Of a stretch of 63,384 bases of DNA, positions 1 to 63,384 are shown one piece after another. Source of the DNA: Archaeoglobales archaeon (GTDB taxonomy: Archaea; Halobacteriota; Archaeoglobi; Archaeoglobales; Archaeoglobaceae); NCBI GenBank assembly GCA_030055595.1, contig JASFYH010000008.1, positions 1 to 63,384 on the forward strand. The letters run 5' to 3'. Under the pieces are notes generated by a model. It made no database searches, was not told the DNA's origin, and worked only from the letters and a program-made list of their open reading frames with translations. The first letter of the stretch is position 1; each line of letters starts with the position of its first letter. The position numbers and the translations under genes were made by a program.

Positions 1-36
1 TCTTTGGACTTTCGATTTATCAAAGTTTTGGTTTGC

Positions 37-1452
37 TTATTTTTCAACCGCCCTTAGCCTTATAACAAAAACTGTTCCTTTTGGCTTATTATCTTCAACC
101 TTGATCTCTCCAGAATATCTTTCAACAAGTCTCTTGACTATGTAAAGCCCCAAGCCTGTGGAGGCTTTTTCACCATAGGTAAAGCCTTCTTCAAAAATTC
201 GAGGCTTGACCTCGTCTGGAATACCCTTGCCAAAGTCTGCAATTCTGATCTCAGCGTAACTTCCAGACTTCTTTATTTTCACTTCCACTCGATCTGTCTC
301 CGCATGCTGAACCGCGTTCTGGAAAATGTTCTCGAATATCACCCTAAGACCATCATCTGCGACGACTTCACAGTCCCCTTCAATGCTGATCGGAATGCCA
401 AAACCTTTCGCCACTTCTTCAGCCACGCTTTTAACGCTCATGAGCCTGAGTTCTCCCGATTTAACGACTTCTTCAAAGTTTTTAAGGTTCTTTATAACAT
501 TAACCGCCCTTTCGATCTGTGATCTTGTATTATGGCAGAACGTCTCCTTTCCCGTGTCTTTATAGAGTTCCATGTATCCAAGAGCGGAAGTAAGCGCATT
601 CAGCGTGTCGTGGCGGAGAATCCTGTTTATGAGCGAGATCATTCTCGAAAGCTCTTCGTTTTTCTTTCTCTCTTCTTCAAGTTGTGTGACGTCTGCAAAT
701 GCTACAATTCCGAATCTTTTTCCTTGCCAGATGTCTGAGACTCCAAAGGCTTTTAGTATTCGGTAACTTCCATCTTTTCGCTTCACTCTGAGCAAATATG
801 GCTCGAGTTGCTCTCCAGATAGCCTTTTTCTCATTACTTCTCTTGTTTTTTCCTTTTCTTCTTCATCGAATAGCTCCCAGAAAATTTCGCGCAAAAGTTC
901 ATCCTTCGTGTAGCCTGTTGCCTCTTCCACCGCCTTGTTAACGTAAACAAATTTTCCTTCGGTGTAAACGATACACGGCACAGGTGTTAGATCGACAAGC
1001 TTTTTGAACCATTCAAGGTTCTCTTCCGCAGTAGCCCCTCTTTCCTGAAGTTTACCAACGAATTTAATTCCTCCAGCAAATAGCAGTATTAAGCCAGATG
1101 CCTTAAGAATGCCCTCAACGAAAGTTCCAAAAAATTCTGGCTCAAGAATGAACTCATCAAGCAAGTCGATGCCAAGGGCTACGGTGAAAATCCCCCAGCC
1201 AAGAATTAATGGCTTGAAATTCCGAATTAAGAAAAGCAGAAAGAGTGCGAGTATGAACAGAAGCCCCTCAATAAAGACGTCTTCAACCTCAAACTCAAAT
1301 GCGTGTTTTGAAAGGAATAAATATGCCCAGAATCCTACCACTACTGCCCAAATGCCGATTAAAACAAGCAAAGTGTTTCTGTCGCTTTGAGCCTTCATTA
1401 CAATTTCATGAGATAGAGAGTATAAAAAATTTTTACTTTTCTGAAAGAACAT
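37..1452 (-). CDS. membrane PAS-domain sensor histidine kinase
   Basis: Predicted sensor kinase of 471 residues. Four hydrophobic segments lie at about residues 28-46, 60-78, 83-100 and 112-130. A PAS domain follows at about 147-262. The kinase core has an HDTLN motif (phospho-acceptor His near 281), an N-box (ENIFQNAVQH, about 374-383), and G boxes DFGKGIP (about 406) and TGLGLYIVKR (about 432). The sensed signal cannot be read from the sequence. No response regulator is adjacent; stand-alone receivers lie at 39 and 55 kb. The reading frame overlaps the end of pus10 by 20 bases if the first ATG is used; an internal Met at residue 19 would remove the overlap. Its C-terminus closely resembles the kinase fragment at the right edge of the window, so the two are paralogues. 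Confidence 0.9.
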   Translation of the reverse strand: MFFQKSKNFLYSLSHEIVMKAQSDRNTLLVLIGIWAVVVGFWAYLFLSKHAFEFEVEDVFIEGLLFILALFLLFLIRNFKPLILGWGIFTVALGIDLLDEFILEPEFFGTFVEGILKASGLILLFAGGIKFVGKLQERGATAEENLEWFKKLVDLTPVPCIVYTEGKFVYVNKAVEEATGYTKDELLREIFWELFDEEEKEKTREVMRKRLSGEQLEPYLLRVKRKDGSYRILKAFGVSDIWQGKRFGIVAFADVTQLEEERKKNEELSRMISLINRILRHDTLNALTSALGYMELYKDTGKETFCHNTRSQIERAVNVIKNLKNFEEVVKSGELRLMSVKSVAEEVAKGFGIPISIEGDCEVVADDGLRVIFENIFQNAVQHAETDRVEVKIKKSGSYAEIRIADFGKGIPDEVKPRIFEEGFTYGEKASTGLGLYIVKRLVERYSGEIKVEDNKPKGTVFVIRLRAVEK

Positions 1453-2512
1453 CGATCACGTCGAGCTTCTCAACAAAAGCCTTGAAATTCTTTGACAGGC
1501 TTGGCTCAGTCCTGCCGGAATCTCCGCTTACGAGCTCCTTTATATAAAGTCCCGCCTCAGCTTCGAACTTCAGAACTGCAACTTTGCCAAAATGGGCTAA
1601 AATTTCAGCCTTATAAAGCCTTCTGATTCTTAGTTTGTCCGCTCTTCTATGAAGAACTCTCTCTGGAGTTTTTTGCCTTATTTCACCAATAAGCTCATTA
1701 AGTGCTCTCTCAAGCTCTTCTTTGCTCACTTCTCTATCAAAAACTACTTTTGCTCTATAGACTTTCCTAAATCTTTCTTCCTTAACTCTTTCAACGTCTT
1801 CAGAATTTGCATAGCTCAATTGCTTAACCGCAACTTTTCCTTTTGAGAACTCGTTTATTCTTCTCTCCAGCTCGCTCAAATCAACTCTTCTCTTTTTTGG
1901 CTCGATGATCTCAAGAACAAAAGGTCTTCCATTGCCAAGCATTCTTGCGTCCACGTCTTCTCTGCCAGAGCCATGAAGAACCGCATCTTTTGCATCAAAG
2001 AGCTCAATTGCGGGAGTTGAAATTAACTCTTCAACGGAATAAAGGTATCTTTTGCCTGTATAATTGCAGATCTCACATCCCACGCCTTTGCATTTTCCAC
2101 AAAGCCATCTTGTCTGAGAAATGTTTCTTATCCTCTTTATATATCGACCGTAAATATATATTGGCTTAATATTTATTTGAAAGCTTAAATCTTCTGGATC
2201 GAAAACTATAATCACGTCGGGATCAAGAGAGGGCTTTTTACCAGTTATCGACTTTAGTTTTGACTGCAGTTCATTTTTTATCTCTGATTTGAGGTCGTAA
2301 TCAATTCCCCTAAGCTCAAAAAATTCCTGCAAAGCTCTAAAACTACCTTCACTCCTTATACCGACTTGAAAGCTTTCAAACTCGAAATCAAGCCTTTTTG
2401 AGATCTCTCCGACGATCTCGTCAATTTTTTCGAATACTTTGGCACAGATCGGACAGCTTTCACTCTCCACAAGCTCCAGATTCAACTTTTTTGCACATCT
2501 TTTGCAAAGCAT
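1433..2512 (-). CDS. pus10: tRNA pseudouridine synthase Pus10
   Basis: Archaeal Pus10, which makes pseudouridine 54 and 55 in the tRNA T-loop (family knowledge). The 359-residue protein has the family's N-terminal zinc pairs (CKRC at 3-6, CPIC near 20), a central THUMP-like region, a further Cys cluster (CGKCKGVGCEIC near 139) and the catalytic-loop signature GREDVDARMLG with the catalytic Asp. Length is normal for the archaeal family. The ATG at 2512 lies about 27 bases from the centre of a TATA-like element shared with the divergent sirtuin gene, so the message is probably leaderless. The histidine kinase gene follows and overlaps it. Confidence 0.93.
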   Translation of the reverse strand: MLCKRCAKKLNLELVESESCPICAKVFEKIDEIVGEISKRLDFEFESFQVGIRSEGSFRALQEFFELRGIDYDLKSEIKNELQSKLKSITGKKPSLDPDVIIVFDPEDLSFQINIKPIYIYGRYIKRIRNISQTRWLCGKCKGVGCEICNYTGKRYLYSVEELISTPAIELFDAKDAVLHGSGREDVDARMLGNGRPFVLEIIEPKKRRVDLSELERRINEFSKGKVAVKQLSYANSEDVERVKEERFRKVYRAKVVFDREVSKEELERALNELIGEIRQKTPERVLHRRADKLRIRRLYKAEILAHFGKVAVLKFEAEAGLYIKELVSGDSGRTEPSLSKNFKAFVEKLDVIDVLSEK

Positions 2513-2533
2513 TAATCCAGATCTGCGTTAAAG

Positions 2534-2543
2534 TAATAAATTT
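2534..2543. promoter_or_regulatory. shared divergent TATA-like element (pus10 / sirtuin)
   Basis: TAATAAATTT sits midway between the two divergent start codons (2512 on minus, 2564 on plus), about 25-27 bases from each. That is the usual archaeal TATA-to-start distance for leaderless transcripts. The element is AT-only and can be read as a TATA box on both strands. Assignment as a bidirectional promoter is inference from spacing. Confidence 0.5.
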
Positions 2544-2563
2544 GACCTTTTCGAGATCAAATC

Positions 2564-3358
2564 ATGGAGAGCTCGATCAAGGATCTTATAAAAAGAGCTG
2601 CGGAAGATCTTGCGAATTCAAAATATGCAGTAGCCTTTACAGGGGCAGGAATTTCTACTGAAAGCGGAATTCCCGACTTCAGAGGACCTTCTGGGATCTG
2701 GACAAGAGATCCTGAGGCTGAAAGAAGATCCTATGAGATCTTTGGCAAATTCCTAAGAAATCCAAAAGAATACTGGGAAGAAGCTCTCAGATCTCCGTTT
2801 TTCAGCATTCTCGAACAAGCAAAGCCTAATCCCGCTCACTATGCCTTGGCGGAGCTTGAGGAAATGGGGATCATTAAGGCGGTGATCACACAGAATATCG
2901 ATGCTCTACACCAGAAGGCGGGAAGCAAAAACGTTCTCGAGTTTCATGGGGGAATTACAAAACTTAGATGCATATACTGTGGCTGTAGATTTCCGAGAGA
3001 GGATTTTTCAAAAGAAATAGAAGAAAAAAGAATCCCTATGTGCAAAGAATGCGGAAGCCCGCTAAAAATGGACGTCGTTTACTTCACAGAACCAATTCCG
3101 AGAGACGTTTATGAGCTTAGCTTTGAAGAAGCAATGAAATGCGATCTGATGCTTGTGTGCGGAACTTCTGCGGTCGTTTATCCAGCTGCGGAATTGCCGA
3201 GGGTTGCAAAGAGGCGTGGAGCGAAGGTTATAGAAGTGAACTTCGAAGAAACACCGCTAACTCATGAAATGATCTCGGATTACCTCATAGAGGGAAAGGT
3301 CGGAGAGATTCTACCAAAAATTGTTGAAGAGGTGAAGAAGTTACGAGAGAGACAATAA
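2564..3358 (+). CDS. cobB: NAD-dependent protein deacylase, Sir2 family
   Basis: Sirtuin of 264 residues, removing acyl groups from protein lysines with NAD as co-substrate. Visible motifs in order: GAGISTESGIPDFRG (NAD binding, about 27-41), TQNIDALHQ (about 109), FHGG with the catalytic His (about 127), a four-Cys zinc site (CIYC and CKEC), and VCGTSAVVYPAA near the C-terminus. Archaeal sirtuins are known to act on Alba. The start is the first ATG and is probably leaderless, given the TATA-like element about 25 bases upstream. A small frame of unknown function begins inside or just after its 3' end. Confidence 0.94.
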   Translation: MESSIKDLIKRAAEDLANSKYAVAFTGAGISTESGIPDFRGPSGIWTRDPEAERRSYEIFGKFLRNPKEYWEEALRSPFFSILEQAKPNPAHYALAELEEMGIIKAVITQNIDALHQKAGSKNVLEFHGGITKLRCIYCGCRFPREDFSKEIEEKRIPMCKECGSPLKMDVVYFTEPIPRDVYELSFEEAMKCDLMLVCGTSAVVYPAAELPRVAKRRGAKVIEVNFEETPLTHEMISDYLIEGKVGEILPKIVEEVKKLRERQ

Positions 3359-3477
3359 TTAGACTTTTTGAGGTTGCAAACTCAAGGGACTGGAAACCTT
3401 GGGAGCTTCAGAGCACTCTAAAAAGGGAATTCGAAGGAGTTGTAGCGGTTGGTGATGACCTCTCGTTCGTTTTAAAG

Positions 3478-3672
3478 TTGAATTTAGAGATTCCAGACTT
3501 GGATTTGGAGCTTTTAGGGGGTAGAAAGTGCATCATTCGACCATTTAAAAATGCATATCGTTTTGAAAGAGGCTTCATAGCTTTCAGTGGAAAATTCCTT
3601 AGGATCAGCAGGGATCTCGAAAGAGAAAAGCTTGAGAAGATCCTAGATCTTCTGCTAAAAACAAAAAATTAA
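3478..3672 (+). CDS. small hypothetical protein, start uncertain
   Basis: Not recognised. The first canonical start is TTG at 3478, giving 64 residues, but it has no ribosome binding site. The same frame is open upstream through the end of the sirtuin gene, with protein-like content (for example VANSRDWKPWELQ). An extended protein of about 105 residues would need a non-canonical start such as ATA at 3355, which has a GAGGTG about 20 bases upstream. The visible part is basic and mixed alpha/beta (LLGGRKCIIRPF, FIAFSGKFLRISRD). It runs towards the convergent pfdB gene. Confidence 0.5.
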   Translation: MNLEIPDLDLELLGGRKCIIRPFKNAYRFERGFIAFSGKFLRISRDLEREKLEKILDLLLKTKN

Positions 3673-3790
3673 AATCGATCTGACCGCTGTGCCCCACTCA
3701 GGAGGAGATTTTAGTTATCTGCATAGCTAAAAACCTGAACCTAAAAAATGGCAAACAGTGTAGAAGTAGTCAATGTGCTTTTAGGGCACC

Positions 3791-4141
3791 TTAACCTGCT
3801 TGCTGTCCCAGTAATCCCTGAAGTTTCTTCTGTAACTCTGCAAACCTTTCTTTTAACCTTTCTTCTTGCCTCTCGAGAGTCTTTATCCTAATCTCGAAGC
3901 TCTCTTTTTTCTCGTTCAGCTCTCTGACAACCTTTTCCTTCCCCTCTCTCACAAGAATACTACCAACCGCTTTATAGATCGGCGTCTCTTCGCTTACATT
4001 CTGCAACTCCTCCAAAGCCTGCTTAGTCTCTTCAAACATCGCTTCGATCTGAGCCTTCTGATTCACTACGAGCTGTAATTGCTGTTGGATCTGCTGTAGT
4101 TGTGCCACTAAATTCTGAACCTGCGGGGGTAATTCGCTCAT
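3791..4141 (-). CDS. pfdB: prefoldin subunit beta
   Basis: Prefoldin beta, a subunit of the archaeal hexameric chaperone that holds unfolded proteins for the thermosome. 116 residues, almost wholly predicted coiled coil: a Gln-rich N-terminal helix, a short beta-hairpin region (ETPIYKAVGSILVREGK) and a C-terminal Lys/Glu-rich helix, the standard prefoldin plan. I chose the ATG at 4141, which overlaps the pcc1 stop as ATGA and has AGGTG seven bases upstream. The longer frame starting at 4186 would overlap pcc1 unnecessarily. Last gene of the sufC-sufB-pcc1-pfdB operon. Confidence 0.92.
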   Translation of the reverse strand: MSELPPQVQNLVAQLQQIQQQLQLVVNQKAQIEAMFEETKQALEELQNVSEETPIYKAVGSILVREGKEKVVRELNEKKESFEIRIKTLERQEERLKERFAELQKKLQGLLGQQAG

Positions 4142-4350
4142 ACCAACACCTCTATTTCCAAACACATATTTATGAGCCTCAACCATGAGTTGATTGCAGC
4201 TCTAAAGTCTGAGATCGAGTCTGCAAAGATCTCGATTTTGAGCTTTCCTTCAGATTGATAAATCTTTGCTTTGCTTATCGCATTGCTTTCCTCAGGCTTC
4301 AGAGCTCTTAGCAAGTCTTCTTTGCACTCAATTTCTATATATGCCTTCAT
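4138..4350 (-). CDS. pcc1: KEOPS complex subunit Pcc1
   Basis: 70-residue Pcc1-like protein, the dimerising subunit of the KEOPS complex that makes t6A37 on ANN-decoding tRNAs. The sequence shows the compact beta-alpha-beta-beta-alpha plan of the family with ALKPEE near residue 16 and the C-terminal helix DFRAAINSWLRLINMC. It overlaps sufB by four bases (ATGA) upstream and pfdB by four bases downstream, so the genes are translationally coupled. Linkage of Pcc1 with prefoldin beta is common in archaea and supports the call. Confidence 0.82.
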   Translation of the reverse strand: MKAYIEIECKEDLLRALKPEESNAISKAKIYQSEGKLKIEIFADSISDFRAAINSWLRLINMCLEIEVLV

Positions 4351-5432
4351 AGGGCACTTTTCATGTCCTCTATTGCCCTGTCTATTGTGGCTTTTAAAAC
4401 TTCTGGCAATCCCTTGATCTCGATCTCCATGAAGCCACGCACTATTGCTGACACCGCCTGATCTCTGCTCAGACCCCTTGACATGAGGTAAAAGATCTCT
4501 TCTTCCGCAATTTTACCTATTGCAGCCTCATGGCTCAATTCAACATTGGGATGTCTTGCAATAAGCTCTGGAATTGCAACGATCTCGCCTTTTTCAGAAA
4601 GAATCAGACCTTTACACTCAAGATGTCCTTTGACACCTTCAGCCTCGCCAATGATCTGTCCGCGAGCGTAAACCTTGCCACCTCTGCTTATGGTTCTTGA
4701 AATGATCTCAGCAACCGCACCGCTTTCCTTTAAAACCGCTCTTGAACCCGAGTCGATCGTGCAACCTTCTAAAGCGACTATTACACTGCTAAACACCGCC
4801 CTTGCGTTTTTTCCTACGTAAGCGGTCGGATACATCTGCACAAGCTTGACGGGGTTCAGAAGGATGTAGTTGCTAATGTATGTTGCCCCATCTTCTACCA
4901 TAACCGCACTTCTCGGGCGAACTTCGATGTTGTTCTGCCAGCTGTGGATCATTGTAAAGGTCAGCTTTGCATTCTTTTTGACAAAAAACTCTGAAACGCC
5001 AATATGCATGCCAATTGCAGTTGGATGAGAGGTGCAACCAGTTATTATGTTGATCTCTGAATTTTCTTCCGCTATGACGATGTTATGAACCTTTTGCTTA
5101 CCCGTTCTGTGAAGATAGAGACAAGCCTCAACTGGAATCTCCACTTTGGCATTTGGCATTGCCCTTATAAAGTATCCATTAACGTCTTCGCTGTCCGCTT
5201 CTTTCGTGAATTCATCCTGATCTCTGCGAAGAAGCTTCCAGAAGTAGTCTTTGACCCAGTCGTATTTTTCCATGGCGGACTTTATGCTCATGACCTCAAC
5301 GCCCTCGTAAAAGGAGGCGAATGTCTGGACTTCCTGATCTTTCTGCAAAAAAGTTCCTGAGCGCTTCTTTGGATCAAATTCTATCCCTACTTCCTTTAGC
5401 TTCTCAGTATCTACTCCATATCTTTCAGACAT
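4347..5432 (-). CDS. sufB: Fe-S cluster assembly scaffold, SufB/SufD-like
   Basis: Archaeal short SufB-like protein (361 residues; bacterial SufB is about 100 longer). With SufC it forms the minimal SUF scaffold that builds [Fe-S] clusters. The C-terminal family signature is clear: HLECKGLILSEKG, then PELIARHPNVELSHEAAIG and the helix EEEIFYLMSRGLS. A Cys (HLEC) and a His (LSHEA) sit where scaffold residues occur in SufB. The chosen ATG (MSERYG) overlaps the end of sufC by 22 bases; an in-frame Met lies four codons upstream. The many iron-sulfur proteins in this window are plausible clients. Confidence 0.88.
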   Translation of the reverse strand: MSERYGVDTEKLKEVGIEFDPKKRSGTFLQKDQEVQTFASFYEGVEVMSIKSAMEKYDWVKDYFWKLLRRDQDEFTKEADSEDVNGYFIRAMPNAKVEIPVEACLYLHRTGKQKVHNIVIAEENSEINIITGCTSHPTAIGMHIGVSEFFVKKNAKLTFTMIHSWQNNIEVRPRSAVMVEDGATYISNYILLNPVKLVQMYPTAYVGKNARAVFSSVIVALEGCTIDSGSRAVLKESGAVAEIISRTISRGGKVYARGQIIGEAEGVKGHLECKGLILSEKGEIVAIPELIARHPNVELSHEAAIGKIAEEEIFYLMSRGLSRDQAVSAIVRGFMEIEIKGLPEVLKATIDRAIEDMKSAL

Positions 5433-6151
5433 CTTGCAACACACCCCTCGTAGCCGTTCTTTCTTATCTGGGCAATAATGTCCTTGGGATCCCCAACACA
5501 GGCAACTCTGCCCTTGTATAAAATCACTCCATAGTCCGCTGAGACGTAGTCCAAGATATGACCTTGGTGAGTGATTATTATTCCTCCTTTTTCTCTCTCT
5601 TTTTTCTCTCTCTCAAGAAGCTCGCTAATTGCAGAGCCAACTATTGCTATGTTCTCCAAATCAACGCCACTGTCAGGTTCGTCGAGCAAAACGAAATCGG
5701 GATTCATAAGTAGAAGTTGTAAGATCTCCGATCTTTTTACTTCCCCTCCTGAAAAACCGACGTTTATAGATCTATGCAAGTGATCTTTCATTCTGAGCTT
5801 TTCCGCGAGCTCTATGATCTTTCCTTCGTTGCCACCAAGTTTTGCGCAATGGCTTAATATGTCGATCAGCTTAACCCCATTGATCTTTGGCGGATTCTGA
5901 AAAGACATCCCAAGTCCAAGTTTAACCCTCTCGTCAGTCGGCAGATTGGTTATATCAACCTTCTTGAAGATCATTCTTCCTCCAACGACCTTGTAGGCGG
6001 GATTTCCAATTATTGCGTTCAGAAGCGTCGATTTTCCACTGCCGTTCGGACCAAACAAGGCGAAAGTTTCACCCTTTTTGACGTAGAGGTTTACATTATG
6101 CAAGATCCTTTTTCCCTCAACTTCGACGCTTAGGTTAACGATCCTGAGCAT
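5411..6151 (-). CDS. sufC: Fe-S assembly ATPase SufC
   Basis: ABC-type ATPase that drives the SUF scaffold, 246 residues, normal length. Walker A is GPNGSGKST (about 34-42), the ABC signature is SGGEVKRSEI, Walker B is FVLLDEPDSGVD, and the H-loop His is in IITHQGHIL. It is a cytoplasmic ABC protein with no permease partner; the SufB-like gene follows with overlap. A TATA-like stretch (CTTTTTAAG on the minus strand, 6173-6182) lies about 26 bases before the ATG, so the four-gene operon probably begins leaderless here. Confidence 0.93.
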   Translation of the reverse strand: MLRIVNLSVEVEGKRILHNVNLYVKKGETFALFGPNGSGKSTLLNAIIGNPAYKVVGGRMIFKKVDITNLPTDERVKLGLGMSFQNPPKINGVKLIDILSHCAKLGGNEGKIIELAEKLRMKDHLHRSINVGFSGGEVKRSEILQLLLMNPDFVLLDEPDSGVDLENIAIVGSAISELLEREKKEREKGGIIITHQGHILDYVSADYGVILYKGRVACVGDPKDIIAQIRKNGYEGCVARCLKDME

Positions 6152-6230
6152 GATAAAAATTTAATTAGGAGCTTAAAAAGATTTTGAGCTTTTGGAAAAA
6201 TTCTAATTTACGAGGATCACATGGTCTTGT

Positions 6231-6893
6231 ATGAAACATAAGATCTTAGCAAGACCAAGCTATAGCCTTCTTGAGCTTGAGCTCGATAACAATGAGGAAG
6301 TGCTTGCGGAATCTGGAGCAATGGTTTACATGCGAAATGTCGAGATCTCGCCCGAGATGAAGGGCGGACTTTTTGGCGGGCTAAAGAGGAGTTTTCTCGG
6401 CGGAGAATCATTTCTTGTTAATAGGTTTATTTCGAAGGGCAAAGGTCTTCTTGGCTTGGCACCCAGTTACAATGGGGATATTACCTACATAAAGCTTTTA
6501 GGGAAATTATACGCTCAAAGCGGGGCTTTTTTAGCTTCTTCGCCAAGCATAGACATTGATATAAAGTGGGGAGGAGCCAAGACTTTCTTTGCTGGCGAAG
6601 GATTATTTTTGCTTAAGCTTGAGGGAAGTGGAGACCTATTTTTATCCTCATTTGGTGGTATTGAGGAGATAAACGTCGATGGATCGCTCTCAGTCGACAC
6701 AGGGCACATTGTGGCATTTGAAGAAACTTTAGACTTTAAGATTAGAAAAGCGGGAGGATTAAAGGCCACTCTTCTTAGTGGAGAAGGGCTTGTTGCGGAA
6801 TTCAATGGAAAAGGAAAAGTCTGGATTCAAACAAGATCGATAGCAGAGTATATAGGCTGGTTATCCTCGCTACTACCGCCACAGAGACGTTAG
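6231..6893 (+). CDS. TIGR00266/AIM24 family protein
   Basis: 220-residue protein of the AIM24 (TIGR00266) family: repeated beta-strands and Gly-rich turns, with the typical N-terminal ELDNNEEVLAESGAMVYM and the later AGEGLFLLKLEGSGDLFLS and VDTGHIVAFEETLDF. The family forms beta-rich trefoil-like assemblies of unknown biochemical role. No signal peptide or membrane segment is visible. Its stop overlaps the convergent dtdA stop by four bases. It stands alone on the plus strand. Confidence 0.85.
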   Translation: MKHKILARPSYSLLELELDNNEEVLAESGAMVYMRNVEISPEMKGGLFGGLKRSFLGGESFLVNRFISKGKGLLGLAPSYNGDITYIKLLGKLYAQSGAFLASSPSIDIDIKWGGAKTFFAGEGLFLLKLEGSGDLFLSSFGGIEEINVDGSLSVDTGHIVAFEETLDFKIRKAGGLKATLLSGEGLVAEFNGKGKVWIQTRSIAEYIGWLSSLLPPQRR

Positions 6894-7717
6894 ACCTCAA
6901 GCTTGAATTTTTTAGCTTCCTTAGCCTTTAGAATTTCAACCCCCCTGAGCTCACTGAAAAGACTTTTGATCTTCGAAGTTGTAGATTTATCGTCGTAGAT
7001 CAGATAATTCGCACCGCTGAGCTCAACCGCTCTCCGAAGAATTTCAGCATCAAGCTTTTCAAATGTATACTTTGCGAAGTTGTGTCCGAAGGTGAAAACG
7101 GTGTCAAGAATAATTTCAGTCTGCCTTGGGACATAATGAGTTCCACCAATGCCAACAGCGATCTTCCAGTCCTTTCTTGAGTCTCTTATTGCCTCAAAGA
7201 TCGCTTCAGCAACCACTTCCCCCGCTAAGCCGTCCTCCCACTCAACCTCGGTGGAGCCGATCTCGTAAAATGCGGATGGTTTTGAGATCTCCGAAGGTCC
7301 GTGGTGAGTTGCCTCCAGTGTGAACTCAAAGTCAGGAATTTTGTTAAGTTTACTTTTTAAAGCTAAGACAAAGTTCTTAATTGTGATCGGTGAGGGTTTT
7401 GCAAGTCTTTTTGACAAACCACCGTATATGTTATCGCCAACATTCCCCGAAACATGTGCGGTGAGGATCTTCCTTCCATCTTTACTGCTATGCCTTGAAA
7501 CAAATAGGATCTCATCAAACTCGAAAAATTTCGAGAGCTTTTGATCTATATTGTCAGCATATATGAGCCTTTCTTCCACTTCAGCGATTGCAAAATCATT
7601 TTCAACATGGAAAACGTAATCACCATGTTTCTTTTTTTCAAAACAGCCCATTGTAAGAAGATGAGACATTATGTTGAGTGAAGCGGGATCTACTGTGCTG
7701 CAGATCACGAGTTTCAT
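6890..7717 (-). CDS. dtdA: D-aminoacyl-tRNA deacylase, archaeal DtdA type
   Basis: Hydrolyses D-aminoacyl-tRNA, a proofreading step unrelated in fold to bacterial Dtd. 275 residues, the usual length. Conserved stretches are visible: ATHHGPSEISKPSAFYEIGS (about 132-151), the acidic EWEDGLAGEVVAEAI, and GIGGTHYVPRQTEI with a putative metal-binding His. It lies two bases downstream of pyrI on the same strand and probably belongs to the same transcript as pyrB-pyrI. The pyrimidine link is probably only positional. Confidence 0.92.
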   Translation of the reverse strand: MKLVICSTVDPASLNIMSHLLTMGCFEKKKHGDYVFHVENDFAIAEVEERLIYADNIDQKLSKFFEFDEILFVSRHSSKDGRKILTAHVSGNVGDNIYGGLSKRLAKPSPITIKNFVLALKSKLNKIPDFEFTLEATHHGPSEISKPSAFYEIGSTEVEWEDGLAGEVVAEAIFEAIRDSRKDWKIAVGIGGTHYVPRQTEIILDTVFTFGHNFAKYTFEKLDAEILRRAVELSGANYLIYDDKSTTSKIKSLFSELRGVEILKAKEAKKFKLEV

Positions 7718-7719
7718 AG

Positions 7720-8184
7720 TTAAATTAAAAATTCCGCAATTTTTTTAATTTTCTTGCCACAATAATGGCACTTTGCAATGACATCCCCATTTTCAGCTTT
7801 TATGTAGAAAATCGAAGTGATCGGTTCTTTTGTATTTGAAATACACATTTTGTTTGGACACCTTAAAATCCCTTGCACGATCTCGGGGAGCTTTACTTTG
7901 AATTTCTTCTCGATCTCATAATCCTTGATCATATTTATTGTGGCATTTGGGGCGATCAGAGCGATTTTATTCAGCTCATCTTCTTTAATAAAAAGCCCCT
8001 CGACCTTTACTATATCTTTCTTCCCCATTTTCTTGCTTGGAACATTTAGGGCCATTGAAACCGTCTCTTTGGTCTTCTCGTCAATTCTAAGTATTTTGAG
8101 AACCAAAAAAGCCTTTCCTGCAGGAATGTGATCGATCACCGTCCCCTCTCTGATCTTGCTTACAACAAGTTCCCTCTCCTTCAT
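7720..8184 (-). CDS. pyrI: aspartate carbamoyltransferase regulatory subunit
   Basis: Regulatory chain of ATCase that binds nucleotide effectors and contacts PyrB through a zinc domain. 154 residues. The N-terminal effector-binding part contains IDHIPAGKAFLVLKIL. The C-terminal zinc site is intact: CPNKMC and CHYCGKK supply four Cys ligands. The ATG overlaps the pyrB stop by four bases (translational coupling), the usual archaeal pyrBI order. Confidence 0.96.
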   Translation of the reverse strand: MKERELVVSKIREGTVIDHIPAGKAFLVLKILRIDEKTKETVSMALNVPSKKMGKKDIVKVEGLFIKEDELNKIALIAPNATINMIKDYEIEKKFKVKLPEIVQGILRCPNKMCISNTKEPITSIFYIKAENGDVIAKCHYCGKKIKKIAEFLI

Positions 8185-9077
8185 TGCATCACCTCTGAGA
8201 GTATAGCCATTCTTACTGGCACACCATAGAAAGCCTGCTTAAAATACCTCGCCTGCCTCATTTTATCCACTTTAATGTCAATTTCGTCGACTCTGGGAAG
8301 TGGATGAAGAATTATCGCATCACTTTTCAATTTTTCAACAACTTGGGGAGTAATTCTGTAGCTTCCCGCAACTTTTCTGTATTCTTCCTCATCTAAAAAC
8401 CTCTCTTTTTGTATTCTGGTTACATAAAGAACGTCAATCTCCTCTATTACTTCTTCAAGTCTTGCCTTTTGAAAATTGCCATTCAGCTCTTCAAGAAAAT
8501 CTTCCGGCAAGCTCAGGATCTCAGGACTTATAAGGTAGATCTTTGAATTAAAAAGTGTTAGCGCCTTTATAAGAGAGTGGATCGTTCTCGAATATTTCAG
8601 ATCTCCAACAAGTGCTATTGAAAGCTTCTCAAGTTTTCTGCACTCTTTTCTTATTGTGTATAGATCCAAAAGTGTCTGGGTTGGATGCTGTCCCGCTCCA
8701 TCTCCAGCGTTTATGACGGGCACCGCTGAATTCTCTGCTGCGAACCTTGCAGCTCCTTCGAGGAAATGGCGAATGACTATGGCGTCGCAGTAATTGGATA
8801 CGACTTTTATCGTGTCTGCAAGTGTTTCTCCCTTGGCTATACTGCTCGCTTCCTGTGCAGAAATGTTCACAACCTCTCCGCCGAGTCTTTTCATTGCGGT
8901 CTCGAAGCTTATCCTGGTTCTTGTTGAAGGCTCAAAAAATAGATTTGCGAGTATTTTTCCTTCCAAAATTCTGCATTTTCTTATCCCAAGAGCGACATCT
9001 TCAAATTCTTCAGCTTTATCCAGAATTTTTAGTATCTCTTGCTTTGTAAGATCTTCGATTGAGATCAAGTGTTTCAT
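8181..9077 (-). CDS. pyrB: aspartate carbamoyltransferase catalytic subunit
   Basis: Second step of pyrimidine synthesis: carbamoyl phosphate plus aspartate to carbamoyl-aspartate. 298 residues. Substrate-binding motifs are intact: FEPSTRTRISFE (carbamoyl-phosphate loop, about 50), GDGAGQHPTQTLLD (about 125) and HPLPRVDEI (about 257). The ATG is about 26 bases from a central TATA-like element shared with the divergent phosphatase gene, suggesting a leaderless pyrB-pyrI(-dtdA) message. Confidence 0.97.
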   Translation of the reverse strand: MKHLISIEDLTKQEILKILDKAEEFEDVALGIRKCRILEGKILANLFFEPSTRTRISFETAMKRLGGEVVNISAQEASSIAKGETLADTIKVVSNYCDAIVIRHFLEGAARFAAENSAVPVINAGDGAGQHPTQTLLDLYTIRKECRKLEKLSIALVGDLKYSRTIHSLIKALTLFNSKIYLISPEILSLPEDFLEELNGNFQKARLEEVIEEIDVLYVTRIQKERFLDEEEYRKVAGSYRITPQVVEKLKSDAIILHPLPRVDEIDIKVDKMRQARYFKQAFYGVPVRMAILSEVMQ

Positions 9078-9097
9078 CGCTTGTAGTTATAGTAAAA

Positions 9098-9107
9098 GGT
9101 ATTTAAG
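9098..9107. promoter_or_regulatory. shared divergent TATA-like element (pyrB / phosphatase)
   Basis: GGTATTTAAG is centred at about 9103, which is 26 bases from the pyrB ATG (9077, minus) and 27 bases from the phosphatase ATG (9130, plus). Read on either strand it gives a TATA-like core (TATTTAA / TTAAATA) at the right distance for leaderless transcription. No second TATA candidate is visible in this 52-base gap. Confidence 0.5.
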
Positions 9108-9129
9108 GATTGATGCTCAATGTATAGGC

Positions 9130-9906
9130 ATGGAGCTACTTGAATTGATCGACGAGGCTAAGAAGCTGATGAAGGGAAAGATGCTTGAGTTAAATGAAAA
9201 GAGGTGCACGATCATCGGCGACATTCATGCAGATCTTGAAGCTTTGGACTTAATTGAAGAGATAATTGCTGGAAAAGCAATTTTTCTTGGTGATTATGCT
9301 GATCGTGGCGATGAACCCTTAGAAGTTTACGAGCGAATTTTGAGGCTTTTTGTAGAGGATAAGGCAATATTGCTGAGAGGAAATCATGAAACTGAAGACG
9401 TTTATCCACACGAACTGCCGTGGCAGTTGAGCCAGTATGAGAATGGAGAAGAAATCTATCGAGCTCTAATCGAGCTATGGGAAAAAATGCCTTATTCGGC
9501 GATCCTAAACAATGAAATCTGGCTTGTCCATGGTGGTGTTCCATGCAGAAGTGATCTTAGCGGGATAAGAAATCCTAATGAAGATCTGGCTCTTGAAATG
9601 CTCTGGAACGATCCTTGGGAAAGAGAGGAATGTGCTGAGAACTTCAAAAGAGGAGTAATGTTCTTCTTCGGAAAAAAAGCAACTCGGAACCTTTTTGAAA
9701 AGCTCGGAGTTAGGCTTGTCGTTCGATCTCATGAGCCATATAAGGTGCTGAAGGTTGAGCAGGGGGGCATGGTTGTAACCCTTGGCTCCTGTGCGAACCC
9801 TTATGGACTTGCAAACTTTGCGGTGCTGAAATTGGACTCAAAGGAAAAATGGGATCATGGTTTTGAATTTGTAGAAAAATTTGGAGTTGAGTTATCGATA
9901 TTTTAA
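9130..9906 (+). CDS. PPP-family serine/threonine protein phosphatase
   Basis: Calcineurin-like phosphoesterase of the PPP family, 258 residues. The metal-binding signatures are intact: GDIHADLEAL (usually GDxHG), FLGDYADRGDEPLE (usually GDxVDRG), RGNHE, then WLVHGGVP and VRSHEP. This is the catalytic set of PP1/PP2A-type enzymes, so a protein phosphatase role is likely; substrates are unknown. The open frame extends far upstream through pyrB antisense, but the ATG at 9130 is supported by the TATA-like element and the start of homology. Confidence 0.88.
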   Translation: MELLELIDEAKKLMKGKMLELNEKRCTIIGDIHADLEALDLIEEIIAGKAIFLGDYADRGDEPLEVYERILRLFVEDKAILLRGNHETEDVYPHELPWQLSQYENGEEIYRALIELWEKMPYSAILNNEIWLVHGGVPCRSDLSGIRNPNEDLALEMLWNDPWEREECAENFKRGVMFFFGKKATRNLFEKLGVRLVVRSHEPYKVLKVEQGGMVVTLGSCANPYGLANFAVLKLDSKEKWDHGFEFVEKFGVELSIF

Positions 9907-9913
9907 GTAGTAA

Positions 9914-10132
9914 ATTAGTAGGATAAGCAAAAAAGGACAGGTTGTAATTCCTAAGGAGATTCGTGAAGCATTGGGAATAAAGACAGGAGTTCTCGTCTTT
10001 TTCAGGGTTGAAAGTGGAAAAATCTTAATTGATGTTACCAAGCAGAAAATGAAAGACATCTTAAAGTCCAGCAAACCTCTGGATGAAAAAAGCGTTGAAT
10101 TTCAGAGAAAGCTAAGAGAGGAGTGGGACTAA
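9914..10132 (+). pseudogene. degenerate VapB/AbrB-type antitoxin
   Basis: The frame encodes an AbrB/SpoVT swapped-hairpin DNA-binding domain (ISKKGQVVIPKEIREALGI) followed by a short tail (SSKPLDEKSVEFQRKLREEWD), the layout of a VapB antitoxin. No ATG, GTG or TTG precedes the domain: an in-frame TAA at 9911 is followed directly by ATT AGT AGG ATA AGC. The native start codon therefore seems lost, or a rare ATT start is used. It is followed by a truncated PIN toxin, which supports decay. Confidence 0.6.
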
Positions 10133-10156
10133 TGGAAAGAAACAAAACTTTAAGGG

Positions 10157-10414
10157 TTGGAGATAGAAGCAAAAAAATTTCTTGAACACCTTTTGCAAAG
10201 ATATAAAGTCAGGAATGTAGATCCTGAGGTTGCAAAAATATCCGCTAAGCTAAGAGAGACGGGTCTAAAGCTTCCAGATGCGATAATTACCGCCACTGCC
10301 ATTGTTGTTGGAGCAATTTTGGTATCTAAAGATGAGAAAATTAAAACTTCTCAATTTGAAGTGCTAAATCCTAAAGAATTTGTCGAGAGATCTTCGGAAG
10401 TGCTTAGAACTTGA
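10157..10414 (+). pseudogene. truncated VapC PIN-domain toxin
   Basis: Only the C-terminal half of a PIN-domain ribonuclease remains (85 residues from a TTG). It includes the late conserved acidic positions LPDAIITATA and SKDEKI and ends NPKEF, typical of VapC. The N-terminal half with the first catalytic Asp (DTNxL) and the middle Glu is missing. An ATG overlapping the antitoxin stop (10132) opens a 17-codon frame (MERNKTLRV) that ends at TGA in another register, suggesting an internal deletion plus frameshift. It is unlikely to be an active nuclease. Confidence 0.65.
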
Positions 10415-10438
10415 ATTTTAACCCTTCAAAAATAAAAA

Positions 10439-11737
10439 TCAGATTGGAGCACCAAAACCCCATTTCTCAAGGGCTCTTGCAAGCTCTTTATGGCTTTTAG
10501 CGAACTCCTCAATCGATACACCGCTCATGATTGCATCTAACGCCTGCCTGACTGCAATAGCCCCAGCTTTTGCTCCATCTGGATGTCCAAGCACACCACC
10601 GCCAATCTGAAGCACGAGATCCTTGCCAAGCGCTTCTACAACTCCGGGAAGAACCCCGGGGTGTAGTCCGCCAGAAGAAGTTGGCATTGCCGGTTTAATG
10701 CTCCCAAATTCCTGTTCAAAATGAATTTCATCACTTGAGGAGTATTTTTCGTTCCTTAAAACATTTGCAAGTTCTATAGTCTCTAATTTCTTCCCTTCGA
10801 GCTTTCCATAGCCTGCAGTGCCAATATGGAGCTGATCTATGCCGATAATGCGGTAGAGTTTTGCGAGGGTGAACATCGAAATGCCGTGGTCATGCCTTGT
10901 AAATGCTGCATGCATCGCTCTATGCCCGTGGATCGCCAAACCATGGTCTTCTGCAAGATCTCGAATGTAAGTAAGCGCGCTCCAACCCGTGATAACAACG
11001 TCAACCATGACATATGGATTTCCAAGATCAGCAACAAATTTCAACCTTTTTTCCATTTCTCTTAGATCTGCGGTTATATTGGCAAACCAAGCCTTTTTTT
11101 CGCCAGTTTCATTTTCAACTCTTTCGATCACCTTCATTATTCTTCTGCCCCTCTCTTCGAATTTGCAAAAGCTCGGGTTTGTCAAATTCTCATCGTCCTT
11201 TATATAGTCGAGACCGCTCGAAAGCAATTCATAAGCAAGCTTTTCAACCTCTTCAACAGAATAGCCGACTTTTGGCTTTGGAACTGTTCCAACAATTGGT
11301 CTATCAACTTTAAAGATCTTCTTAACCTCTAAACCTTTAAAAGGTCCCTTAAAATTGCTTAGAAATGCCTTTGGAATGTATATATCTTCAACTCTGAGCT
11401 TTTCAACCCTTCGCATTCCAAATATGTTCCCTGCAACTGAAGCAAGCAATCCTGGAATATTTGCGGTTTCGAAAAGCTCCAAAGGGTAGGCAATTTTTAC
11501 ATTCCAATATTCTCCCAGCTTTTGGAATTCATAAGCTTTTGCAGATAGATCTCTGATCCTTTTTCCATCAAACCAGTCTGTTAGCGTTGTCCATGTTCCA
11601 GTGCTACTCTCAGCAGCTATTGCTCCCGCGCATTCTTCAATTGTGAAATTTTCAGCAGGTTTTACTCTGAAGGAGACCAAGATCTCCTTCGCGTAGCTTG
11701 GTTCGTGATTTCTGTCTATATATTCTTCATATCTCAT
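10439..11737 (-). CDS. rbcL: ribulose-bisphosphate carboxylase, form III
   Basis: Archaeal form III RuBisCO large subunit (432 residues). Form III enzymes usually serve the AMP/nucleoside salvage route, converting ribulose-1,5-bisphosphate and CO2 to 3-phosphoglycerate. Active-site segments are intact: GLDYIKDDENL with the Lys that is carbamylated (about 178), GHRAMHAAFTRH, loop 6 GTAGYGKLEG with its Lys, and SSGGLHPG plus LQIGGGVLGHPDG for phosphate binding. No AMP phosphorylase or ribose-1,5-bisphosphate isomerase gene lies nearby. A TATA-like CTATATATTTTT (11759-11770) sits 22-33 bases upstream. Confidence 0.96.
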   Translation of the reverse strand: MRYEEYIDRNHEPSYAKEILVSFRVKPAENFTIEECAGAIAAESSTGTWTTLTDWFDGKRIRDLSAKAYEFQKLGEYWNVKIAYPLELFETANIPGLLASVAGNIFGMRRVEKLRVEDIYIPKAFLSNFKGPFKGLEVKKIFKVDRPIVGTVPKPKVGYSVEEVEKLAYELLSSGLDYIKDDENLTNPSFCKFEERGRRIMKVIERVENETGEKKAWFANITADLREMEKRLKFVADLGNPYVMVDVVITGWSALTYIRDLAEDHGLAIHGHRAMHAAFTRHDHGISMFTLAKLYRIIGIDQLHIGTAGYGKLEGKKLETIELANVLRNEKYSSSDEIHFEQEFGSIKPAMPTSSGGLHPGVLPGVVEALGKDLVLQIGGGVLGHPDGAKAGAIAVRQALDAIMSGVSIEEFAKSHKELARALEKWGFGAPI

Positions 11738-11758
11738 GCTCCAAGATCGTTCTGGAGG

Positions 11759-11770
11759 CTATATATTTTT
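11759..11770 (-). promoter_or_regulatory. TATA box of rbcL
   Basis: On the minus strand the stretch reads AAAAATATATAG, centred about 27 bases from the rbcL ATG at 11737. This implies a leaderless or nearly leaderless message. Confidence 0.5.
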
Positions 11771-11838
11771 GTAAGTGTTTAGTTATCTCATAACCATAAC
11801 AATAATTAATAATAATTTTTATTAATGGCTAATTAGAA

Positions 11839-11876
11839 AAATTTAAATATATCTACTTCACGTTAGGTTTAAATAC
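11839..11876 (+). promoter_or_regulatory. candidate TATA elements of the hydrogenase/Hdr operon
   Basis: Two strong AT elements, AAATTTAAATATAT (11839-11852) and GGTTTAAATAC (11866-11876), precede the first gene of the operon (ATG 11937). Either would place the transcription start between about 11878 and 11903, leaving a leader that contains the GGAG at 11923. Which one is used cannot be told from sequence. Confidence 0.45.
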
Positions 11877-11936
11877 AATTCAGGTCTCGTCTAAAACGGT
11901 TAATAGTTTAACTAAAAAGGTTGGAGTGTGATTTGG

Positions 11937-13055
11937 ATGGTTGGTGGAACTGAGTTTATTTCGATAAATCCAAACGTAAACAGAGAAGTCTTTAAACTTG
12001 GAGGAAAGAGTCTGCTTGAATGCTACCAATGCGGTTCTTGCACTGCGGTTTGTCCGCTCTCAGAAGAGCTCGACGTAAGTTTCAGAAGAGCCATTCGATA
12101 TACACAGCTCGGAGTCGAAGAGAAAATCCTCGGCGATATCTCTCCTTGGTCATGCAATCTCCATGGTGACTGCACAGACAGCTGTCCGAGAGGAGCAAGC
12201 CCCTCAGAAATTCTGGCAGCAATAAGGAGATATCAGTCGATTAAATACGACTGGACTGGGATTACAAAGTGGTGGAATGGTTCTTCATTTGCCTCTAAGC
12301 TCGTGGGCTATCTTGTGATCTTTGGTTTATCATTGCTCCTTTACTTCGGGTTTTTCTGGCAGAGCATTTTAGCGTATGCCTCAACTGGTAAGCTTGTAGT
12401 TCTTTCGGAACTTTTAATCCCTGTTGCGGTTGTTTTCGTTATAAGCTTGGCGATATTGGCTTCTAATGGTTACAGAGCCTACAAGTTCATGATTAAAGAC
12501 AAAAAGAAAGAAGTTGGCTTGGTCAAATCGCTGAAGCACATAGCTAGCTTCTTCATTAAAGTTGAAAGCGATGCAATGAAAGTGGGACACAAGAGGGAAA
12601 GAATACTTGAACACACCCTAATTCTGATAGGTCTCGGACTTTTCATACTGCTTGGAATTCTATACGTGTTGGTTCCTAAATTCTTCGAGTTCAAAGTTAT
12701 CTCCAGACTGCTAATCTACGTAGCGTCTATAACACTCGTGATCGGCGTGGGCTCGCCCTTAATGAAAAGAATTACAGCGGGAGAGAAAACACACTGGTAT
12801 TACAAGAAATTCACACATCCGACTGACTGGATGTCTCTAATAACGTTGTTACCACCCGCTATAATGTTGCTTCTCGTCTTTGTTTTCTATGACCTTTCAA
12901 TGCTCTCACATGCCTACATTGCCTTTGCACTGTTCCTAAGTTTCATGATACCATTCATATTGCTTGAATTTGCCTTTGGAAAGCATACTCACTGGCTTTA
13001 CAAGGTAATTGCCTATTACGTTGGCGCTCGGACAGGATATTTCAGAGGTGATTGA
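11937..13055 (+). CDS. QmoC-like HdrC/cytochrome b fusion subunit
   Basis: 372-residue fusion of an N-terminal HdrC-type ferredoxin domain (about 1-100) and a C-terminal membrane domain with about six hydrophobic segments, the architecture of QmoC. The first cluster motif is standard (CYQCGSCTAVCP). In the second, the expected second Cys is His (CNLHGDCTDSCP). Membrane-side His residues such as EHTLIL and GKHTHW are candidate heme b ligands. It would pass electrons between the cytoplasmic HdrA/Mvh proteins and menaquinone. I chose ATG 11937 over GTG 11928 because GGAG lies ten bases upstream of the ATG. The next gene starts one base after its stop. Confidence 0.85.
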   Translation: MVGGTEFISINPNVNREVFKLGGKSLLECYQCGSCTAVCPLSEELDVSFRRAIRYTQLGVEEKILGDISPWSCNLHGDCTDSCPRGASPSEILAAIRRYQSIKYDWTGITKWWNGSSFASKLVGYLVIFGLSLLLYFGFFWQSILAYASTGKLVVLSELLIPVAVVFVISLAILASNGYRAYKFMIKDKKKEVGLVKSLKHIASFFIKVESDAMKVGHKRERILEHTLILIGLGLFILLGILYVLVPKFFEFKVISRLLIYVASITLVIGVGSPLMKRITAGEKTHWYYKKFTHPTDWMSLITLLPPAIMLLLVFVFYDLSMLSHAYIAFALFLSFMIPFILLEFAFGKHTHWLYKVIAYYVGARTGYFRGD

Positions 13056-13056
13056 G

Positions 13057-14391
13057 ATGAGTTCCGTTTTGATCGTTGGAGGAGGAGTTGCGGGAATTCA
13101 GGCAGCTTTGGACTTGGCTGAGCAGGGGATCGATGTTTATATAGTGGACAAAGCTCCAAGTGTCGGGGGAAAGATGGCTTACCTTGACAAGACTTTTCCA
13201 ACACTTGACTGTGCTTCATGCATCTTAGCACCAAAAATGGCAGCATTGCTTAGATATCCAAATATAAAGCTGATAATGAATTCTGAAGTTCAGGATGTTA
13301 GCGGTAGAGCGGGGAATTTCAAGGTTAAGATTCTTAAAAAGCCTACTTACGTTGACTGGAGCAAGTGCAATGGATGTGGAGTCTGCACCGAGAAATGCCC
13401 AACAAAGGTTCCAAATGAATACAACATGGGTTTATCACAAAGAAGGGCAATTTACATAATGTTCCCGCAAGCTGTGCCTAAGAGGGCAATTATTGATGCG
13501 GAGCACTGTATGAGATTAAATCCACCCCCTAAAGCTAAAGAAAAAGCAAAGGGACCGCTATGTGGGGTTTGTGAAAGAAATTGCCCAACAAAAGCCATTA
13601 GATATGACCAACAGCCGGAGATTTTGGAGTTAAACGTTTCAGCGGTAATCGTAGCTACTGGGATGGAGCTTTACGACCCAAGGAACTTACCTGAATTGGG
13701 CTACGGTAAATACCAGAATGTTTACACAAATCTTGAGTTTGAAAGGCTCGTCTCAGCTACTGGTCCAACAAACGGTGAGATCGTAAGGAAATCAGATGGA
13801 AAGCATCCGAAAAAGATCGCATGGATCCAGTGCGTTGGTTCAAGAGACATAAGATTCAACCACTATTGCTCAGCCTATTGTTGCATGGCTGCAACTAAGC
13901 AGGCAATCCTTGCAAAGGAGCATTTGCCCGAAGTTCAGTGCACGGTCTACTACATGGACATAAGAGCTTTTGGAAAGGGTTTCAATGAGTTTTTGGAGAG
14001 AGCCAAGAAGGAATTCGGAATCAACTATATCCGTGGCAAAGTTGTAAGGATCGATGAAATTCCAGAGACTAAGAATCTGAAGATCGTTTACGAAGACACC
14101 GCTGAGAGCTATATGAAGGCGGACGAATACGACATGGTTGTCCTTTCAGTGGCTATAACTCCAAACTCAAAGCTACCACTTCCAGTGGAGTTAACAAAGG
14201 ACGGATTCATACAGCTAAAAGATCCTTACTTGGATCCAGTTTCAACAACAGTTGAGGGGATCTTTGTTGTTGGAGCGGTGGCGGGAGCAAAGGATATCCC
14301 CGACTCTGTGACTGAAGCGAGTGCTGCAGCAGCAAGGGCAGCGTTAATTGCCAAGAGGTTCTCTTGTCCGACTCCGGAGGTGGTTAAATGA
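13057..14391 (+). CDS. HdrA/QmoA-type flavoprotein, short form
   Basis: FAD protein of 444 residues. It has an N-terminal Rossmann motif (GGGVAGIQAALDLAEQG, about 8-24), then FPTLDCASCILAPKM, the Cys-containing segment typical of HdrA and QmoA. Two ferredoxin-like clusters follow (CNGCGVCTEKCP about 108, and CGVCERNCP with an upstream Cys about 164-188). It lacks the N-terminal HdrA domain and C-terminal ferredoxins present in its neighbour, so the two look like complementary halves of an HdrA-A' pair. Role: flavin-based electron transfer or bifurcation within the Mvh/Hdr complex. It overlaps the next gene by four bases. Confidence 0.87.
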   Translation: MSSVLIVGGGVAGIQAALDLAEQGIDVYIVDKAPSVGGKMAYLDKTFPTLDCASCILAPKMAALLRYPNIKLIMNSEVQDVSGRAGNFKVKILKKPTYVDWSKCNGCGVCTEKCPTKVPNEYNMGLSQRRAIYIMFPQAVPKRAIIDAEHCMRLNPPPKAKEKAKGPLCGVCERNCPTKAIRYDQQPEILELNVSAVIVATGMELYDPRNLPELGYGKYQNVYTNLEFERLVSATGPTNGEIVRKSDGKHPKKIAWIQCVGSRDIRFNHYCSAYCCMAATKQAILAKEHLPEVQCTVYYMDIRAFGKGFNEFLERAKKEFGINYIRGKVVRIDEIPETKNLKIVYEDTAESYMKADEYDMVVLSVAITPNSKLPLPVELTKDGFIQLKDPYLDPVSTTVEGIFVVGAVAGAKDIPDSVTEASAAAARAALIAKRFSCPTPEVVK

Positions 14392-16340
14392 CTGAAGAGC
14401 CAAGAATTGGGGTTTATGTATGTCACTGTGGTTTTAATATCGCGGGCACGGTTGATGTGAAGAAGGTTGCGGAATTTGCCAAAACCTTGCCGAATGTTGT
14501 GGTTGCCAAGGACTACGTTTTCATGTGCTCTGAGCCAGGGCAAGATCTAATAAAGGCGGATATAAAGGCTCACAATCTGAACAGAGTTGTCGTGTCTGCA
14601 TGTTCACCATCTCTGCATGAGATCACTTTCAGAACCGCTGTAAGCGAGGCGGGGCTAAACAAATACCTTCTTGAGATGGCAAATATCAGAGAGCACTGTT
14701 CTTGGGTGCATCACGACAAAGAGAAGGCGACTGAAAAGGCAAAGGAGATCGTCAGAATGGCTGTGGCAAAGGCAAGACACCTTGAGCCGTTGCAAGAACT
14801 TGAAGTTAAGGCTGAAACGAGTGCATTGGTTTTAGGTGGCGGAGTAGCGGGAATGAGAGCAGCATTGGAGCTTGCAAACTACGGATTTAACGTTTATCTG
14901 GTTGAAAAAGCTCCTACGATTGGCGGTAAAGCGGCTTTAATAGGTTATGTGGATCCAAAAACAAAGGGGGCTGAGATCGTAAGTAAGATGTTCGATAGAG
15001 TCAAGGACTGTCCTCGAATTCAGGTTTTAACGAATGCGGAGCTCATTCAGCTGAGTGGCTTTGCTGGAAACTACATAGCTAAAGTTAGATTAAATCCAAG
15101 ATATGTAAATGAGAAATGCACACTCTGCGGAGAATGTGAAGAAGTTTGCCCAATAGAGGTTTCGAACGAATACAACTTCGGTTTGAATAAAAGAAAAGCG
15201 ATCTTTCTGCCTTTTAGCAATGCTTATCCGCCATACTATGCGATCGACTATAGAGTCTGCGTTAAATGCGGAGAATGCGAAAAAGTTTGCAGGTTCGGAG
15301 CAATTAGTCTGAAGGAAGAACCAAAGGTTGTTGATTTGAAGGTCGGTTCGATCATAATAGCAACTGGCTACGATCCATACAGACCCTTCAAGGGTGAATA
15401 TGGCTATGGACTCCACCAGAATATAATGACGCTTTTCCAGCTCGAAAGACTGCTTGATCCAGATAGCCCGACGAAAGGAGAGTTAATAGTTGGGAATAAA
15501 ATCCCGAAAAGCATAGCATTTATCCAGTGCGTAGGCTCGAGAAACACAACCCCCGGAGCAAAGGAATACTGCTCAAGAATGTGTTGCACCACTGCAATTA
15601 ACAGTGCGGTCAAGATCAAGGAGAAATATCCAGATATGAACGTTTATATCCTTTACAAGGACATAATGACATACGGAAGCGACGAGACGCTTTATGAGGA
15701 GGCGGGCAAAAAGCTTGTTCAGTTCATAAAATTCGAAGAAAAGATCCCAAAGGTTTCGATAACACCCGAGGGATTGTTTATAGACGTCTTTGAATACACT
15801 ATTCAGGAGAACCTGAGAATTCCAGTCGATGCGATTGTGCTGTCCATAGGCATGCTTCCGCCAAGAGACATAGAGGAGCTAATTGCGGTAACAAGGGTAA
15901 GCTGTGGTGGCGAAGGCTTTGTAAGAGAAGCCCACTTAAAGCTTGCTCCAGTTGAAGCTCCAACTAAAGGCATATTCCTTGCCGGGTGTATCACTGGTCC
16001 TAAGAACATTCTTGAAAGCATTAGAATGGGTTCCGCTGCAGCTGCGAAGGCAATGTCTCTGCTCTCGAAGGGCAAGCTGACAATAGAGCCAATGATTGCT
16101 CAGGTTAATGAGGAGAAATGCAGTGGTTGTGCGATCTGCGTTGGTGTTTGCCCGTATTCAGCGATCTCAATAAAGAAAGTGAACGGGGACAGGATTGCAT
16201 ACGTTGAAAAAGCCCTTTGCATGGGTTGTGGAACGTGCAATGCAGCATGCCCGAGTGGTGCAATGCAACATCTCGGCTTCAAGGACATTCAGCTTTTGGC
16301 TCAAACAAGAGCGGTTTTTGGAGGTGAGATGAATGTCTGA
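14388..16340 (+). CDS. hdrA: HdrA-type iron-sulfur flavoprotein, full length
   Basis: 650-residue HdrA homologue, flavin subunit of heterodisulfide-reductase-type complexes. Order: N-terminal domain with VYVCHCGFN and CSPSLHEITFR (about 8-85), Rossmann FAD site GGGVAGMRAALELANYG (about 149), inserted ferredoxin (CTLCGECEEVCP and CVKCGECEKVC), and two C-terminal [4Fe-4S] motifs (CSGCAICVGVCP, CMGCGTCNAACP). The DCxxC segment kept by the preceding gene is absent: the matching region reads APTIGGKAALIGYVDP. It overlaps mvhD by eight bases, consistent with one complex. Confidence 0.93.
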   Translation: MTEEPRIGVYVCHCGFNIAGTVDVKKVAEFAKTLPNVVVAKDYVFMCSEPGQDLIKADIKAHNLNRVVVSACSPSLHEITFRTAVSEAGLNKYLLEMANIREHCSWVHHDKEKATEKAKEIVRMAVAKARHLEPLQELEVKAETSALVLGGGVAGMRAALELANYGFNVYLVEKAPTIGGKAALIGYVDPKTKGAEIVSKMFDRVKDCPRIQVLTNAELIQLSGFAGNYIAKVRLNPRYVNEKCTLCGECEEVCPIEVSNEYNFGLNKRKAIFLPFSNAYPPYYAIDYRVCVKCGECEKVCRFGAISLKEEPKVVDLKVGSIIIATGYDPYRPFKGEYGYGLHQNIMTLFQLERLLDPDSPTKGELIVGNKIPKSIAFIQCVGSRNTTPGAKEYCSRMCCTTAINSAVKIKEKYPDMNVYILYKDIMTYGSDETLYEEAGKKLVQFIKFEEKIPKVSITPEGLFIDVFEYTIQENLRIPVDAIVLSIGMLPPRDIEELIAVTRVSCGGEGFVREAHLKLAPVEAPTKGIFLAGCITGPKNILESIRMGSAAAAKAMSLLSKGKLTIEPMIAQVNEEKCSGCAICVGVCPYSAISIKKVNGDRIAYVEKALCMGCGTCNAACPSGAMQHLGFKDIQLLAQTRAVFGGEMNV

Positions 16341-16770
16341 GACCAAAGGAGAATTTGAGCCAAAGATCGTTGTATATGCATGTAACTGGTGCACTTATGC
16401 AGCCACAGATCTCGCGGGAACGAGCAGAATGAGCTATCCGCCGAACGTTCGGATCATTAGAGTCATGTGTTCTGGCAGAATTGATCCGCAGTTCGTTCTT
16501 CAGGCGTTCGCTGACGGAGCGGACGGTGTGATCGTCGCGGGATGTCATCCGCCCGCTGATTGCCACTACATCGAGGGAAATTACAAAGCCTACAGAAGAT
16601 TCGAGCTTTTTAGAAAGCTTCTCGAAACAATGGGAATTGAGCAAGAACGCTTTAGACTTGAATGGATCTCAGCTGCTGAGGCAAGCAGGTGGGTGCAAGT
16701 GGTGAATGAAATGGTGACCCAGGTGAAAAAGCTTGGTCCACTGAAGCCCAATTTGGAGGTGAGAGAATGA
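16333..16770 (+). CDS. mvhD: F420-non-reducing hydrogenase [2Fe-2S] subunit MvhD
   Basis: 145-residue MvhD, which links the NiFe hydrogenase to HdrA. Cys residues CNWC, MCSGR, GCHPPADC fit the [2Fe-2S] site of the family, and GVIVAGCHPPADCHY is the family signature. No fused HdrA domain is present (unlike QmoB). The start overlaps hdrA by eight bases and the stop overlaps mvhG by four bases, so it is translationally coupled on both sides. Confidence 0.94.
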   Translation: MSETKGEFEPKIVVYACNWCTYAATDLAGTSRMSYPPNVRIIRVMCSGRIDPQFVLQAFADGADGVIVAGCHPPADCHYIEGNYKAYRRFELFRKLLETMGIEQERFRLEWISAAEASRWVQVVNEMVTQVKKLGPLKPNLEVRE

Positions 16771-17798
16771 GCGAAAAGCCAAAGGTAGCGTGGTATTGGT
16801 GTGCTTCATGCGGTGGCTGTGAGGAGTCTTTCGTAGATTTAGCAGAGAGACTGCTGAAAGTCTTCGAGGCGGTTGATATCGTATTCTGTCCAGTTGCGAT
16901 GGATTTCAAGAGAGAAGACGTTGAAAAGCTTCCAGATGGCTCAATCACTGTTGCGCTTATCAACGGCGGGATTAGGCTGAAGGAGCACGAGGAGATGGTA
17001 AAACTGCTCAGGAAGAAGTCGAAGATCGTTATAGCCTATGGTGCTTGCTCTGCTTGGGGCGGAATTCCGGGGCTTGCAAATCTTTACAATCTGGATGAAG
17101 CTCTCGAAAGAAAGTATTTGGAAGTTCCAACGATCGAAAATCCAAAGGAAGTTTTGCCAACAAAGAAGATTATCGTCAACATTCCAGAAGCGAAAATGAA
17201 GGCTGAGCTTGAACTTCCTGAACCACTGCCAGTTCTTCTGCCACTTGACAAGGTTATAGATGTTGACTATTATATTCCGGGTTGCCCACCAACTCCAGAT
17301 GTTTTCTGGAACGCTCTGCAGGCGTTGCTGAGCGGTAATTTACCTCCAAAGGGGGCAATAGTCGGTGCTTCAAACAGATCGCTTTGTGATGAATGTTCTT
17401 TGAATGAAACAAAGCCTGAGAAAGTCCTTGTTAAGGAATTCAAGAGACCAGACAAAGCTAAGCCTGAGCCAAACAAGTGTTTGCTCGCTCAGGGATTCCT
17501 ATGCATGGGTCCAGTTACAAGAGGCGGGTGCACCGCACTTTGCATCAAAGGCAACATGCCCTGCACTGGTTGCTTTGGATTGCTTGACGGCATTGTAGAC
17601 TACGGTGGCAAGGCAATCTCTTATTTCGGAAGCATTCTCGATTATTCTCCAGTTGAGGACAAGGAGATCAAGAAAGCCTTTGACAGCATTCCAGACTGGG
17701 TCGGAACGATTTACAAATACTCTTTGGCGAGCGCAAAGCTGAGCCATAAGGCGGGAGCGAAGAAACCGAAGCGAATAAAGGAGGTGGTTGAGATATGA
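16767..17798 (+). CDS. mvhG: NiFe hydrogenase small subunit MvhG
   Basis: 343-residue small subunit carrying the electron-relay clusters. The proximal cluster site is ASCGGCEESF (about 9-18) with GACSAWGG (about 92) and PGCPPTPDVF (about 171). Further Cys groups (CDECSLNE, CLLAQGFLCMG, CTALCIKGNMPCTGC) provide medial and distal clusters. No twin-arginine signal is visible, so it is cytoplasmic, as in Mvh. It overlaps mvhD and mvhA by four bases each. Confidence 0.95.
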   Translation: MSEKPKVAWYWCASCGGCEESFVDLAERLLKVFEAVDIVFCPVAMDFKREDVEKLPDGSITVALINGGIRLKEHEEMVKLLRKKSKIVIAYGACSAWGGIPGLANLYNLDEALERKYLEVPTIENPKEVLPTKKIIVNIPEAKMKAELELPEPLPVLLPLDKVIDVDYYIPGCPPTPDVFWNALQALLSGNLPPKGAIVGASNRSLCDECSLNETKPEKVLVKEFKRPDKAKPEPNKCLLAQGFLCMGPVTRGGCTALCIKGNMPCTGCFGLLDGIVDYGGKAISYFGSILDYSPVEDKEIKKAFDSIPDWVGTIYKYSLASAKLSHKAGAKKPKRIKEVVEI

Positions 17799-19249
17799 GC
17801 AAGGAGATCGTTATTGATCCAATTACCCGACTTGAAGGACATGGAAAGATCGTAATAATTCTTGACGACAAAGGAGACTGCGTTAGAGCATTTTTCCAAG
17901 TCCCAGAGTTCAGAGGTTTTGAAAAGTTTGCCGAAGGCAGACATGCAGAAGACATGCCACAGATTACATCAAGAATATGCGGTGTTTGCCCGACAGCACA
18001 CCACATGGCCTCTACTAAGGCGTTAGATGACCTCTACAAGGTTGATCCACCTGTAGCGGCAAAGAAGATCAGGGAACTCTTCTACAACCTTTTCATGCTT
18101 GAAGACCATGCCTTGCACGTTTACATCCTCGGAGGTCCTGACTTCATTGTTGGACCAGATGCTCCAAAGGAGGAGAGAAACGTTGTTGGAGTGATCAAAA
18201 AGGTTGGGCAGGAAGTTGGGCTCAAAGTAATAGGGATGAGAAAGAGCATTAGGCAGATGATGGAGAGAATTGGTGGCAAAACAATTCACCCGGTCTTTGG
18301 GCTACCCGGAGGAATTTCAAAGCCTTTGAATGAGGAGATCGTTAAAGATCTAAAAGCTCTTGGGGATCAGGGAGTTGAATTTGCCCAATTCACTCTGAAC
18401 GTTTTCAAGGACATAGTGCTGAAAAACAAGAAGTATTTAGACTTGATCACGAGCGATGCTTACACTCATCGCACATACTACATGGGTCTTGTCGACAACA
18501 AGAATCGGGTAAACTTCTACGACGGCATGCTTAGAGTTGTTGATCCAAATGGCAAAGAATATGCAAAGTTCGATGTGCACAACTACTTGGATTACATCGC
18601 TGAACATGTGGAGCCTTGGAGCTACATGACGTTCCCCTATTTGAGGAAGATCGGCTGGAAAGGGCTTATTGACGGGGAGCAGAGCGGAATATATTCGGTA
18701 GCACCGCTTGCAAGGCTTAACGCAGCTGAGGGCATGGCAACACCATTAGCTCAGGAAGCCTACGAAGAGATGTTCGAAAAACTTGGAAAGCCAGCTCATC
18801 AAACTCTTGCGATGCACTGGGCGAGAGTCATTGAAATGCTCTATGCTGCTGAGCGAATAAAGGAGCTCGCTAACGATCCAGATATTTTGGACCAGAACGT
18901 AAGAAATCTGCCAACCGAAAAACCAAGTGTTGGCATTGGAGTTGTTGAGGCACCAAGAGGGACTTTGATCCACCACTACGAGACCGACGAGAGGGGAGTG
19001 GTTAAGAGGGCGAACTTGCTCGTCGCCACACAGCACAACATCGGCAGGATTTCGATGTCAGTCGATAAAGCGGCAAGGAGTTTGATAAAGGGCGGAGTTG
19101 TGAACGATGGACTGCTGAACATGGTAGAAATGGCATTCAGAGCCTACGATCCATGCAATGCCTGCGGAACTCACACATTGCCGGGCTCAATGCCAGTGCC
19201 CATTTATATCTACAACAGCAATGGAGAACTGCTGAGAGTTATTCATTAA
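17795..19249 (+). CDS. mvhA: NiFe hydrogenase large subunit MvhA
   Basis: 484-residue catalytic subunit of a group 3c-type [NiFe] hydrogenase. Both Ni-binding motifs are intact: RICGVCPTAHH (Cys 62 and 65) and DPCNACGTH (Cys 454 and 457, His 460). 24 residues follow His 460; NiFe large subunits are normally cleaved after this His or equivalent once Ni is inserted, and a matching protease gene lies 10 bases downstream. It uses H2 to feed MvhG, MvhD and the HdrA proteins. No hyp accessory genes are in the window. Confidence 0.96.
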   Translation: MSKEIVIDPITRLEGHGKIVIILDDKGDCVRAFFQVPEFRGFEKFAEGRHAEDMPQITSRICGVCPTAHHMASTKALDDLYKVDPPVAAKKIRELFYNLFMLEDHALHVYILGGPDFIVGPDAPKEERNVVGVIKKVGQEVGLKVIGMRKSIRQMMERIGGKTIHPVFGLPGGISKPLNEEIVKDLKALGDQGVEFAQFTLNVFKDIVLKNKKYLDLITSDAYTHRTYYMGLVDNKNRVNFYDGMLRVVDPNGKEYAKFDVHNYLDYIAEHVEPWSYMTFPYLRKIGWKGLIDGEQSGIYSVAPLARLNAAEGMATPLAQEAYEEMFEKLGKPAHQTLAMHWARVIEMLYAAERIKELANDPDILDQNVRNLPTEKPSVGIGVVEAPRGTLIHHYETDERGVVKRANLLVATQHNIGRISMSVDKAARSLIKGGVVNDGLLNMVEMAFRAYDPCNACGTHTLPGSMPVPIYIYNSNGELLRVIH

Positions 19250-19259
19250 TTTTTATTTT

Positions 19260-19709
19260 ATGCCTTTAATTTTATTTTTGGGCAATCCGATTTACTCAGA
19301 CGACCGAATTGGCTTAATTGTTGGCGAAAAGCTGAAAGAGAGGCTTGAAGCTGAAGGTTTTGAAGTAAAAATCTTGGAAAAAATGGGCTATACGCTGATC
19401 GACTACATTGCTGGTCACGAGACTGTTTTTGTTGTGGACAGCATTCTGGGTAAAGTGGGAGAGATCGTTTTAATTGACAATTTGGAGGACTTAAAGATTC
19501 GATTTTCCAAATCTCCGCATTATGCGGGACTTTCAGAGGCAATTGAACTCATGAAGGCTCTGAATTTATCTGTGCCAAAAAAATTGGTAGTAATTGGTAT
19601 CGGCGTTAAGGATCCCTATACGATTTCAGAGAAGATGTCTCCTGAGCTTGAATTGATGCTCGATTCGATTGTGGAAAGGGTTTATAGCATAATAAATGGT
19701 CTTGAATGA
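19260..19709 (+). CDS. hydrogenase maturation protease
   Basis: 149-residue endopeptidase of the HycI/HyaD/FrcD family that trims the large subunit C-terminus. It opens with the family signature FLGNPIYSDDRIG, whose first conserved Asp/Glu-type position is substituted by Tyr-Ser but keeps DD, followed by VFVVDSILG and a late GIGVKDPYTISEKMSPEL. Its position directly after mvhA strongly indicates MvhA as substrate. ATG 19260 starts 10 bases after the mvhA stop. Confidence 0.87.
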   Translation: MPLILFLGNPIYSDDRIGLIVGEKLKERLEAEGFEVKILEKMGYTLIDYIAGHETVFVVDSILGKVGEIVLIDNLEDLKIRFSKSPHYAGLSEAIELMKALNLSVPKKLVVIGIGVKDPYTISEKMSPELELMLDSIVERVYSIINGLE

Positions 19710-19797
19710 AAAAATCTAGATAAATTTTATGCAAAATTGAATGTTTGCTTCAAAGTGACTATGCAAAACCTTAAAATTACGTAAAATACCGAAGAGC

Positions 19798-20397
19798 ATG
19801 AGGCTTTTTCACAGAATCACTGTTGCACTGACAGACAGCGAGTTGAAAATGCTTGAAGACTTGCTCAAAGAGGGATTTGAAAGCTATAGCCAGATCTTCC
19901 GCAACGCTTTGGAAATTTACTGGAGAGTTTTTAAAGCCTTCAGGGTTGCTGGTTATAGCATTGATAAGCTTCCCAAGGACTTCGAAAGGATTGCATATCA
20001 CATTTACAACGTTGAAATGAAGCAATACGTGATCATGGACAAGGAGCTATACAGGGTTTTAATGAAGAAGGTTCAGGAGAAGTATTCTGCAGAAGAAATA
20101 GAAAAGGATGAGGAATTTTTGAAAGGTATTCGAGGCTTTGCAAATCTTTTCTACATCTGGCACAAGTGGGGGGAGAATACAAAAAGCACAGAGAAAGCGG
20201 AAGAAGTTTTAAAAACGATTGAATTTGGTGGAGGAGGGGAGTTTAAGAGGGTTAAGGAGAACGAATTCATATTTCGAACTGTCCCAGAAAACGTGGTAGT
20301 CACGAAGTCGATTATAAAGAGCGTCTATGAACAGCTGGGCGTGAAGGCGGAATTCGAGATAAGCGGTGAGAGGATCTTTATACGAGTTCTGAACTGA
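19798..20397 (+). CDS. ribbon-helix-helix protein with unknown C-terminal domain
   Basis: 199 residues. The N-terminus (HRITVALTDSELKMLEDLLKEG, then SYSQIFRNALEIYW) matches a ribbon-helix-helix DNA-binding fold, so a transcription regulator is likely. The remaining 150 residues, including WHKWGENTKS and a final alpha/beta stretch (VYEQLGVKAEFEISGERIFIRVLN), I do not recognise; they could be an effector domain. It sits between the hydrogenase operon and the methyltransferase cluster on the same strand and could regulate either; this is only positional. Confidence 0.7.
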   Translation: MRLFHRITVALTDSELKMLEDLLKEGFESYSQIFRNALEIYWRVFKAFRVAGYSIDKLPKDFERIAYHIYNVEMKQYVIMDKELYRVLMKKVQEKYSAEEIEKDEEFLKGIRGFANLFYIWHKWGENTKSTEKAEEVLKTIEFGGGGEFKRVKENEFIFRTVPENVVVTKSIIKSVYEQLGVKAEFEISGERIFIRVLN

Positions 20398-20471
20398 ACC
20401 TTTTTCATAACAACTTCATAACAGATTTTATTTCCAAAATCCTATTCCCTCTTTTGCTTGGAGGTGATGAG

Positions 20472-21653
20472 ATGAGAAGTAAATGGATAATTCTTGCAGT
20501 TTCCTGGTTCCTGTTTGGCTCATTGGTATTTGCATGGTATGCAATGGGAACGCTTGCACCTATTCTGATAAAGCTTTATGGTGTCGACCAGACTCAATAT
20601 TCATTGGCTTTTACAGTTCCATGGCTCATCGCAGGTATTCTGGCATTTCCAGCAGGCATCATTGCTGATAAGCTCGGTATTAGAGCGACCGCAACAGCAG
20701 GTGTTCTTGTAGCAGCAGTTGGAACATTTTTGAAAGCTCAGAGCATAGATTTCAGTTCTCTGATTTTGGCCCAAATATTGCTCGGTATCGGATTGGGGTT
20801 CACACTTGTAAATCTTCCAAAGATCATAAGTGCCTGGTTCCCGCCACAGCAAGTAGGGCTTGCTACAGGGATCTACATGACTGCTCTAATGATCTGGCTT
20901 TCATTGGGCTTAACTCTGGCTCCCTATTTCAATAGTTGGAGTGAGATAAATCTATACGGGGGAATCCTAATCTGCTTGGCAGCGATCTTCTTTACCGTAT
21001 TAGTAAGGGATTCACCTCCTGGAGTTACGATTCCAAAGGCAAACGTTCTTGAAGGAGCCAAGAAATCACTCACAAATATGGCAATTCTTGCAACCTCTCT
21101 CGGAACTTTCACAGCAATGGCGGGCATGGTTCCATTCCAAGCCCTCTTCACAACCGCTGCAGCTATGGAAAAGGGCATAGACATTGCAACCGCTGGGGCG
21201 ATAGTTGCCATGATAACTTGGTCTGGCTGGATAGGCTCGCTGATTTTCCCGATTCTGAGTTCAAAAACTGGTGGTGTAAGGTTATACATCTTATTGCTGT
21301 CAGTAGCCTTCTCAGTTCTTGTTTACCTTGGCTGGCTCATTGGCGAAATTACTGTGCTATGGATTGCAATAACAATTGCTGGCTTCTTAGCTGGTGGAGT
21401 TATTCCCCACTGGATGGCTTTACCAGCTTATCTGCCAGCAGTAGATTCTAAAATGAAACCAGAATGGGTCGGTGGTTCTGCGGGGGTAATAAACACATTC
21501 CTGTGCATAGGAGCCTTTGTGAGCACACCTTTTATAATCGCTCCAATTGCAGTGATTTATGGTTTTACAACCGCCTTTGCAGTTTCAGCACTTCTGTTTG
21601 CAATTCAGGGCATTTTCGCATTCCTGATTCCAGAACCGCCTAAAGTTAAATGA
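20472..21653 (+). CDS. MFS transporter, first carrier of the Mto-like cluster
   Basis: 393-residue major facilitator with about 12 hydrophobic segments. The loop-2 motif (GIIADKLGIRATA, about 60) is the MFS A-motif in modified form. I chose ATG 20472 because GGAGGTGATG lies just upstream; the longer TTG start would place the SD inside the gene. It is followed about 115 bases later by the corrinoid protein gene. In this setting it may import methoxylated aromatic acids or export the demethylated phenolic product; this rests on context only. Confidence 0.85.
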   Translation: MRSKWIILAVSWFLFGSLVFAWYAMGTLAPILIKLYGVDQTQYSLAFTVPWLIAGILAFPAGIIADKLGIRATATAGVLVAAVGTFLKAQSIDFSSLILAQILLGIGLGFTLVNLPKIISAWFPPQQVGLATGIYMTALMIWLSLGLTLAPYFNSWSEINLYGGILICLAAIFFTVLVRDSPPGVTIPKANVLEGAKKSLTNMAILATSLGTFTAMAGMVPFQALFTTAAAMEKGIDIATAGAIVAMITWSGWIGSLIFPILSSKTGGVRLYILLLSVAFSVLVYLGWLIGEITVLWIAITIAGFLAGGVIPHWMALPAYLPAVDSKMKPEWVGGSAGVINTFLCIGAFVSTPFIIAPIAVIYGFTTAFAVSALLFAIQGIFAFLIPEPPKVK

Positions 21654-21768
21654 TTTTTTAACCTTTTGCATGTCCACAAAATTTTACTTGAAATAAAATT
21701 TTATTGTTATGAACACATTCTTAAAAAGCTTTATTTTGAAGGTATTTGAATAAATTAAGGTGGTTGCC

Positions 21769-22404
21769 ATGAATTTAGGAGACGAATTTGTAAGGGCTCT
21801 TGCAGATCTCGATGAGCAGAAAGTGATAGAAATTGCCAAAAAGAGAATAGAGAGCAAAGAAGACCCGTTTAAGATTCTTGAGGACATCAGAAAAGCAACA
21901 GAAATAATCGGAAAGCGATTTGAAGAGGGCAGATACTTCGTCTCAGATCTAATAATGGCAGGAGAGATTCTAAAGCAAGTCATGGAACTCTTGAAGCCTT
22001 TGCTCGGCGATAAGAAAGCGGAGAGCAGAGGAAAGGTTGTCATTGGCAGTGTTGAAGGAGATGTGCATGATATAGGAAAGAACATCGTCATAGCCTTGCT
22101 TGAAGCTGAAGGATTTGAAGTAGTCGATTTAGGCGTAGATCAGCCTCCGCAGGCATTTGTTGACGCCATAAAGCAGTATAATCCACAAATTGTTGGACTT
22201 AGTGGTTTGCTTACCGAAGCAATAGAGAGCATGAAGAGAACCATTGATGCAATAAAAGAAGCTGGTCTAAGAGACAGAGTTAAGATTATCGTTGGAGGCG
22301 GAAGAACAAGTGAAGAAGTCAAGAATTACACCCAAGCCGACGAATGGGCGGATGATGCAGCTGTCGGTGTTAAGAAGATCAAGGCCTTGCTGGGGGTGAG
22401 TTAA
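21769..22404 (+). CDS. mtoC: corrinoid methyl-carrier protein, MtoC-like
   Basis: 211-residue cobalamin-binding methyl carrier. The N-terminal helical cap (about 1-88) is followed by a B12 Rossmann domain with the base-off signature EGDVHDIGKN; His about 100 is the lower cobalt ligand. GLSGLLTEAI and GGGRTSEEV complete the B12 site. It would accept a methyl group from the UroD-like methyltransferase encoded next and donate it to the MtrH-like enzyme. ATG 21769 is preceded by AAGGTGG; the GTG at 21760 lies within that SD. It differs from MtbC/MttC chiefly by its partners. Confidence 0.87.
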   Translation: MNLGDEFVRALADLDEQKVIEIAKKRIESKEDPFKILEDIRKATEIIGKRFEEGRYFVSDLIMAGEILKQVMELLKPLLGDKKAESRGKVVIGSVEGDVHDIGKNIVIALLEAEGFEVVDLGVDQPPQAFVDAIKQYNPQIVGLSGLLTEAIESMKRTIDAIKEAGLRDRVKIIVGGGRTSEEVKNYTQADEWADDAAVGVKKIKALLGVS

Positions 22405-22405
22405 A

Positions 22406-23659
22406 ATGGATTCTGAAAATACGAGAAAGGAGAAGCTTAAAAGAATAGAGGACGTGATAAATGGTAAGGAACCCGACAGAGTGCCAGTCACGGGGGCAAC
22501 TGCAGTTTGGCACGGAGCTTATGCGGGATATACAACTCATGAAGTTCTCTTCGATTATTCAAAGTGCAAGTCCGCTTGGCTGAAGGTTGCAAGAGATTTT
22601 GACTTCGACACATTCACAGTTATTGCTGGGCTTGAGGGCATGATTTACACAATTGCCCTACTTGAACAGCCCGATATGTCCTCAGCTGCAAGATTCATCC
22701 TTGGAGCAACTCATCTTGCACTTGGAGACGTTTACTCTAAATGGCCCGGCTATGAACTCGACAAAAACGCTCATCCACAATTCATAGGTAAGGAAATCAT
22801 GAAAGCAAGCGAGTACGACCAGCTCATTGAGAATCCACTTGAGTTCATAAATAAAGTTGCCATGCCAAGAATCAATAAAAAGCTTGGCAAAGTTGGATCA
22901 GCAGAATACAATGCTGCGCTTGTTAAATACGGAGCTGAGCTTGCAAGATTTGGAGCCTTCATGGCTGATGTCTCTGTAGAGCTTGCAAAGCTTGGATATC
23001 CAACGATTCCAATGTCCTGGGGGTATGCCCCACTTGACTTAATTGGTGACTTTTTGAGAGATATAAAGAACGTAGTAATGGATCTCTACAGACACGGGGA
23101 CAAGGTAAAGCAGGCTGTCGAAGCAGTCAAGCCGTTAATAATAAAAGCTGCCGCCTGCTCAGCTCCACCTAAAGAAATAAGAAAGCAGATTTTTGGAACA
23201 GAAATCGTTGAGTGTTTCTTCCCGCTCCACCTGAATGAATATTTAAATCCAAAGCTATACAACGAATTCTACTGGCCTGCACTGAACGATGTTTTCAAGG
23301 AAGTGATAAAAATGGGTCTAACGCCGTTTGTTCTCTTCGAAGGTAAACATGATGCACATCTGGAAACTTTGCTCGAAGCGCCTAAGGGTAAAATAGTCGG
23401 TGTTTTTGAAAAAACAGATCCAAGAAAGGTTAGAGAAGTTCTTGATAACCACATCATTCTTGTAAGTGGTCCTCCAAACTCTCTGCTAATCAGCGGAACT
23501 CCACAAAAAGTTGAGGAGTTCATGAAAAAGCTTCTTGAGGATTGCAAAGAGGGCGGGATGATGATCTGGCCAGGTGTCGACGGTGGACTTTCAAGAGATG
23601 CAAAGCCCGAGAATGTAAAGGCAATGCTGGATGCTGTGAAGAAGTATGGAAAATATTAA
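22406..23659 (+). CDS. mtoB: UroD-fold O-demethylase methyltransferase, MtoB-like
   Basis: 417-residue member of the uroporphyrinogen-decarboxylase/MtaA superfamily, beginning one base after the corrinoid protein stop. It has the family's N-terminal RIEDVINGKEPDRVPV and a later TIM-barrel with FVLFEGKHDAHLETL. It lacks an Mtt-type sequence and has no in-frame amber codon. In known archaeal methoxydotrophs a UroD-fold MtoB moves the O-methyl group of methoxyaromatics to MtoC. The neighbouring carriers, MtrH-like protein and activator make that the best fit, but the substrate is inferred. Confidence 0.8.
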   Translation: MDSENTRKEKLKRIEDVINGKEPDRVPVTGATAVWHGAYAGYTTHEVLFDYSKCKSAWLKVARDFDFDTFTVIAGLEGMIYTIALLEQPDMSSAARFILGATHLALGDVYSKWPGYELDKNAHPQFIGKEIMKASEYDQLIENPLEFINKVAMPRINKKLGKVGSAEYNAALVKYGAELARFGAFMADVSVELAKLGYPTIPMSWGYAPLDLIGDFLRDIKNVVMDLYRHGDKVKQAVEAVKPLIIKAAACSAPPKEIRKQIFGTEIVECFFPLHLNEYLNPKLYNEFYWPALNDVFKEVIKMGLTPFVLFEGKHDAHLETLLEAPKGKIVGVFEKTDPRKVREVLDNHIILVSGPPNSLLISGTPQKVEEFMKKLLEDCKEGGMMIWPGVDGGLSRDAKPENVKAMLDAVKKYGKY

Positions 23660-23685
23660 ATATTTTTTATTTATCTGGTGACTAC

Positions 23686-24921
23686 ATGAACTTTGGTTTA
23701 AGCGAGAAGCGTAAAAATCTCTATCCAGCAACAGTCGCCTTTCTCTTGGTTTTTGCGATGGTTTCTTTGATATGGAGTCAGTTCTACCCTTACATAATAG
23801 AGAGATATTCCATGAACGAAATCTCTCCAGTAGTCTTATCTGCCTCGCTAATTGGGCTTGGAATGTTAATTTTTCAGCTTGTCGCAGGATTTTTGGCCGA
23901 CAGATTTGGACCAAAGCCAACAGTTGCGATATCCGGGCTTGCTTACCTGCTTGGGATGTATATTATTTCGATGGTCTTTAGCTATGCTGAGTGGGAAATT
24001 GCAAAGCTGTTCTGGTATTTGGGAAGCTTTGTTGTTGGAATTGGAGCGGGTTTCTTCGTAGGAACTTATCCGGTGGTTATTGCAAGATGGTTTCCCGAAA
24101 ATATAGGAAAAGCATTCGGAATTTCAATCTTTGGACAGAATATTTCACCACTTTTTATCTCTCCTCTTGTTGCTTTTCTTATAATTAACCATGGTCTCCA
24201 AACTACCTTCATCGTGCTGGGATTTATAATATTTGCAACATTTTACGTAGTTGGCGTATTATTTTGGTGTGTTCCTGAAGCTTCTAAATCCGAAACCGAC
24301 TCGTCGCTCGGTGACGCTTTAAAGGATACGAGATTCTGGATTCTTTTTACCGTGATGTTCTCAACTGCAACCGCATGGTTTCTGATTCTAATGAATGTAG
24401 CAACAATTGTTTTAGAGGGTTTGTCCAGGGATTCTTTTAGTCCAGAGTATATTTCAAACCACTTTATCCCGTTATTTCTCAGCATAACTGCAATTGGTAG
24501 TGCTTTCGGCTCCTTATTCTGGGGTGCCTTTAACGACAGGGCAGGAGGACCTTTCAAAGTTTTGCCGATTCTCTACGCTGTTGCGGGAGTGATGATATTT
24601 GTTTTCGCAATAACGTATTCAGATGCATTACTCGTCCTGGTTTTTGGAATTCTGGTTTACTTTTGTCTTGGCGGTGAGCCAACGGTGCATTTCACTGCAG
24701 TCCCAACCTTCTTTGGAAAGAAGTTCACAGGAAGGATTACTGCACTTTTGAACACTTCTGTGATGACTTCTTCAATCATTGGTCCTTATTTGGGCTCATT
24801 AATAAGAGATGCTACGACATCTTATCTCTCTGCTCTCTATTTAGCAGCATTTTTGCATTTCTTTGCAACCGCAGTGGTCTTATTTGGTGCAAAATATGCT
24901 AAGGAGGTGGAAAAATGCTGA
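23686..24921 (+). CDS. MFS transporter, second carrier of the Mto-like cluster
   Basis: 411-residue major facilitator (about 12 membrane segments; A-motif GFLADRFGPKPT about 64). It resembles OFA/NarK-like anion carriers. It overlaps the following MtrH-like gene by seven bases, so it belongs to the operon. Two different MFS carriers around one demethylase suggest uptake of substrate and exchange or export of product. ATG 23686 is chosen because the frame upstream of it is antisense-like content over the mtoB end. Confidence 0.83.
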   Translation: MNFGLSEKRKNLYPATVAFLLVFAMVSLIWSQFYPYIIERYSMNEISPVVLSASLIGLGMLIFQLVAGFLADRFGPKPTVAISGLAYLLGMYIISMVFSYAEWEIAKLFWYLGSFVVGIGAGFFVGTYPVVIARWFPENIGKAFGISIFGQNISPLFISPLVAFLIINHGLQTTFIVLGFIIFATFYVVGVLFWCVPEASKSETDSSLGDALKDTRFWILFTVMFSTATAWFLILMNVATIVLEGLSRDSFSPEYISNHFIPLFLSITAIGSAFGSLFWGAFNDRAGGPFKVLPILYAVAGVMIFVFAITYSDALLVLVFGILVYFCLGGEPTVHFTAVPTFFGKKFTGRITALLNTSVMTSSIIGPYLGSLIRDATTSYLSALYLAAFLHFFATAVVLFGAKYAKEVEKC

Positions 24922-25784
24922 GGTTTGCACAACCAAAAATCTTCGAAATTTGTGGAATAAAAGTTGGAGGGAATCCTGGGGAGAGCAAAACCCTGCTTAT
25001 AGGGAGCATATTTTATAAAGGACATAAGATCGTTGAGGACGAGAAAAAGGGGCACTTCAACAGAGAGCTTGCAGAAAAGCTGATAAAAGAACAGGAAGAA
25101 CTGAGCGAAAAAACTGAAATTCCGGGGATAGTTGACGTTGTGGGAATGAGTGAAGAAGCTCTGAGAAAATACATCGATTTTGTTGCATCAATTACAGAAA
25201 AGCCATTTTTGATAGACTCAGCAATGCCAGACATAAAAATCTCTGCGCTCAAATTTGTAAAAGAAGCGGGGCTTGAGAAAAGAGTTATCTACAACTCTAT
25301 ATCTCCTGAAGTAAAGGATAGAGAGCTTATAGCTCTAAAGGAGAGTGGTGTTGACTCTGCGATTGTGCTTACTTACACGATGAACGTTCTCAGTAGCAAG
25401 GCACGAGTTGAAGCCTTTCAGAAGCTTTTGCCAAAGCTCGAAATTGCTGGGATCAATAAACCGCTTGTCGACACATTTGTAATGGACGTTCCAAGTCTTC
25501 CAGCGGCGATAAAGGCAGGAGTAGAGATAAAGAAGAATTTTGGTTTTCCATGCGGTTCTGGGGCACACAATGCAATCGCGAGCTGGAAAGGGCTAAGGAA
25601 CCTGCTTGGAAAGGAATCGGAAAAGTTCGCGGTAGTTGTTGCAAATACACTCCAGATAGCATTTGGCTTGGATTTTGCATTATATGGTCCAATTGAGGAT
25701 TCAAAGCTCGTATTCCCAGCAGTTTACATGCTGAACATTGCATACAGAAACTTTGCAAGAACAAAGGATTTTATACCAATATGA
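24915..25784 (+). CDS. mtoA: MtrH-like methyltransferase, MtoA-like
   Basis: 289-residue MtrH-family protein, expected to move the methyl group from the corrinoid protein to tetrahydromethanopterin. Family features seen: start FAQPKIFEICGIKVGGNPGE, then GIVDVVGMSEEAL, FLIDSAMPD, a TIM-barrel VIYNSISPE, and GFPCGSGAHNAI near 220. No MtrA-G genes accompany it, so it is not part of the Na+-pumping Mtr complex. It overlaps the preceding MFS gene by seven bases and the next gene by four bases. Confidence 0.85.
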   Translation: MLRFAQPKIFEICGIKVGGNPGESKTLLIGSIFYKGHKIVEDEKKGHFNRELAEKLIKEQEELSEKTEIPGIVDVVGMSEEALRKYIDFVASITEKPFLIDSAMPDIKISALKFVKEAGLEKRVIYNSISPEVKDRELIALKESGVDSAIVLTYTMNVLSSKARVEAFQKLLPKLEIAGINKPLVDTFVMDVPSLPAAIKAGVEIKKNFGFPCGSGAHNAIASWKGLRNLLGKESEKFAVVVANTLQIAFGLDFALYGPIEDSKLVFPAVYMLNIAYRNFARTKDFIPI

Positions 25785-27550
25785 AGGTAACATTTGAACC
25801 GGTTGGCAGAACCGTGGAAAGCAAAGAAGGAATTCTGCTTGAAATAGCCAGAGATTCGAATATTGGCATAAGATCCGACTGTGGAGGCAGAGGGGTTTGT
25901 GGAAAGTGCAAAGTGGTTTTAATCAAGGGCAAAGTTGGTGAGCTCACAGAGTCGGAAAGAAAAATCCTGAAATCAGAGGAAATCCAGCAAAATTACAGGC
26001 TTGCGTGTCAGACAAAGGTTCTTTCTGACTCCATAATTTTCATTCCAAAAGAGAGCAGACTTGAAAAGAGAAAAGTAGAGGAATCCACAATTGAGCCTGA
26101 AATAGAGCTTGAAACCGTGGTTAGAAAAATTCCCATCTCTCTTGAACAACCAAATCTCAAAGACGTTAGAAGCGACTTGGATAGGCTCAGAGGCAAACTT
26201 GGAGATATTGAAGTATCATTGAATTTGCTTAAAAAACTTCCGGAGCTCCTGAGACTGAATAAATGGGAAATAAACGCTGTTTTATGGAAAAACAGGCTTA
26301 TTTCAGTTGAAAGCAGAGAAAGCGATAATCTTTTTGGGCTTGCAATTGACATAGGTTCTTCAAAGTTAGTCTGCCATCTCGTAGATTTGAAGAGTGGAAA
26401 AACCGTTGCAAGGGCTTATGCAGAAAATCCTCAGGTAGCCTTTGGCGAAGACATAGTTTCGAGGATAAGCTACGCAAAAAATGAGGAAAATCTGGTGAGA
26501 TTGCAAAAATTAGTTGTAGAGGCGTTGAACAAACTCATAGAAGAGCTTTGTGAAATGGTAAAAGTTTCTCCCGAAAGCATATACGAAGCTGTAGTTGTAG
26601 GAAACTCGGTGATGCATCACATCTTTTTTGGTATCACTCCGAAGTTCATCGGCACGGCACCATTTACTCCTGCGGTTACCGAAGGGATAAGTTATCCTTC
26701 AAGAGAGATTGGTCTGAATATAAATCCAGAAGGTATGGTAACTTCTTTACCGCTGATTGCAGGGTTTATTGGAGCAGACGCAACAGCTAATCTTCTTCTC
26801 ACGAAAATTTACAACTCCGAAGAGATTTCGATGGTTATAGACATTGGAACCAATACTGAGATCCTGCTGGGTAACAGGGAAAGAATTTTAGCGTGCTCAA
26901 CTCCATCTGGACCAGCATTTGAGGGGGCACACATTACTTTTGGAATGAAGGCAGTGAGTGGGGCGATAGAAGAGGTTGAAATTAAAGGGGAGGAGGTTTT
27001 TTATAAAACAATTGATAATCAGAGGCCCAAAGGGATTTGTGGTAGTGGAATGATCGATCTCGTCGCAGAGCTTTTTAAAAATGGTTTCATAAACAGAAAT
27101 GGGAAGTTTTCAAAAGATAGCATCAGGATAATAAGGGATGGTGTTCCAAAGTTTATAATTGCGAGAGCAGAAGAGACGGAATTTGGAAAAGACATAACTG
27201 TAAACGAAAAGGACATAAATGAGTTTTTACTCGCGAAAGCGGCAATAAAGGCAGGATGGACGATTTTAGCAGATAGATTTGGAATTAATCCAGAAAAGAT
27301 TGATAGAATTTACCTTGCGGGATCTTTTGGCAAACATGTTGACTTAGAGAATGCCCGAATAATTGGCCTGCTACCGAAAAATGGTGAGGTTATATTTGCT
27401 GGCGATTCAGCAGTCAGCGGTGCAAAAATTGCACTTAAATCAGTCAAACAGAGAGATGAAATTAAAAGAGTTGCGAAAAAAGTGGAATACGTGGAATTAT
27501 CCACTGAAAGAGATTTCCAAAGGGTTTATTTAAGGGCAATACCTCTTTAA
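25781..27550 (+). CDS. mtoD: ferredoxin-ASKHA reductive activator of corrinoid protein, MtoD-like
   Basis: 589-residue reductive activator (RACE/RamQ type). The N-terminus is a plant-type [2Fe-2S] ferredoxin with Cys 34, 40, 43 and 75 (CGGRGVCGKC then LACQ). A linker (about 95-180) leads to a C-terminal ASKHA ATPase-like domain with AIDIGSSKLVCHLVD (about 187), VIDIGTNTEILLG (about 352), GPAFEGAHI and YLAGSFGKHVD (about 510). It restores Co(I) in an oxidised corrinoid protein using ATP and an electron. Overlaps mtoA-like by four bases and closes the operon. Confidence 0.9.
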   Translation: MKVTFEPVGRTVESKEGILLEIARDSNIGIRSDCGGRGVCGKCKVVLIKGKVGELTESERKILKSEEIQQNYRLACQTKVLSDSIIFIPKESRLEKRKVEESTIEPEIELETVVRKIPISLEQPNLKDVRSDLDRLRGKLGDIEVSLNLLKKLPELLRLNKWEINAVLWKNRLISVESRESDNLFGLAIDIGSSKLVCHLVDLKSGKTVARAYAENPQVAFGEDIVSRISYAKNEENLVRLQKLVVEALNKLIEELCEMVKVSPESIYEAVVVGNSVMHHIFFGITPKFIGTAPFTPAVTEGISYPSREIGLNINPEGMVTSLPLIAGFIGADATANLLLTKIYNSEEISMVIDIGTNTEILLGNRERILACSTPSGPAFEGAHITFGMKAVSGAIEEVEIKGEEVFYKTIDNQRPKGICGSGMIDLVAELFKNGFINRNGKFSKDSIRIIRDGVPKFIIARAEETEFGKDITVNEKDINEFLLAKAAIKAGWTILADRFGINPEKIDRIYLAGSFGKHVDLENARIIGLLPKNGEVIFAGDSAVSGAKIALKSVKQRDEIKRVAKKVEYVELSTERDFQRVYLRAIPL

Positions 27551-27567
27551 TATTTGCTCTCAATGAA

Positions 27568-27576
27568 CTTTTAAAT
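27568..27576 (+). promoter_or_regulatory. TATA box before the radical SAM gene
   Basis: CTTTTAAAT lies 18-26 bases before the ATG at 27594, suggesting a separate leaderless transcript beginning with the radical SAM gene rather than read-through from the Mto-like operon. Confidence 0.45.
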
Positions 27577-27593
27577 CCTTGGCGAATTTGGCT

Positions 27594-28712
27594 ATGCACA
27601 AGAACGCTGAGATCAAGATCGAACTACTATGCCACGGCATTAAAGCAAATGAAGAAGGAGTGTCTCTTAAAGCTTATCCTACAAGAGGAAAGTCGAGAGC
27701 GGGAGTTGCGGGAAGCGGTAGAAATTTTATTGTAAATCCTGGGCAAAGAGAAGAATTTGTTGTCAATGCGGGTGTATTACAGCCATTTCTTGAAAGGTCA
27801 CCATTCGAATTCAGGAAAATCGATGGAAAGGGCTGGATCCTGAGAAATGGAGCAAAGGTATGCAGAGCAACTGTTTTTGAGCCGAAGTGGCATTCAACGA
27901 AGGCGGGAGAGCTTATAAGACTTCATGGGAGATCAAGCTTAGCCCTTGCTTTGACAAATGCTTGCAGATTTAAAGCGGAGAGAGCGGGCTGTAAATTTTG
28001 CATAATAGACATCGGCAAGGAGACAGTGACTCATAAGCCTGAAGATCTTGCTATGGCGATAAAGGAGATTTTAAACAATGCTGAGCTCAGAAAGTTCGTC
28101 GATCTTGATGGATTTGAGGGTATTGTGGAGCCAGAAGACGTGAACATCAATTCTGGCACTTTAGATGAAAATGCACTTGTGAAGCTTTATGCAAAAACAG
28201 CAGAATGCATTAAGGCGGTAAGCGACCTTCCAATTGGCATAGAGATAACCCCTATTGGAAAGGAAGATATGCTGAAGCTTAAAAATGCGGGGGTCGATTC
28301 GATCTACATTAACATCGAAGCTTTTAGCGATTCAAGGAAGAGTATGATTCCCGGGAAGGATCGGGCTTATCCAAGGGAGAAGTATTTAGAAGCTCTTGAG
28401 AATGCTGTAGAGATTTTTGGTGAAAACCAGAGCGCTTCATGGATCCTAATCGGACTTGAGCCCGCTGAAGAAACGATAAAAGGTTGCGAAGCTATAGCAG
28501 AAGTTGGGGCAATTCCTCTGCCAAGAGCTTTTCGTCCGCTATTTGGCTCTGAACTCGAAACTCTACCACCACCGAGTGTTGAAGACGCTAAGAGAATTTA
28601 CAGTGAATGGCTCAAAATTGTCAAGAACTGCGATTTAGATCCAAGGAAAACAATTGCGGGCTGTGCAAAATGTGGGAGCTGTTTTCCGATCAGAGAGCTT
28701 TTGAGTGATTGA
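27594..28712 (+). CDS. radical SAM-like protein with atypical Cys spacing
   Basis: 372 residues. A Cys triad appears as CRFKAERAGCKFC (Cys about 124, 133, 136), spaced CX8CX2C rather than the usual CX3CX2C; it follows an RSSLALALTNA strand and precedes TIM-barrel-like segments (GIEITPIGKEDM, GVDSIYINIEAF, SWILIGLEPAEET), which supports a radical SAM fold. A second Cys group at the C-terminus (CAKCGSCFP) may hold another cluster. The product is unknown. It is co-transcribed with a substrate-binding-protein-like gene one base downstream. ATG 27594 is chosen from the TATA spacing. Confidence 0.7.
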   Translation: MHKNAEIKIELLCHGIKANEEGVSLKAYPTRGKSRAGVAGSGRNFIVNPGQREEFVVNAGVLQPFLERSPFEFRKIDGKGWILRNGAKVCRATVFEPKWHSTKAGELIRLHGRSSLALALTNACRFKAERAGCKFCIIDIGKETVTHKPEDLAMAIKEILNNAELRKFVDLDGFEGIVEPEDVNINSGTLDENALVKLYAKTAECIKAVSDLPIGIEITPIGKEDMLKLKNAGVDSIYINIEAFSDSRKSMIPGKDRAYPREKYLEALENAVEIFGENQSASWILIGLEPAEETIKGCEAIAEVGAIPLPRAFRPLFGSELETLPPPSVEDAKRIYSEWLKIVKNCDLDPRKTIAGCAKCGSCFPIRELLSD

Positions 28713-28713
28713 A

Positions 28714-29562
28714 ATGAGAATTGCGTTCCTTTCGACAGCTTATCACACATCTCATATTCTGAAAGAGCGGTTTAAGGCAGAATGGAAGCTATTCAGCACC
28801 GGAATTGAGATCATGAGGGCATTCGAGACAAACAGAATTGATTTAGCCTATGTTGGACTAACTCCTGTGATCTATGCAAAAAACCGCGGGCTGAATTTGG
28901 TCTGCATTGCAGGTGGACACGTTGAGGGCACGGTTATAGCTGGAAGGGCTGAAGGAGCATTTCCAGAGTGTCTTGAGGGGAAAAGAGTTGGAACTCTTGC
29001 CAAGGGGACGATGCACGATGTAGTGCTTCGAAGTTTTAAAGCAAATTTTGAGGTCGTGAATTACCCTTATGCGGAGATGCTTTTGAACGACTTCATTGAC
29101 CAGCGTGTTGATTTTGTCTGTGGAACTCCGAATTTAGCGGTTTTGGCTGAGAAATACGGTGCAAAGATCGTCTGCAAACCTGCAGAACTCTGGAGCTGGA
29201 ATCCAAGCTATGGAATCGTCGTGAAAAGGGATTATTATGAAGAAAACGTAGAAATTCTTGCAGATTTCTTAATAAAGCATGAATGGGCTTGCAATTTGCT
29301 AAGAGAAGCGAGAGATTTTGCGGTGCAGAAAATTTACAGGAGCTTTAAAGGCGAATTAAAACTCGACGAAATTCGTAAGATTGTTGAGCTAAGCCCTAAA
29401 TACTGCTCATCCTTGCCTGAAAAGTATATTGAGAGCACTTTAAAACTCGCCAAATTCATGAAAGAACTTGGTTATATAGAGAGAATTCCGAAAAGGAGTG
29501 AAATCTTTGAATTTAGCCTTATTAATGAAATTCACCCACAAAAGGAGCATTACAGCCAGTAG
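28714..29562 (+). CDS. NMT1/SsuA-like substrate-binding fold protein, cytoplasmic
   Basis: 282 residues with the two-lobe periplasmic-binding fold of the NMT1/SsuA/ThiY group: RIAFLSTAYHTSHIL, DLAYVGLTPVIYAKNRGLN, then GKRVGTLAKGTMHDVVLR and VDFVCGTPNLAVLAEKYG. No signal peptide or lipobox is visible, and no ABC permease or ATPase is near, so it probably works in the cytoplasm as a binding protein or enzyme, perhaps delivering substrate to the radical SAM partner. ATG 28714 is preferred over GTG 28705. Confidence 0.7.
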   Translation: MRIAFLSTAYHTSHILKERFKAEWKLFSTGIEIMRAFETNRIDLAYVGLTPVIYAKNRGLNLVCIAGGHVEGTVIAGRAEGAFPECLEGKRVGTLAKGTMHDVVLRSFKANFEVVNYPYAEMLLNDFIDQRVDFVCGTPNLAVLAEKYGAKIVCKPAELWSWNPSYGIVVKRDYYEENVEILADFLIKHEWACNLLREARDFAVQKIYRSFKGELKLDEIRKIVELSPKYCSSLPEKYIESTLKLAKFMKELGYIERIPKRSEIFEFSLINEIHPQKEHYSQ

Positions 29563-29607
29563 CGATCAGCATGCTAACTTATTTGGAAAATTTTCATGAA
29601 CGAAAAC

Positions 29608-29615
29608 TTAAATAT
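29608..29615 (+). promoter_or_regulatory. TATA box of the SRP RNA gene
   Basis: TTAAATAT, preceded by the purine-rich CGAAAAC (BRE-like), ends 20 bases before the first base-paired nucleotide of the 7S RNA, the standard distance for an archaeal stable-RNA promoter. Confidence 0.6.
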
Positions 29616-29634
29616 CTTGGTTTCAACCATTAAA

Positions 29635-29949
29635 TGGTGGGCTAGGCTGGGGGACTCGGCGTCCCCTGTAACCCGAAACCGTCGATATGCGGGAGCCGAA
29701 GCCGAGGGAAGGTCCGCATGCCCGCTGAAAGTGGAGCATTGCATTTCCGTAGAATCCTCGTCCTGGAGGGTCGGCGGTTACGGCGGGCTTCTCGGAGGAG
29801 AGGTTCGCCGTATTAATCGGAGGCACCGGCTGAGGCCCGGAAGGGAGCAAGCCCACTCCGAACGACCGGCGCTTCTGGGGGTGCGGGGAGGAGGAGTGCA
29901 TTGCTCCGCACAGCGGACACAGCGGATCGACCCGAGGCGCGCCCACCAC
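29635..29949 (+). ncRNA. ffs: archaeal signal recognition particle 7S RNA
   Basis: GC-rich stable RNA of about 315 bases in an AT-richer setting. The ends pair (TGGTGGGC at 29635 with GCCCACCA at 29941-29948, helix 1). The small domain has GTAACCCGAAACC, and the SRP54-binding helix 8 segments GGCCCGGAAGGGAGCAAGC are recognisable around 29834. The RNA is the scaffold for SRP19 and SRP54 in membrane targeting. Exact ends are estimated from the closing helix. The MFS gene on the other strand ends at its 3' edge. Confidence 0.93.
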
Positions 29950-31307
29950 TAATTCCTCACTTTGCCCCTTGCAAGTGAGGCAAAAACACCGAAAATGCAG
30001 AGAACCGCAGACAAAACGAAGGCGGTTTTCAATGCGATGATGAAATCGGGAAGCACTTCAGGAATTCTCGATTTTCCTATAAGCAAAGCAAAGATCAGAG
30101 TCACCAGACCCATGCTGAAAGCCTGTCCAATGACACGCATCGTTGCAAGAGTTGCGGAGGCAAGCCCATAGAATTTTCTCTCAACCGAGCTCATAACAGC
30201 GTTTGTATTCGGTGAAGAGAATAGTCCGAAACCGAAGCCTATGAGGATCAGATTTCCTATGATATACTCCATGGGAGTCTCGGAGCTTATGATAGAGAAA
30301 AGGAAAAGCGACAATGCTGTGAGCGCCATGCCGATTGAGGCAACAATTCTCGGCTCAATTCTGTCAGACAGTGCTCCAGCAATTGGCGAAAATAGAGCCA
30401 TCACCACTGGCTGAGCAAGCAAGATCAATCCCGCTTCCTGTGGGCTTAGCTCTTTGATATATTGAAGATAGAGGCTCATTAAAAACGCAACCGCAAAGGT
30501 TGCGGAGTAGTTCAACAGTGCTGCGAGATTTGACATTGCAAAGACTGTATTTTTGCGGAACATTTTCACGTTAAGCACAGGCTCTGAAGTTCTGCCTTCA
30601 ATTAAAGCAAAAAGAATTAGAGCTAAAATTCCCCCAATTACAAGCAGAAATCCAAGCGTCTCTGGAAGGTGAGAAAAGCCGTAGATCAGCATGAAGAGGG
30701 AAATTGTATACATTAGGGAACCAGTTAGGTCGAATTTCTCTCCTTTGGCTTCCGCCCATTCCTGTTTCACTTTTAAAATTGCAAAAATGGCAAAGAATGC
30801 AACGAATAGTGGAAAGAGAAAGAGAGCCCTCCAGCCGAGATGCTGGGTTATTAGACCACCGAGAATTGGTCCCGAAGAGAGACCAACGTAAACTGCGGAT
30901 GTGTTGATTCCAATCACTTTACCCCTTTCCTGTGGCGGATAGGCTGAAGTGAGCATCGCTACGCCCGTGCTTGCAATCATTGCAGACCCAATGCCTTGTA
31001 AAAACCTAAAAACGACTAAGGACTCTCCCGAAATGGCAAGGGAGCATAGGAGAGATGAGAGAGTGAATATAAGAAGCCCAAGGACGAAAAGAGACTTTCT
31101 TCCCTTAATGTCCCCCAGTCTTCCCATTGGCACGAGGAACATTGCGGTGGACAGCAAAAATGCGGTTGTGATCCAAGCCAAGAAGATTGCATCGAGCTCG
31201 AATTCCTTTTCAATGCTTGGTAAAGCAAGATTTACAGCAGAGCCCATAAAGGGTGTTAAGAAAGAGGCTATTGTTGATGCAATAAGCACGAGCTTTTTCT
31301 GATCCAT
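29949..31307 (-). CDS. MFS multidrug-type exporter, DHA2-like
   Basis: 452-residue transporter with about 14 hydrophobic segments, typical of the DHA2 drug:H+ antiporter group. It starts TFLxPFMGSAVNLALPSIE-like (residues 17-32) and has the A-motif GRLGDIKGRKSL (about 62) and the C-motif-like GPILGGLITQHLGWR (about 152). The substrate cannot be told. A TATA-like TATTTAAATAA on the minus strand (about 31323-31336) lies about 20-28 bases upstream. It is convergent with the SRP RNA. Confidence 0.88.
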   Translation of the reverse strand: MDQKKLVLIASTIASFLTPFMGSAVNLALPSIEKEFELDAIFLAWITTAFLLSTAMFLVPMGRLGDIKGRKSLFVLGLLIFTLSSLLCSLAISGESLVVFRFLQGIGSAMIASTGVAMLTSAYPPQERGKVIGINTSAVYVGLSSGPILGGLITQHLGWRALFLFPLFVAFFAIFAILKVKQEWAEAKGEKFDLTGSLMYTISLFMLIYGFSHLPETLGFLLVIGGILALILFALIEGRTSEPVLNVKMFRKNTVFAMSNLAALLNYSATFAVAFLMSLYLQYIKELSPQEAGLILLAQPVVMALFSPIAGALSDRIEPRIVASIGMALTALSLFLFSIISSETPMEYIIGNLILIGFGFGLFSSPNTNAVMSSVERKFYGLASATLATMRVIGQAFSMGLVTLIFALLIGKSRIPEVLPDFIIALKTAFVLSAVLCIFGVFASLARGKVRN

Positions 31308-31396
31308 GGCTAAAGCTTCGGGATTTATTTAAATACTTTCTTAATTATTTCGAGAAGCAAAGCTTAAAATATTTTGAGATAGCAAAAAAATTGGTG

Positions 31397-31864
31397 ATGC
31401 TGATGGATGGTGAAGTTAACAAGATCATTACCTTATGCGGAAAAAACTGGGCTAAAATAGGACTTGAGTTTATTTTTCTCGGTGGAAAGCCAGAATGTGA
31501 AAATTGTAAGATAAAGAAGGCATGCTTAAGGCTGAGAGAGGGGGCAAAGTATAAGATCGTCGGCTTACGTGATGGCACCGTTCAGGAGTGTGCATTGCAC
31601 GAAGATGGTGTTGTTGCTGTTGAAGTGATCGAACTGCCAATAATAGCTCTCGTTGAGTCAAATCTTGCGGAAGGGGCAAAGATGAAATATGAAGAGCGGG
31701 TTTGCGACCACTACGAGTGCAGTATGTTCAATCTTTGCCACCCAGTAGAGCTGAAAAATGGAGAAATAGTGCTTGTTAGCAAAATTATAGGAGAAACTCC
31801 TGAAAAATGCGTTCAGGGTTTCAACGTGGTCGTTGCAGAACTTCAGAGAGAATCAGTGCAGTAA
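31397..31864 (+). CDS. UPF0179 family protein
   Basis: About 155 residues of the archaeal UPF0179 family, function unknown. Eight or more Cys residues are conserved in pairs (CENCKIKKAC about 28-37; CDHYECSMFNLCHP about 108-120; EKCVQG), which suggests an iron-sulfur cluster or zinc. A TATA-like CTTAAAATAT at 31363-31372 points to a start near 31397; TTG 31391 and ATG 31403 are also possible. It converges with and overlaps the hydrolase gene by 12 bases. Confidence 0.82.
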   Translation: MLMDGEVNKIITLCGKNWAKIGLEFIFLGGKPECENCKIKKACLRLREGAKYKIVGLRDGTVQECALHEDGVVAVEVIELPIIALVESNLAEGAKMKYEERVCDHYECSMFNLCHPVELKNGEIVLVSKIIGETPEKCVQGFNVVVAELQRESVQ

Positions 31865-32476
31865 AGGCTCAAGTATTACCGCTTTGGGGACTTTAGCCTT
31901 GAATTCCAATGGGTTAGCCTTAGTGTTCGGAATTGCTCCGTAATGCATTGGTATGTAGACTTCCGCTTTGATGTCCTGAGTAGCCTTAATAGCCTCGCTT
32001 AGATCCATCGTATAAGTTCCGCCAGCGGGAAGTAAAGCGATGTCAACAGTGATCTTTTTCATCTCCGGAATCCGATCTGTGTCGCCCGCATGGTATACTT
32101 TGACGCCGTCAAGGTTTACAATGTAGCCCAAACCACCGCCCTTGTGAAATGGTTTGTCGACATTGTATGAGGGCACAGCGGTGATCTCAACGCCTTTGAT
32201 ATTTGCGGTTTGGTTTTCAGTCATGGCAAAGCTTTCAAAACCCTTTATCGAGCAAGCTTTTGGGTGAACAACGCTTGTGTCCTTCTTTGCAAGATTTCTG
32301 ATCGATTTCATGTCCAGATGGTCAAAGTGGTCGTGAGTCACGAGAATGAGATCCGCCTTTTCTTGCCCTTCAGGAACCTCGTATGGATCGATGTAAATGA
32401 CTTTAGAGCCTTTAAGTCTGAAACCAGCGTGCTTCAACCATACGATCTCGAGATTTTTATACTTTAGGGCGTTCAT
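31853..32476 (-). CDS. UPF0173-type metal-dependent hydrolase
   Basis: 207-residue metallo-beta-lactamase fold protein of the UPF0173/UlaG-like group. The metal motif HxHxDH is seen as THDHFDHLD (about 48-56), with a further VYHAGDTDRI (about 128) and the late metal His in YIPMHYGAIP (about 178). A soluble hydrolase is expected; the substrate is unknown. It is divergent from hsp20. Confidence 0.9.
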   Translation of the reverse strand: MNALKYKNLEIVWLKHAGFRLKGSKVIYIDPYEVPEGQEKADLILVTHDHFDHLDMKSIRNLAKKDTSVVHPKACSIKGFESFAMTENQTANIKGVEITAVPSYNVDKPFHKGGGLGYIVNLDGVKVYHAGDTDRIPEMKKITVDIALLPAGGTYTMDLSEAIKATQDIKAEVYIPMHYGAIPNTKANPLEFKAKVPKAVILEPLLH

Positions 32477-32551
32477 AGCATATTAATTGTAATGAAACTT
32501 AAAAATCTTTCTTAATTTTATACAATGAAGTTACATAGTGTCATGAGCAAA

Positions 32552-32561
32552 AAATTTATAT
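32552..32561 (+). promoter_or_regulatory. TATA box of hsp20
   Basis: AATTTATATA lies immediately before the CTAAC repeats, 38-47 bases upstream of the hsp20 ATG. It gives a predicted transcription start within or just after the operator. Confidence 0.65.
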
Positions 32562-32562
32562 A

Positions 32563-32586
32563 CTAACTTCACTAACTTTAAGTTAG
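32563..32586 (+). promoter_or_regulatory. HSR1-type heat-shock operator (CTAAC-N5-GTTAG)
   Basis: CTAAC-TTTAA-GTTAG at 32572-32586 is an exact match to the palindrome reported as the binding site of the Archaeoglobus fulgidus heat-shock regulator HSR1. An extra half-site CTAAC at 32563-32567 lies nine bases upstream in the same phase. The elements sit directly downstream of the TATA box, so a bound regulator would block transcription initiation and release on heat shock. Confidence 0.8.
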
Positions 32587-32598
32587 GGGGTGAGAGGT

Positions 32599-33006
32599 AT
32601 GTGGAGGTTTGATCCATTTGAAGAGCTTAGGAGAACTCTTGAAAGGGTAAATAAGATCATGTTGGAGGGAATTGAGCCCCTGAGAGAGTTTGGCACTGCA
32701 GTGGATCTTGTCGACGAGGGCGACAAACTCCGAATTCTTGCAGATCTGCCGGGGTTTGAAAAAGATGAAATTGAGGTGTCATTTGAAGGAAGCAATCTTG
32801 TGATCAAAGCAGAGAGTAAAAGAGAAGAGGAAGAGACAAAGAAAGACTTCATAAGAAGAGAGAGAAGATTTGGCAGGGTTTACAGAAAGATCGCACTGCC
32901 AGAAGGTATAAACACGGATCAGGCTAAAGCGAGCTACAAGAATGGCGTTCTGGAGATAACGATTCCCAAGGAGAGGGGGGAGAAGAAAATAATCCCCTTA
33001 GATTGA
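32599..33006 (+). CDS. hsp20: small heat-shock protein, Hsp20 family
   Basis: 135-residue alpha-crystallin-type chaperone that holds denatured proteins. An N-terminal aromatic segment (MWRFDPFEELRR) is followed by the alpha-crystallin domain (about 35-130) with LPGFEKDEIEVSFEG and the signature YKNGVLEITIPKE; a C-terminal IIPL supplies the I-x-I/L-like tail. ATG 32599 has GGGGTGAG eight bases upstream; the GTG at 32590 lies inside that SD. Heat control through the adjacent operator is strongly suggested. Confidence 0.96.
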   Translation: MWRFDPFEELRRTLERVNKIMLEGIEPLREFGTAVDLVDEGDKLRILADLPGFEKDEIEVSFEGSNLVIKAESKREEEETKKDFIRRERRFGRVYRKIALPEGINTDQAKASYKNGVLEITIPKERGEKKIIPLD

Positions 33007-33073
33007 TCCTTAATTTTTGCTTTTAATTTTTAAATTTGAGTTTTTGCAGAAAGACTTAAAAATTCAATTAAGC

Positions 33074-34402
33074 ATGCGGTATGTGGATGTAGCGATCATC
33101 GGCGGTGGAGCTGCAGGAATGTCTGCAGCTTCAAGAATAAAGGTTTTGAGATCGGATTGGAATGTAATGGTATTCGAAAAGACGAGTTTTGTAAGCCACG
33201 CCCCTTGTGGCATCCCTTTTTATGTTTCCGGATTTTTTGAACATTTTGAGGAACTCTGCACGTATGATATAAACCATTTCAGAAATGAGAGGGGAATAGA
33301 TGTTCACACAGGAGCCAAGGTTGTTGAAGTCTCTGAGGGCGCTATAATTGTAGAGGAGAATAGTAAAGAAAAACTCTACGAATGGGACAAACTTCTTTTT
33401 GCTACTGGAGCCAAAGCGAAGAGATTAGATGTGAAAAATGATGAACTTGAGGGTGTCGTCTATGTTGATGAGATCCTTTCGGCTGAGAGGATCAAGAGAC
33501 TGGCTTTAAAGTCAGAAAAGGTTGCGATCATCGGATCTGGATACATAGGCGTTGAAATGGCAGATGCCATTTCGAGACTTGGAAAAGAGGTAACTGTGAT
33601 CGAGATCTTGGAAAGACCTCTGCCGGAATACGATGCGGAGATTGCAGCGATTCTAAAGTCTGAAATGGAAAAAATCGTAGATCTGAGGCTTAGCGAGAGA
33701 GTAATCGCTTTTGAGGGTAAGGACAGGGTTGAAAGGGTTATTACAGACAAAGGAGAATATAAATGCGATCTAGCAATAGTCGCAGTAGGTGTTGCACCGA
33801 ATATAGAACTGGCTAAAAAATTAGTTAAACTTGGTAAAAGTGGAGCTATAAGCACAAACAGCAAAATGGAAACAAGCAAAGAAGATATTTACGCTGCTGG
33901 CGATTGTGCAGAAACGATCAATATTGTGACGGGAAAGCCTGACTGGATCCATCTTGCCACTCCAGCGAACAAAACGGGATATGTAGCGGGAGTCAATATG
34001 GCGGGATACGAGCTAAATTATCCTGGCTCGGTGAAATGTCAGATCACGAGCTTTTACAATGTTGAAATAGGTAAAGCGGGGCTTAGTGAATATGAGGCAA
34101 TAAGAGAAGGATACGAAGTCGTCTCAGCTTTTGTAACAACCAAGTCGTCTGCAAAATATTTCCAAGACGGATTGATTCATCTTAAAGTAGTTGCAGATCG
34201 AAGCGGAAGAGTTCTTGGTGTTCAAGCTGCTGGAAAGGGCGTTGGAATGAGGATCTATGGAGCTACCGCCCTTCTCTACAAAAAGGCAGATGTTAGAGAT
34301 CTCTTCTTTGCAGATTTTCCTTATTATCCGCCAGTTTCGAGAGTTTGGGATCCTCTTGTCGTAGCTGCACGCAATTTGTTCAGAAAGCTTGGCATGCCTT
34401 GA
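33074..34402 (+). CDS. CoA-disulfide reductase / NADH oxidase family flavoprotein
   Basis: 442-residue FAD-dependent pyridine-nucleotide disulfide oxidoreductase of the Nox/CoADR group. It has the FAD motif IIGGGAAGMSAASR (about 8-21), a single redox Cys in SHAPCGIPFY (Cys 45), the NAD(P)H motif IGSGYIGVEMADA (about 153), and YAAGDCAE near 275. Relatives reduce CoA disulfide or polysulfide, or oxidise NADH. Which reaction applies here is open; in sulfur-metabolising archaea polysulfide or CoA-persulfide reduction is plausible. ATG 33074 starts the homology; the frame upstream is not. Confidence 0.9.
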   Translation: MRYVDVAIIGGGAAGMSAASRIKVLRSDWNVMVFEKTSFVSHAPCGIPFYVSGFFEHFEELCTYDINHFRNERGIDVHTGAKVVEVSEGAIIVEENSKEKLYEWDKLLFATGAKAKRLDVKNDELEGVVYVDEILSAERIKRLALKSEKVAIIGSGYIGVEMADAISRLGKEVTVIEILERPLPEYDAEIAAILKSEMEKIVDLRLSERVIAFEGKDRVERVITDKGEYKCDLAIVAVGVAPNIELAKKLVKLGKSGAISTNSKMETSKEDIYAAGDCAETINIVTGKPDWIHLATPANKTGYVAGVNMAGYELNYPGSVKCQITSFYNVEIGKAGLSEYEAIREGYEVVSAFVTTKSSAKYFQDGLIHLKVVADRSGRVLGVQAAGKGVGMRIYGATALLYKKADVRDLFFADFPYYPPVSRVWDPLVVAARNLFRKLGMP

Positions 34403-34411
34403 GGTGAGCTT

Positions 34412-35638
34412 TTGATCGTTCACATTCCGAATAACATTTGGCGAGAGAAAGAGATCGAATTGGACTTTCCCAACAGCTGGGATGTGAAGGTTTTTAAAAT
34501 GAAGGGGCATGAAACTAAAGCTTTAAGTAAAGAAGAAATGCTCATGGCTATTAGAAATCCGATTGGCTCTAAAACTCTGCAAAAGCTTGCAGAAGATAAA
34601 GATTCTGCGGTAATCATTTTTGACGACCTAACAAGACCCACAAAAGTGGGTGAGATAGCAGAACTGGTTTTAGAGGAAATAAAGCTAAAAGAAGTCGTTT
34701 TTATTTGTGCAAACGGGGCACATGGGACTTTTGATCGGGAAGACTTCGTTATGAAACTTGGAGAAAGGATAGTCGAGAATTATCCGGTATTCAACCACAA
34801 CCCATACCAGAATCTGGATTACTTGGGCGAAACCTCTTTTGGAAATCCTATTGAGGTAAATTCGGAAGTTATGAGCTATCCGCTAAAGATCGCCATTGGC
34901 TCAATTCTGCCTCATCCCCAGTTTGGTTTTGGTGGTGGAGCAAAGATCATCCTTCCCGGAGTTGCCGGGATCAGGAGCATTATTTACAATCACGGCGTTC
35001 TCGGAGGACAAGGAACCGCTGAGAAATTTAGGGAATTGCACTCAACATGCAGTATGGCTTACGGCAGAGTTAATGAGGAGAATATTCAACGGAGAGACGC
35101 AGAAGAAGCTGCAAGAATGGCTAAGCTCGACTTCATAATCAACGTGCTGATCAATACAAGGCGAGATTCAACACATTTGTTTGCTGGAGATGTCGTAGAG
35201 GCTCAAAGAAAAGGTGTGGAAGTAGCCAAGGAGCATTATTCAACTCCAATAGAATTTGATTTTGACGTGGTTGTCGCAAATGCATACTCAAAGGCTAATG
35301 AAGCCACCATAGCGACTTGGACTACGCTCTGTCTTAAAGAAGGGGGAACACTGGTTCTTGTATGCAATCCTAAGGGAGGGCAAGTAAGCCATTATGTTCA
35401 TGGCAGATGGGGTATGCGAAGAAGGGGTGGAACGTTGTATTTACCACCACCGGAGAAGCTCAAAAAGGCGGGCAAAGTTATTCTATTCTCAGAGTTCCAC
35501 GAAAAACAACCTCAGTTCGAAACTCTTGGTGAGAACGCAGTGAGGGTTAAAACTTGGAAGGAAGTCCTTGAGGAGCTTGGAAAAGAGAAAAAGAGGGTGG
35601 CGGTTTTTCCGGATGCAACGATCCAAAAGCCGTTTTAA
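34412..35638 (+). CDS. larA: LarA family nickel-pincer-type racemase/epimerase
   Basis: 408-residue LarA homologue; LarA of Lactiplantibacillus is a lactate racemase with a nickel-pincer nucleotide on Lys184. Key positions are kept with the same spacing: His104 (NGAHGTF), His168 (HPQFGFGGG), Lys178 (GAKIILPG) and His194 (YNHG), matching His108, His174, Lys184 and His200. DDLTRPT near 71 binds cofactor phosphate in the family. No larB, larC or larE cofactor genes are in this window. The substrate may be another 2-hydroxy acid. The TTG/ATT-like start is at 34412, eight bases after the preceding gene. Confidence 0.87.
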   Translation: MIVHIPNNIWREKEIELDFPNSWDVKVFKMKGHETKALSKEEMLMAIRNPIGSKTLQKLAEDKDSAVIIFDDLTRPTKVGEIAELVLEEIKLKEVVFICANGAHGTFDREDFVMKLGERIVENYPVFNHNPYQNLDYLGETSFGNPIEVNSEVMSYPLKIAIGSILPHPQFGFGGGAKIILPGVAGIRSIIYNHGVLGGQGTAEKFRELHSTCSMAYGRVNEENIQRRDAEEAARMAKLDFIINVLINTRRDSTHLFAGDVVEAQRKGVEVAKEHYSTPIEFDFDVVVANAYSKANEATIATWTTLCLKEGGTLVLVCNPKGGQVSHYVHGRWGMRRRGGTLYLPPPEKLKKAGKVILFSEFHEKQPQFETLGENAVRVKTWKEVLEELGKEKKRVAVFPDATIQKPF

Positions 35639-35705
35639 GAGATTACCATTTTGATCCCCTTTATTGTTTGCGATAGTGTTAAAAACTGCTCAACTTTTTT
35701 CCTTT

Positions 35706-36986
35706 ATGCGATCGACAGAGATAACCCCAGACAAGGACGGAGAACAAGTAACCTTAGCGGGCTGGGTTCATGAAGTCAGAGATCTTGGCGGTCTGGTTTT
35801 CATAGTTCTCAGGGACAGAGAAGGATTTATACAGATCACATTGCCAAAAAAAGCGGTTGAGCGTGAGGTATTCAACAGGGCAAGGAAGATCAGCAGAGAA
35901 AGCGTTATAAAGGTTGAAGGAATTGTTAAGAGGGAGGATAAGGCTCCAAATGGTTTTGAAATAATCCCAAAGACGATCGAAGTTCTAAATGGGAGCTCAG
36001 CTCCACTGCCATTAGAGGTTACTGAAAAAGTGCCCGCAGAATTGGACACAAGGCTTGACAACAGGTTCATGGACTTAAGAAGACCTAAGGTTAGTGCGAT
36101 CTTTAGGATCAAGAGCCAAGTCGTTCGGAGCATCAGGGAATTTCTTTACGAGGAGGGTTTTATAGAAGTTCAAACGCCAAAGATTGTCTCAACCGCAACT
36201 GAAGGCGGAACAGAGCTATTTCCAATCAGCTATTTCGAAAGAGAGGCATTTCTGAACCAGAGTCCACAGTTATACAAGCAGATCCTCATGTCCGCTGGCT
36301 TTGAAAAAGTGCTCGAAATTGGTCCGATCTTCAGAGCGGAGGAACACAACACGACGAGGCACCTAAACGAAGCGACCTCGGTGGACATTGAAATGAGCTT
36401 CACAGATCACGAAGGCGTTATGAAGCTTTTGGAGAGACTTGTAGCAAAGGTTTATGCGGATATCATTGAGAAATGCGACAAATTCCTGAAGATCCTTGAA
36501 ATAAAGCTCGAAGTCCCCGAAGTTCCTTTTCCAAGAATTAGCTACAGCTCAGCAATCGAGATTGCCAGCAAGTCCCAAGAGATCCCTTGGGGTGAAGACC
36601 TCGATCTGCAGGCTTTAAAAACGATTGGAGCGGAGATAGGTGGATTTTACTTCATAACCGAGTGGCCGACTAAGATCAAGCCGTTCTACGTTATGCCTTT
36701 TGAAGACGAGAAGATCAGCAAGAGTTTTGACTTAATGCATGGCTACATAGAGTTGGCGAGCGGAGCACAGAGAGAGCACAGGTATGAAAAGCTTGTAGAA
36801 GCGATAAAGGCAAAAGGTTTGCATCCAGAAAGCTTCGAGTTTTACTTAAAAGCATTCCGCTACGGAATGCCACCACATGCGGGCTGGGGACTCGGGCTTG
36901 AAAGGTTCGTAATGGCTATGCTGGACTTGGGCAACATAAGAGAAGCAATGATCTTCCCGAGAGATCGAGTTAGGCTTTCTCCATGA
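35706..36986 (+). CDS. aspS: aspartyl-tRNA synthetase, archaeal type
   Basis: 426-residue class II AspRS. N-terminal OB-fold anticodon domain (about 1-100) then the catalytic domain with motif 2 [19 protein letters not shown] (about 218) and motif 3 [14 protein letters not shown] near 400. His22 (GWVHEVRD) and Pro81 (KAPNG) occupy the anticodon-recognition positions that are Trp and Lys in tRNA-Asp-specific enzymes, so it is probably non-discriminating, also charging tRNA-Asn for amidation. ATG 35706 fits the family start. The tRNA-Asp gene lies 135 bases downstream on the other strand. Confidence 0.95.
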
Positions 36987-37121
36987 CTTAATTTTTGGTT
37001 GAACCGCCAATTTTCCTGTCTCAAAACTTTAAAAGCTCAGGATCGGTCTTTATGGGAGATTATTCTATAAAAAGAACTACTTAGACTGTTAAAACCTTTT
37101 TTGGGTGTGTTTAACCAAAAG

Positions 37122-37196
37122 CGCCCGGGCCGGGATTTGAACCCGGGGCGAGGGCTCGACAGGCCCTCATGTTGGGCCGGACTACACCACCCGGGC
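37122..37196 (-). tRNA. tRNA-Asp (GTC)
   Basis: 75-base cloverleaf on the minus strand. The acceptor stem pairs GCCCGGG with CCCGGGC, followed by discriminator G, as expected for Asp. The D-arm has GTAGTCCGGCCCAACAT, the anticodon stem AGGGC/GCCCT encloses CTGTCGA (anticodon GTC), and the T-arm has GGTTCAAATCC. No intron; CCA is not encoded. It is downstream of gltX on the same strand and convergent with aspS. Confidence 0.96.
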
Positions 37197-37213
37197 TTGA
37201 AGCCAATTAAGGC

Positions 37214-37230
37214 TAAGATTTTTAAATTTT
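37214..37230 (-). promoter_or_regulatory. TATA box of tRNA-Asp
   Basis: On the minus strand the AT element GCAAAAATTTAAAAATC ends 17 bases before the mature 5' end of the tRNA, the position of an archaeal tRNA promoter. Confidence 0.5.
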
Positions 37231-37245
37231 TGCAATTCCGCTGGG

Positions 37246-38883
37246 CTAATCGTGGGTGTAGATCGCCAGCACTTCTTCATTAACCTTTTCGATCTTGCAA
37301 AATCCAAACCTCTCAAACTGCACAACTTTTCCAATTTCCATTTCTACACCTTTTTCAACATAGCCTTCCCAAAGCTTCTCTCCGAGCACTTTGCATTTCT
37401 TTACTTGGTTTTTTGGAAGCCAGTGAATGATGTTCCTTCCTTTCTTCGCTTCTAAAAGCTCATAACTAACGAATTTAGCTTTTTCATCGAGTATTACATT
37501 GCAGAAATCTTTCAGCCTAACGTTCTCTCCCTTGAGCTTCTCAAAGTCCTCTCTTGAGACGTATACGCTTCTTTCACCAATTAGAATCCTTTTATCGTTA
37601 GCACTTGGGTTTTTGGGAATTTCTATTCGCTTCTCTTCTGGAAGACCTTCGATCTCGATCTCGACTGGATCCGCAACGAAAAAGTATCTGTTTGCGAGAG
37701 GATCGACAATTTTTCTATTTTCCGCATAGAGACTCTTCATGCTTACGTTTACTTCGCTCTCGCTGAGTCCGAGTGCTAAGTAAAATCTTCTTATTGCCTC
37801 TGCAGTAATCCCACGTCTTCTTAGAGCTCTAACTGTCGGGAGCCTTGGATCGTCCCAATTACTGTAATTTCCCGCTTCGATCTCACGCCTTATAAGCGAA
37901 GTCGAAAGCTTTCCAAATTCCAGAACGTTAACCCTTCCCCAGTGAATCGTTATTGGATATTCCCAGCCGAAATAATCGTATATGTATCTCTGCCTGAGCT
38001 CAGAATCCCGCAGATCTTTGCCCCTGAGAATGTGAGTAGTTTTGCAAAGATAGTCCTCAATCGCAGACTCGAAGTCGAGCATGGGATAAACGCAGTATTT
38101 GTCCCCAACAAGCGGGTGTGGCGTGTAGATTATTCTGAATGCAACCCAGTCCCTAACTGCGGGGTCTTTGTGGGCGATATCGGTCTTAATTCTCAAAACA
38201 ACCTCACCCTCGTCGTAGGCACCTTCAAGCATTTTTTCCCATACTTCTAAGTTCTCCTCAACGCTTGAACTTCTGTGGGAGCATGCAATTCCAGAATCTC
38301 GGTATTTTTTAAACTCCTCTTTTTTGCAGAAGCAAGTGTAGGCTCCACCGAGTTCAATTAACTTTTTAGCGTAATCGTAGTAAAGATGAATCCTCTTTGA
38401 GGCGTAAATTACCTCATCGGGCTTGTAACCCAACCAGTCTATATCTTCGAGATACCAGTCATAGGCTTCAAGAATAGGTCTCTTTGTCTTTGGATCTGTG
38501 TCGTCAAATCTTATTATGTATTTTCCCTTGTAATCCTTGCAGTATTCCCCGTTTATTATTATTCCTCTTGCAGAACCAAGCGTAGGCGGACCGTTTGGAT
38601 TTGGAGCAAAGCGCATGATAACTTTTCCGGGTTCGGCTTTAGGTAGTGGGGGTAATTTATACTCTTTTTCAATCTTTTTCTTTTCTTCCAGAGCATATTT
38701 GCTTATAAGTTGCCTTTTTTCCTCCTCGCTCAAACTCTCAAACTCCTTTATACAATCTTTTACGAGCTGAATTACCTCTTTGACTTTGAGTTTCAAATCA
38801 GGATTTTCGGCAATTACTTTGCCTATTACTGCCTTTTCGTCGGGTTTTCCGTATTTTGCTGAGTTTATGGCTATGTATTTCAT
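37246..38883 (-). CDS. gltX: glutamyl-tRNA synthetase, archaeal type
   Basis: 545-residue class I GluRS related to GlnRS. The HIGH-equivalent is in FAPNPNGPPTLGSARG (about 100), a form common in archaeal enzymes, and the KMSKS-equivalent is LSTSLIRREIE (about 346). The C-terminal half is the beta-barrel anticodon-binding domain of the GlnRS type. A Cys/His group CFCKKEEF...CSHR near 205 may bind zinc. It probably also charges tRNA-Gln for amidation. I chose ATG 38883; the GTG five codons upstream is possible. Confidence 0.96.
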   Translation of the reverse strand: MKYIAINSAKYGKPDEKAVIGKVIAENPDLKLKVKEVIQLVKDCIKEFESLSEEEKRQLISKYALEEKKKIEKEYKLPPLPKAEPGKVIMRFAPNPNGPPTLGSARGIIINGEYCKDYKGKYIIRFDDTDPKTKRPILEAYDWYLEDIDWLGYKPDEVIYASKRIHLYYDYAKKLIELGGAYTCFCKKEEFKKYRDSGIACSHRSSSVEENLEVWEKMLEGAYDEGEVVLRIKTDIAHKDPAVRDWVAFRIIYTPHPLVGDKYCVYPMLDFESAIEDYLCKTTHILRGKDLRDSELRQRYIYDYFGWEYPITIHWGRVNVLEFGKLSTSLIRREIEAGNYSNWDDPRLPTVRALRRRGITAEAIRRFYLALGLSESEVNVSMKSLYAENRKIVDPLANRYFFVADPVEIEIEGLPEEKRIEIPKNPSANDKRILIGERSVYVSREDFEKLKGENVRLKDFCNVILDEKAKFVSYELLEAKKGRNIIHWLPKNQVKKCKVLGEKLWEGYVEKGVEMEIGKVVQFERFGFCKIEKVNEEVLAIYTHD

Positions 38884-39007
38884 TATGATCTCTTTCACGG
38901 ATTGTTTAATCGCGGAGAGGTATAAAAAGTCTTAGGAAAAGATCTCTAATGATTCTTGCTAATCAAGAGTAAAGTTTAAATTCTCCCTATAGCCATAGTT
39001 TCGACTG

Positions 39008-39355
39008 ATGAAAATTCTAATAGTTGAGGATGATCCCGGAATGGTAGAATTACTCAGCAAGATTCTTTCAAAGCACGATCTAATAATTGCGGGAGATGGA
39101 AGAGAAGCGATCTCAAAGTTTTCACAAGAAAAGCCCGACCTCGTGCTCATGGACATAGAACTTCCTTATATTGACGGAGTTAGCGCTACGAGAGAAATCA
39201 GAAAGCTAAATCCAAATGCAAAGATCATAGCGGTTACAGCGTTTGGTGTTCAGAGAGGGAAAGAAATCCTGCGAGAGGGAGCAATAGATGTTATCGTGAA
39301 GCCCTTTAAGGTAAAAGACCTTTTGAACAAGATCGATAGAGTGTTGAAAATTTAG
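39008..39355 (+). CDS. stand-alone response regulator receiver domain
   Basis: 115-residue CheY-like receiver without output domain. Acidic pair EDD at 7-9, phospho-acceptor Asp49 (LVLMDIELP), Thr in AVTAFG and Lys98 region VKPFK are all present. The usual IMMP after the Asp is IELP. It is probably an intermediate in a phosphorelay or acts by protein contact. No kinase is adjacent; candidates are the two kinases at the window edges. It is similar to the receiver at 55.3 kb. Confidence 0.92.
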   Translation: MKILIVEDDPGMVELLSKILSKHDLIIAGDGREAISKFSQEKPDLVLMDIELPYIDGVSATREIRKLNPNAKIIAVTAFGVQRGKEILREGAIDVIVKPFKVKDLLNKIDRVLKI

Positions 39356-39431
39356 ATCTCCTCTTTCGATCTTTAAACCTCTAGAGCTTAGGGGTAGATA
39401 TTTTAAATCCCTTCTAATTCTTTCATTACCT

Positions 39432-40370
39432 ATGATCATCGCTTTCGTTGGCTACCCGTTGTCGGGAAAAAGCACCGCTGGAGAGGTTGCAAAAGAATTT
39501 GGGATTCCAGTTGTCACTATGGGAGATGTTGTTAGAGAAGAGGCTCTCAAAAGGGGCTTAGAGCCAAATTCGGAAAATCTCGGTAAAATTGCAAATGAAT
39601 TAAGAAAAAAAGAGGGAATGGATGCAATAGCAAAGAGATGTATTCCCAAAATACGAGCTCTTGGCTCTTTTGTTCTTGTTGATGGAATAAGGGGCATTGC
39701 GGAAGTAGAAACCTTCAAGAAGGCTTTTGAGGACTTTGTTCTTATAGCAATCGAATGCCCATTGGAGATCAGATTCGAAAGGGCGAAGCAGAGAAAGAGA
39801 AGCGATGATGTCCTCAAAATAGAGGATCTGCTGGAGAGAGATAAAAGAGAAGAGTCTTGGGGGCTTAAAGAAGCGATAGAAGTTGCGGATTTCACGATCG
39901 AGAATACTGGAAACATTGAGGATTTCAAAGAAAAGATCAGAGCTCTTTTAAGAAAGCTTCTCAGTGTTGAAGTTGAAATAGAGACGTTGGTTCATCCAAC
40001 TGAGGAAGAGGAGAAAGTCATAAATGCAATCAAAAATCTCTTTCCGGACGCTAAAATCAAAATAGAGAACGGAAAGCTTATTGCAATTGCGAGAGACTTG
40101 AATACGTTCAGAGAACTTTTAAGAAGGCAGAAAATACTTGATACTGCGAGAGCTGAGCTAATAAGAAACAGAAGGGGCAATGAGGTCACGGTTTATCTGA
40201 ACAAGCAAACCGCAACGGTTTCGAGGGTCAACTTCTGCGAAGAAGATGCGGTTCTTTCACCTCTCCGTATAACCTTTAGACTACTTGGTATCTCTTTTCA
40301 GAAATTCCTCGATTATTTAGCTCCAGAAACGAAAGATGGGAAGCCAGTAAAGGAGATAGAAGAACTATGA
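39432..40370 (+). CDS. UPF0200/UPF0201 fusion: P-loop kinase-like plus UPF0201
   Basis: 312 residues in two domains. Residues 1-180 are a P-loop nucleotide-kinase-like UPF0200 domain (Walker A GYPLSGKST about 7-15; DGIRG about 96; RAKQRKRSDD lid region). Residues about 180-312 are UPF0201 (HPTEEEEKVINAIKNLFP, then LRRQKILDTARAEL). The same fusion is known from Archaeoglobus fulgidus, while many archaea have the two as separate genes. Function is not established. It overlaps the next gene by four bases. Confidence 0.88.
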   Translation: MIIAFVGYPLSGKSTAGEVAKEFGIPVVTMGDVVREEALKRGLEPNSENLGKIANELRKKEGMDAIAKRCIPKIRALGSFVLVDGIRGIAEVETFKKAFEDFVLIAIECPLEIRFERAKQRKRSDDVLKIEDLLERDKREESWGLKEAIEVADFTIENTGNIEDFKEKIRALLRKLLSVEVEIETLVHPTEEEEKVINAIKNLFPDAKIKIENGKLIAIARDLNTFRELLRRQKILDTARAELIRNRRGNEVTVYLNKQTATVSRVNFCEEDAVLSPLRITFRLLGISFQKFLDYLAPETKDGKPVKEIEEL

Positions 40371-40861
40371 ATCCAATACACAGAATTCTACTAACAACTG
40401 ATGGTTCGATCACAACAATCATCGAAGCCTACACCCAGAAAAAAGTCGAGGTAGAGACAGTAGAACAAAAAGTAATACCCGCGAATGCTGAGATTGCTAA
40501 AGATCTAAAGGTTTCAGAAGGAGAGGATGTTAATTACCGAGTTGTTTACCTGAAAGCGGGCGATGAGATCTACGCCAAGGCGATCTCTTATACACCGTTA
40601 AAAAGGCTTGAGAATAGCTTTAAAGAGGATTTAATGCGTGCGGATATTCCCATAGGCAAGATTTTGAAGAACCACAACATCGAAGCGAGAAGGGAAATAA
40701 AGTGGGGGAAAGTCATTCTTGATCAAGAACTCGCCAAGGAATTTGGGGTTAAAAAACCAATGTTTCTGGTCAGGAATTATGATATAATCCATAAGGGTGA
40801 AATTTTGATTAAAATAACAGAGTTTTTCCCGATGGAAAGATTTGAGCGGTCTGAGCAGTAA
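40367..40861 (+). CDS. DUF98 / chorismate-lyase-like protein
   Basis: 164-residue protein of the DUF98 family, which has the chorismate lyase/UTRA fold. Features: NPIHRILLTTDGSITTIIEA at the start, an internal VNYRVVYLKAGDEIYAKAISYTP and IGKILKNHNIEARREI, then ITEFFP near the end. It could be a chorismate-pyruvate lyase or a small-ligand sensor; there is no DNA-binding domain. Translationally coupled (four-base overlap) to the UPF0200/UPF0201 gene. Confidence 0.75.
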   Translation: MNPIHRILLTTDGSITTIIEAYTQKKVEVETVEQKVIPANAEIAKDLKVSEGEDVNYRVVYLKAGDEIYAKAISYTPLKRLENSFKEDLMRADIPIGKILKNHNIEARREIKWGKVILDQELAKEFGVKKPMFLVRNYDIIHKGEILIKITEFFPMERFERSEQ

Positions 40862-40863
40862 TT

Positions 40864-41301
40864 TCAGGATCTATTTTTTAGCTCCTCGAGTAACTCGTAA
40901 GCACTTTTTAACTTCCTTTTCATAAAAAATGCAATCACCAAAATCAAAATTACGAGAATAAAAGAGAACGAGATTGAGAATTTAAATATAAGATCAACTT
41001 CTTCGGGAAGGAGAAGGTTCAAGTTTACCGCAAAATAACAAGAAATTCCAAATAGGATTAGAAGAAAGGCTATCCAAGACAATGGATGGATTTTGGATGC
41101 TTTATCGATTCTAAATAACAAAACGAGTCCCACTGCGGTTAAGGTTAGCAATAATAATGAGACAGTGTAAAATCCTACTTGAAAGGCGTTTTTTATAATC
41201 GTGTAAATAAGCAGAGCAAATAGGGAGAAAAAGAAGAACAAAAGCCATATTAGAAGTGTAGTTGCTATCCAATACTTCTTCGATTTAATCGCTTTCAACA
41301 T
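40864..41301 (-). CDS. hypothetical four-helix membrane protein
   Basis: 145 residues, not recognised. Four hydrophobic segments are clear: about 12-36 (TLLIWLLFFFFSLFALLIYT), 43-62, 73-92 and 106-128, with a basic C-terminal tail (KRKLKSAYELLEELKNR). There is no signal peptide distinct from the first helix. It is convergent with the DUF98 gene, two bases apart, with no neighbours suggesting a role. Confidence 0.7.
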   Translation of the reverse strand: MLKAIKSKKYWIATTLLIWLLFFFFSLFALLIYTIIKNAFQVGFYTVSLLLLTLTAVGLVLLFRIDKASKIHPLSWIAFLLILFGISCYFAVNLNLLLPEEVDLIFKFSISFSFILVILILVIAFFMKRKLKSAYELLEELKNRS

Positions 41302-41348
41302 ATTAAAGCTCTTAACATTAAACTCGAATAAAACTTTTGCTTGTGATC

Positions 41349-41795
41349 TTAAATGATCCTGCCGTATCTGTCGATCTCACCTTTCTTAATTCTCGTAGCT
41401 GAAATGGGCTTCCCGTCCTCAGCGAGAACCCAGTCGACTTTAACAATTCTGATCTCTTTCTTTCCCATTTCAAGACGTTTTGCATTGATCTTCAAAGCCA
41501 TTTCATATGTTTCTGGAGAGACCACAAGGGCTTCGAATTCATTATCAAGTGTTCTCCCATAGGGATTGGAGATCATCACGATCTCTGGCTCAAAACCGTA
41601 TTTTCTCAGAATGAATTGCCTCACATTTTCTGCTCTGATCTCAAACGGGAGAACGCAACGAACTCTTTTTCTTGCCATTTCATCGCTTGTGATTCCGATC
41701 ATGACTTCCTTTCCGCCAAGCTGGACTGCACAGTCGATCAGCTTCTTGTGCCCCTCATGGAGGGGCTCAAAGGTCCCGCCAAGCACGACTTTCAC
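41349..41795 (-). CDS. coaD: phosphopantetheine adenylyltransferase, archaeal type
   Basis: 148-residue nucleotidyltransferase for the penultimate step of CoA synthesis. The nucleotidyltransferase motif is in GGTFEPLHEGHKKLID (about 6-21, HxGH type as HEGH), with GITSDEMARKR and, near the C-terminus, PISATRIKKGEID, which corresponds to the ISSTxIR signature. Length fits the archaeal family. Other CoA genes (coaBC, pantoate kinase) lie at 59-61 kb in the window. Confidence 0.93.
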   Translation of the reverse strand: MKVVLGGTFEPLHEGHKKLIDCAVQLGGKEVMIGITSDEMARKRVRCVLPFEIRAENVRQFILRKYGFEPEIVMISNPYGRTLDNEFEALVVSPETYEMALKINAKRLEMGKKEIRIVKVDWVLAEDGKPISATRIKKGEIDRYGRII

Positions 41796-41848
41796 AAAAA
41801 ATTTGTATGTGGAAGAAAATAAAAATTTTTTTATTTATAAATTACTGT

Positions 41849-42901
41849 TTAAAAATTATAATTTTTATAGCATCTCAATTTTTCGCCAACCGCAACCGCA
41901 TTAAGACAACGATTGCATGAAACGCAATCACTCTTTGTCCAGTGCATTGGAAGATAAGGATCTCGAATCAACGGTCTTGACATTGCTATGAGATCTACGC
42001 TTTCAAGAAGCTTCTCAGCAACTTCAATGCTTCTTATGCCACCAACAGCGATCACGGGCACAGAGACTTCTTTTTTGATCTCAATTGCAAACTTTGCAAA
42101 GTAGGCTTCACCGCTTTTATGCACCTTCTGGCTTACAACATTGTATCTTTTATGGTAATTCGATTCATACATGCCTCCGCTAACCTCTATTGCGCTTACA
42201 AAGTCGTTAAGCCTCTTTGCGATCTTAATTGAGTCCTTTAGCTCAAGACCTCCGGGAATAAAGTCGTGAGCATTCATCTTCACAAGGATCGGGATCTTTG
42301 TTTTCTCCCTCGCTCTTTCTATAATTTCGAGAATTACTCTAACGCCATCCCCATATTCATCTTTTCTTTTGTTTGTATGTGGAGATAAAAACTCGCTCAA
42401 CAAATAACCGTGGGCACAGTGTAGCTGAACACCATCAAATCCCGCCCTCTCAGCCCTGAGCACCGCATTTTTGAAATCCTCTATTATTCTCTCGATCTCT
42501 TCCTTAGTAAGCTCTCTTGGCATTACATCAATAGAGGGGTCATAAACCGCTGAAGGAGCAACTGGAGGTGAGATCTTGGTTTGCCTGCCCGCATGTGCGA
42601 TCTGAGCTACAAAAAAGACGTTCTTATCTACCTTCTTTACTTCTGCTACAAGCCTTTTTAGCCCGTCAACGAACTGATCTCCGCTTATTCCAGTCATCTT
42701 TGGCATTGCCTTTCCCTCACCGCTAACGAACATGTAGCCCGTAATGATCATCCCACTTCCGCCTTCAGTCAGCTTTTTGTAAAGCTCAATGAGCTCTTCG
42801 GTCACGAAACCGTCTTCTGCCATTGCTTCAGCTGTTGCAGATCGAACAATGCGATTCTTAAGCCTTAGATCACCACTTTCGTATGGGGTAAAAACCTTCA
42901 C
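41849..42901 (-). CDS. Old Yellow Enzyme-type NADH:flavin oxidoreductase
   Basis: 350-residue FMN TIM-barrel enzyme. Features: start FTPYESGDLRLKNRIVRSAT, catalytic-region VQLHCAHGYLLSEFLSPHTNKR (about 158-179), GGIRSIEVAEKLL, and a C-terminal Cys cluster CVSCNRCL then C 11 residues later, which normally binds [4Fe-4S] in the 2,4-dienoyl-CoA/enoate reductase branch. The C-terminal FAD/NAD domain of that branch is missing, so it stops at the OYE-like core plus cluster. The substrate is unknown; ene-reduction or flavin transfer is likely. Confidence 0.9.
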   Translation of the reverse strand: MKVFTPYESGDLRLKNRIVRSATAEAMAEDGFVTEELIELYKKLTEGGSGMIITGYMFVSGEGKAMPKMTGISGDQFVDGLKRLVAEVKKVDKNVFFVAQIAHAGRQTKISPPVAPSAVYDPSIDVMPRELTKEEIERIIEDFKNAVLRAERAGFDGVQLHCAHGYLLSEFLSPHTNKRKDEYGDGVRVILEIIERAREKTKIPILVKMNAHDFIPGGLELKDSIKIAKRLNDFVSAIEVSGGMYESNYHKRYNVVSQKVHKSGEAYFAKFAIEIKKEVSVPVIAVGGIRSIEVAEKLLESVDLIAMSRPLIRDPYLPMHWTKSDCVSCNRCLNAVAVGEKLRCYKNYNF

Positions 42902-42972
42902 AGCTCAAATTTGTGGTGGATTAAAAAATTTTATCAAACTTTTATAATGGATAATAGTTTAAAAATGAATAC

Positions 42973-43698
42973 TCAAGACCTGAACTTCTGGAGCTTCTTG
43001 AGCAGTTCAAGATCGCCCTGAGCGTCTCCAGCACAGGTCGCTATAATTCCGTCCACGATGCCTTCAAGCTTAGGAGCAACCTTTTCGACTTCTTCCATCT
43101 TAGCGGTGATCGGCCAGCCAATAGCCTTCAAGATCTCAGCATTCTTTGGTGTTCCTACAAGGAAGTAGGCATAGATTGGCTTATTCAGCTTTCTGCATTC
43201 TTTCGAAACTTCCTCAAGGATTGGTAGAACTTTTTCTTCAGTTCTCATGAAGAATATGAAGTCCCAAGGTCCTTTTACTCTCTCGATAAGGTCATCTGCG
43301 GACTTACGAGCTGAGAGAAGGCAACCAAGCTTTAGGTTCTTAATTTTGACTGTATTCCTCAGGAAATCCCTTGCCTCCTCCGAAGATTTAAGCATTTTTA
43401 TCGGCTCACCGTATTTCGGAATGTCACCCATTGTCAGCACAACTCCATCCAAGCCTACCGCCTCGGAAGCCAATGCCAGTCCGCCTACTTCAACTGGACC
43501 TTTGTAGTGCAGTATGAATATTGGAATAACAGTCTTATCCGGATATTTTGTTTTCAGAACACAGCTAACTGCTATTCCACTTGGAGCGGGCATTCCGGCG
43601 GCGCTGTCTGTTACGTTCCAACCATCTACGAGATCTTTTGTTTCTTCAGCAAGTTTCAAAAACTTTCTTGTCGGAACAAATTCGTGCAGTATTTTCAT
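42973..43698 (-). CDS. MetF-like (methylenetetrahydrofolate reductase family) protein
   Basis: 241-residue TIM-barrel protein resembling the MetF family: VPTRKFLKLAEETKDLVDGW, FILHYKGPVEVGGLALASEA and VVLTMGDIPKYGEP. The usual archaeal methylene-H4MPT reductase is the unrelated Mer, so a MetF-like protein here is notable. I chose ATG 43698 because GGGGAGGTTG lies five bases upstream; the upstream extension lies over the divergent promoter. It diverges from a cytochrome b/DsrK-like pair and may supply or take electrons from it; this is inference. Confidence 0.75.
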   Translation of the reverse strand: MKILHEFVPTRKFLKLAEETKDLVDGWNVTDSAAGMPAPSGIAVSCVLKTKYPDKTVIPIFILHYKGPVEVGGLALASEAVGLDGVVLTMGDIPKYGEPIKMLKSSEEARDFLRNTVKIKNLKLGCLLSARKSADDLIERVKGPWDFIFFMRTEEKVLPILEEVSKECRKLNKPIYAYFLVGTPKNAEILKAIGWPITAKMEEVEKVAPKLEGIVDGIIATCAGDAQGDLELLKKLQKFRS

Positions 43699-43794
43699 AT
43701 TGTTCAACCTCCCCGCTAAACTTACTCCAGAGGGCATATTTAAGATTTTCTTTATACTTCCAGAGCAAAATTTTATTTCAATTGTTGCCAAAAT

Positions 43795-43802
43795 ATTTTT
43801 AT
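43795..43802 (+). promoter_or_regulatory. TATA box of the DsrMK-like operon
   Basis: TTTTTATA lies 24-31 bases before the ATG at 43826, implying a leaderless message for the cytochrome b-like gene. Confidence 0.45.
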
Positions 43803-43825
43803 ACTGCTTACTTGAAAAAGAATTA

Positions 43826-44659
43826 ATGCTCTCGCTCTTTGTATATCTCTCTCTGTTCGTGTTCATTTTCGGAGCTCTCTATAAGTTATTTAAGCTCCAG
43901 AATCGGATCCACCTACGGTGTGAACTCTACCCAAGTCCGCTTGCTCAGAGTCACTATGAAGTGGAAGAAACGCCAAAGGAGCGGAAAAGCATAAAAAATT
44001 CTTTTGGCATGTTAAAGGCAATTATTGGCATAATTTTAATAAATAGAAAGAAAATGTCTCTTCAGCCAAGACATTGGTTTGCAACTTTTTTATTTCACTT
44101 AGGAATTTTCACTCATGCGATCTGGCTTTTCGTTGCCCCTCTGTTTCCACAGCTCCTCTCTTTAATGATTTTCAACTTACTTGGAGCCTTTGGATTATTT
44201 TTGATGTTCGTCTTCGCTCTTTATTTGCTACTCAGAAAACTAAGGGCACCGCTTCGCTATTACGTTCCATTTGAAGATTACTTCGTGCTCTCCGTTGTCC
44301 TCCTTATTTCCTTTACGGGTATTTTTGCCTTTTTCGAAGTTGGTTCAGTTCACACAATTTTAGTAATGCGAGCCCTACTCACATTTTCAGAAATAACCGT
44401 AAGCCCCTTCGAGAAACTTCACATCTTAGCCTACTTCTCGCTTCTTTTGATCCTACCATTTACGAGGATCACTCACTATATTGGAGTCTTCTTCCTACAT
44501 TTTTTGCTCTGGGACGCTCGAAGTGCTGAAGAGCGGGAGCCAAAGCTGAGCAAGATCCTGAAAAGCTACAAGGTTAAATGGGGAGCGGAACATATAGCTC
44601 CTGAGCTTAGTTGGGAAGAGGAAGAAAAATTTGTTGAAGTGAGAAAATGGAAAGGATAA
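43826..44659 (+). CDS. DsrM/HmeC-like membrane cytochrome b subunit
   Basis: 277-residue integral membrane protein of the NarI/DsrM/HdrE type. About five to six hydrophobic segments are visible (first at 1-20, then about 75-95, 105-130, 150-170, 200-220 and 225-240). His residues in RHWFATFLFHLGIFTHAIW, HILVMRALL-like and FEKLHILAYFS, THYIGVFFLHFLL are suitable heme b ligands. It should exchange electrons with menaquinone and pass them to the DsrK-like protein, whose gene overlaps its end by 13 bases. Confidence 0.85.
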   Translation: MLSLFVYLSLFVFIFGALYKLFKLQNRIHLRCELYPSPLAQSHYEVEETPKERKSIKNSFGMLKAIIGIILINRKKMSLQPRHWFATFLFHLGIFTHAIWLFVAPLFPQLLSLMIFNLLGAFGLFLMFVFALYLLLRKLRAPLRYYVPFEDYFVLSVVLLISFTGIFAFFEVGSVHTILVMRALLTFSEITVSPFEKLHILAYFSLLLILPFTRITHYIGVFFLHFLLWDARSAEEREPKLSKILKSYKVKWGAEHIAPELSWEEEEKFVEVRKWKG

Positions 44660-46203
44660 AGCTTTCTGATCTTGCGGAAAAAGAAGGAAAGCTCGTAGAA
44701 ATTAAGCCAGATGAGTTAATGAAGCTTCCAAAACCATATGAAGAGATCTCTGAAAAATTTTCAGAATTGCAAATTGGGGAAGAATACGTTTCTGAGGTTG
44801 ATCGGTTTGTGGCAATAGATCTTGAATGGAAGCCAAAGAATGAGGAAGAAGAAAAGGAACTTCTGGCAAAATTTTTGAGCGGTTTGAAGAAGCTTTTGGA
44901 CAAAGAGGCAAACTGGACTTTTCTTTATCCTCTGCTTCTTTCTCTTGACTACTGCACCCGCTGTAAGTCATGTTCTTCAGCCTGCCACGTTTATTTGGCT
45001 TCTGGAAAAAAAGAGATCTACCGTCCCACTTTTCGTGCGGAAGTTCTAAGAAGGATCTTAAATGGCATCCGTGGAAACTTCAGGGCTAAGTTCTTTGGAG
45101 AGCTAAGTTTGAATGCAAAAGTCGTGCTAAGGCTTGCAGAACTTGCCTATAGGTGCAATCTTTGCAGGCGTTGCACCCAGTTTTGCCCTATTGGGGTTGA
45201 TAATGCATTAATAACGAGAGAAATAAGAAAACTCTTCGCTCAGGAGCTTGGAATTGCTCCCAAAGCCCTGCATGCTCAGGGGACATTAAAGCAGTTGCAC
45301 ACAGGATCTTCGACTGGGCTTAAGCCAGAGGGGTTTAGGGATCTTATTCTTTTTCTGGAGGAAGAGATCTTAGAAAGGACTGGAAAGAGAATTCAGATCC
45401 CTGTTGACAAGAAAGGATCCGAGATCTTACTGATCCACAACGCGGGCGATTATTTAAGCAGACCTGAGAACGTGATCGCATATGCGTTGATCTTTGAAGA
45501 AGCGGGCTTGGACTGGACTTTAAGCAGTGAAACTTTTGGCTACGACGTCGTAAACTATGGAGTCTGGTTTGACGACGTTCAGCTTGCAAGGATCGCCCTG
45601 AGGCATGTGGAGATTGCAAGAAAGCTTGAAGTCAACAAGATCGTTATTGGGGAGTGTGGACATGCACATAAAGCTCTTATTGCTGTAGCGGATCGCTTGC
45701 TCCCGGAAGATTACAGAATTCCGAGAGAGAGTAGTATTAATTTGCTCTGGAAGCTCACTAAGAAACTCAACCTTGATCCTTCAAAAAACGACTTCCCAGT
45801 TACTCTACACGATCCATGCAACATCGTTCGAAATCTTGGCATTGTGGAGCCTCAGAGAAAAATACTTCAAAAGATCTGCCCTCAATTCAGAGAAATGGAC
45901 CCCTCTGGAGTTTACAACTACTGCTGTGGTGGTGGAGGCGGATTGGCAATTATCAATTCATTAAATTTTCCGGATTTTAGGAATAAGATCTCCGCAAGAC
46001 TCAAATTTTCGCAGATCCTCAGGGCATTTCAGGATCTTGAGCTGACGCAAAAGAAATTCGTATGTGCTCCGTGTAGCAACTGCAGATCCACGCTAAGGGA
46101 TCTTTTTGAGCATTACAATGCCAAAAAGTTTGGGCTTGGCTACTGCTCTCTTTCTGAGCTCATTGCAAATTCAATGGTAGAACATGACTTTCTGGAGTTT
46201 TGA
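44647..46203 (+). CDS. DsrK/HdrD-like iron-sulfur protein
   Basis: 518 residues. Two [4Fe-4S] motifs are near the middle (CTRCKSCSSACH about 103-114 and CNLCRRCTQFCP about 175-186). Two CCG-type domains follow, with ECGHAHK, DPCNIVRN, NYCCGGGGGL and CAPCSNCRSTL, which in HdrB/HdrD bind the noncubane catalytic cluster. It matches DsrK/HmeD or TmcB-type proteins. It lies directly with a DsrM-like gene but DsrJ, DsrO and DsrP are absent. Likely a quinol:thiol/disulfide or DsrC-type reductase. Confidence 0.88.
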   Translation: MERIKLSDLAEKEGKLVEIKPDELMKLPKPYEEISEKFSELQIGEEYVSEVDRFVAIDLEWKPKNEEEEKELLAKFLSGLKKLLDKEANWTFLYPLLLSLDYCTRCKSCSSACHVYLASGKKEIYRPTFRAEVLRRILNGIRGNFRAKFFGELSLNAKVVLRLAELAYRCNLCRRCTQFCPIGVDNALITREIRKLFAQELGIAPKALHAQGTLKQLHTGSSTGLKPEGFRDLILFLEEEILERTGKRIQIPVDKKGSEILLIHNAGDYLSRPENVIAYALIFEEAGLDWTLSSETFGYDVVNYGVWFDDVQLARIALRHVEIARKLEVNKIVIGECGHAHKALIAVADRLLPEDYRIPRESSINLLWKLTKKLNLDPSKNDFPVTLHDPCNIVRNLGIVEPQRKILQKICPQFREMDPSGVYNYCCGGGGGLAIINSLNFPDFRNKISARLKFSQILRAFQDLELTQKKFVCAPCSNCRSTLRDLFEHYNAKKFGLGYCSLSELIANSMVEHDFLEF

Positions 46204-46258
46204 TCTGTCATTGCTAAATTCGTCAATTGCAGTAAAATATATCGCTGGGGGGCAAAAA

Positions 46259-46275
46259 GTTTAAATATTTTAAAT
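46259..46275 (+). promoter_or_regulatory. upstream TATA element of the surface-protein gene
   Basis: AGTTTAAATATTTTAAA is a strong TATA-like run whose centre is about 25 bases before the GC-rich hairpin starting at 46290. A second TATA candidate (AATTTATATA, 46333-46342) lies nearer the gene. Two promoters would be in keeping with high expression of a surface protein. Confidence 0.45.
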
Positions 46276-46289
46276 GCAACTAAGCTTTG

Positions 46290-46322
46290 GCGGCGGGGTA
46301 GCCAAGGCTATACTCCGTCCGC
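46290..46322 (+). promoter_or_regulatory. GC-rich two-tier hairpin in the 5' leader
   Basis: GCGGCGG (46290-46296) can pair with CCG-U-CCGC (46315-46322, one bulged base), and inside it TAGC (46299-46302) pairs with GCTA (46307-46310) around a CAAG loop. The structure would be at the very 5' end of a transcript from the upstream TATA element and may stabilise the surface-protein mRNA. It superficially resembles a tRNA 5' half but has no 3' half. Confidence 0.45.
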
Positions 46323-46332
46323 TAAATCGCAG

Positions 46333-46342
46333 AATTTATATA
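46333..46342 (+). promoter_or_regulatory. proximal TATA box of the surface-protein gene
   Basis: AATTTATATA lies about 43 bases before the ATG at 46381 and leaves a short leader containing GGAGG at 46368-46372, the ribosome binding site that selects ATG 46381 over ATG 46360. Confidence 0.5.
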
Positions 46343-46380
46343 GTAGGAAGTGAACGAAAATGCGGAAGGAGGTTGAGAAA

Positions 46381-49140
46381 ATGAAAAGGTATGGATTGAT
46401 AGGGTTGATGTTGTTAGTGATCTTAGCGACTCCAGCGATGGCTCAAACCCTAAATAAGGGACCAATTGGTAATAGTTCTTTGGGTATTACTTCAGCGAAG
46501 CTTTCTGACACAAACTATACTTATGGAAGCAATGTTGAACTAACCGTAACCTGGAGCTACTACAAAGCGGAGGATTATGGTTCAAGGTATATTGCAATTA
46601 TTGACTGGAGCACATATACAACAAAGGTGAAGCCATACACAGGTGATGCTTTTGTTGCCAACGCTTCAGATCCCAGCAACTATAAATGGCTAATTTCATT
46701 GCCCGAAGATGCTGGCTCACAAACTTATTCGATAAATACCGCAGAGAAGAACATGTTCCCAAGCTACTACGTAGTTGTGATCTTCAACACAACCGGAGCA
46801 TATGACGATCGACTCGTCTTCATAGTTGAACCAGTGGCAGGAAAGCCGTATGTAAGCATTACCACAGATCGAATGACCGCTGCCCTTGGCGACAGAGTTG
46901 AGCTGAAGTATAAGATGACCGCTTCTGAGAACTACTATGTGGGAGTTCTCGTTACTGGCTGGGAGGGCAAAGTCTACTTCCAGAACTGTTCAGTCGGAAC
47001 TTGGACTCTATACCCATGGATGGCACCTATGGCTAATTTCGATGAAGATCGCTGTGTAGCGATCTGCATGGCAGCGGGTAAGACAAAGTCTGAATGTGAA
47101 AATGGGCTTAAGTTCTTCCCACTTACAAGTGCATATGGATTCAAGAATACAACTGAGGGCTATATAGTATTCAAGATCGCTGCTGGCAAAGATCCATATA
47201 ACCTATTCACTGGAAGCGATCCCACGAGAGCTGAAGCTACCGCAGTAGTGATCCTTGCAAAGCCAACGCTGAGCTCTATTAGCATTCCTTCTAAGCACGT
47301 CAACGGCACAGATCTGACGATCACAGGCGTAACCAATGTGGCTGAAACCAACAGTAAATATGATGTTGGAGAACAAAACATGGTGTATCTTAACATTACT
47401 GACCTGAACGATAATCTAAAGTGTGGAAGAACATTTATGGGCATCATAGGCAAGGACAAAACATTCAGCATAAAGATCGACAACTTCGGTGCTCAGCCCC
47501 CATGTGTTCTTGAAACAGGATACTACAAGGCTAACTTCACATTGGTAACCGATACAGGATTAACAGACGAGGAAGTCACAGTCTTCGAGCTCGTCAACGG
47601 CATGGTAAAGATCATGCCAGACAAGACTACTGTGGTGAGAGGAGACAAGGTAAAGTTCACAATAATAACAAATCTGAAGGTTAACAACCCAGTATACTTC
47701 ACGATCGAAGATCAGAGGATCATTGGTGGAACCGGCTCTGCTACAGAGACTTTGAGAGTTGATGCCACTGGAAAGGCTTACAAGGAGATCACCGTTTCTC
47801 AGACCGCTCCATTGACAGAGTATAGGTTCAGGGCGGTAATTGCTGGCGACGTTTCCGACACGATCACGATCTCCGTTGTGAAGCAGACGATCGACCTGAA
47901 CGCTGATAAGACCACAGTCGCAAGAGGTGGAGAGATCAGGTTCACTGGAACGACAACCGCAGATGAGGTCTATGTATTCGCAAGCGAACCAGGCGTATTC
48001 AAAGATGTAACTGAGGTTCCAAGCGATACTACATTTGCTCCAACTAATGCAATGAAGAAGTTCTTGCCGGACACAAATGACAGACTTGACTTCAAGCTCG
48101 AAGTGTTAACAACTGCGGATGCGGGCACCTACTACCTCTACTTCTACGCTCCCGCCAACACCTCAATGATCGACAGGGCAAGCGATCCACAGAAGATGTT
48201 CGCAATCGTAGTCACGGATCCGAGGATCACAAAGGTTGAGATCCCAAGCGTTATTCCGTATCAGGGCAAGGTTGAAGTCACAATAACCGCTGATCCCGGC
48301 AAGAGGGAGAATGCAAGATTAACATGGGTGCTTGAGGGATCGAACATAAAGGCAAGACCGACAGACTTTGGTAGGGGTGACATATACTACTCGCTTGACT
48401 CGAACAATGAAGTGAAGTTCTACTTGGATCTGAAGGACTACAGGAGTGGAAGTAGAGTCATTGATCCCGGACTCTATGTATTCACCGTTAAACTCTACCT
48501 TGACAGTGAGGAAGTTGATAAGGTTCAGAAGCTCGTTGAGATCTCCGCGGTAAGCCTTGATGTTACAATAGAACCCTCGGTGATCGTCATCGGAGACCAG
48601 ATCAAAGTCACAGTCCAGTCGAACAGAGAGGGCGTTGCAGGCTATGATCATATCTTTGTGACGATGGTTGGAGCTAACTACAAGGCGGTGCAAAGAGTTA
48701 CGCTTGACAGCACTGGAAAGGGAAGCGTAACCTTCGAAACTCTTGGCATTGCGGACGGAACTTACAAGATCTACGTCAGAGACACGATGAACACATCCAC
48801 TGCAGACTATCCAGAACTATACGTCGCTGAAGAGCTCTACGATCTCGATCCCGCAGACGCAACCGCGAGAGTTGCAAGAGCGCATGATGACATTCTTGTG
48901 ATCAGAACGATCCAGATCCTGAAGGAGAAGCCCACACCAACTCCAACAACACCACCACCAACAACACCACCAGTCACAACTCCCGCGGTAACGCCCACAA
49001 CACCACCACCAACAACACCACCAGTCACAACACCACCACCGACAACAACACCCGCTCCGGGACCGATTCCGGGCTTTGAAGCGATCTTCGCAATTGCGGG
49101 ATTAGTTGCCATTGCCTACTTGCTGAGAAGAAGACAGTAA
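46381..49140 (+). CDS. secreted PGF-CTERM surface (S-layer-like) protein
   Basis: 919-residue exported protein. Signal peptide at residues 1-22 (basic KR, hydrophobic core, cut after AMA). The body is beta-rich and repetitive, with several Ig-like segments that share an opening pattern (PDKTTVVRGDKVKFT, ADKTTVARGGEIRFT, EPSVIVIGDQIKVT). Near residue 850 a Thr/Pro-rich stalk follows, with an in-frame 35-base exact repeat. It ends with PGF-CTERM: GPIPGFEAIFAIAGL, a hydrophobic helix and RRRQ, the archaeosortase ArtA signal for cleavage and lipid anchoring. Many NxS/T sites would allow N-glycosylation. It is probably the main S-layer protein or a close relative. Confidence 0.88.
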   Translation: MKRYGLIGLMLLVILATPAMAQTLNKGPIGNSSLGITSAKLSDTNYTYGSNVELTVTWSYYKAEDYGSRYIAIIDWSTYTTKVKPYTGDAFVANASDPSNYKWLISLPEDAGSQTYSINTAEKNMFPSYYVVVIFNTTGAYDDRLVFIVEPVAGKPYVSITTDRMTAALGDRVELKYKMTASENYYVGVLVTGWEGKVYFQNCSVGTWTLYPWMAPMANFDEDRCVAICMAAGKTKSECENGLKFFPLTSAYGFKNTTEGYIVFKIAAGKDPYNLFTGSDPTRAEATAVVILAKPTLSSISIPSKHVNGTDLTITGVTNVAETNSKYDVGEQNMVYLNITDLNDNLKCGRTFMGIIGKDKTFSIKIDNFGAQPPCVLETGYYKANFTLVTDTGLTDEEVTVFELVNGMVKIMPDKTTVVRGDKVKFTIITNLKVNNPVYFTIEDQRIIGGTGSATETLRVDATGKAYKEITVSQTAPLTEYRFRAVIAGDVSDTITISVVKQTIDLNADKTTVARGGEIRFTGTTTADEVYVFASEPGVFKDVTEVPSDTTFAPTNAMKKFLPDTNDRLDFKLEVLTTADAGTYYLYFYAPANTSMIDRASDPQKMFAIVVTDPRITKVEIPSVIPYQGKVEVTITADPGKRENARLTWVLEGSNIKARPTDFGRGDIYYSLDSNNEVKFYLDLKDYRSGSRVIDPGLYVFTVKLYLDSEEVDKVQKLVEISAVSLDVTIEPSVIVIGDQIKVTVQSNREGVAGYDHIFVTMVGANYKAVQRVTLDSTGKGSVTFETLGIADGTYKIYVRDTMNTSTADYPELYVAEELYDLDPADATARVARAHDDILVIRTIQILKEKPTPTPTTPPPTTPPVTTPAVTPTTPPPTTPPVTTPPPTTTPAPGPIPGFEAIFAIAGLVAIAYLLRRRQ
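48946..49031 (+). repeat. 35-base direct repeat in the Thr/Pro stalk
   Basis: An identical 35-base unit, beginning ACAACACCACCACC and ending CAGTCACAAC, occurs at 48946-48980 and 48997-49031. The offset is 51 bases (17 codons), so both copies are in frame and encode Thr/Pro-rich stalk. It can expand or contract by slippage or recombination without breaking the frame. Confidence 0.85.
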
Positions 49141-49148
49141 AAACTAAA

Positions 49149-49180
49149 ATTTTTTCTTAATTTTTTCTTTTTAGTTTTTA
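49149..49180 (+). terminator. T-rich terminator of the surface-protein gene
   Basis: Three consecutive T-runs of at least five bases (TTTTTT, TTTTTT, TTTTT) follow the stop codon within 30 bases, without a stable hairpin. This is the oligo-T type of archaeal terminator. The 188-base gap to the convergent cdhE gene otherwise shows nothing I can identify. Confidence 0.6.
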
Positions 49181-49328
49181 ATTTCTGAAAAATTGGAGCC
49201 TCGTTTCTTTCGAAAGTTTTCTGATTAAGTTCAAACAGTTTAGAGAGATTAAGGCGGTTCAAGAGCTCTTAATACGTAGCCATGAATTTTTGCTTTAAAA
49301 CTTTGGACAATTTTAGAAAAATAAAAAA

Positions 49329-50741
49329 TTACTTCTTAGGTGGCCAATTCTTCTCCATCCAGCCTTTAACTCTTCCAGAGTCTATTGGACCAACAAGCAC
49401 TTTCCAGCCGGTTTCGTCTTCAATCGCACCCTGAAGCCTTGCAGCAAGTCCCGGGATCACGAGGTATTTGTGGTTAACTTTCTCAGCGATCTTCGTTTCC
49501 TGAATGATCTCCTTTACCTTTGAAGCGGTCAGCTTTCCGCCAGCAACGCTTGCTTCAACGCCAATGCCTTCAGTGTTAACCACCAGCAACCAGCCTTTGA
49601 TCTTCGCACTGTTCAGGTCGTTCTCAACTGTGTAGTAAGTCAAGGCGAAGTTCGTAGTTAGGAAAACTGGATCCTCTGGACCGGGACTGTTAAGCTCTTT
49701 CAGACCTGCAGCAACCTGCACCGGGGTGCGCGGATCGGTGTAGATGTTGAAGCGGAGCGTTAGCGTCGGCATCACGACATGCTGATCGATGCTGTGGAAG
49801 ATCATCGCGTCGCCGTATTTCACGATGAACATTCCCGCAATAACCGCTTCCCAGTAGGCCTTTGTGACTTCGTCGCCCTCGATCAGCCATGCGGATATCG
49901 GAGTGATCAGGATCGGATATGCAACGTCTTTGTCCCCATCGAGAATGGCTTTTCTACGAAGCTGAACCACTCTCTCGAAAGTCCCCTGCAGTCCCTCGCC
50001 TAATGGCTCCGTTACTGGATCGAGCACGATCTCTTTGATTCCCGCAGACTTAAACGTGGCTGAGATACTCTTAAGCACATTAAGATCTTTTGCCCTTATC
50101 GCAACGGGCACCTTGTAATCAAGAGCGAGCTTCATGAACTCCTTCCAGTTGCCCTCAGTTGCAGCGTAGATCAATGGCTTTTGGTTTGCGACTTCTTCAA
50201 GTGCGGACTTCATGCACTCGGGGTTAAGTGCAATTAGAACCATTGGCTTTCCGTAGCTTGCAACCTTCTTTGCAACTTCTTTAAACCTCTTCGGATCGTT
50301 TGAGGTGCATCTTACCGCAAAGCCGTCGAGTGTGAGGTATTTACCGACATAGAACTTCTTGTAATTCACAACTCTCTCGCATCTCTCTTGGATCTTCTTG
50401 TCGTCAAGTGTGTCCCAGACATCGAAGAAGAATGCTGTCGGGTTAAAGAAGGTCAGCTCATGGCGGTGCAGGACTTCCTCGCCACCGATCTTTATTGCCT
50501 TGTCGCCAACGCCGACAACAACTTCTGCAATTTCGGGCGAAGTGATCTCAATGAGCTTGTCCAACTTCTCCTTAACTTTCGGATCCTTTTCGGCATCCTT
50601 AACGAGAGGCTTGCAATCAAGAACCTTTGCAGAGCGATCAAGGACATGGGAAGCGAAGCTCATGCAAGTGTCGTAGCCACATTCTTTGCAGTTCGTCCTT
50701 GGCAGGAAATTGTAGACCTCAAGTGGGCTCTTTACCTTCAT
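49329..50741 (-). CDS. cdhE: acetyl-CoA decarbonylase/synthase gamma subunit (CFeSP large)
   Basis: 470-residue large subunit of the corrinoid iron-sulfur protein, which carries the methyl group between tetrahydropterin and the acetyl-CoA synthase. The N-terminus has the [4Fe-4S] motif CKECGYDTCMSFA with a later Cys (about 18-43). The central TIM barrel (about 85-320) and C-terminal B12-binding part (VEASVAGGKLTASKV) fit the family. It lies three bases after cdhD and is the last gene of the cdhC-cooC-cdhD-cdhE operon. Confidence 0.96.
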   Translation of the reverse strand: MKVKSPLEVYNFLPRTNCKECGYDTCMSFASHVLDRSAKVLDCKPLVKDAEKDPKVKEKLDKLIEITSPEIAEVVVGVGDKAIKIGGEEVLHRHELTFFNPTAFFFDVWDTLDDKKIQERCERVVNYKKFYVGKYLTLDGFAVRCTSNDPKRFKEVAKKVASYGKPMVLIALNPECMKSALEEVANQKPLIYAATEGNWKEFMKLALDYKVPVAIRAKDLNVLKSISATFKSAGIKEIVLDPVTEPLGEGLQGTFERVVQLRRKAILDGDKDVAYPILITPISAWLIEGDEVTKAYWEAVIAGMFIVKYGDAMIFHSIDQHVVMPTLTLRFNIYTDPRTPVQVAAGLKELNSPGPEDPVFLTTNFALTYYTVENDLNSAKIKGWLLVVNTEGIGVEASVAGGKLTASKVKEIIQETKIAEKVNHKYLVIPGLAARLQGAIEDETGWKVLVGPIDSGRVKGWMEKNWPPKK

Positions 50742-50744
50742 TCT

Positions 50745-52106
50745 TCACACCTCCGCAGTGATCCATTTTCCTGCGTCAGCAACGCCACCTTTCACTTTAC
50801 CGCCGAGAGTGTTGAAGATCTCCTTAAGCACCGCCACTGCCAATGGATGCATCATCATGAATACATCTACGCCAGCCAAGGACAGCGTTAAGCCTGTTAT
50901 GATCTCCCAGATTGGTCCGCGAAGCTCTCTTGGACCCCATGGTGTGTCGCCCTCAAGCGGTGAGTCGGTCATCCATGACTCTCTCGCTCCCCAAGCGTTT
51001 GTAGTTCCGCTTGAGATCGGGAAGTTCAGATCTGTGTCGCCCTTAAGACCGCTGATCCTTATTCTTTCCATGTTCGTGAACGCATAGTCCAAGCCGTAAC
51101 CAAGGGCTGCGGTTGTTGGATCCATTACAATGCTGTTTCTCGGCATTCCCGCACGCTTCAACAAATACCTATTCAGTGTCTTCTGGTTGTTTATGTCCAT
51201 CTGCGTCCAGCTCAGCACGACATGCCCATACTTCTTCGCCGCCTCGCAGATCCTTGCCCAGTCCATGTCGAGCGTGGCACTTGCAAGCATTACCCTTTCA
51301 CCTTCGCAAACCTCTGCAGCCTTTTCAAGCACTTCTGGATCCTTGTCCTTGTTACCGCAACCACCTATGATGATCGGGCACTTTACCGCTTGCAGAACAT
51401 CTTCGATTACCTTCACAGCCTCGCTTGCTGGTGTGTTCTCAAGCAAGGGATCCGTGCTTACGAGATGGATCGTAACCATGTCCGCTCCAAACTTCTTTAC
51501 GCACTTCTTTGCCCACTCTGCTGGGCTTCCGACCACATCTTCGTAGTGAACCTTAACCGCCTTCGCAAGTGATGGTGGTCGATCGAAAACATCTATTGCT
51601 ATTGCGGGCAAATTCGGCTGTGGTTTGTCGAAAATGTAGAAAGCCAAACTCTTCTCGCCACCAAGCTTTACAACATAGTCTCTTGTTCCTCCATCCGCCT
51701 TGGTTGCGCCCAGAACAACTTCTTCAATGACTCCCGGGTATTCAATCTTTGGTGACTCAAATTTTGCTTCAATTAACTTCTCAGGAAGCTTTATTTCTGG
51801 AACTACTGCAACGGGAGCTGGAGCTACTGCGGGAGCAACTGCTTGCACCTGTGGAGCTTGGAGTGGTGCGGGAACACCAAACATTGTTGAAATTCTCTGC
51901 AGATAGTTTAGAGCCATGCTTGTGTGATAGAAGAAGTTTCTAAATTCGCTCAGTAGAGAGTATAGAGCGGTGATCGAGGAAAGATCAACTGCAGAACCTT
52001 CGAGTTCTATCTCTAAGTCCCCCTCTATCTTCACGTCTTCAAGTCTCTCTACATTGTATTCTTTCAACAACTTTAGAAAATCCTCAAGAGTATATTTGTT
52101 TGCCAA
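50745..52106 (-). CDS. cdhD: acetyl-CoA decarbonylase/synthase delta subunit (CFeSP small)
   Basis: 453-residue partner of CdhE in the corrinoid iron-sulfur protein. A helical N-terminal part (1-90) is followed by an Ala/Pro-rich linker (about 95-125) and a TIM barrel with VTIHLVSTDPLLENT, PIIIGGCGNKDKD, and WMTDSPLEGDTPWGPRELRGPIWE toward the end. The linker resembles the one in CdhC. Starts four bases after cooC. Confidence 0.96.
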   Translation of the reverse strand: MANKYTLEDFLKLLKEYNVERLEDVKIEGDLEIELEGSAVDLSSITALYSLLSEFRNFFYHTSMALNYLQRISTMFGVPAPLQAPQVQAVAPAVAPAPVAVVPEIKLPEKLIEAKFESPKIEYPGVIEEVVLGATKADGGTRDYVVKLGGEKSLAFYIFDKPQPNLPAIAIDVFDRPPSLAKAVKVHYEDVVGSPAEWAKKCVKKFGADMVTIHLVSTDPLLENTPASEAVKVIEDVLQAVKCPIIIGGCGNKDKDPEVLEKAAEVCEGERVMLASATLDMDWARICEAAKKYGHVVLSWTQMDINNQKTLNRYLLKRAGMPRNSIVMDPTTAALGYGLDYAFTNMERIRISGLKGDTDLNFPISSGTTNAWGARESWMTDSPLEGDTPWGPRELRGPIWEIITGLTLSLAGVDVFMMMHPLAVAVLKEIFNTLGGKVKGGVADAGKWITAEV

Positions 52107-52110
52107 TCTC

Positions 52111-52863
52111 TCACCCCTTCAAAAACAATTCCGCAACTTTATTCATCTTCTTATAAACTTCAGATTCTTCTCCCAGTTCAACGATTGGAGCACCCTTTAA
52201 GTCCAATTCAACGACTTTTTCGTCATAAGGGAGGATTTCGAGTAGCTTAATCCCCTCCTCATCAGCAAATTCTCTTATTCTTTTCTCCGCATCTTCGTTG
52301 GCAATGCGATTTGCTAAAAGCAATATATCCTTGAACTCCAGTTTCAGCTCCTTTGAAAGCTCTTTTATTCGCTTTGCAGTCGCAAGTCCTTTTTTGGACA
52401 TGTCAGTCACGATCAGAATGTAATCAGCACTGTCGATTGTTTTTCTGCTGAAATGCTCAAGTCCCGCTTCACTGTCAATGATCACGTAGTCGTAATGTTT
52501 TCTTAGCTTTCTGAGCACGCCCCTAAGCAACGAATTGGCGAAACAATAACAGCCTTCCCCTTCGGGGCGACCCATTACGAGCAAATCGTAGCCTTTGCAC
52601 TCACAAATAGCTTCGTAAATTTTACCTTCAAGCCATTGCTCCTTGTTCATCGTCCCCATTTCATCTCTGCTTACTTGGAATACTTCTCTGATTTCACCAA
52701 GTGTCTTTTCTACTTCAACGCCCAAGGCATCCGCAAGATTGCTGTCTGGATCCGCGTCCACAGCAAGCACTTTACTACTCTTCTTTGAAATAAAATGGAT
52801 GAGGAGGGCGGAGACAAGGGTTTTTCCCGTTCCCCCCTTTCCCGTCACTGCTACAGTAGTCAT
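52111..52863 (-). CDS. cooC: CooC-type nickel-insertion ATPase
   Basis: 250-residue P-loop ATPase of the MinD/CooC family, used to mature Ni-containing CODH or ACS. It has the deviant Walker A GKGGTGKTLVS (about 8-18), DADPDSNLA (about 37), and the CxC metal site GEGCYCFAN (about 113), which marks the CooC/AcsF branch. It lies between cdhC and cdhD, supporting a role in nickel insertion into the A-cluster of CdhC. Its ATG overlaps the stop of the micro-ORF as ATGA, and its SD is the GAGGAGGAGG that codes for the micro-ORF's acidic tail. Confidence 0.93.
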   Translation of the reverse strand: MTTVAVTGKGGTGKTLVSALLIHFISKKSSKVLAVDADPDSNLADALGVEVEKTLGEIREVFQVSRDEMGTMNKEQWLEGKIYEAICECKGYDLLVMGRPEGEGCYCFANSLLRGVLRKLRKHYDYVIIDSEAGLEHFSRKTIDSADYILIVTDMSKKGLATAKRIKELSKELKLEFKDILLLANRIANEDAEKRIREFADEEGIKLLEILPYDEKVVELDLKGAPIVELGEESEVYKKMNKVAELFLKG

Positions 52864-52946
52864 TCCTCCTCCTCAATTATGATCTCTGGGATCTTAATCT
52901 CCGCTCCTACGAGGATAAGCTTAATTTTCTTAGCTTCTTTTTCCAT
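52860..52946 (-). CDS. 28-codon micro-ORF between cdhC and cooC
   Basis: An ATG overlapping the cdhC stop (TGATG) opens a 28-codon frame ending at a TGA that overlaps the cooC ATG. The peptide's IKLILVGAEIKIPEIII then EEEE parallels the last residues of CdhC, IKLVIKDAKITIGKIVV then KK: about 7 of 20 positions are identical and most others are hydrophobic in both, while the tail charge is opposite. It may be a real small subunit, or only a coupling leader, since its Glu codons form the SD of cooC. It is too short for routine gene calling. Confidence 0.5.
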   Translation of the reverse strand: MEKEAKKIKLILVGAEIKIPEIIIEEEE

Positions 52947-54493
52947 CAGCTTTCCCCCTTTCCTTTCTTCACCACAATTTTGCCAATTGTGATCTTTGCG
53001 TCCTTTATTACAAGCTTAATCCCCGCTGGTGCTGCCTGTGGAGCGGGCATCGGCATTGCGGGTAGCTGGAATGCTGGCATTTGCATCGGCATCATTGCGG
53101 GCTGTGCAACCGCTGGAGTTGGTGCGGGAGCGGGTGCTTTTACTTCTTCCTTCACTTCCTCTTTCTTCTCTTCCTTAGCCTCAGCCCATCCTTCTGTGAT
53201 CTTCTTCCCGTCAACCTTTCTAACGACTCCCTTTACCACGGGATGATCAACCTTCTTCAGGAACTCCTTGAGCTCATCGAGGTTCTTTGCATTCTCTTCT
53301 GTGGCGATCTTGTCCCTGATATCGTCTGGGATATACTTTGAAAGTCTCTCCTTCAAGTCCTTTGGCATCCAAACAACTCTATACCAGCCACCATCAGCCT
53401 GAATGAACTTCTTGCTCCTGAAGTAAGCCATTCCAACGCCAAGGAATCCCGCAACTTGCTTTCCACCGCCAGTTTGTCCCGCCATTGTCGAGAACGTTAA
53501 GCCGTTTGGTGCTGGAGTTGCATATCCTCTGTGAACCCAGCCAATGCCATCGACTTCTGGCATGTAGAAGCCGATAACCTCAAAGCATCCACAGCTTGTG
53601 TGCGGGAACTCGAAGAAGCTGTGCAATTTAATTCTCTCGTATTCTCCACCGCTTTCTTGCTTTGCAAACTCGTTAACACCGCTGTATTCACCGCCAATTG
53701 GATCAACGACGTCTCCCTTTGGAATTGCCCTGTTCGGTCCTTCAGGATCAACCTTCGCCGCAGCTCTACCATCGAACCAGCTAATGGCTCCACAAAGCGA
53801 AGGACGATCAGGTGAGACCACGCAGACATTCGTTGGAGCGAAGCTCTGACAGAGTGTGCATGAGTAGAACTCTTGGACGTCTTCATCATGAAGCATCTCA
53901 ACTCTCTTGTCTCTCTCCTCGTAGATCGGCATCGCAATTTCCTTCAGTATTTTGTCGACCATTGCCTTGTCCGTGATATAAACCGCCTCAATCTTCTCGA
54001 TGAATGGCAATTCATTCTTGTATAGCATCATCGTAGCCTTTGCGATCTGTATTAGGCTCTTCAAACCCTTCTTAATTGGTGCTTTACCAATTCTAACCCA
54101 GACATCGTATCTCTGGTTTAGATGCATGTAGCCCTCGATGTAATTCTGGAAGTCGTGGTTTCTGCGCTCAATAACTGGCTCCAGATCGGTTTCTACCTTG
54201 CTTCCAGCGATGTAGTAGATCATGCCATAAGGATAATTTCCCCCCTCTTGCATCTCGTCAAGATCTGGGCCTACAAGGGTTACTTTCATGTCCTCTACTT
54301 GATCCGCTGGCAGTGCCATGACGAGCTCAAACTTCACTTCCTTTGGTCCACCGAGTTCGACGAACATGTCTTCTTTGCGTATTCTTTCGCCCTCATACAT
54401 CGGAGATATGTCAAACGGGAATTTCTCCTCAGCTCCTACGCTGACTTTCACTTTAGCCCCTGCAGGGATCTCAATTTTCTTTCTTTCGACCAT
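52946..54493 (-). CDS. cdhC: acetyl-CoA decarbonylase/synthase beta subunit (ACS)
   Basis: 515-residue acetyl-CoA synthase subunit, joining CO, the methyl group and CoA at the Ni-Ni-[4Fe-4S] A-cluster. A-cluster Cys are in YSCTLCQSFAPTNVCVVS and SLCGA (about 215-240) and in TSCGCFEV (about 308). The C-terminal 40 residues before the end form a Pro/Met/Ala-rich flexible linker, then a short Lys-rich amphipathic tail. It lacks the large N-terminal domain of bacterial ACS, as usual in archaea. I chose ATG 54493 because GGTGG precedes it. CdhA and CdhB are not in the window. Confidence 0.96.
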   Translation of the reverse strand: MVERKKIEIPAGAKVKVSVGAEEKFPFDISPMYEGERIRKEDMFVELGGPKEVKFELVMALPADQVEDMKVTLVGPDLDEMQEGGNYPYGMIYYIAGSKVETDLEPVIERRNHDFQNYIEGYMHLNQRYDVWVRIGKAPIKKGLKSLIQIAKATMMLYKNELPFIEKIEAVYITDKAMVDKILKEIAMPIYEERDKRVEMLHDEDVQEFYSCTLCQSFAPTNVCVVSPDRPSLCGAISWFDGRAAAKVDPEGPNRAIPKGDVVDPIGGEYSGVNEFAKQESGGEYERIKLHSFFEFPHTSCGCFEVIGFYMPEVDGIGWVHRGYATPAPNGLTFSTMAGQTGGGKQVAGFLGVGMAYFRSKKFIQADGGWYRVVWMPKDLKERLSKYIPDDIRDKIATEENAKNLDELKEFLKKVDHPVVKGVVRKVDGKKITEGWAEAKEEKKEEVKEEVKAPAPAPTPAVAQPAMMPMQMPAFQLPAMPMPAPQAAPAGIKLVIKDAKITIGKIVVKKGKGES

Positions 54494-54673
54494 CAACCAC
54501 CACCTCAAGTGACTGCTTCTTGCACAACTCTTTGCGAACCTTTATTTGTATTTATCGGTTTTTATCGGAGACGAATCTAACATAATTTCTCATTTAGAGA
54601 GGTCAGAAAAATTGCCTGAAGCGATCTCAAAGACGCCTGAATTTAAATTTTTACCAAATATTATTTTGAATAA

Positions 54674-54681
54674 TTTTATAT
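54674..54681 (+). promoter_or_regulatory. TATA box of the nitroreductase gene
   Basis: TTTTATAT lies 31-38 bases before the ATG at 54712 in an otherwise gene-free gap of about 220 bases to cdhC. It supports the upstream ATG over the Met at 54763. In the same gap, TAAATACAAA on the minus strand (about 54545-54555) is a possible TATA box for cdhC. Confidence 0.4.
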
Positions 54682-54711
54682 CTTTTCTTATCAGTTCATA
54701 ATACAATACCC

Positions 54712-55287
54712 ATGTTGGATAATAACAAAACTCTTAATAATGAAAGGATATTAAAAATAGCCATGGAAAGATGCTTGGAGATTATATACACGAGAAGAAG
54801 CATAAGAAGTTTCACAGGAAAGAAAATATCTGACGAGGATCTGAACAAAATTCTGAAAGCGGGTTTTCAGTCACCTTCTGCGGGAAACGAACAGCCTTGG
54901 CATTTTATTGTTGTTAAAAGCAAGGAGAAGCTTGAAGAATTGAGCAATGCTCACCCTTATGGAAAGATGCTTGTGAATGCGGGAGCGGCGATTGCGGTTT
55001 GTTGTGATCCGAAGCTTTCAAAGTATCCAAATCCGATGTGGATTCAGGACTGCAGTGCAGCAACGCAGAACATTCTAATAGCTGCGAGGGCTTTGGGCAT
55101 CGGCTCATGCTGGCTTGGGGTTTATCCAGTCCAGAGCAGAATGAAATCTCTTGCGGGAGTTCTTAAAGTTCCCGAAGACATAATAGTTTTCAGCCTCATC
55201 GCTCTTGGATATCCGCATAGCGATGAAGAGTTTTTCGAGGCTTCTGACAGATTTAAACAGGAAAGAATTCACTACGAGAAATGGTAA
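54712..55287 (+). CDS. nitroreductase family flavoprotein
   Basis: 191-residue FMN-binding nitroreductase-fold protein. Signature segments are IYTRRSIRSFTGKKI (about 24-38), FQSPSAGNEQPWHFIVV (about 52-68), and the later GIGSCWLGVYP and FSLIALGYPH. The natural substrate is unknown; members reduce quinones, nitro compounds or act in cofactor metabolism. The extra 17 residues before MERCLE are unusual but agree with the TATA position. The receiver gene follows after 30 bases. Confidence 0.87.
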   Translation: MLDNNKTLNNERILKIAMERCLEIIYTRRSIRSFTGKKISDEDLNKILKAGFQSPSAGNEQPWHFIVVKSKEKLEELSNAHPYGKMLVNAGAAIAVCCDPKLSKYPNPMWIQDCSAATQNILIAARALGIGSCWLGVYPVQSRMKSLAGVLKVPEDIIVFSLIALGYPHSDEEFFEASDRFKQERIHYEKW

Positions 55288-55317
55288 GTCTTAAAAAACC
55301 AATAACCAAGAAGAATT

Positions 55318-55677
55318 ATGCCTAAGTGGATTTTAGTAGTGGAAGATGACTCAGCGGTTCTTGAAGTATTGCAAACTATGCTCTCAGAAAAATACAAGGT
55401 ATTAACTGCTACCAATGGTAAAGAGGCGGTTAATAGCTACCGAATGTTTAAGCCAGACTTAGTTCTAATGGACATAATGATGCCAGTAATGGATGGAATA
55501 GAGGCGACGAAAGAGATCAAGAGCAAGTATCCAAATGCCAAGATCATCGGAGTAACCGCGTTTGCTTCGCAAAAGGGAAAAGAGATTCTTGAGGCAGGGG
55601 CTTTGGAGATCATAGAGAAGCCTTTTACTAAGAAGAAGCTTATAGAGACTATTGAGAAATATTTGCAGAGCGAATAA
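55318..55677 (+). CDS. stand-alone response regulator receiver domain
   Basis: 119-residue CheY-like receiver. Acidic residues EDD at 9-11, phospho-acceptor Asp52 (LVLMDIMMP), Thr in GVTAFA and the switch Lys in EKPFTKK are intact. No output domain. Very like the receiver at 39 kb, so paralogous; both could be phosphorylated by the PAS kinases at the window edges. Alternatively one may work in a larger relay elsewhere. Confidence 0.93.
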   Translation: MPKWILVVEDDSAVLEVLQTMLSEKYKVLTATNGKEAVNSYRMFKPDLVLMDIMMPVMDGIEATKEIKSKYPNAKIIGVTAFASQKGKEILEAGALEIIEKPFTKKKLIETIEKYLQSE

Positions 55678-55725
55678 ACTTTTTAGCAGATCTAAGTTTC
55701 GAGAGTGGAAGAAAAATTATTAAAG

Positions 55726-56547
55726 TCACTTCATCTTGAATTCTGGTTTTCTTTTCTCAAAAAATGCCTGAACCGCCTCTTTAAGCTCTCCAGACGCTAT
55801 GGAGAGCATGATCGATAGAACCTCGTAGTAGAGTCCAGACTGAAGTGAACACTCCTTGCCTTTTTCGATTTCATATTTAGCAATTTGGATCAGCAGGGGA
55901 TTTTTCTCAGCGATCTTCTTGGCGAAATTGATCGTATATTCTTCCAATTTCTCCGCCGGAAGAACTTCATCAACTATACCAAGGCTTTTAGCGGTTTCAG
56001 CATCAATTGTTTCGCAGGTAAAGATCAACTTTTTTGCCTTCGATTCTCCGATCTTCCTTGTAAGTCTTTGAGTAGCCCCCCATGCGGGAGTCATTCCGAG
56101 ATTGATCTGTGGGAAGCTAAAAGTTGCTTCTTTTGAGGCAAAGATAAAGTCACAGCAAAGAGCCATCTCAACGCCTCCACCAATAGCGAGTCCATTAACC
56201 ATCGCAATTACTGGCTTAGGAAAGTCATCGATCATATTAAAGAGCCTGAAGATCTGTGCAACGGTCTTTGAGTAGTCTGAAAGCACTGTCGGGCTACTTC
56301 CCGAGAAACCGGGATCCACGAGATCATCACCGGAACAGAATGCTTTTCTTTTCCCCTCGATCTCAGCACCAGTTAAAATTACCACCCTTATCGCAAGATC
56401 TTCAGCAAGTTTCTTCATAGCATCTTCCAGTTCCAACCTGAGAGTGGAATTTATTGCATTCATTTTTTCTGGTCGGTTGAGGTAAACTTTGGCTATGTTT
56501 CCATTCAGAATCTCAACTTTAACGTCTTTATAGCCTGAGTAGTTCAT
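55726..56547 (-). CDS. enoyl-CoA hydratase/isomerase family protein
   Basis: 273-residue crotonase-fold enzyme. CoA-oxyanion segments are visible: AFCSGDDLVDPG (about 68) and AMVNGLAIGGGVEMALCCDF (about 111-130), then FSFPQINLGMTPAWGATQRL (about 142). The catalytic Glu positions of hydratases (MALxxDF with Glu, and G/E near 140) are partly replaced, so hydratase, isomerase or dehydratase activity is open. I chose ATG 56547; the upstream ATG lies within its SD (GGAGGTGG). Suggests acyl-CoA or aromatic acid metabolism. Confidence 0.87.
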   Translation of the reverse strand: MNYSGYKDVKVEILNGNIAKVYLNRPEKMNAINSTLRLELEDAMKKLAEDLAIRVVILTGAEIEGKRKAFCSGDDLVDPGFSGSSPTVLSDYSKTVAQIFRLFNMIDDFPKPVIAMVNGLAIGGGVEMALCCDFIFASKEATFSFPQINLGMTPAWGATQRLTRKIGESKAKKLIFTCETIDAETAKSLGIVDEVLPAEKLEEYTINFAKKIAEKNPLLIQIAKYEIEKGKECSLQSGLYYEVLSIMLSIASGELKEAVQAFFEKRKPEFKMK

Positions 56548-56649
56548 ATAAACCACCTCCATTTCCAGTTGGAAAAACCTTTGCGAGTAGTATATATTCT
56601 TTTTTGAAACCGATTTGAAAGCTTTTTAAGTTTGTGTCAGAGCAATTTC

Positions 56650-57057
56650 ATGGATCTTCTGGATCAATTCGTAAAGCGCGTTGGAAGCGCTCCATGGTAT
56701 AGGCTTGTGGGGATGGAGATAAAGAGAGGCGAGGAGATCACGGTAGAGATCAATGTAGAGGAAAAACATTTACAGGCTCTTGGAATGGTCCACGGAGGTG
56801 CGATTGCAAGTCTACTCGACTCAGCAATTGGTTTGAACATAAATAAAGAGCTTGTTGGAAAAGGAAAATTGGCTATAACTTCTCAACTGAATGTCCATTA
56901 TCTAAAGCCAGTGTCCAAAGGAAAAATTACAGCGAGAGCTAAACCGTTGTTCATAGGTTCCAAGGTTGCTGTGGGCTACGGGGAGCTGAAAGATGAGAAT
57001 GGAGACACGATAGCGATTGCAACTTCCACCTTCTACATAACCTTGAGAAAGGATTGA
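56650..57057 (+). CDS. PaaI-type hotdog thioesterase
   Basis: 135-residue single-hotdog thioesterase, hydrolysing acyl- or aryl-CoA esters. The PaaI/4HBT signature is VHGGAIASLLDSAIG (about 48-62), then AITSQLNVHYLKPVSKG and ATSTFYIT. ATG 56650 is favoured by a TATA-like CTTTTTAAG (56619-56627) about 27 bases upstream and by family length; the start at 56632 would add six residues. Divergent from the enoyl-CoA hydratase gene, so both may serve acyl-CoA turnover. Confidence 0.9.
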   Translation: MDLLDQFVKRVGSAPWYRLVGMEIKRGEEITVEINVEEKHLQALGMVHGGAIASLLDSAIGLNINKELVGKGKLAITSQLNVHYLKPVSKGKITARAKPLFIGSKVAVGYGELKDENGDTIAIATSTFYITLRKD

Positions 57058-57100
57058 GGAGTATGCGAAGGATTAAAAAAGTCGAAAATGAGTTATGTTG

Positions 57101-58192
57101 ATGAACACCTTCGGCCACTTCTTTAGGGTCACAACTTGGGGGGAAAGCCATGGGAAGGCTGTTGGCTGTATAATCGACGGTTGTCCCGCTGGATTGGAAA
57201 TAGACGAGGATTTCGTTCAGAAAGAAATGGATAGAAGACGACCGGGAGGGGAGTTTAGCTCAAAAAGGAAGGAAATTGATAAAGTTGAGATTCTATCTGG
57301 AGTCTTGAATGGAATTACGCTTGGAACTCCGATTTCGATGATCATATGGAATGTTGACGTCGATCCAAGACCATACGAGGAATTAAAAACGATCCCACGT
57401 CCAGGACATGCTGATTGGACTTACTATGCGAAATTTGGGATTCGAGACTGGCGTGGTGGCGGAAGAGCTTCTGCGAGAGAAACAGTTGCAAGAGTTTCTG
57501 CCGGAGCTATAGCAAAGTTAATTCTTAGAAAGTATGGTATAAAGGTTTTTGGATATGCAAAGGAAATTGGAGGGGTAGAATTTCATGTTGAAAATGCTGA
57601 GAAAGCCTTTGAAATCGCAGAAAAGAGCCCAATAAGGTGTCCAGATCCAAAAAAGGAAAAAGAAGCTGAGGATTTGATAAAAAAGGTGATGGTTGAGGGC
57701 GATAGTGTTGGCGGAATAGTAGAAATCGTTGCACAGAACGTGCCAGCAGGTTTAGGAGAGCCTGTATTTGGCAAAATCAGTGCCTATCTTGCCTACGCCT
57801 TAATGAGCATACCTTCAGTGAAGGGTTTTGAGATCGGAAAAGGATTTGAAGTATCGAAGCTGAAGGGAAGTGAGAACAACGATCAGATCATTTTGAAGAA
57901 TGGAAAAATTCGTTTTGCGACAAACAACGCGGGTGGAATTCTTGGAGGGATTACGAATGGAGAAGACATCGTTATGAGAATCGCTGTGAAGCCAACTCCT
58001 TCCATAGCGAAAAAGCAAAAAAGTGTTGACTACGAGAAAATGGGAGAAGTGGAGATCAGCGTGAAGGGGCGACACGATCCTTGTATAGTTCCAAGAATAG
58101 TTCCTGTGGCAGAAGCGATGGTTTCGCTTGTGCTTGTGGATTGCATGCTCCTTCAGGGTTTGATTCCAAGAAGTTTTACGGGGAGAACATGA
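57101..58192 (+). CDS. aroC: chorismate synthase
   Basis: 363-residue FMN-dependent enzyme converting EPSP to chorismate. All three PROSITE-type stretches are present: GESHGKAVGCIIDGCPAG near the start, ARETVARVSAGAIAK (about 127) and GRHDPCIVPRIVPVAEAM (about 325). Normal length. Start ATG 57101 (second Met of the frame) begins the conserved NTFGHFFRVTTWG. It overlaps the next gene by four bases and leads an overlapping run of five genes. Confidence 0.96.
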   Translation: MNTFGHFFRVTTWGESHGKAVGCIIDGCPAGLEIDEDFVQKEMDRRRPGGEFSSKRKEIDKVEILSGVLNGITLGTPISMIIWNVDVDPRPYEELKTIPRPGHADWTYYAKFGIRDWRGGGRASARETVARVSAGAIAKLILRKYGIKVFGYAKEIGGVEFHVENAEKAFEIAEKSPIRCPDPKKEKEAEDLIKKVMVEGDSVGGIVEIVAQNVPAGLGEPVFGKISAYLAYALMSIPSVKGFEIGKGFEVSKLKGSENNDQIILKNGKIRFATNNAGGILGGITNGEDIVMRIAVKPTPSIAKKQKSVDYEKMGEVEISVKGRHDPCIVPRIVPVAEAMVSLVLVDCMLLQGLIPRSFTGRT

Positions 58193-59487
58193 TCGAGAGA
58201 GAGATAGAAGCAGAAGAAAAACTAAAACTTGTTCAGAAGGTAGAAGAAGAAATTAGAGAACTTATTTATGATTATCGTCGGTGCAATGGATGCGGGATCT
58301 GTGTTTTTGCCTGTCCCGTGAATGCGATTGAGCTCGGTCCAGTGCACGAGATCGCTAAGGGATTGGAAATGCCTCCCGTGATCATAGACCACCTTAAGTG
58401 TGCCTATTGCGGAATCTGCTACTCTTTTTGTCCATTCAACGCATTTGAGTTTTACATAAACAAAGAACCTGTTGAAAAAGCCTCTCTACCTCTTTCACCC
58501 GTCCGCTATACATACAAATACGAGAACTGCAAAGAATGCACACTTTGCTACAGGGTATGTCCAACTAAAGCGATAAGTAGGGAAAGAATAGTCACAAGAA
58601 GCCAGATCCCAGAGAAAAACGAGGGTTTGAAGGGATCTGTTAAGATCGACAGGCAAAAATGCAATCTATGCGGGATCTGTGCGGAATTTTGCGAAGTATT
58701 CAAAATGGTCGAAAAAGAGAGCTCTCCGACAGACATAATGCCTTACAGCGATATTTTGGTCGACGAAAGCAAATGTGATTTCTGCAAGATCTGTGAGGAG
58801 ATCTGCCCAGAAAAGGCGATTGTGGTGGAGGGGAAGAGGATCTCATACAAGCTCCCGCAGAAGATTGCAAAGATCACTATAGACCAGAATTTGTGCTCGA
58901 ACTGTGGTTACTGTGAGGAAATTTGTCCTTATAAAGCTGCGAAGACGATAAAACCGATTGAAGGAAGGCTAAGCCTATTTGAGGCGAGAATGTCGAGATG
59001 CGATCCGATTGGCTGTGGTGCATGCCTGAGGATCTGTAAGTTTAATAAGGTTTGGTTCGTCTCTGGGGACAGAAAAAGAGTTTACTTCAACGAGAAATTC
59101 TGCATATACTGTGGAGCATGCGAAAATGCATGTCCTTATGATCTGATCTTAGTGGAGAGAAAGAACTACTTCATCAAGGAGACGATCTTTGACGCTCCAT
59201 GGAGAAATGCTTGGGAGGATGCGATCGATCGGATCGTAAGAAAGGTAAGAATTAAAGAGCCTGAAAAGATCTCTATTCCGGAAGCGGAATCGATGTTAGT
59301 CGAGGAGATCGTAGAGATTGGAGAAAAAATTCCCCTTAGGGGGCTGGAAAAGATTAAAAATATCGAAGAACTCCTTAGAAAGGTTAGATATAGAAAGGCT
59401 CTCGAAACGGGGGAGCTTGAGGTATTCATGAGAGGTGTTGAACGTGCACTTGGAGAAGATAAGGGTAGCGGAGAGCAGAAGACTTGA
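58189..59487 (+). CDS. polyferredoxin with eight cluster motifs, FwdF-like
   Basis: 432-residue electron-transfer protein. Eight Cys motifs are seen in order: CNGCGICVFACP, CAYCGICYSFCP, CKECTLCYRVCP, CNLCGICAEFC, CDFCKICEEICP, CSNCGYCEEICP, CDPIGCGACLRIC (CX4CX2CX3C) and CIYCGACENACP. Eight [4Fe-4S] clusters and this spacing resemble FwdF of formylmethanofuran dehydrogenase. The last 60 residues have no Cys. Other fwd genes are absent, and it overlaps aroC and coaBC, an unusual position. It would be a cytoplasmic electron wire. Confidence 0.87.
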   Translation: MIEREIEAEEKLKLVQKVEEEIRELIYDYRRCNGCGICVFACPVNAIELGPVHEIAKGLEMPPVIIDHLKCAYCGICYSFCPFNAFEFYINKEPVEKASLPLSPVRYTYKYENCKECTLCYRVCPTKAISRERIVTRSQIPEKNEGLKGSVKIDRQKCNLCGICAEFCEVFKMVEKESSPTDIMPYSDILVDESKCDFCKICEEICPEKAIVVEGKRISYKLPQKIAKITIDQNLCSNCGYCEEICPYKAAKTIKPIEGRLSLFEARMSRCDPIGCGACLRICKFNKVWFVSGDRKRVYFNEKFCIYCGACENACPYDLILVERKNYFIKETIFDAPWRNAWEDAIDRIVRKVRIKEPEKISIPEAESMLVEEIVEIGEKIPLRGLEKIKNIEELLRKVRYRKALETGELEVFMRGVERALGEDKGSGEQKT

Positions 59488-60646
59488 AGGAAAGAAGATC
59501 GTGCTTGGAGTCACGGGGAGCATTTCCGCTGTTGAATGCGTAAAGCTTGCGAGAGAACTTGCAAGAAGGGGTGCGGAGGTTTTTGCAGTTATGAGCGAGT
59601 CCGCACAGAAAATTATTCACCCCTTTGCTCTCGAATTTGCAACTGGAAACAAAGTTGTAACTGAGATCACGGGAATGATCGAGCATGTCAACTATCTTGG
59701 CTCAGACGGTTTTGCAGATCTCTATCTGATCGCTCCTGCAACCGCAAACACGCTGTCGAAGATCGCAAACGGCATTGACGACACACCTGTGACAACTTTT
59801 GCAACAACCGCCTTGGGATCAAAGAAACCAGTGTTGATCGCTCCAGCAATGCATGCGGCAATGATTGAGAATCCTGTGGTGCAAGAGAACATCGAGAAAC
59901 TTAAAAAAATGGGTGTTGAGTTCATAGAGCCAAGATTTGCTGAGGGGAAGGCAAAGTTTCCTGAAATCGAAAAAATCTGTCTGCATGTTGAAAGAAAGCT
60001 TTATCCAAAGCAATTTGCTGGAAAAAAGGTTCTTGTGACTGCTGGACCGACTTATGAGCAGATCGATCCAGTGAGGTTCATAAGCAACAGAAGCTCCGGA
60101 CTTATGGGCAAGGAGATCGCATTGGAACTGTGGCGAAGGGGTGCTGAAGTTTTGCTGGTCACTTCAAGAAAATTTGGAATTGATCTGCCCGATTTTAAGG
60201 AATTTCATGTATGGTCTGTTAGGGATATGCTTAATGTGGTGCTGAGGGAGATTGAAGGTTGTTCTTTATTTGTTTCATCTGCAGCTCCAGCGGACTTCAT
60301 TGTTGAAATGCAGGAGAAAAAAATCAAAACCGCTCCTGAGCTGACTTTAATACTTAAAGAAGCTCCAAAGATTATAAAAGAGGTCAGAAAGGTTTATAAC
60401 GGGGATATAATAGGTTTTAAAGCTGAAACGGGAGTTAGCGATGAAGAACTTGTTGGAATTGCTTTGGAGAAATTGAACACCGACGAGTTGGTCATGATCG
60501 TTGCGAATGACGTTCTTGAGAAGGGAATGGGAACTGAGGAGACGAGAGTTGCGGTGATCAATCGCAAAAGGACCCAATGGCTTGAAGGAAAGAAGGACGA
60601 GGTTGCAAAGAAAATAGTTGAGATCTATCTTGAAGATTGCCTATGA
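59444..60646 (+). CDS. coaBC: bifunctional CoaBC (PPC decarboxylase / PPC synthase)
   Basis: About 400 residues for two steps of CoA synthesis: CoaC flavoprotein (LGVTGSISAVECVKLA about 20, the PAMHAAM signature about 135) and CoaB synthetase (VTAGPTYEQIDPVRFISNRSSGLMG about 200, SAAPADF about 285). The PXMNXXM signature reads PAMHAAM, as in archaeal enzymes. GTG 59444 has GGTG six bases upstream; GTG 59435 is also possible. It overlaps the polyferredoxin gene by over 40 bases and pantoate kinase by four bases. Confidence 0.94.
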   Translation: MHLEKIRVAESRRLEGKKIVLGVTGSISAVECVKLARELARRGAEVFAVMSESAQKIIHPFALEFATGNKVVTEITGMIEHVNYLGSDGFADLYLIAPATANTLSKIANGIDDTPVTTFATTALGSKKPVLIAPAMHAAMIENPVVQENIEKLKKMGVEFIEPRFAEGKAKFPEIEKICLHVERKLYPKQFAGKKVLVTAGPTYEQIDPVRFISNRSSGLMGKEIALELWRRGAEVLLVTSRKFGIDLPDFKEFHVWSVRDMLNVVLREIEGCSLFVSSAAPADFIVEMQEKKIKTAPELTLILKEAPKIIKEVRKVYNGDIIGFKAETGVSDEELVGIALEKLNTDELVMIVANDVLEKGMGTEETRVAVINRKRTQWLEGKKDEVAKKIVEIYLEDCL

Positions 60647-61440
60647 TCTTCTGCCCCTCAGCGATCAGCTGTATTTTTAGCCCAAAGCTCGATCAGGATC
60701 CGCTGAAGTCTGGTAGCTTGGGAGTTGGATTTACGATAGACAAAGGAGTATTCGCAAAGCCCTCTTCTGGAATCAAATTCAATGGAAAAAAGATCGATTT
60801 TCCCACTGTCGAATATGTTGTGAGAGAGAACAAAATGAATGGCGTAGAGCTTCTCACTGACCTGCCACTTGGTTGTGGCTTTGGGCTAAGCGGAGCTTCA
60901 GCACTTGCGACAGCATTTCTTAGCGAAAAGCCTGCTGTGGAGCTTTTTGATTTAGCACATGTTGCTGAAGTTGTCAATCTTACGGGGCTTGGGACTGTTA
61001 CGACTCAGACATTCTCAGGGTTGGTTATAAGAAAGTCTGCTTCATGCCCTTCGAGAGCGGTGATCGAGCGATACGTTTGGAATTACGAGCTGGATTTTAT
61101 ATCTTTGGGGAGTATATCTACAAGTGAAGTTTTGACTACAAGGAAAAATATCAGCGAAATTGGAAAGAAATGGCTAAACGAGTTTATAAAAAAAGTTTCT
61201 CTGGATAATTTATTTAGATGCTCTAAAGGTTTTGCGGAAGAAACAGGACTTATAGAGCCAGTAAGGGATATAATTGAGGCAGTTGAGAGCTCAGGTGGAA
61301 TGGCAAGTATGGCGATGCTTGGAAAAACAGTTTTTGCTTACAAAGGCTTTGAAGCGTTGAAGGAATTTGGAAAACCATTCAAAGCCAAAATTGAGTGTTC
61401 TGGGGTGAGAAAGATTGAAAGTTTCAGCAATACAGTGTAG
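60643..61440 (+). CDS. pantoate kinase (archaeal GHMP kinase)
   Basis: 265-residue GHMP kinase, the archaeal enzyme phosphorylating pantoate in the CoA pathway. The GHMP motif is LPLGCGFGLSGASALATAF (about 78-96); the C-terminal part includes a Gly-rich SGGMASMAMLGKTVFAY. Start ATG overlaps coaBC as ATGA. The pairing with CoaBC strongly supports pantoate kinase rather than another GHMP kinase. Phosphopantothenate synthetase, its archaeal partner, is not in the window. Confidence 0.9.
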   Translation: MIFCPSAISCIFSPKLDQDPLKSGSLGVGFTIDKGVFAKPSSGIKFNGKKIDFPTVEYVVRENKMNGVELLTDLPLGCGFGLSGASALATAFLSEKPAVELFDLAHVAEVVNLTGLGTVTTQTFSGLVIRKSASCPSRAVIERYVWNYELDFISLGSISTSEVLTTRKNISEIGKKWLNEFIKKVSLDNLFRCSKGFAEETGLIEPVRDIIEAVESSGGMASMAMLGKTVFAYKGFEALKEFGKPFKAKIECSGVRKIESFSNTV

Positions 61441-62182
61441 AATTGGAGACTTGAATAGTGCTGAAAGGCGATCTATTGAGGCAATAGAGAGGGGAGCGGA
61501 GTTACTTGTTTACCCAGAATACTTCTCATATCCAGTCTTCTCTCTTGAAATTGGAGAAAAAACCATTGAATTTTTGCAAAGGATAAGCAAAGAATACAAT
61601 GTTATCACATCAGGTAATATCGTGTCCAGTGGAGATAAGATCACAAATAGGTCTTTTATCTTTGACTCTGGAGACATTTTGGGCTATCAGGACAAAGTTC
61701 ACCCTACAAGAAATGAAAGAGCTCTTGGGATTGTTCCTGGGGAGAGACTTAATGTTTTTAGCGTTCGAAGAGCAAAGTTATGCGTGCTTGTGTGTGCGGA
61801 TATCCTTTATCCAGAGCTCTGCAGAATTGCGGGTTTGAAGGGAGCAGAGGTAGCCTTGAATCCAGTGGTCTCTTTCAAATACTCCGAGCTTCCTGGAGAG
61901 AGTTTGAGATACTGTCTGTATTTTGCAAGATCCTTTGATAACTGCTATGCGATCGTTAAAGCAGGGGGTTTTGGAAAGACTTTTGCTGGGAGCGACGCGG
62001 TTGGAAGAAGTATGATCGTAAGCTTTGACGGAGTCCTTGCTAAAAGCAAAGGTGAGGAAATAGAGGAAGCGGTTATAGCGGATGTTGATTTGAGCAGAAT
62101 AAGAGAATATCGAAAGATAAACTATTCTCTGAGCGAAAGGAACGTTGAAGCTTATTGGGAACTGCTGGAGAAAAATTTATAA
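61415..62182 (+). CDS. carbon-nitrogen hydrolase, nitrilase superfamily
   Basis: 255-residue enzyme with the Glu-Lys-Cys triad of the family: Glu in VYPEYFSYP (about 38), Lys in YQDKVHPTR (about 93) and Cys in LVCADILYPE (about 128). It hydrolyses an amide or nitrile; the substrate is unknown. It begins at TTG and overlaps pantoate kinase by 26 bases. Being in a CoA operon, an omega-amidase or pantetheine-type substrate is conceivable but unproven. Confidence 0.88.
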   Translation: MKVSAIQCRIGDLNSAERRSIEAIERGAELLVYPEYFSYPVFSLEIGEKTIEFLQRISKEYNVITSGNIVSSGDKITNRSFIFDSGDILGYQDKVHPTRNERALGIVPGERLNVFSVRRAKLCVLVCADILYPELCRIAGLKGAEVALNPVVSFKYSELPGESLRYCLYFARSFDNCYAIVKAGGFGKTFAGSDAVGRSMIVSFDGVLAKSKGEEIEEAVIADVDLSRIREYRKINYSLSERNVEAYWELLEKNL

Positions 62183-62225
62183 ATGTCTTGGAATTAGTTT
62201 TGAAAAATTATTGGAGGTGTTGTGA

Positions 62226-62594
62226 ATGAATGGTGAAGCAAAACCTGCTGAAACTGCAAAGCCGAAAACTTCTATCGGGCTTGAAGAAAATGTTGCGGGG
62301 CTTCTATGCTATCTGGTTACCTTTATAACGGGGATCGTATTCTTGTTGATAGAGAAAGAGAGCAAATTTGTCAGATTCCATGCGATGCAGTCGACTGTGA
62401 CGTTTTTGAGCCTCTTTATATTAATTTGGATACTAACGTTTTTGGGAATCTTTATATGGATTCTTTGGCCCTTGATCTGGCTAGTAGACATCGTGATCAT
62501 CATACTTTGGCTCGTGGGGATGATCAAAGCCTATCAGGGAGAAATGTATAAGTTCCCGATCTTCGGAGACATTGCAGAGAGTTTTCTAAAGTGA
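62226..62594 (+). CDS. DUF4870-like small membrane protein
   Basis: 122 residues. A charged N-terminus (1-24), then hydrophobic segments at about 25-42, 55-78 and 80-100. The signature VAGLLCYLVTFITGIVFLL followed by SKFVRFHAMQS, then a C-terminal IKAYQGEMYKFPIFGDIAE, matches the DUF4870 family of unknown function. GGAGGTGTTG precedes ATG 62226. Convergent with the next gene. Confidence 0.82.
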   Translation: MNGEAKPAETAKPKTSIGLEENVAGLLCYLVTFITGIVFLLIEKESKFVRFHAMQSTVTFLSLFILIWILTFLGIFIWILWPLIWLVDIVIIILWLVGMIKAYQGEMYKFPIFGDIAESFLK

Positions 62595-62600
62595 ATTTTT

Positions 62601-63131
62601 TTACTTTTTTCTGAATTCCCATTCGCACCAGCATTTTTCAGGCTTCTCCTCAGGTGGACAGGCTTTGCAGATGACGTCAAAATTTCCAATCTCCTCTGCA
62701 AAGCTTTTTAAGTATCCAAATCTCACTTTTTTACACGGAAAGACCTCAAGAGCTTTCTTCAATCTTGCCTCCTGAATTTTACAGCTCACAACTCTGAAAA
62801 TTCCACGATTCCCGGAGATTTCAATCTCCTTCTTGGTCTGATAAAGAGCCCAGCTCGTGTTGCTCAGGAGTTCAAGCAGAGTTTCAATGCTTTCAACCTT
62901 ATCCAAATTGAAGATCCTCTTTAGCTCTTTCGCTTCAATTCTTGCAAGAGATCTCCAGCAGTTTGCGTCGATCTCTGTAGCTACTTCAGTGCCGAATTTT
63001 TCCTCAATACCGAGAAAGTATAGCCCGTCGACACGCCACAGGTTTCTAACTTGGAATAATAACAGATCAATTAGCCTCTCATGAGTGATCTTTTTCAACC
63101 TTAACCGATCTTCTTCTTCACCAAATTGCAT
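62601..63131 (-). CDS. hypothetical protein, DUF6125-like, Cys-rich C-terminus
   Basis: 176 residues. Mostly helical, with Cys at RVVSCKIQEARLKK (about 123), FPCKK, and a terminal group CKACPPEEKPEKCWCEWEF, which could bind a metal. The pattern resembles the archaeal/bacterial DUF6125 family; function unknown. ATG 63131 is preferred over TTG 63146 because GGTGATC lies just upstream. No informative neighbours. Confidence 0.72.
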   Translation of the reverse strand: MQFGEEEDRLRLKKITHERLIDLLLFQVRNLWRVDGLYFLGIEEKFGTEVATEIDANCWRSLARIEAKELKRIFNLDKVESIETLLELLSNTSWALYQTKKEIEISGNRGIFRVVSCKIQEARLKKALEVFPCKKVRFGYLKSFAEEIGNFDVICKACPPEEKPEKCWCEWEFRKK

Positions 63132-63195
63132 AGCGGAGATCACCAAGTCAAACTAAAAAATTTTCTTTACCGCAGTATTCTTCACTTCTGGAGTT

Positions 63196-63222
63196 TATCG
63201 ACGAACCGCTTCGAAGTCGATA
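63196..63222. repeat. 7-bp inverted repeat in an intergenic gap
   Basis: TATCGAC (63196-63202) and GTCGATA (63216-63222) are exact inverted copies with a 13-base spacer that contains TTCGAA. It lies in the 150-base gap between two minus-strand genes. It may be a terminator of the right-hand histidine kinase gene or a binding site. Confidence 0.4.
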
Positions 63223-63285
63223 GGGTCCTTAGACGAGTTCGTATAAACTGAAGAAATGATCGAAAAAAGTATCAAGGAATGAGAG

Positions 63286-63384
63286 CTATTTCGCAGGAAT
63301 TCTAACTTCAAAAACCGCTCCTCTTGGCTTGTTGTCGTAGAGCTTAACAGTGCCCTTGAACATCTCAACGATCTTCCTAACCAA
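63286..63384 (-). CDS. histidine kinase, C-terminal fragment cut by the window edge
   Basis: The last 32 residues of a kinase ATPase domain, running off the right edge: after LVRKIVEMFKGTVKLY comes DNKPRGAVFEVRIPAK. It aligns with the end of the left-edge kinase (LVERYSGEIKVEDNKPKGTVF), so it is a paralogue. Nothing upstream is visible. Confidence 0.75.
   Translation of the reverse strand: MVRKIVEMFKGTVKLYDNKPRGAVFEVRIPAK

Follow-up and report, generated by a model that had tools for sequence, protein, structure and literature searches.

What does the short reading frame between cdhC and cooC in this archaeal cdh cluster encode, and what could its product do in the ACDS complex? We addressed this question in the window, the whole stretch of 63,384 nucleotides analyzed here, and in related genomes. 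The gene order in the window is cdhC-micro-ORF-cooC-cdhD-cdhE, and the micro-ORF is found at the same place in relatives. The relevant features are as follows.

49329-50741, minus strand: cdhE, ACDS gamma subunit, same cluster (Pfam/NCBIfam profile matches)
50745-52106, minus strand: cdhD, ACDS delta subunit, same cluster (Pfam/NCBIfam profile matches)
52111-52863, minus strand: cooC-type P-loop ATPase (nickel-loading), its start overlapped by the micro-ORF stop (PF01656 CbiA, E = 2.5e-21)
52860-52946, minus strand: micro-ORF, 28 amino acids, type-B tip microprotein MEKEAKKIKLILVGAEIKIPEIIIEEEE (frame, orthologues, purifying selection, profile homology to the CdhC tail)
52864-52874, minus strand: codons of Glu25-Glu28, GAGGAGGAGGA(A), also the cooC Shine-Dalgarno-like site (sequence)
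52949-54493, minus strand: cdhC, ACS beta subunit, 515 amino acids (TIGR00316, E = 3.6e-238; PF03598 and PF19436)
52949-53023, minus strand: C-terminal tip of CdhC, GIKLVIKDAKITIGKIVVKKGKGES, type A, by profile homology a paralogue of the micro-ORF product (runs to the last TIGR00316 position)
52954-52958, minus strand: GGGGG, Shine-Dalgarno-like, seven bases 5' of the micro-ORF ATG and within the last cdhC codons (sequence)
53024-53215 (approximate limits), minus strand: Pro/Ala/Met-rich flexible linker from the CdhC core to the tip (sequence)

Organization of the micro-ORF

The micro-ORF comprises 28 codons followed by TGA. Its ATG (52946-52944) and the cdhC stop codon (52948-52946) share one base in the sequence TGATG, and at its other end the sequence ATGA combines the cooC ATG with the micro-ORF TGA (52862-52860); the sharing of start and stop codons with both neighbours given in a preliminary description is thus seen at either end. 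The same description had the Glu codons double as the Shine-Dalgarno site of cooC, and the last micro-ORF codons, GAGGAGGAGGAA, do form such a Shine-Dalgarno-like site. With its own start and its own Shine-Dalgarno-like site (GGGTGG at the equivalent position in genus g2), the micro-ORF is a separate gene, and its product has no linker to the ACS core. The window peptide contains neither Cys nor His, and the peptides of relatives contain at most one His. No Pfam or NCBIfam model matches the micro-ORF peptide.

Conservation and selection in Archaeoglobaceae

We searched 55 genomes of the family for CdhC and read 48 cdhC-cooC junctions. The micro-ORF is present at 37 of these (36 from an automatic scan, together with L045/L132 recognized by eye), distributed over nine of the 12 genera (g1, g2, g6-g10, g12 and most of g13). 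The orthologous products are 22-43 residues long; their length varies, and the frame is undisrupted. At the other 11 junctions (g3, g4, g5 and two of g13) the micro-ORF is absent; in g3, cdhC is coupled directly to cooC with no leader frame between them. The micro-ORF is dispensable, because g3, g4, g5 and part of g13 keep both cooC and cdhC with its tip. On the CdhC tree, the presence of the micro-ORF requires five changes, as would result from a single gain in the family's ancestor followed by about four losses.

Archaeoglobus fulgidus is among the carriers (genome G001, which we take to be strain DSM 4304; its peptide is MEEEVKKVKLILKGAQIHIPELIIEEEE). A transcriptome paper on A. fulgidus assigns cdhCDE to AF0376-AF0379, that is, to four consecutive tags. 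By gene order these tags correspond to cdhE, cdhD, cooC and cdhC, so the A. fulgidus micro-ORF seems to be unannotated.

Sequence variation at the micro-ORF has the pattern of a protein-coding gene. The pN/pS ratio is 0.082 in the window's own genus and 0.040 in the neighbouring genus g2, each over 23 codons from which the cooC Shine-Dalgarno codons were excluded, and 0.081 over a 15-codon core in g7 and g8. For g1 and g2 combined, the correct frame yielded 0.163 and the other five frames 0.3-6. The entropies at the three codon positions are 0.87, 0.38 and 1.60. The glutamates also persist where their codons are not needed as a ribosome-binding site: genus g2 encodes them as GAG GAA GAA GAA, with non-Shine-Dalgarno codons, and L030 and L034 retain GAA GAA GAG although the cooC Shine-Dalgarno-like site sits further downstream. 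Amino-acid conservation, which the preliminary description had considered might be confined to the GAG codons of the Shine-Dalgarno site, thus extends outside them (pN/pS 0.04-0.08). Judged by these substitution patterns, the micro-ORF is a protein-coding gene, and we infer that it is translated in the cell.

Two further observations concern CdhC in this family. The CdhC of one g4 genome (L046, G017) is very divergent and sits on a long tree branch; cooC adjoins it directly, with no micro-ORF. In addition, most genomes of genera g3, g5-g9 and g13 of family f1 contain a second CdhC-like frame (e.g. G026:C1:1423693-1424400), mostly of ~360-430 residues and of about 180 residues in g5 and g13. 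These frames share 31-43% identity with the A2/A3 region of ACS, a stop falls within the match in some of them, and none were seen in g1, g2, g10 or g12.

Kinship with the C-terminal tip of CdhC

A resemblance of the micro-ORF tail to the CdhC tail had been pointed out from the window alone, and it holds up well. Comparison of the window peptide with its own CdhC tip gave seven identities over 17 residues and a BLOSUM62 score of 36, against a mean of -3.3 (sd 10.1) for shuffled sequences (P = 2e-4). At the family level, hhalign of a profile of 33 micro-ORF products against one of 30 CdhC tips yielded a probability of 96% and E = 4.7e-9. The preliminary description had spoken of mimicry; the relatedness is real, and the profile homology indicates that the micro-ORF product is a paralogue of the CdhC tip rather than a chance mimic. 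At the DNA level the window micro-ORF and the tip stretch share only 26 of 51 positions, mostly first and second codon positions, so any duplication would be old. No further tip-like motifs came to light in the window's own genome, where the micro-ORF profile and the CdhC-tip profile hit nothing beyond their respective sites.

The tip ends nearly all archaeal CdhC examined and follows a Pro/Ala/Met-rich linker, which was predicted to be disordered in the close relative L012. It belongs to an extension of ~75 residues that corresponds to residues ~398-472 of Methanosarcina thermophila CdhC (PDB 9c0s/9c0t). In the cryo-EM study of the M. thermophila complex this ACS C-terminal extension was not resolved and was described as "of unknown function"; it was proposed to matter for the swing of ACS between CODH and the corrinoid protein (PMC11474084). 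Among solved structures, only 9c0s and 9c0t contain the tip in their sequence, and the tip is unresolved in both.

Two positions of the motif separate two types of tip. Type A, the CdhC tip, has Asp or Asn at position 7 and Lys or Arg at position 14, whereas type B has Gly7 and Glu14, both of which occur without exception in the main group of Archaeoglobaceae and in a second Methanothrix tip gene (see below). The window peptide has Gly7 and Glu14 in place of the CdhC residues, and hence represents the paralogous type and not the tip itself. The micro-ORF peptides of g12 and g13, with Lys, Arg or Ser at position 14, are intermediate and nearer to the CdhC tip.

Detached tips in Methanotrichaceae and other families

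Beyond Archaeoglobaceae, the survey covered the window's own phylum. In most of it the gene after cdhC is cooC or a different one, with no micro-ORF in between. In three families (f8, f9 and f20) the tip is detached from CdhC. In f8 and f9 another sequence forms the end of CdhC, and linker and tip are encoded by a small gene of their own.

Family f20 is Methanotrichaceae and includes Methanosaeta thermophila (G113) and M. harundinacea 6Ac. The order in this family is cdhC, tip A, tip B, cooC, cdhD, and in M. harundinacea cdhB-cdhC-tipA-tipB-cooC-cdhD. Both tip proteins begin with an arm of the MxKLVLKKKE type followed by an Ala/Pro stretch. Tip A consists of MGKLVLKKKE, the Ala/Pro linker and GIKLVLKDAKITIDKVVLAK, a tip like those of CdhC elsewhere; tip B has a nearly identical arm and the tip GIILELRGASVHIQEVVIKQKK, with Gly7 and Glu14. 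When a joint type-B profile was compared with 393 genomes, the best matches were the Archaeoglobaceae micro-ORFs and the Methanotrichaceae tip B genes; the remaining matches were weaker and almost all came from CdhC-attached tips or detached tip A genes. The conserved peptide of the Archaeoglobaceae junctions thus has a counterpart in Methanothrix. The two type-B groups may have either a common origin or arisen by convergence, a comparison that rests on 17 residues. Since the tip is a separate gene in Methanotrichaceae, its supply in trans is evidently possible, and both tip types occur there side by side.

Several loci show further variations. The single detached tip genes with linker in f8 and f9 (L181, L189, L195) have no type-B partner between cdhC and cooC. 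CdhC of L183-L186, L196-L198 and L233, all from Methanotrichaceae, lacks the usual linker and tip, the tip being a separate gene, and ends in a stretch of ~50 residues (..ELKEKVIAFIEKYGGEIDTDNVKNELLMSEGQFMQVVEALQADGVLE) with a winged-helix-like look. In G188, also from Methanotrichaceae, a second locus lacks cdhC, and a free and intact type-A tip gene (L232:4940-5098) comes directly after cdhA-cdhB there; the sister genomes G223 (L231) and G381 (L234) retain cdhC at the matching locus. This single case would fit a tip that works apart from CdhC.

Charge contrast between the two tips

In most genera Glu14 of the micro-ORF product stands against Lys14 or Arg14 of the CdhC tail at a conserved position of the motif, and a mostly acidic end against a basic one. 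Together, these contrasts suggest a heterotypic pairing in most genera. The opposite charge noted from the window sequence, with four Glu at the end of the peptide and Lys at the end of CdhC, therefore applies to the window and most relatives but not to part of g13 or to Methanothrix, where the small protein is basic; moreover, the window CdhC ends ...KKGKGES, which is basic without a terminal Lys. The notion of a strict acidic partner of a basic tail is weakened accordingly, and the residue at position 14 in g12 and g13, which is not Glu, sets a further limit to the charge argument. A universal rule of charge pairing was rejected, both partners being basic in some lineages.

A candidate accessory peptide of ACDS

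The best explanation, which we put forward tentatively, is that the micro-ORF encodes a free paralogue of the short beta-strand tip found at the end of the flexible arm of CdhC, and that this paralogue is associated with ACDS. The explanation builds on the gene itself, on how well it is conserved, on its homology to the tip and its position in the operon, and on the second tip gene with the same signature beside the detached CdhC tip in Methanothrix. Translation, binding and an effect on ACDS are what we infer from these. The type-B peptide would be made together with CdhC and CooC and would pair with the CdhC tip or bind at the docking site of the tip; such binding could help in positioning or latching the arm of ACS, either during assembly or while ACS moves between CODH and the corrinoid protein. 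The tail of CdhC thus seems to have a partner or rival that is encoded apart from it. Binding, unlike homology, is a conjecture; two AlphaFold models on natural read-through fusions were of low confidence and revealed no docking. In a model of the whole CdhC each tip forms a short beta pair with a pLDDT of about 40-53, and a fold search of the PDB gave no matches. A more specific version, which we regard as doubtful, is that type A, as a rule fused to CdhC but free in Methanothrix, pairs with type B in a heterotypic clasp that would hold or release the ACS arm, in a complex with an overlooked 28-residue subunit.

The same homology to the tip, together with the lack of a catalytic core, the coupling to cdhC and cooC and the shortness of the product (22-43 residues), would also suit a competitive inhibitor or placeholder. 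Such a microprotein would act against its parent by sitting where the CdhC tip docks on CODH, CFeSP or ACS, so that apo-ACS or an immature complex is kept open until the tip displaces it. We consider this unlikely: the second tip of Methanothrix shares the long arm of the detached CdhC tip, a feature more in keeping with a subunit than with an inhibitor, and the class-specific residues 7 and 14 suggest a surface that differs from that of the tip. Alternatively, as the preliminary description proposed, the peptide might link CooC to ACS during nickel insertion into the A-cluster. It always lies directly 5' of cooC, overlapping it in the window, and it precedes cooC in Methanothrix as well; CooC is known to help in the nickel loading of CODH/ACS (PMC6006190). 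Such an adaptor role is nonetheless quite improbable, given that many genomes have cdhC and cooC side by side without the peptide, and that the window peptide has no Cys or His and hence no CooJ-style nickel binding.

The two readings that deny the peptide a function fare worse. A purely regulatory leader, the main alternative of the preliminary description, would do no more than pass ribosomes from cdhC to cooC, as the TGATG and ATGA couplings and the Glu codons in the cooC Shine-Dalgarno site would allow. By itself it does not account for the low pN/pS outside this site, the glutamates kept as GAA codons in g2 and kept in L030 and L034, the homology to the CdhC tip, the type-B counterpart in Methanothrix, or the direct coupling of cdhC to cooC without a leader in g3. 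As the whole explanation it is strongly disfavoured and very improbable; translational coupling to cooC in addition to a role of the peptide is likely. At the RNA level, there was no Rfam match and no unusual fold (z 0.58). That the frame is a decaying duplicate of the cdhC end, retained solely through its operon position, is scarcely credible: its relatedness to the upstream gene's end and the several independent losses would agree with such a relic, but strong purifying selection and conserved type-B residues unlike those of the parent do not.

Relation to known systems and implications

The peptide that we regard as a candidate accessory component of ACDS has its closest relative in the archaeal CdhC C-terminal extension at the end of TIGR00316, with which it shares the 17-residue motif (E = 4.7e-9) and the gene cluster. 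Unlike this extension it is free of core and linker, and where the extension has Asp/Asn7, Lys14 and a basic end, it has Gly7, Glu14 and an end that is mostly acidic. The detached tip genes of Methanothrix are likewise free small frames between cdhC and cooC, and the second of them shares Gly7 and Glu14; unlike the window peptide, their products have a basic N-terminus, a long Ala/Pro arm and a basic C-terminus, and the CdhC tip is detached as well. Flexible Ala/Pro-rich arms occur in multienzyme complexes such as those of pyruvate dehydrogenase E2 and in biotin carriers. By analogy, the tip system may likewise have a small module at the end of a mobile linker, able to dock or swing; unlike those proteins, it has no lipoyl or biotin site and gave only composition-driven family matches. 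The nickel chaperone accessory proteins CooJ and CooT are also small and encoded near cooC and CODH genes (PMC6006190), but the window peptide has no His-rich or Cys metal site and no sequence resemblance to them. The open-access papers searched held no description of the peptide. As far as that literature goes, it is an undescribed variant of the C-terminal tip of ACS, itself a known element.

A free natural tip under strong selection in Archaeoglobus, together with the separate tips of Methanothrix, an obligate acetate-splitting methanogen dependent on ACDS, provides a handle on the function of the ACS extension. Because the tip can evidently be provided in trans, it is possible to add, remove and trace short peptides and thus to probe tip function. 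Should the two tip types indeed form a clasp, archaeal ACDS would have an overlooked class of detachable tip modules, missed by annotation and unseen in structures.
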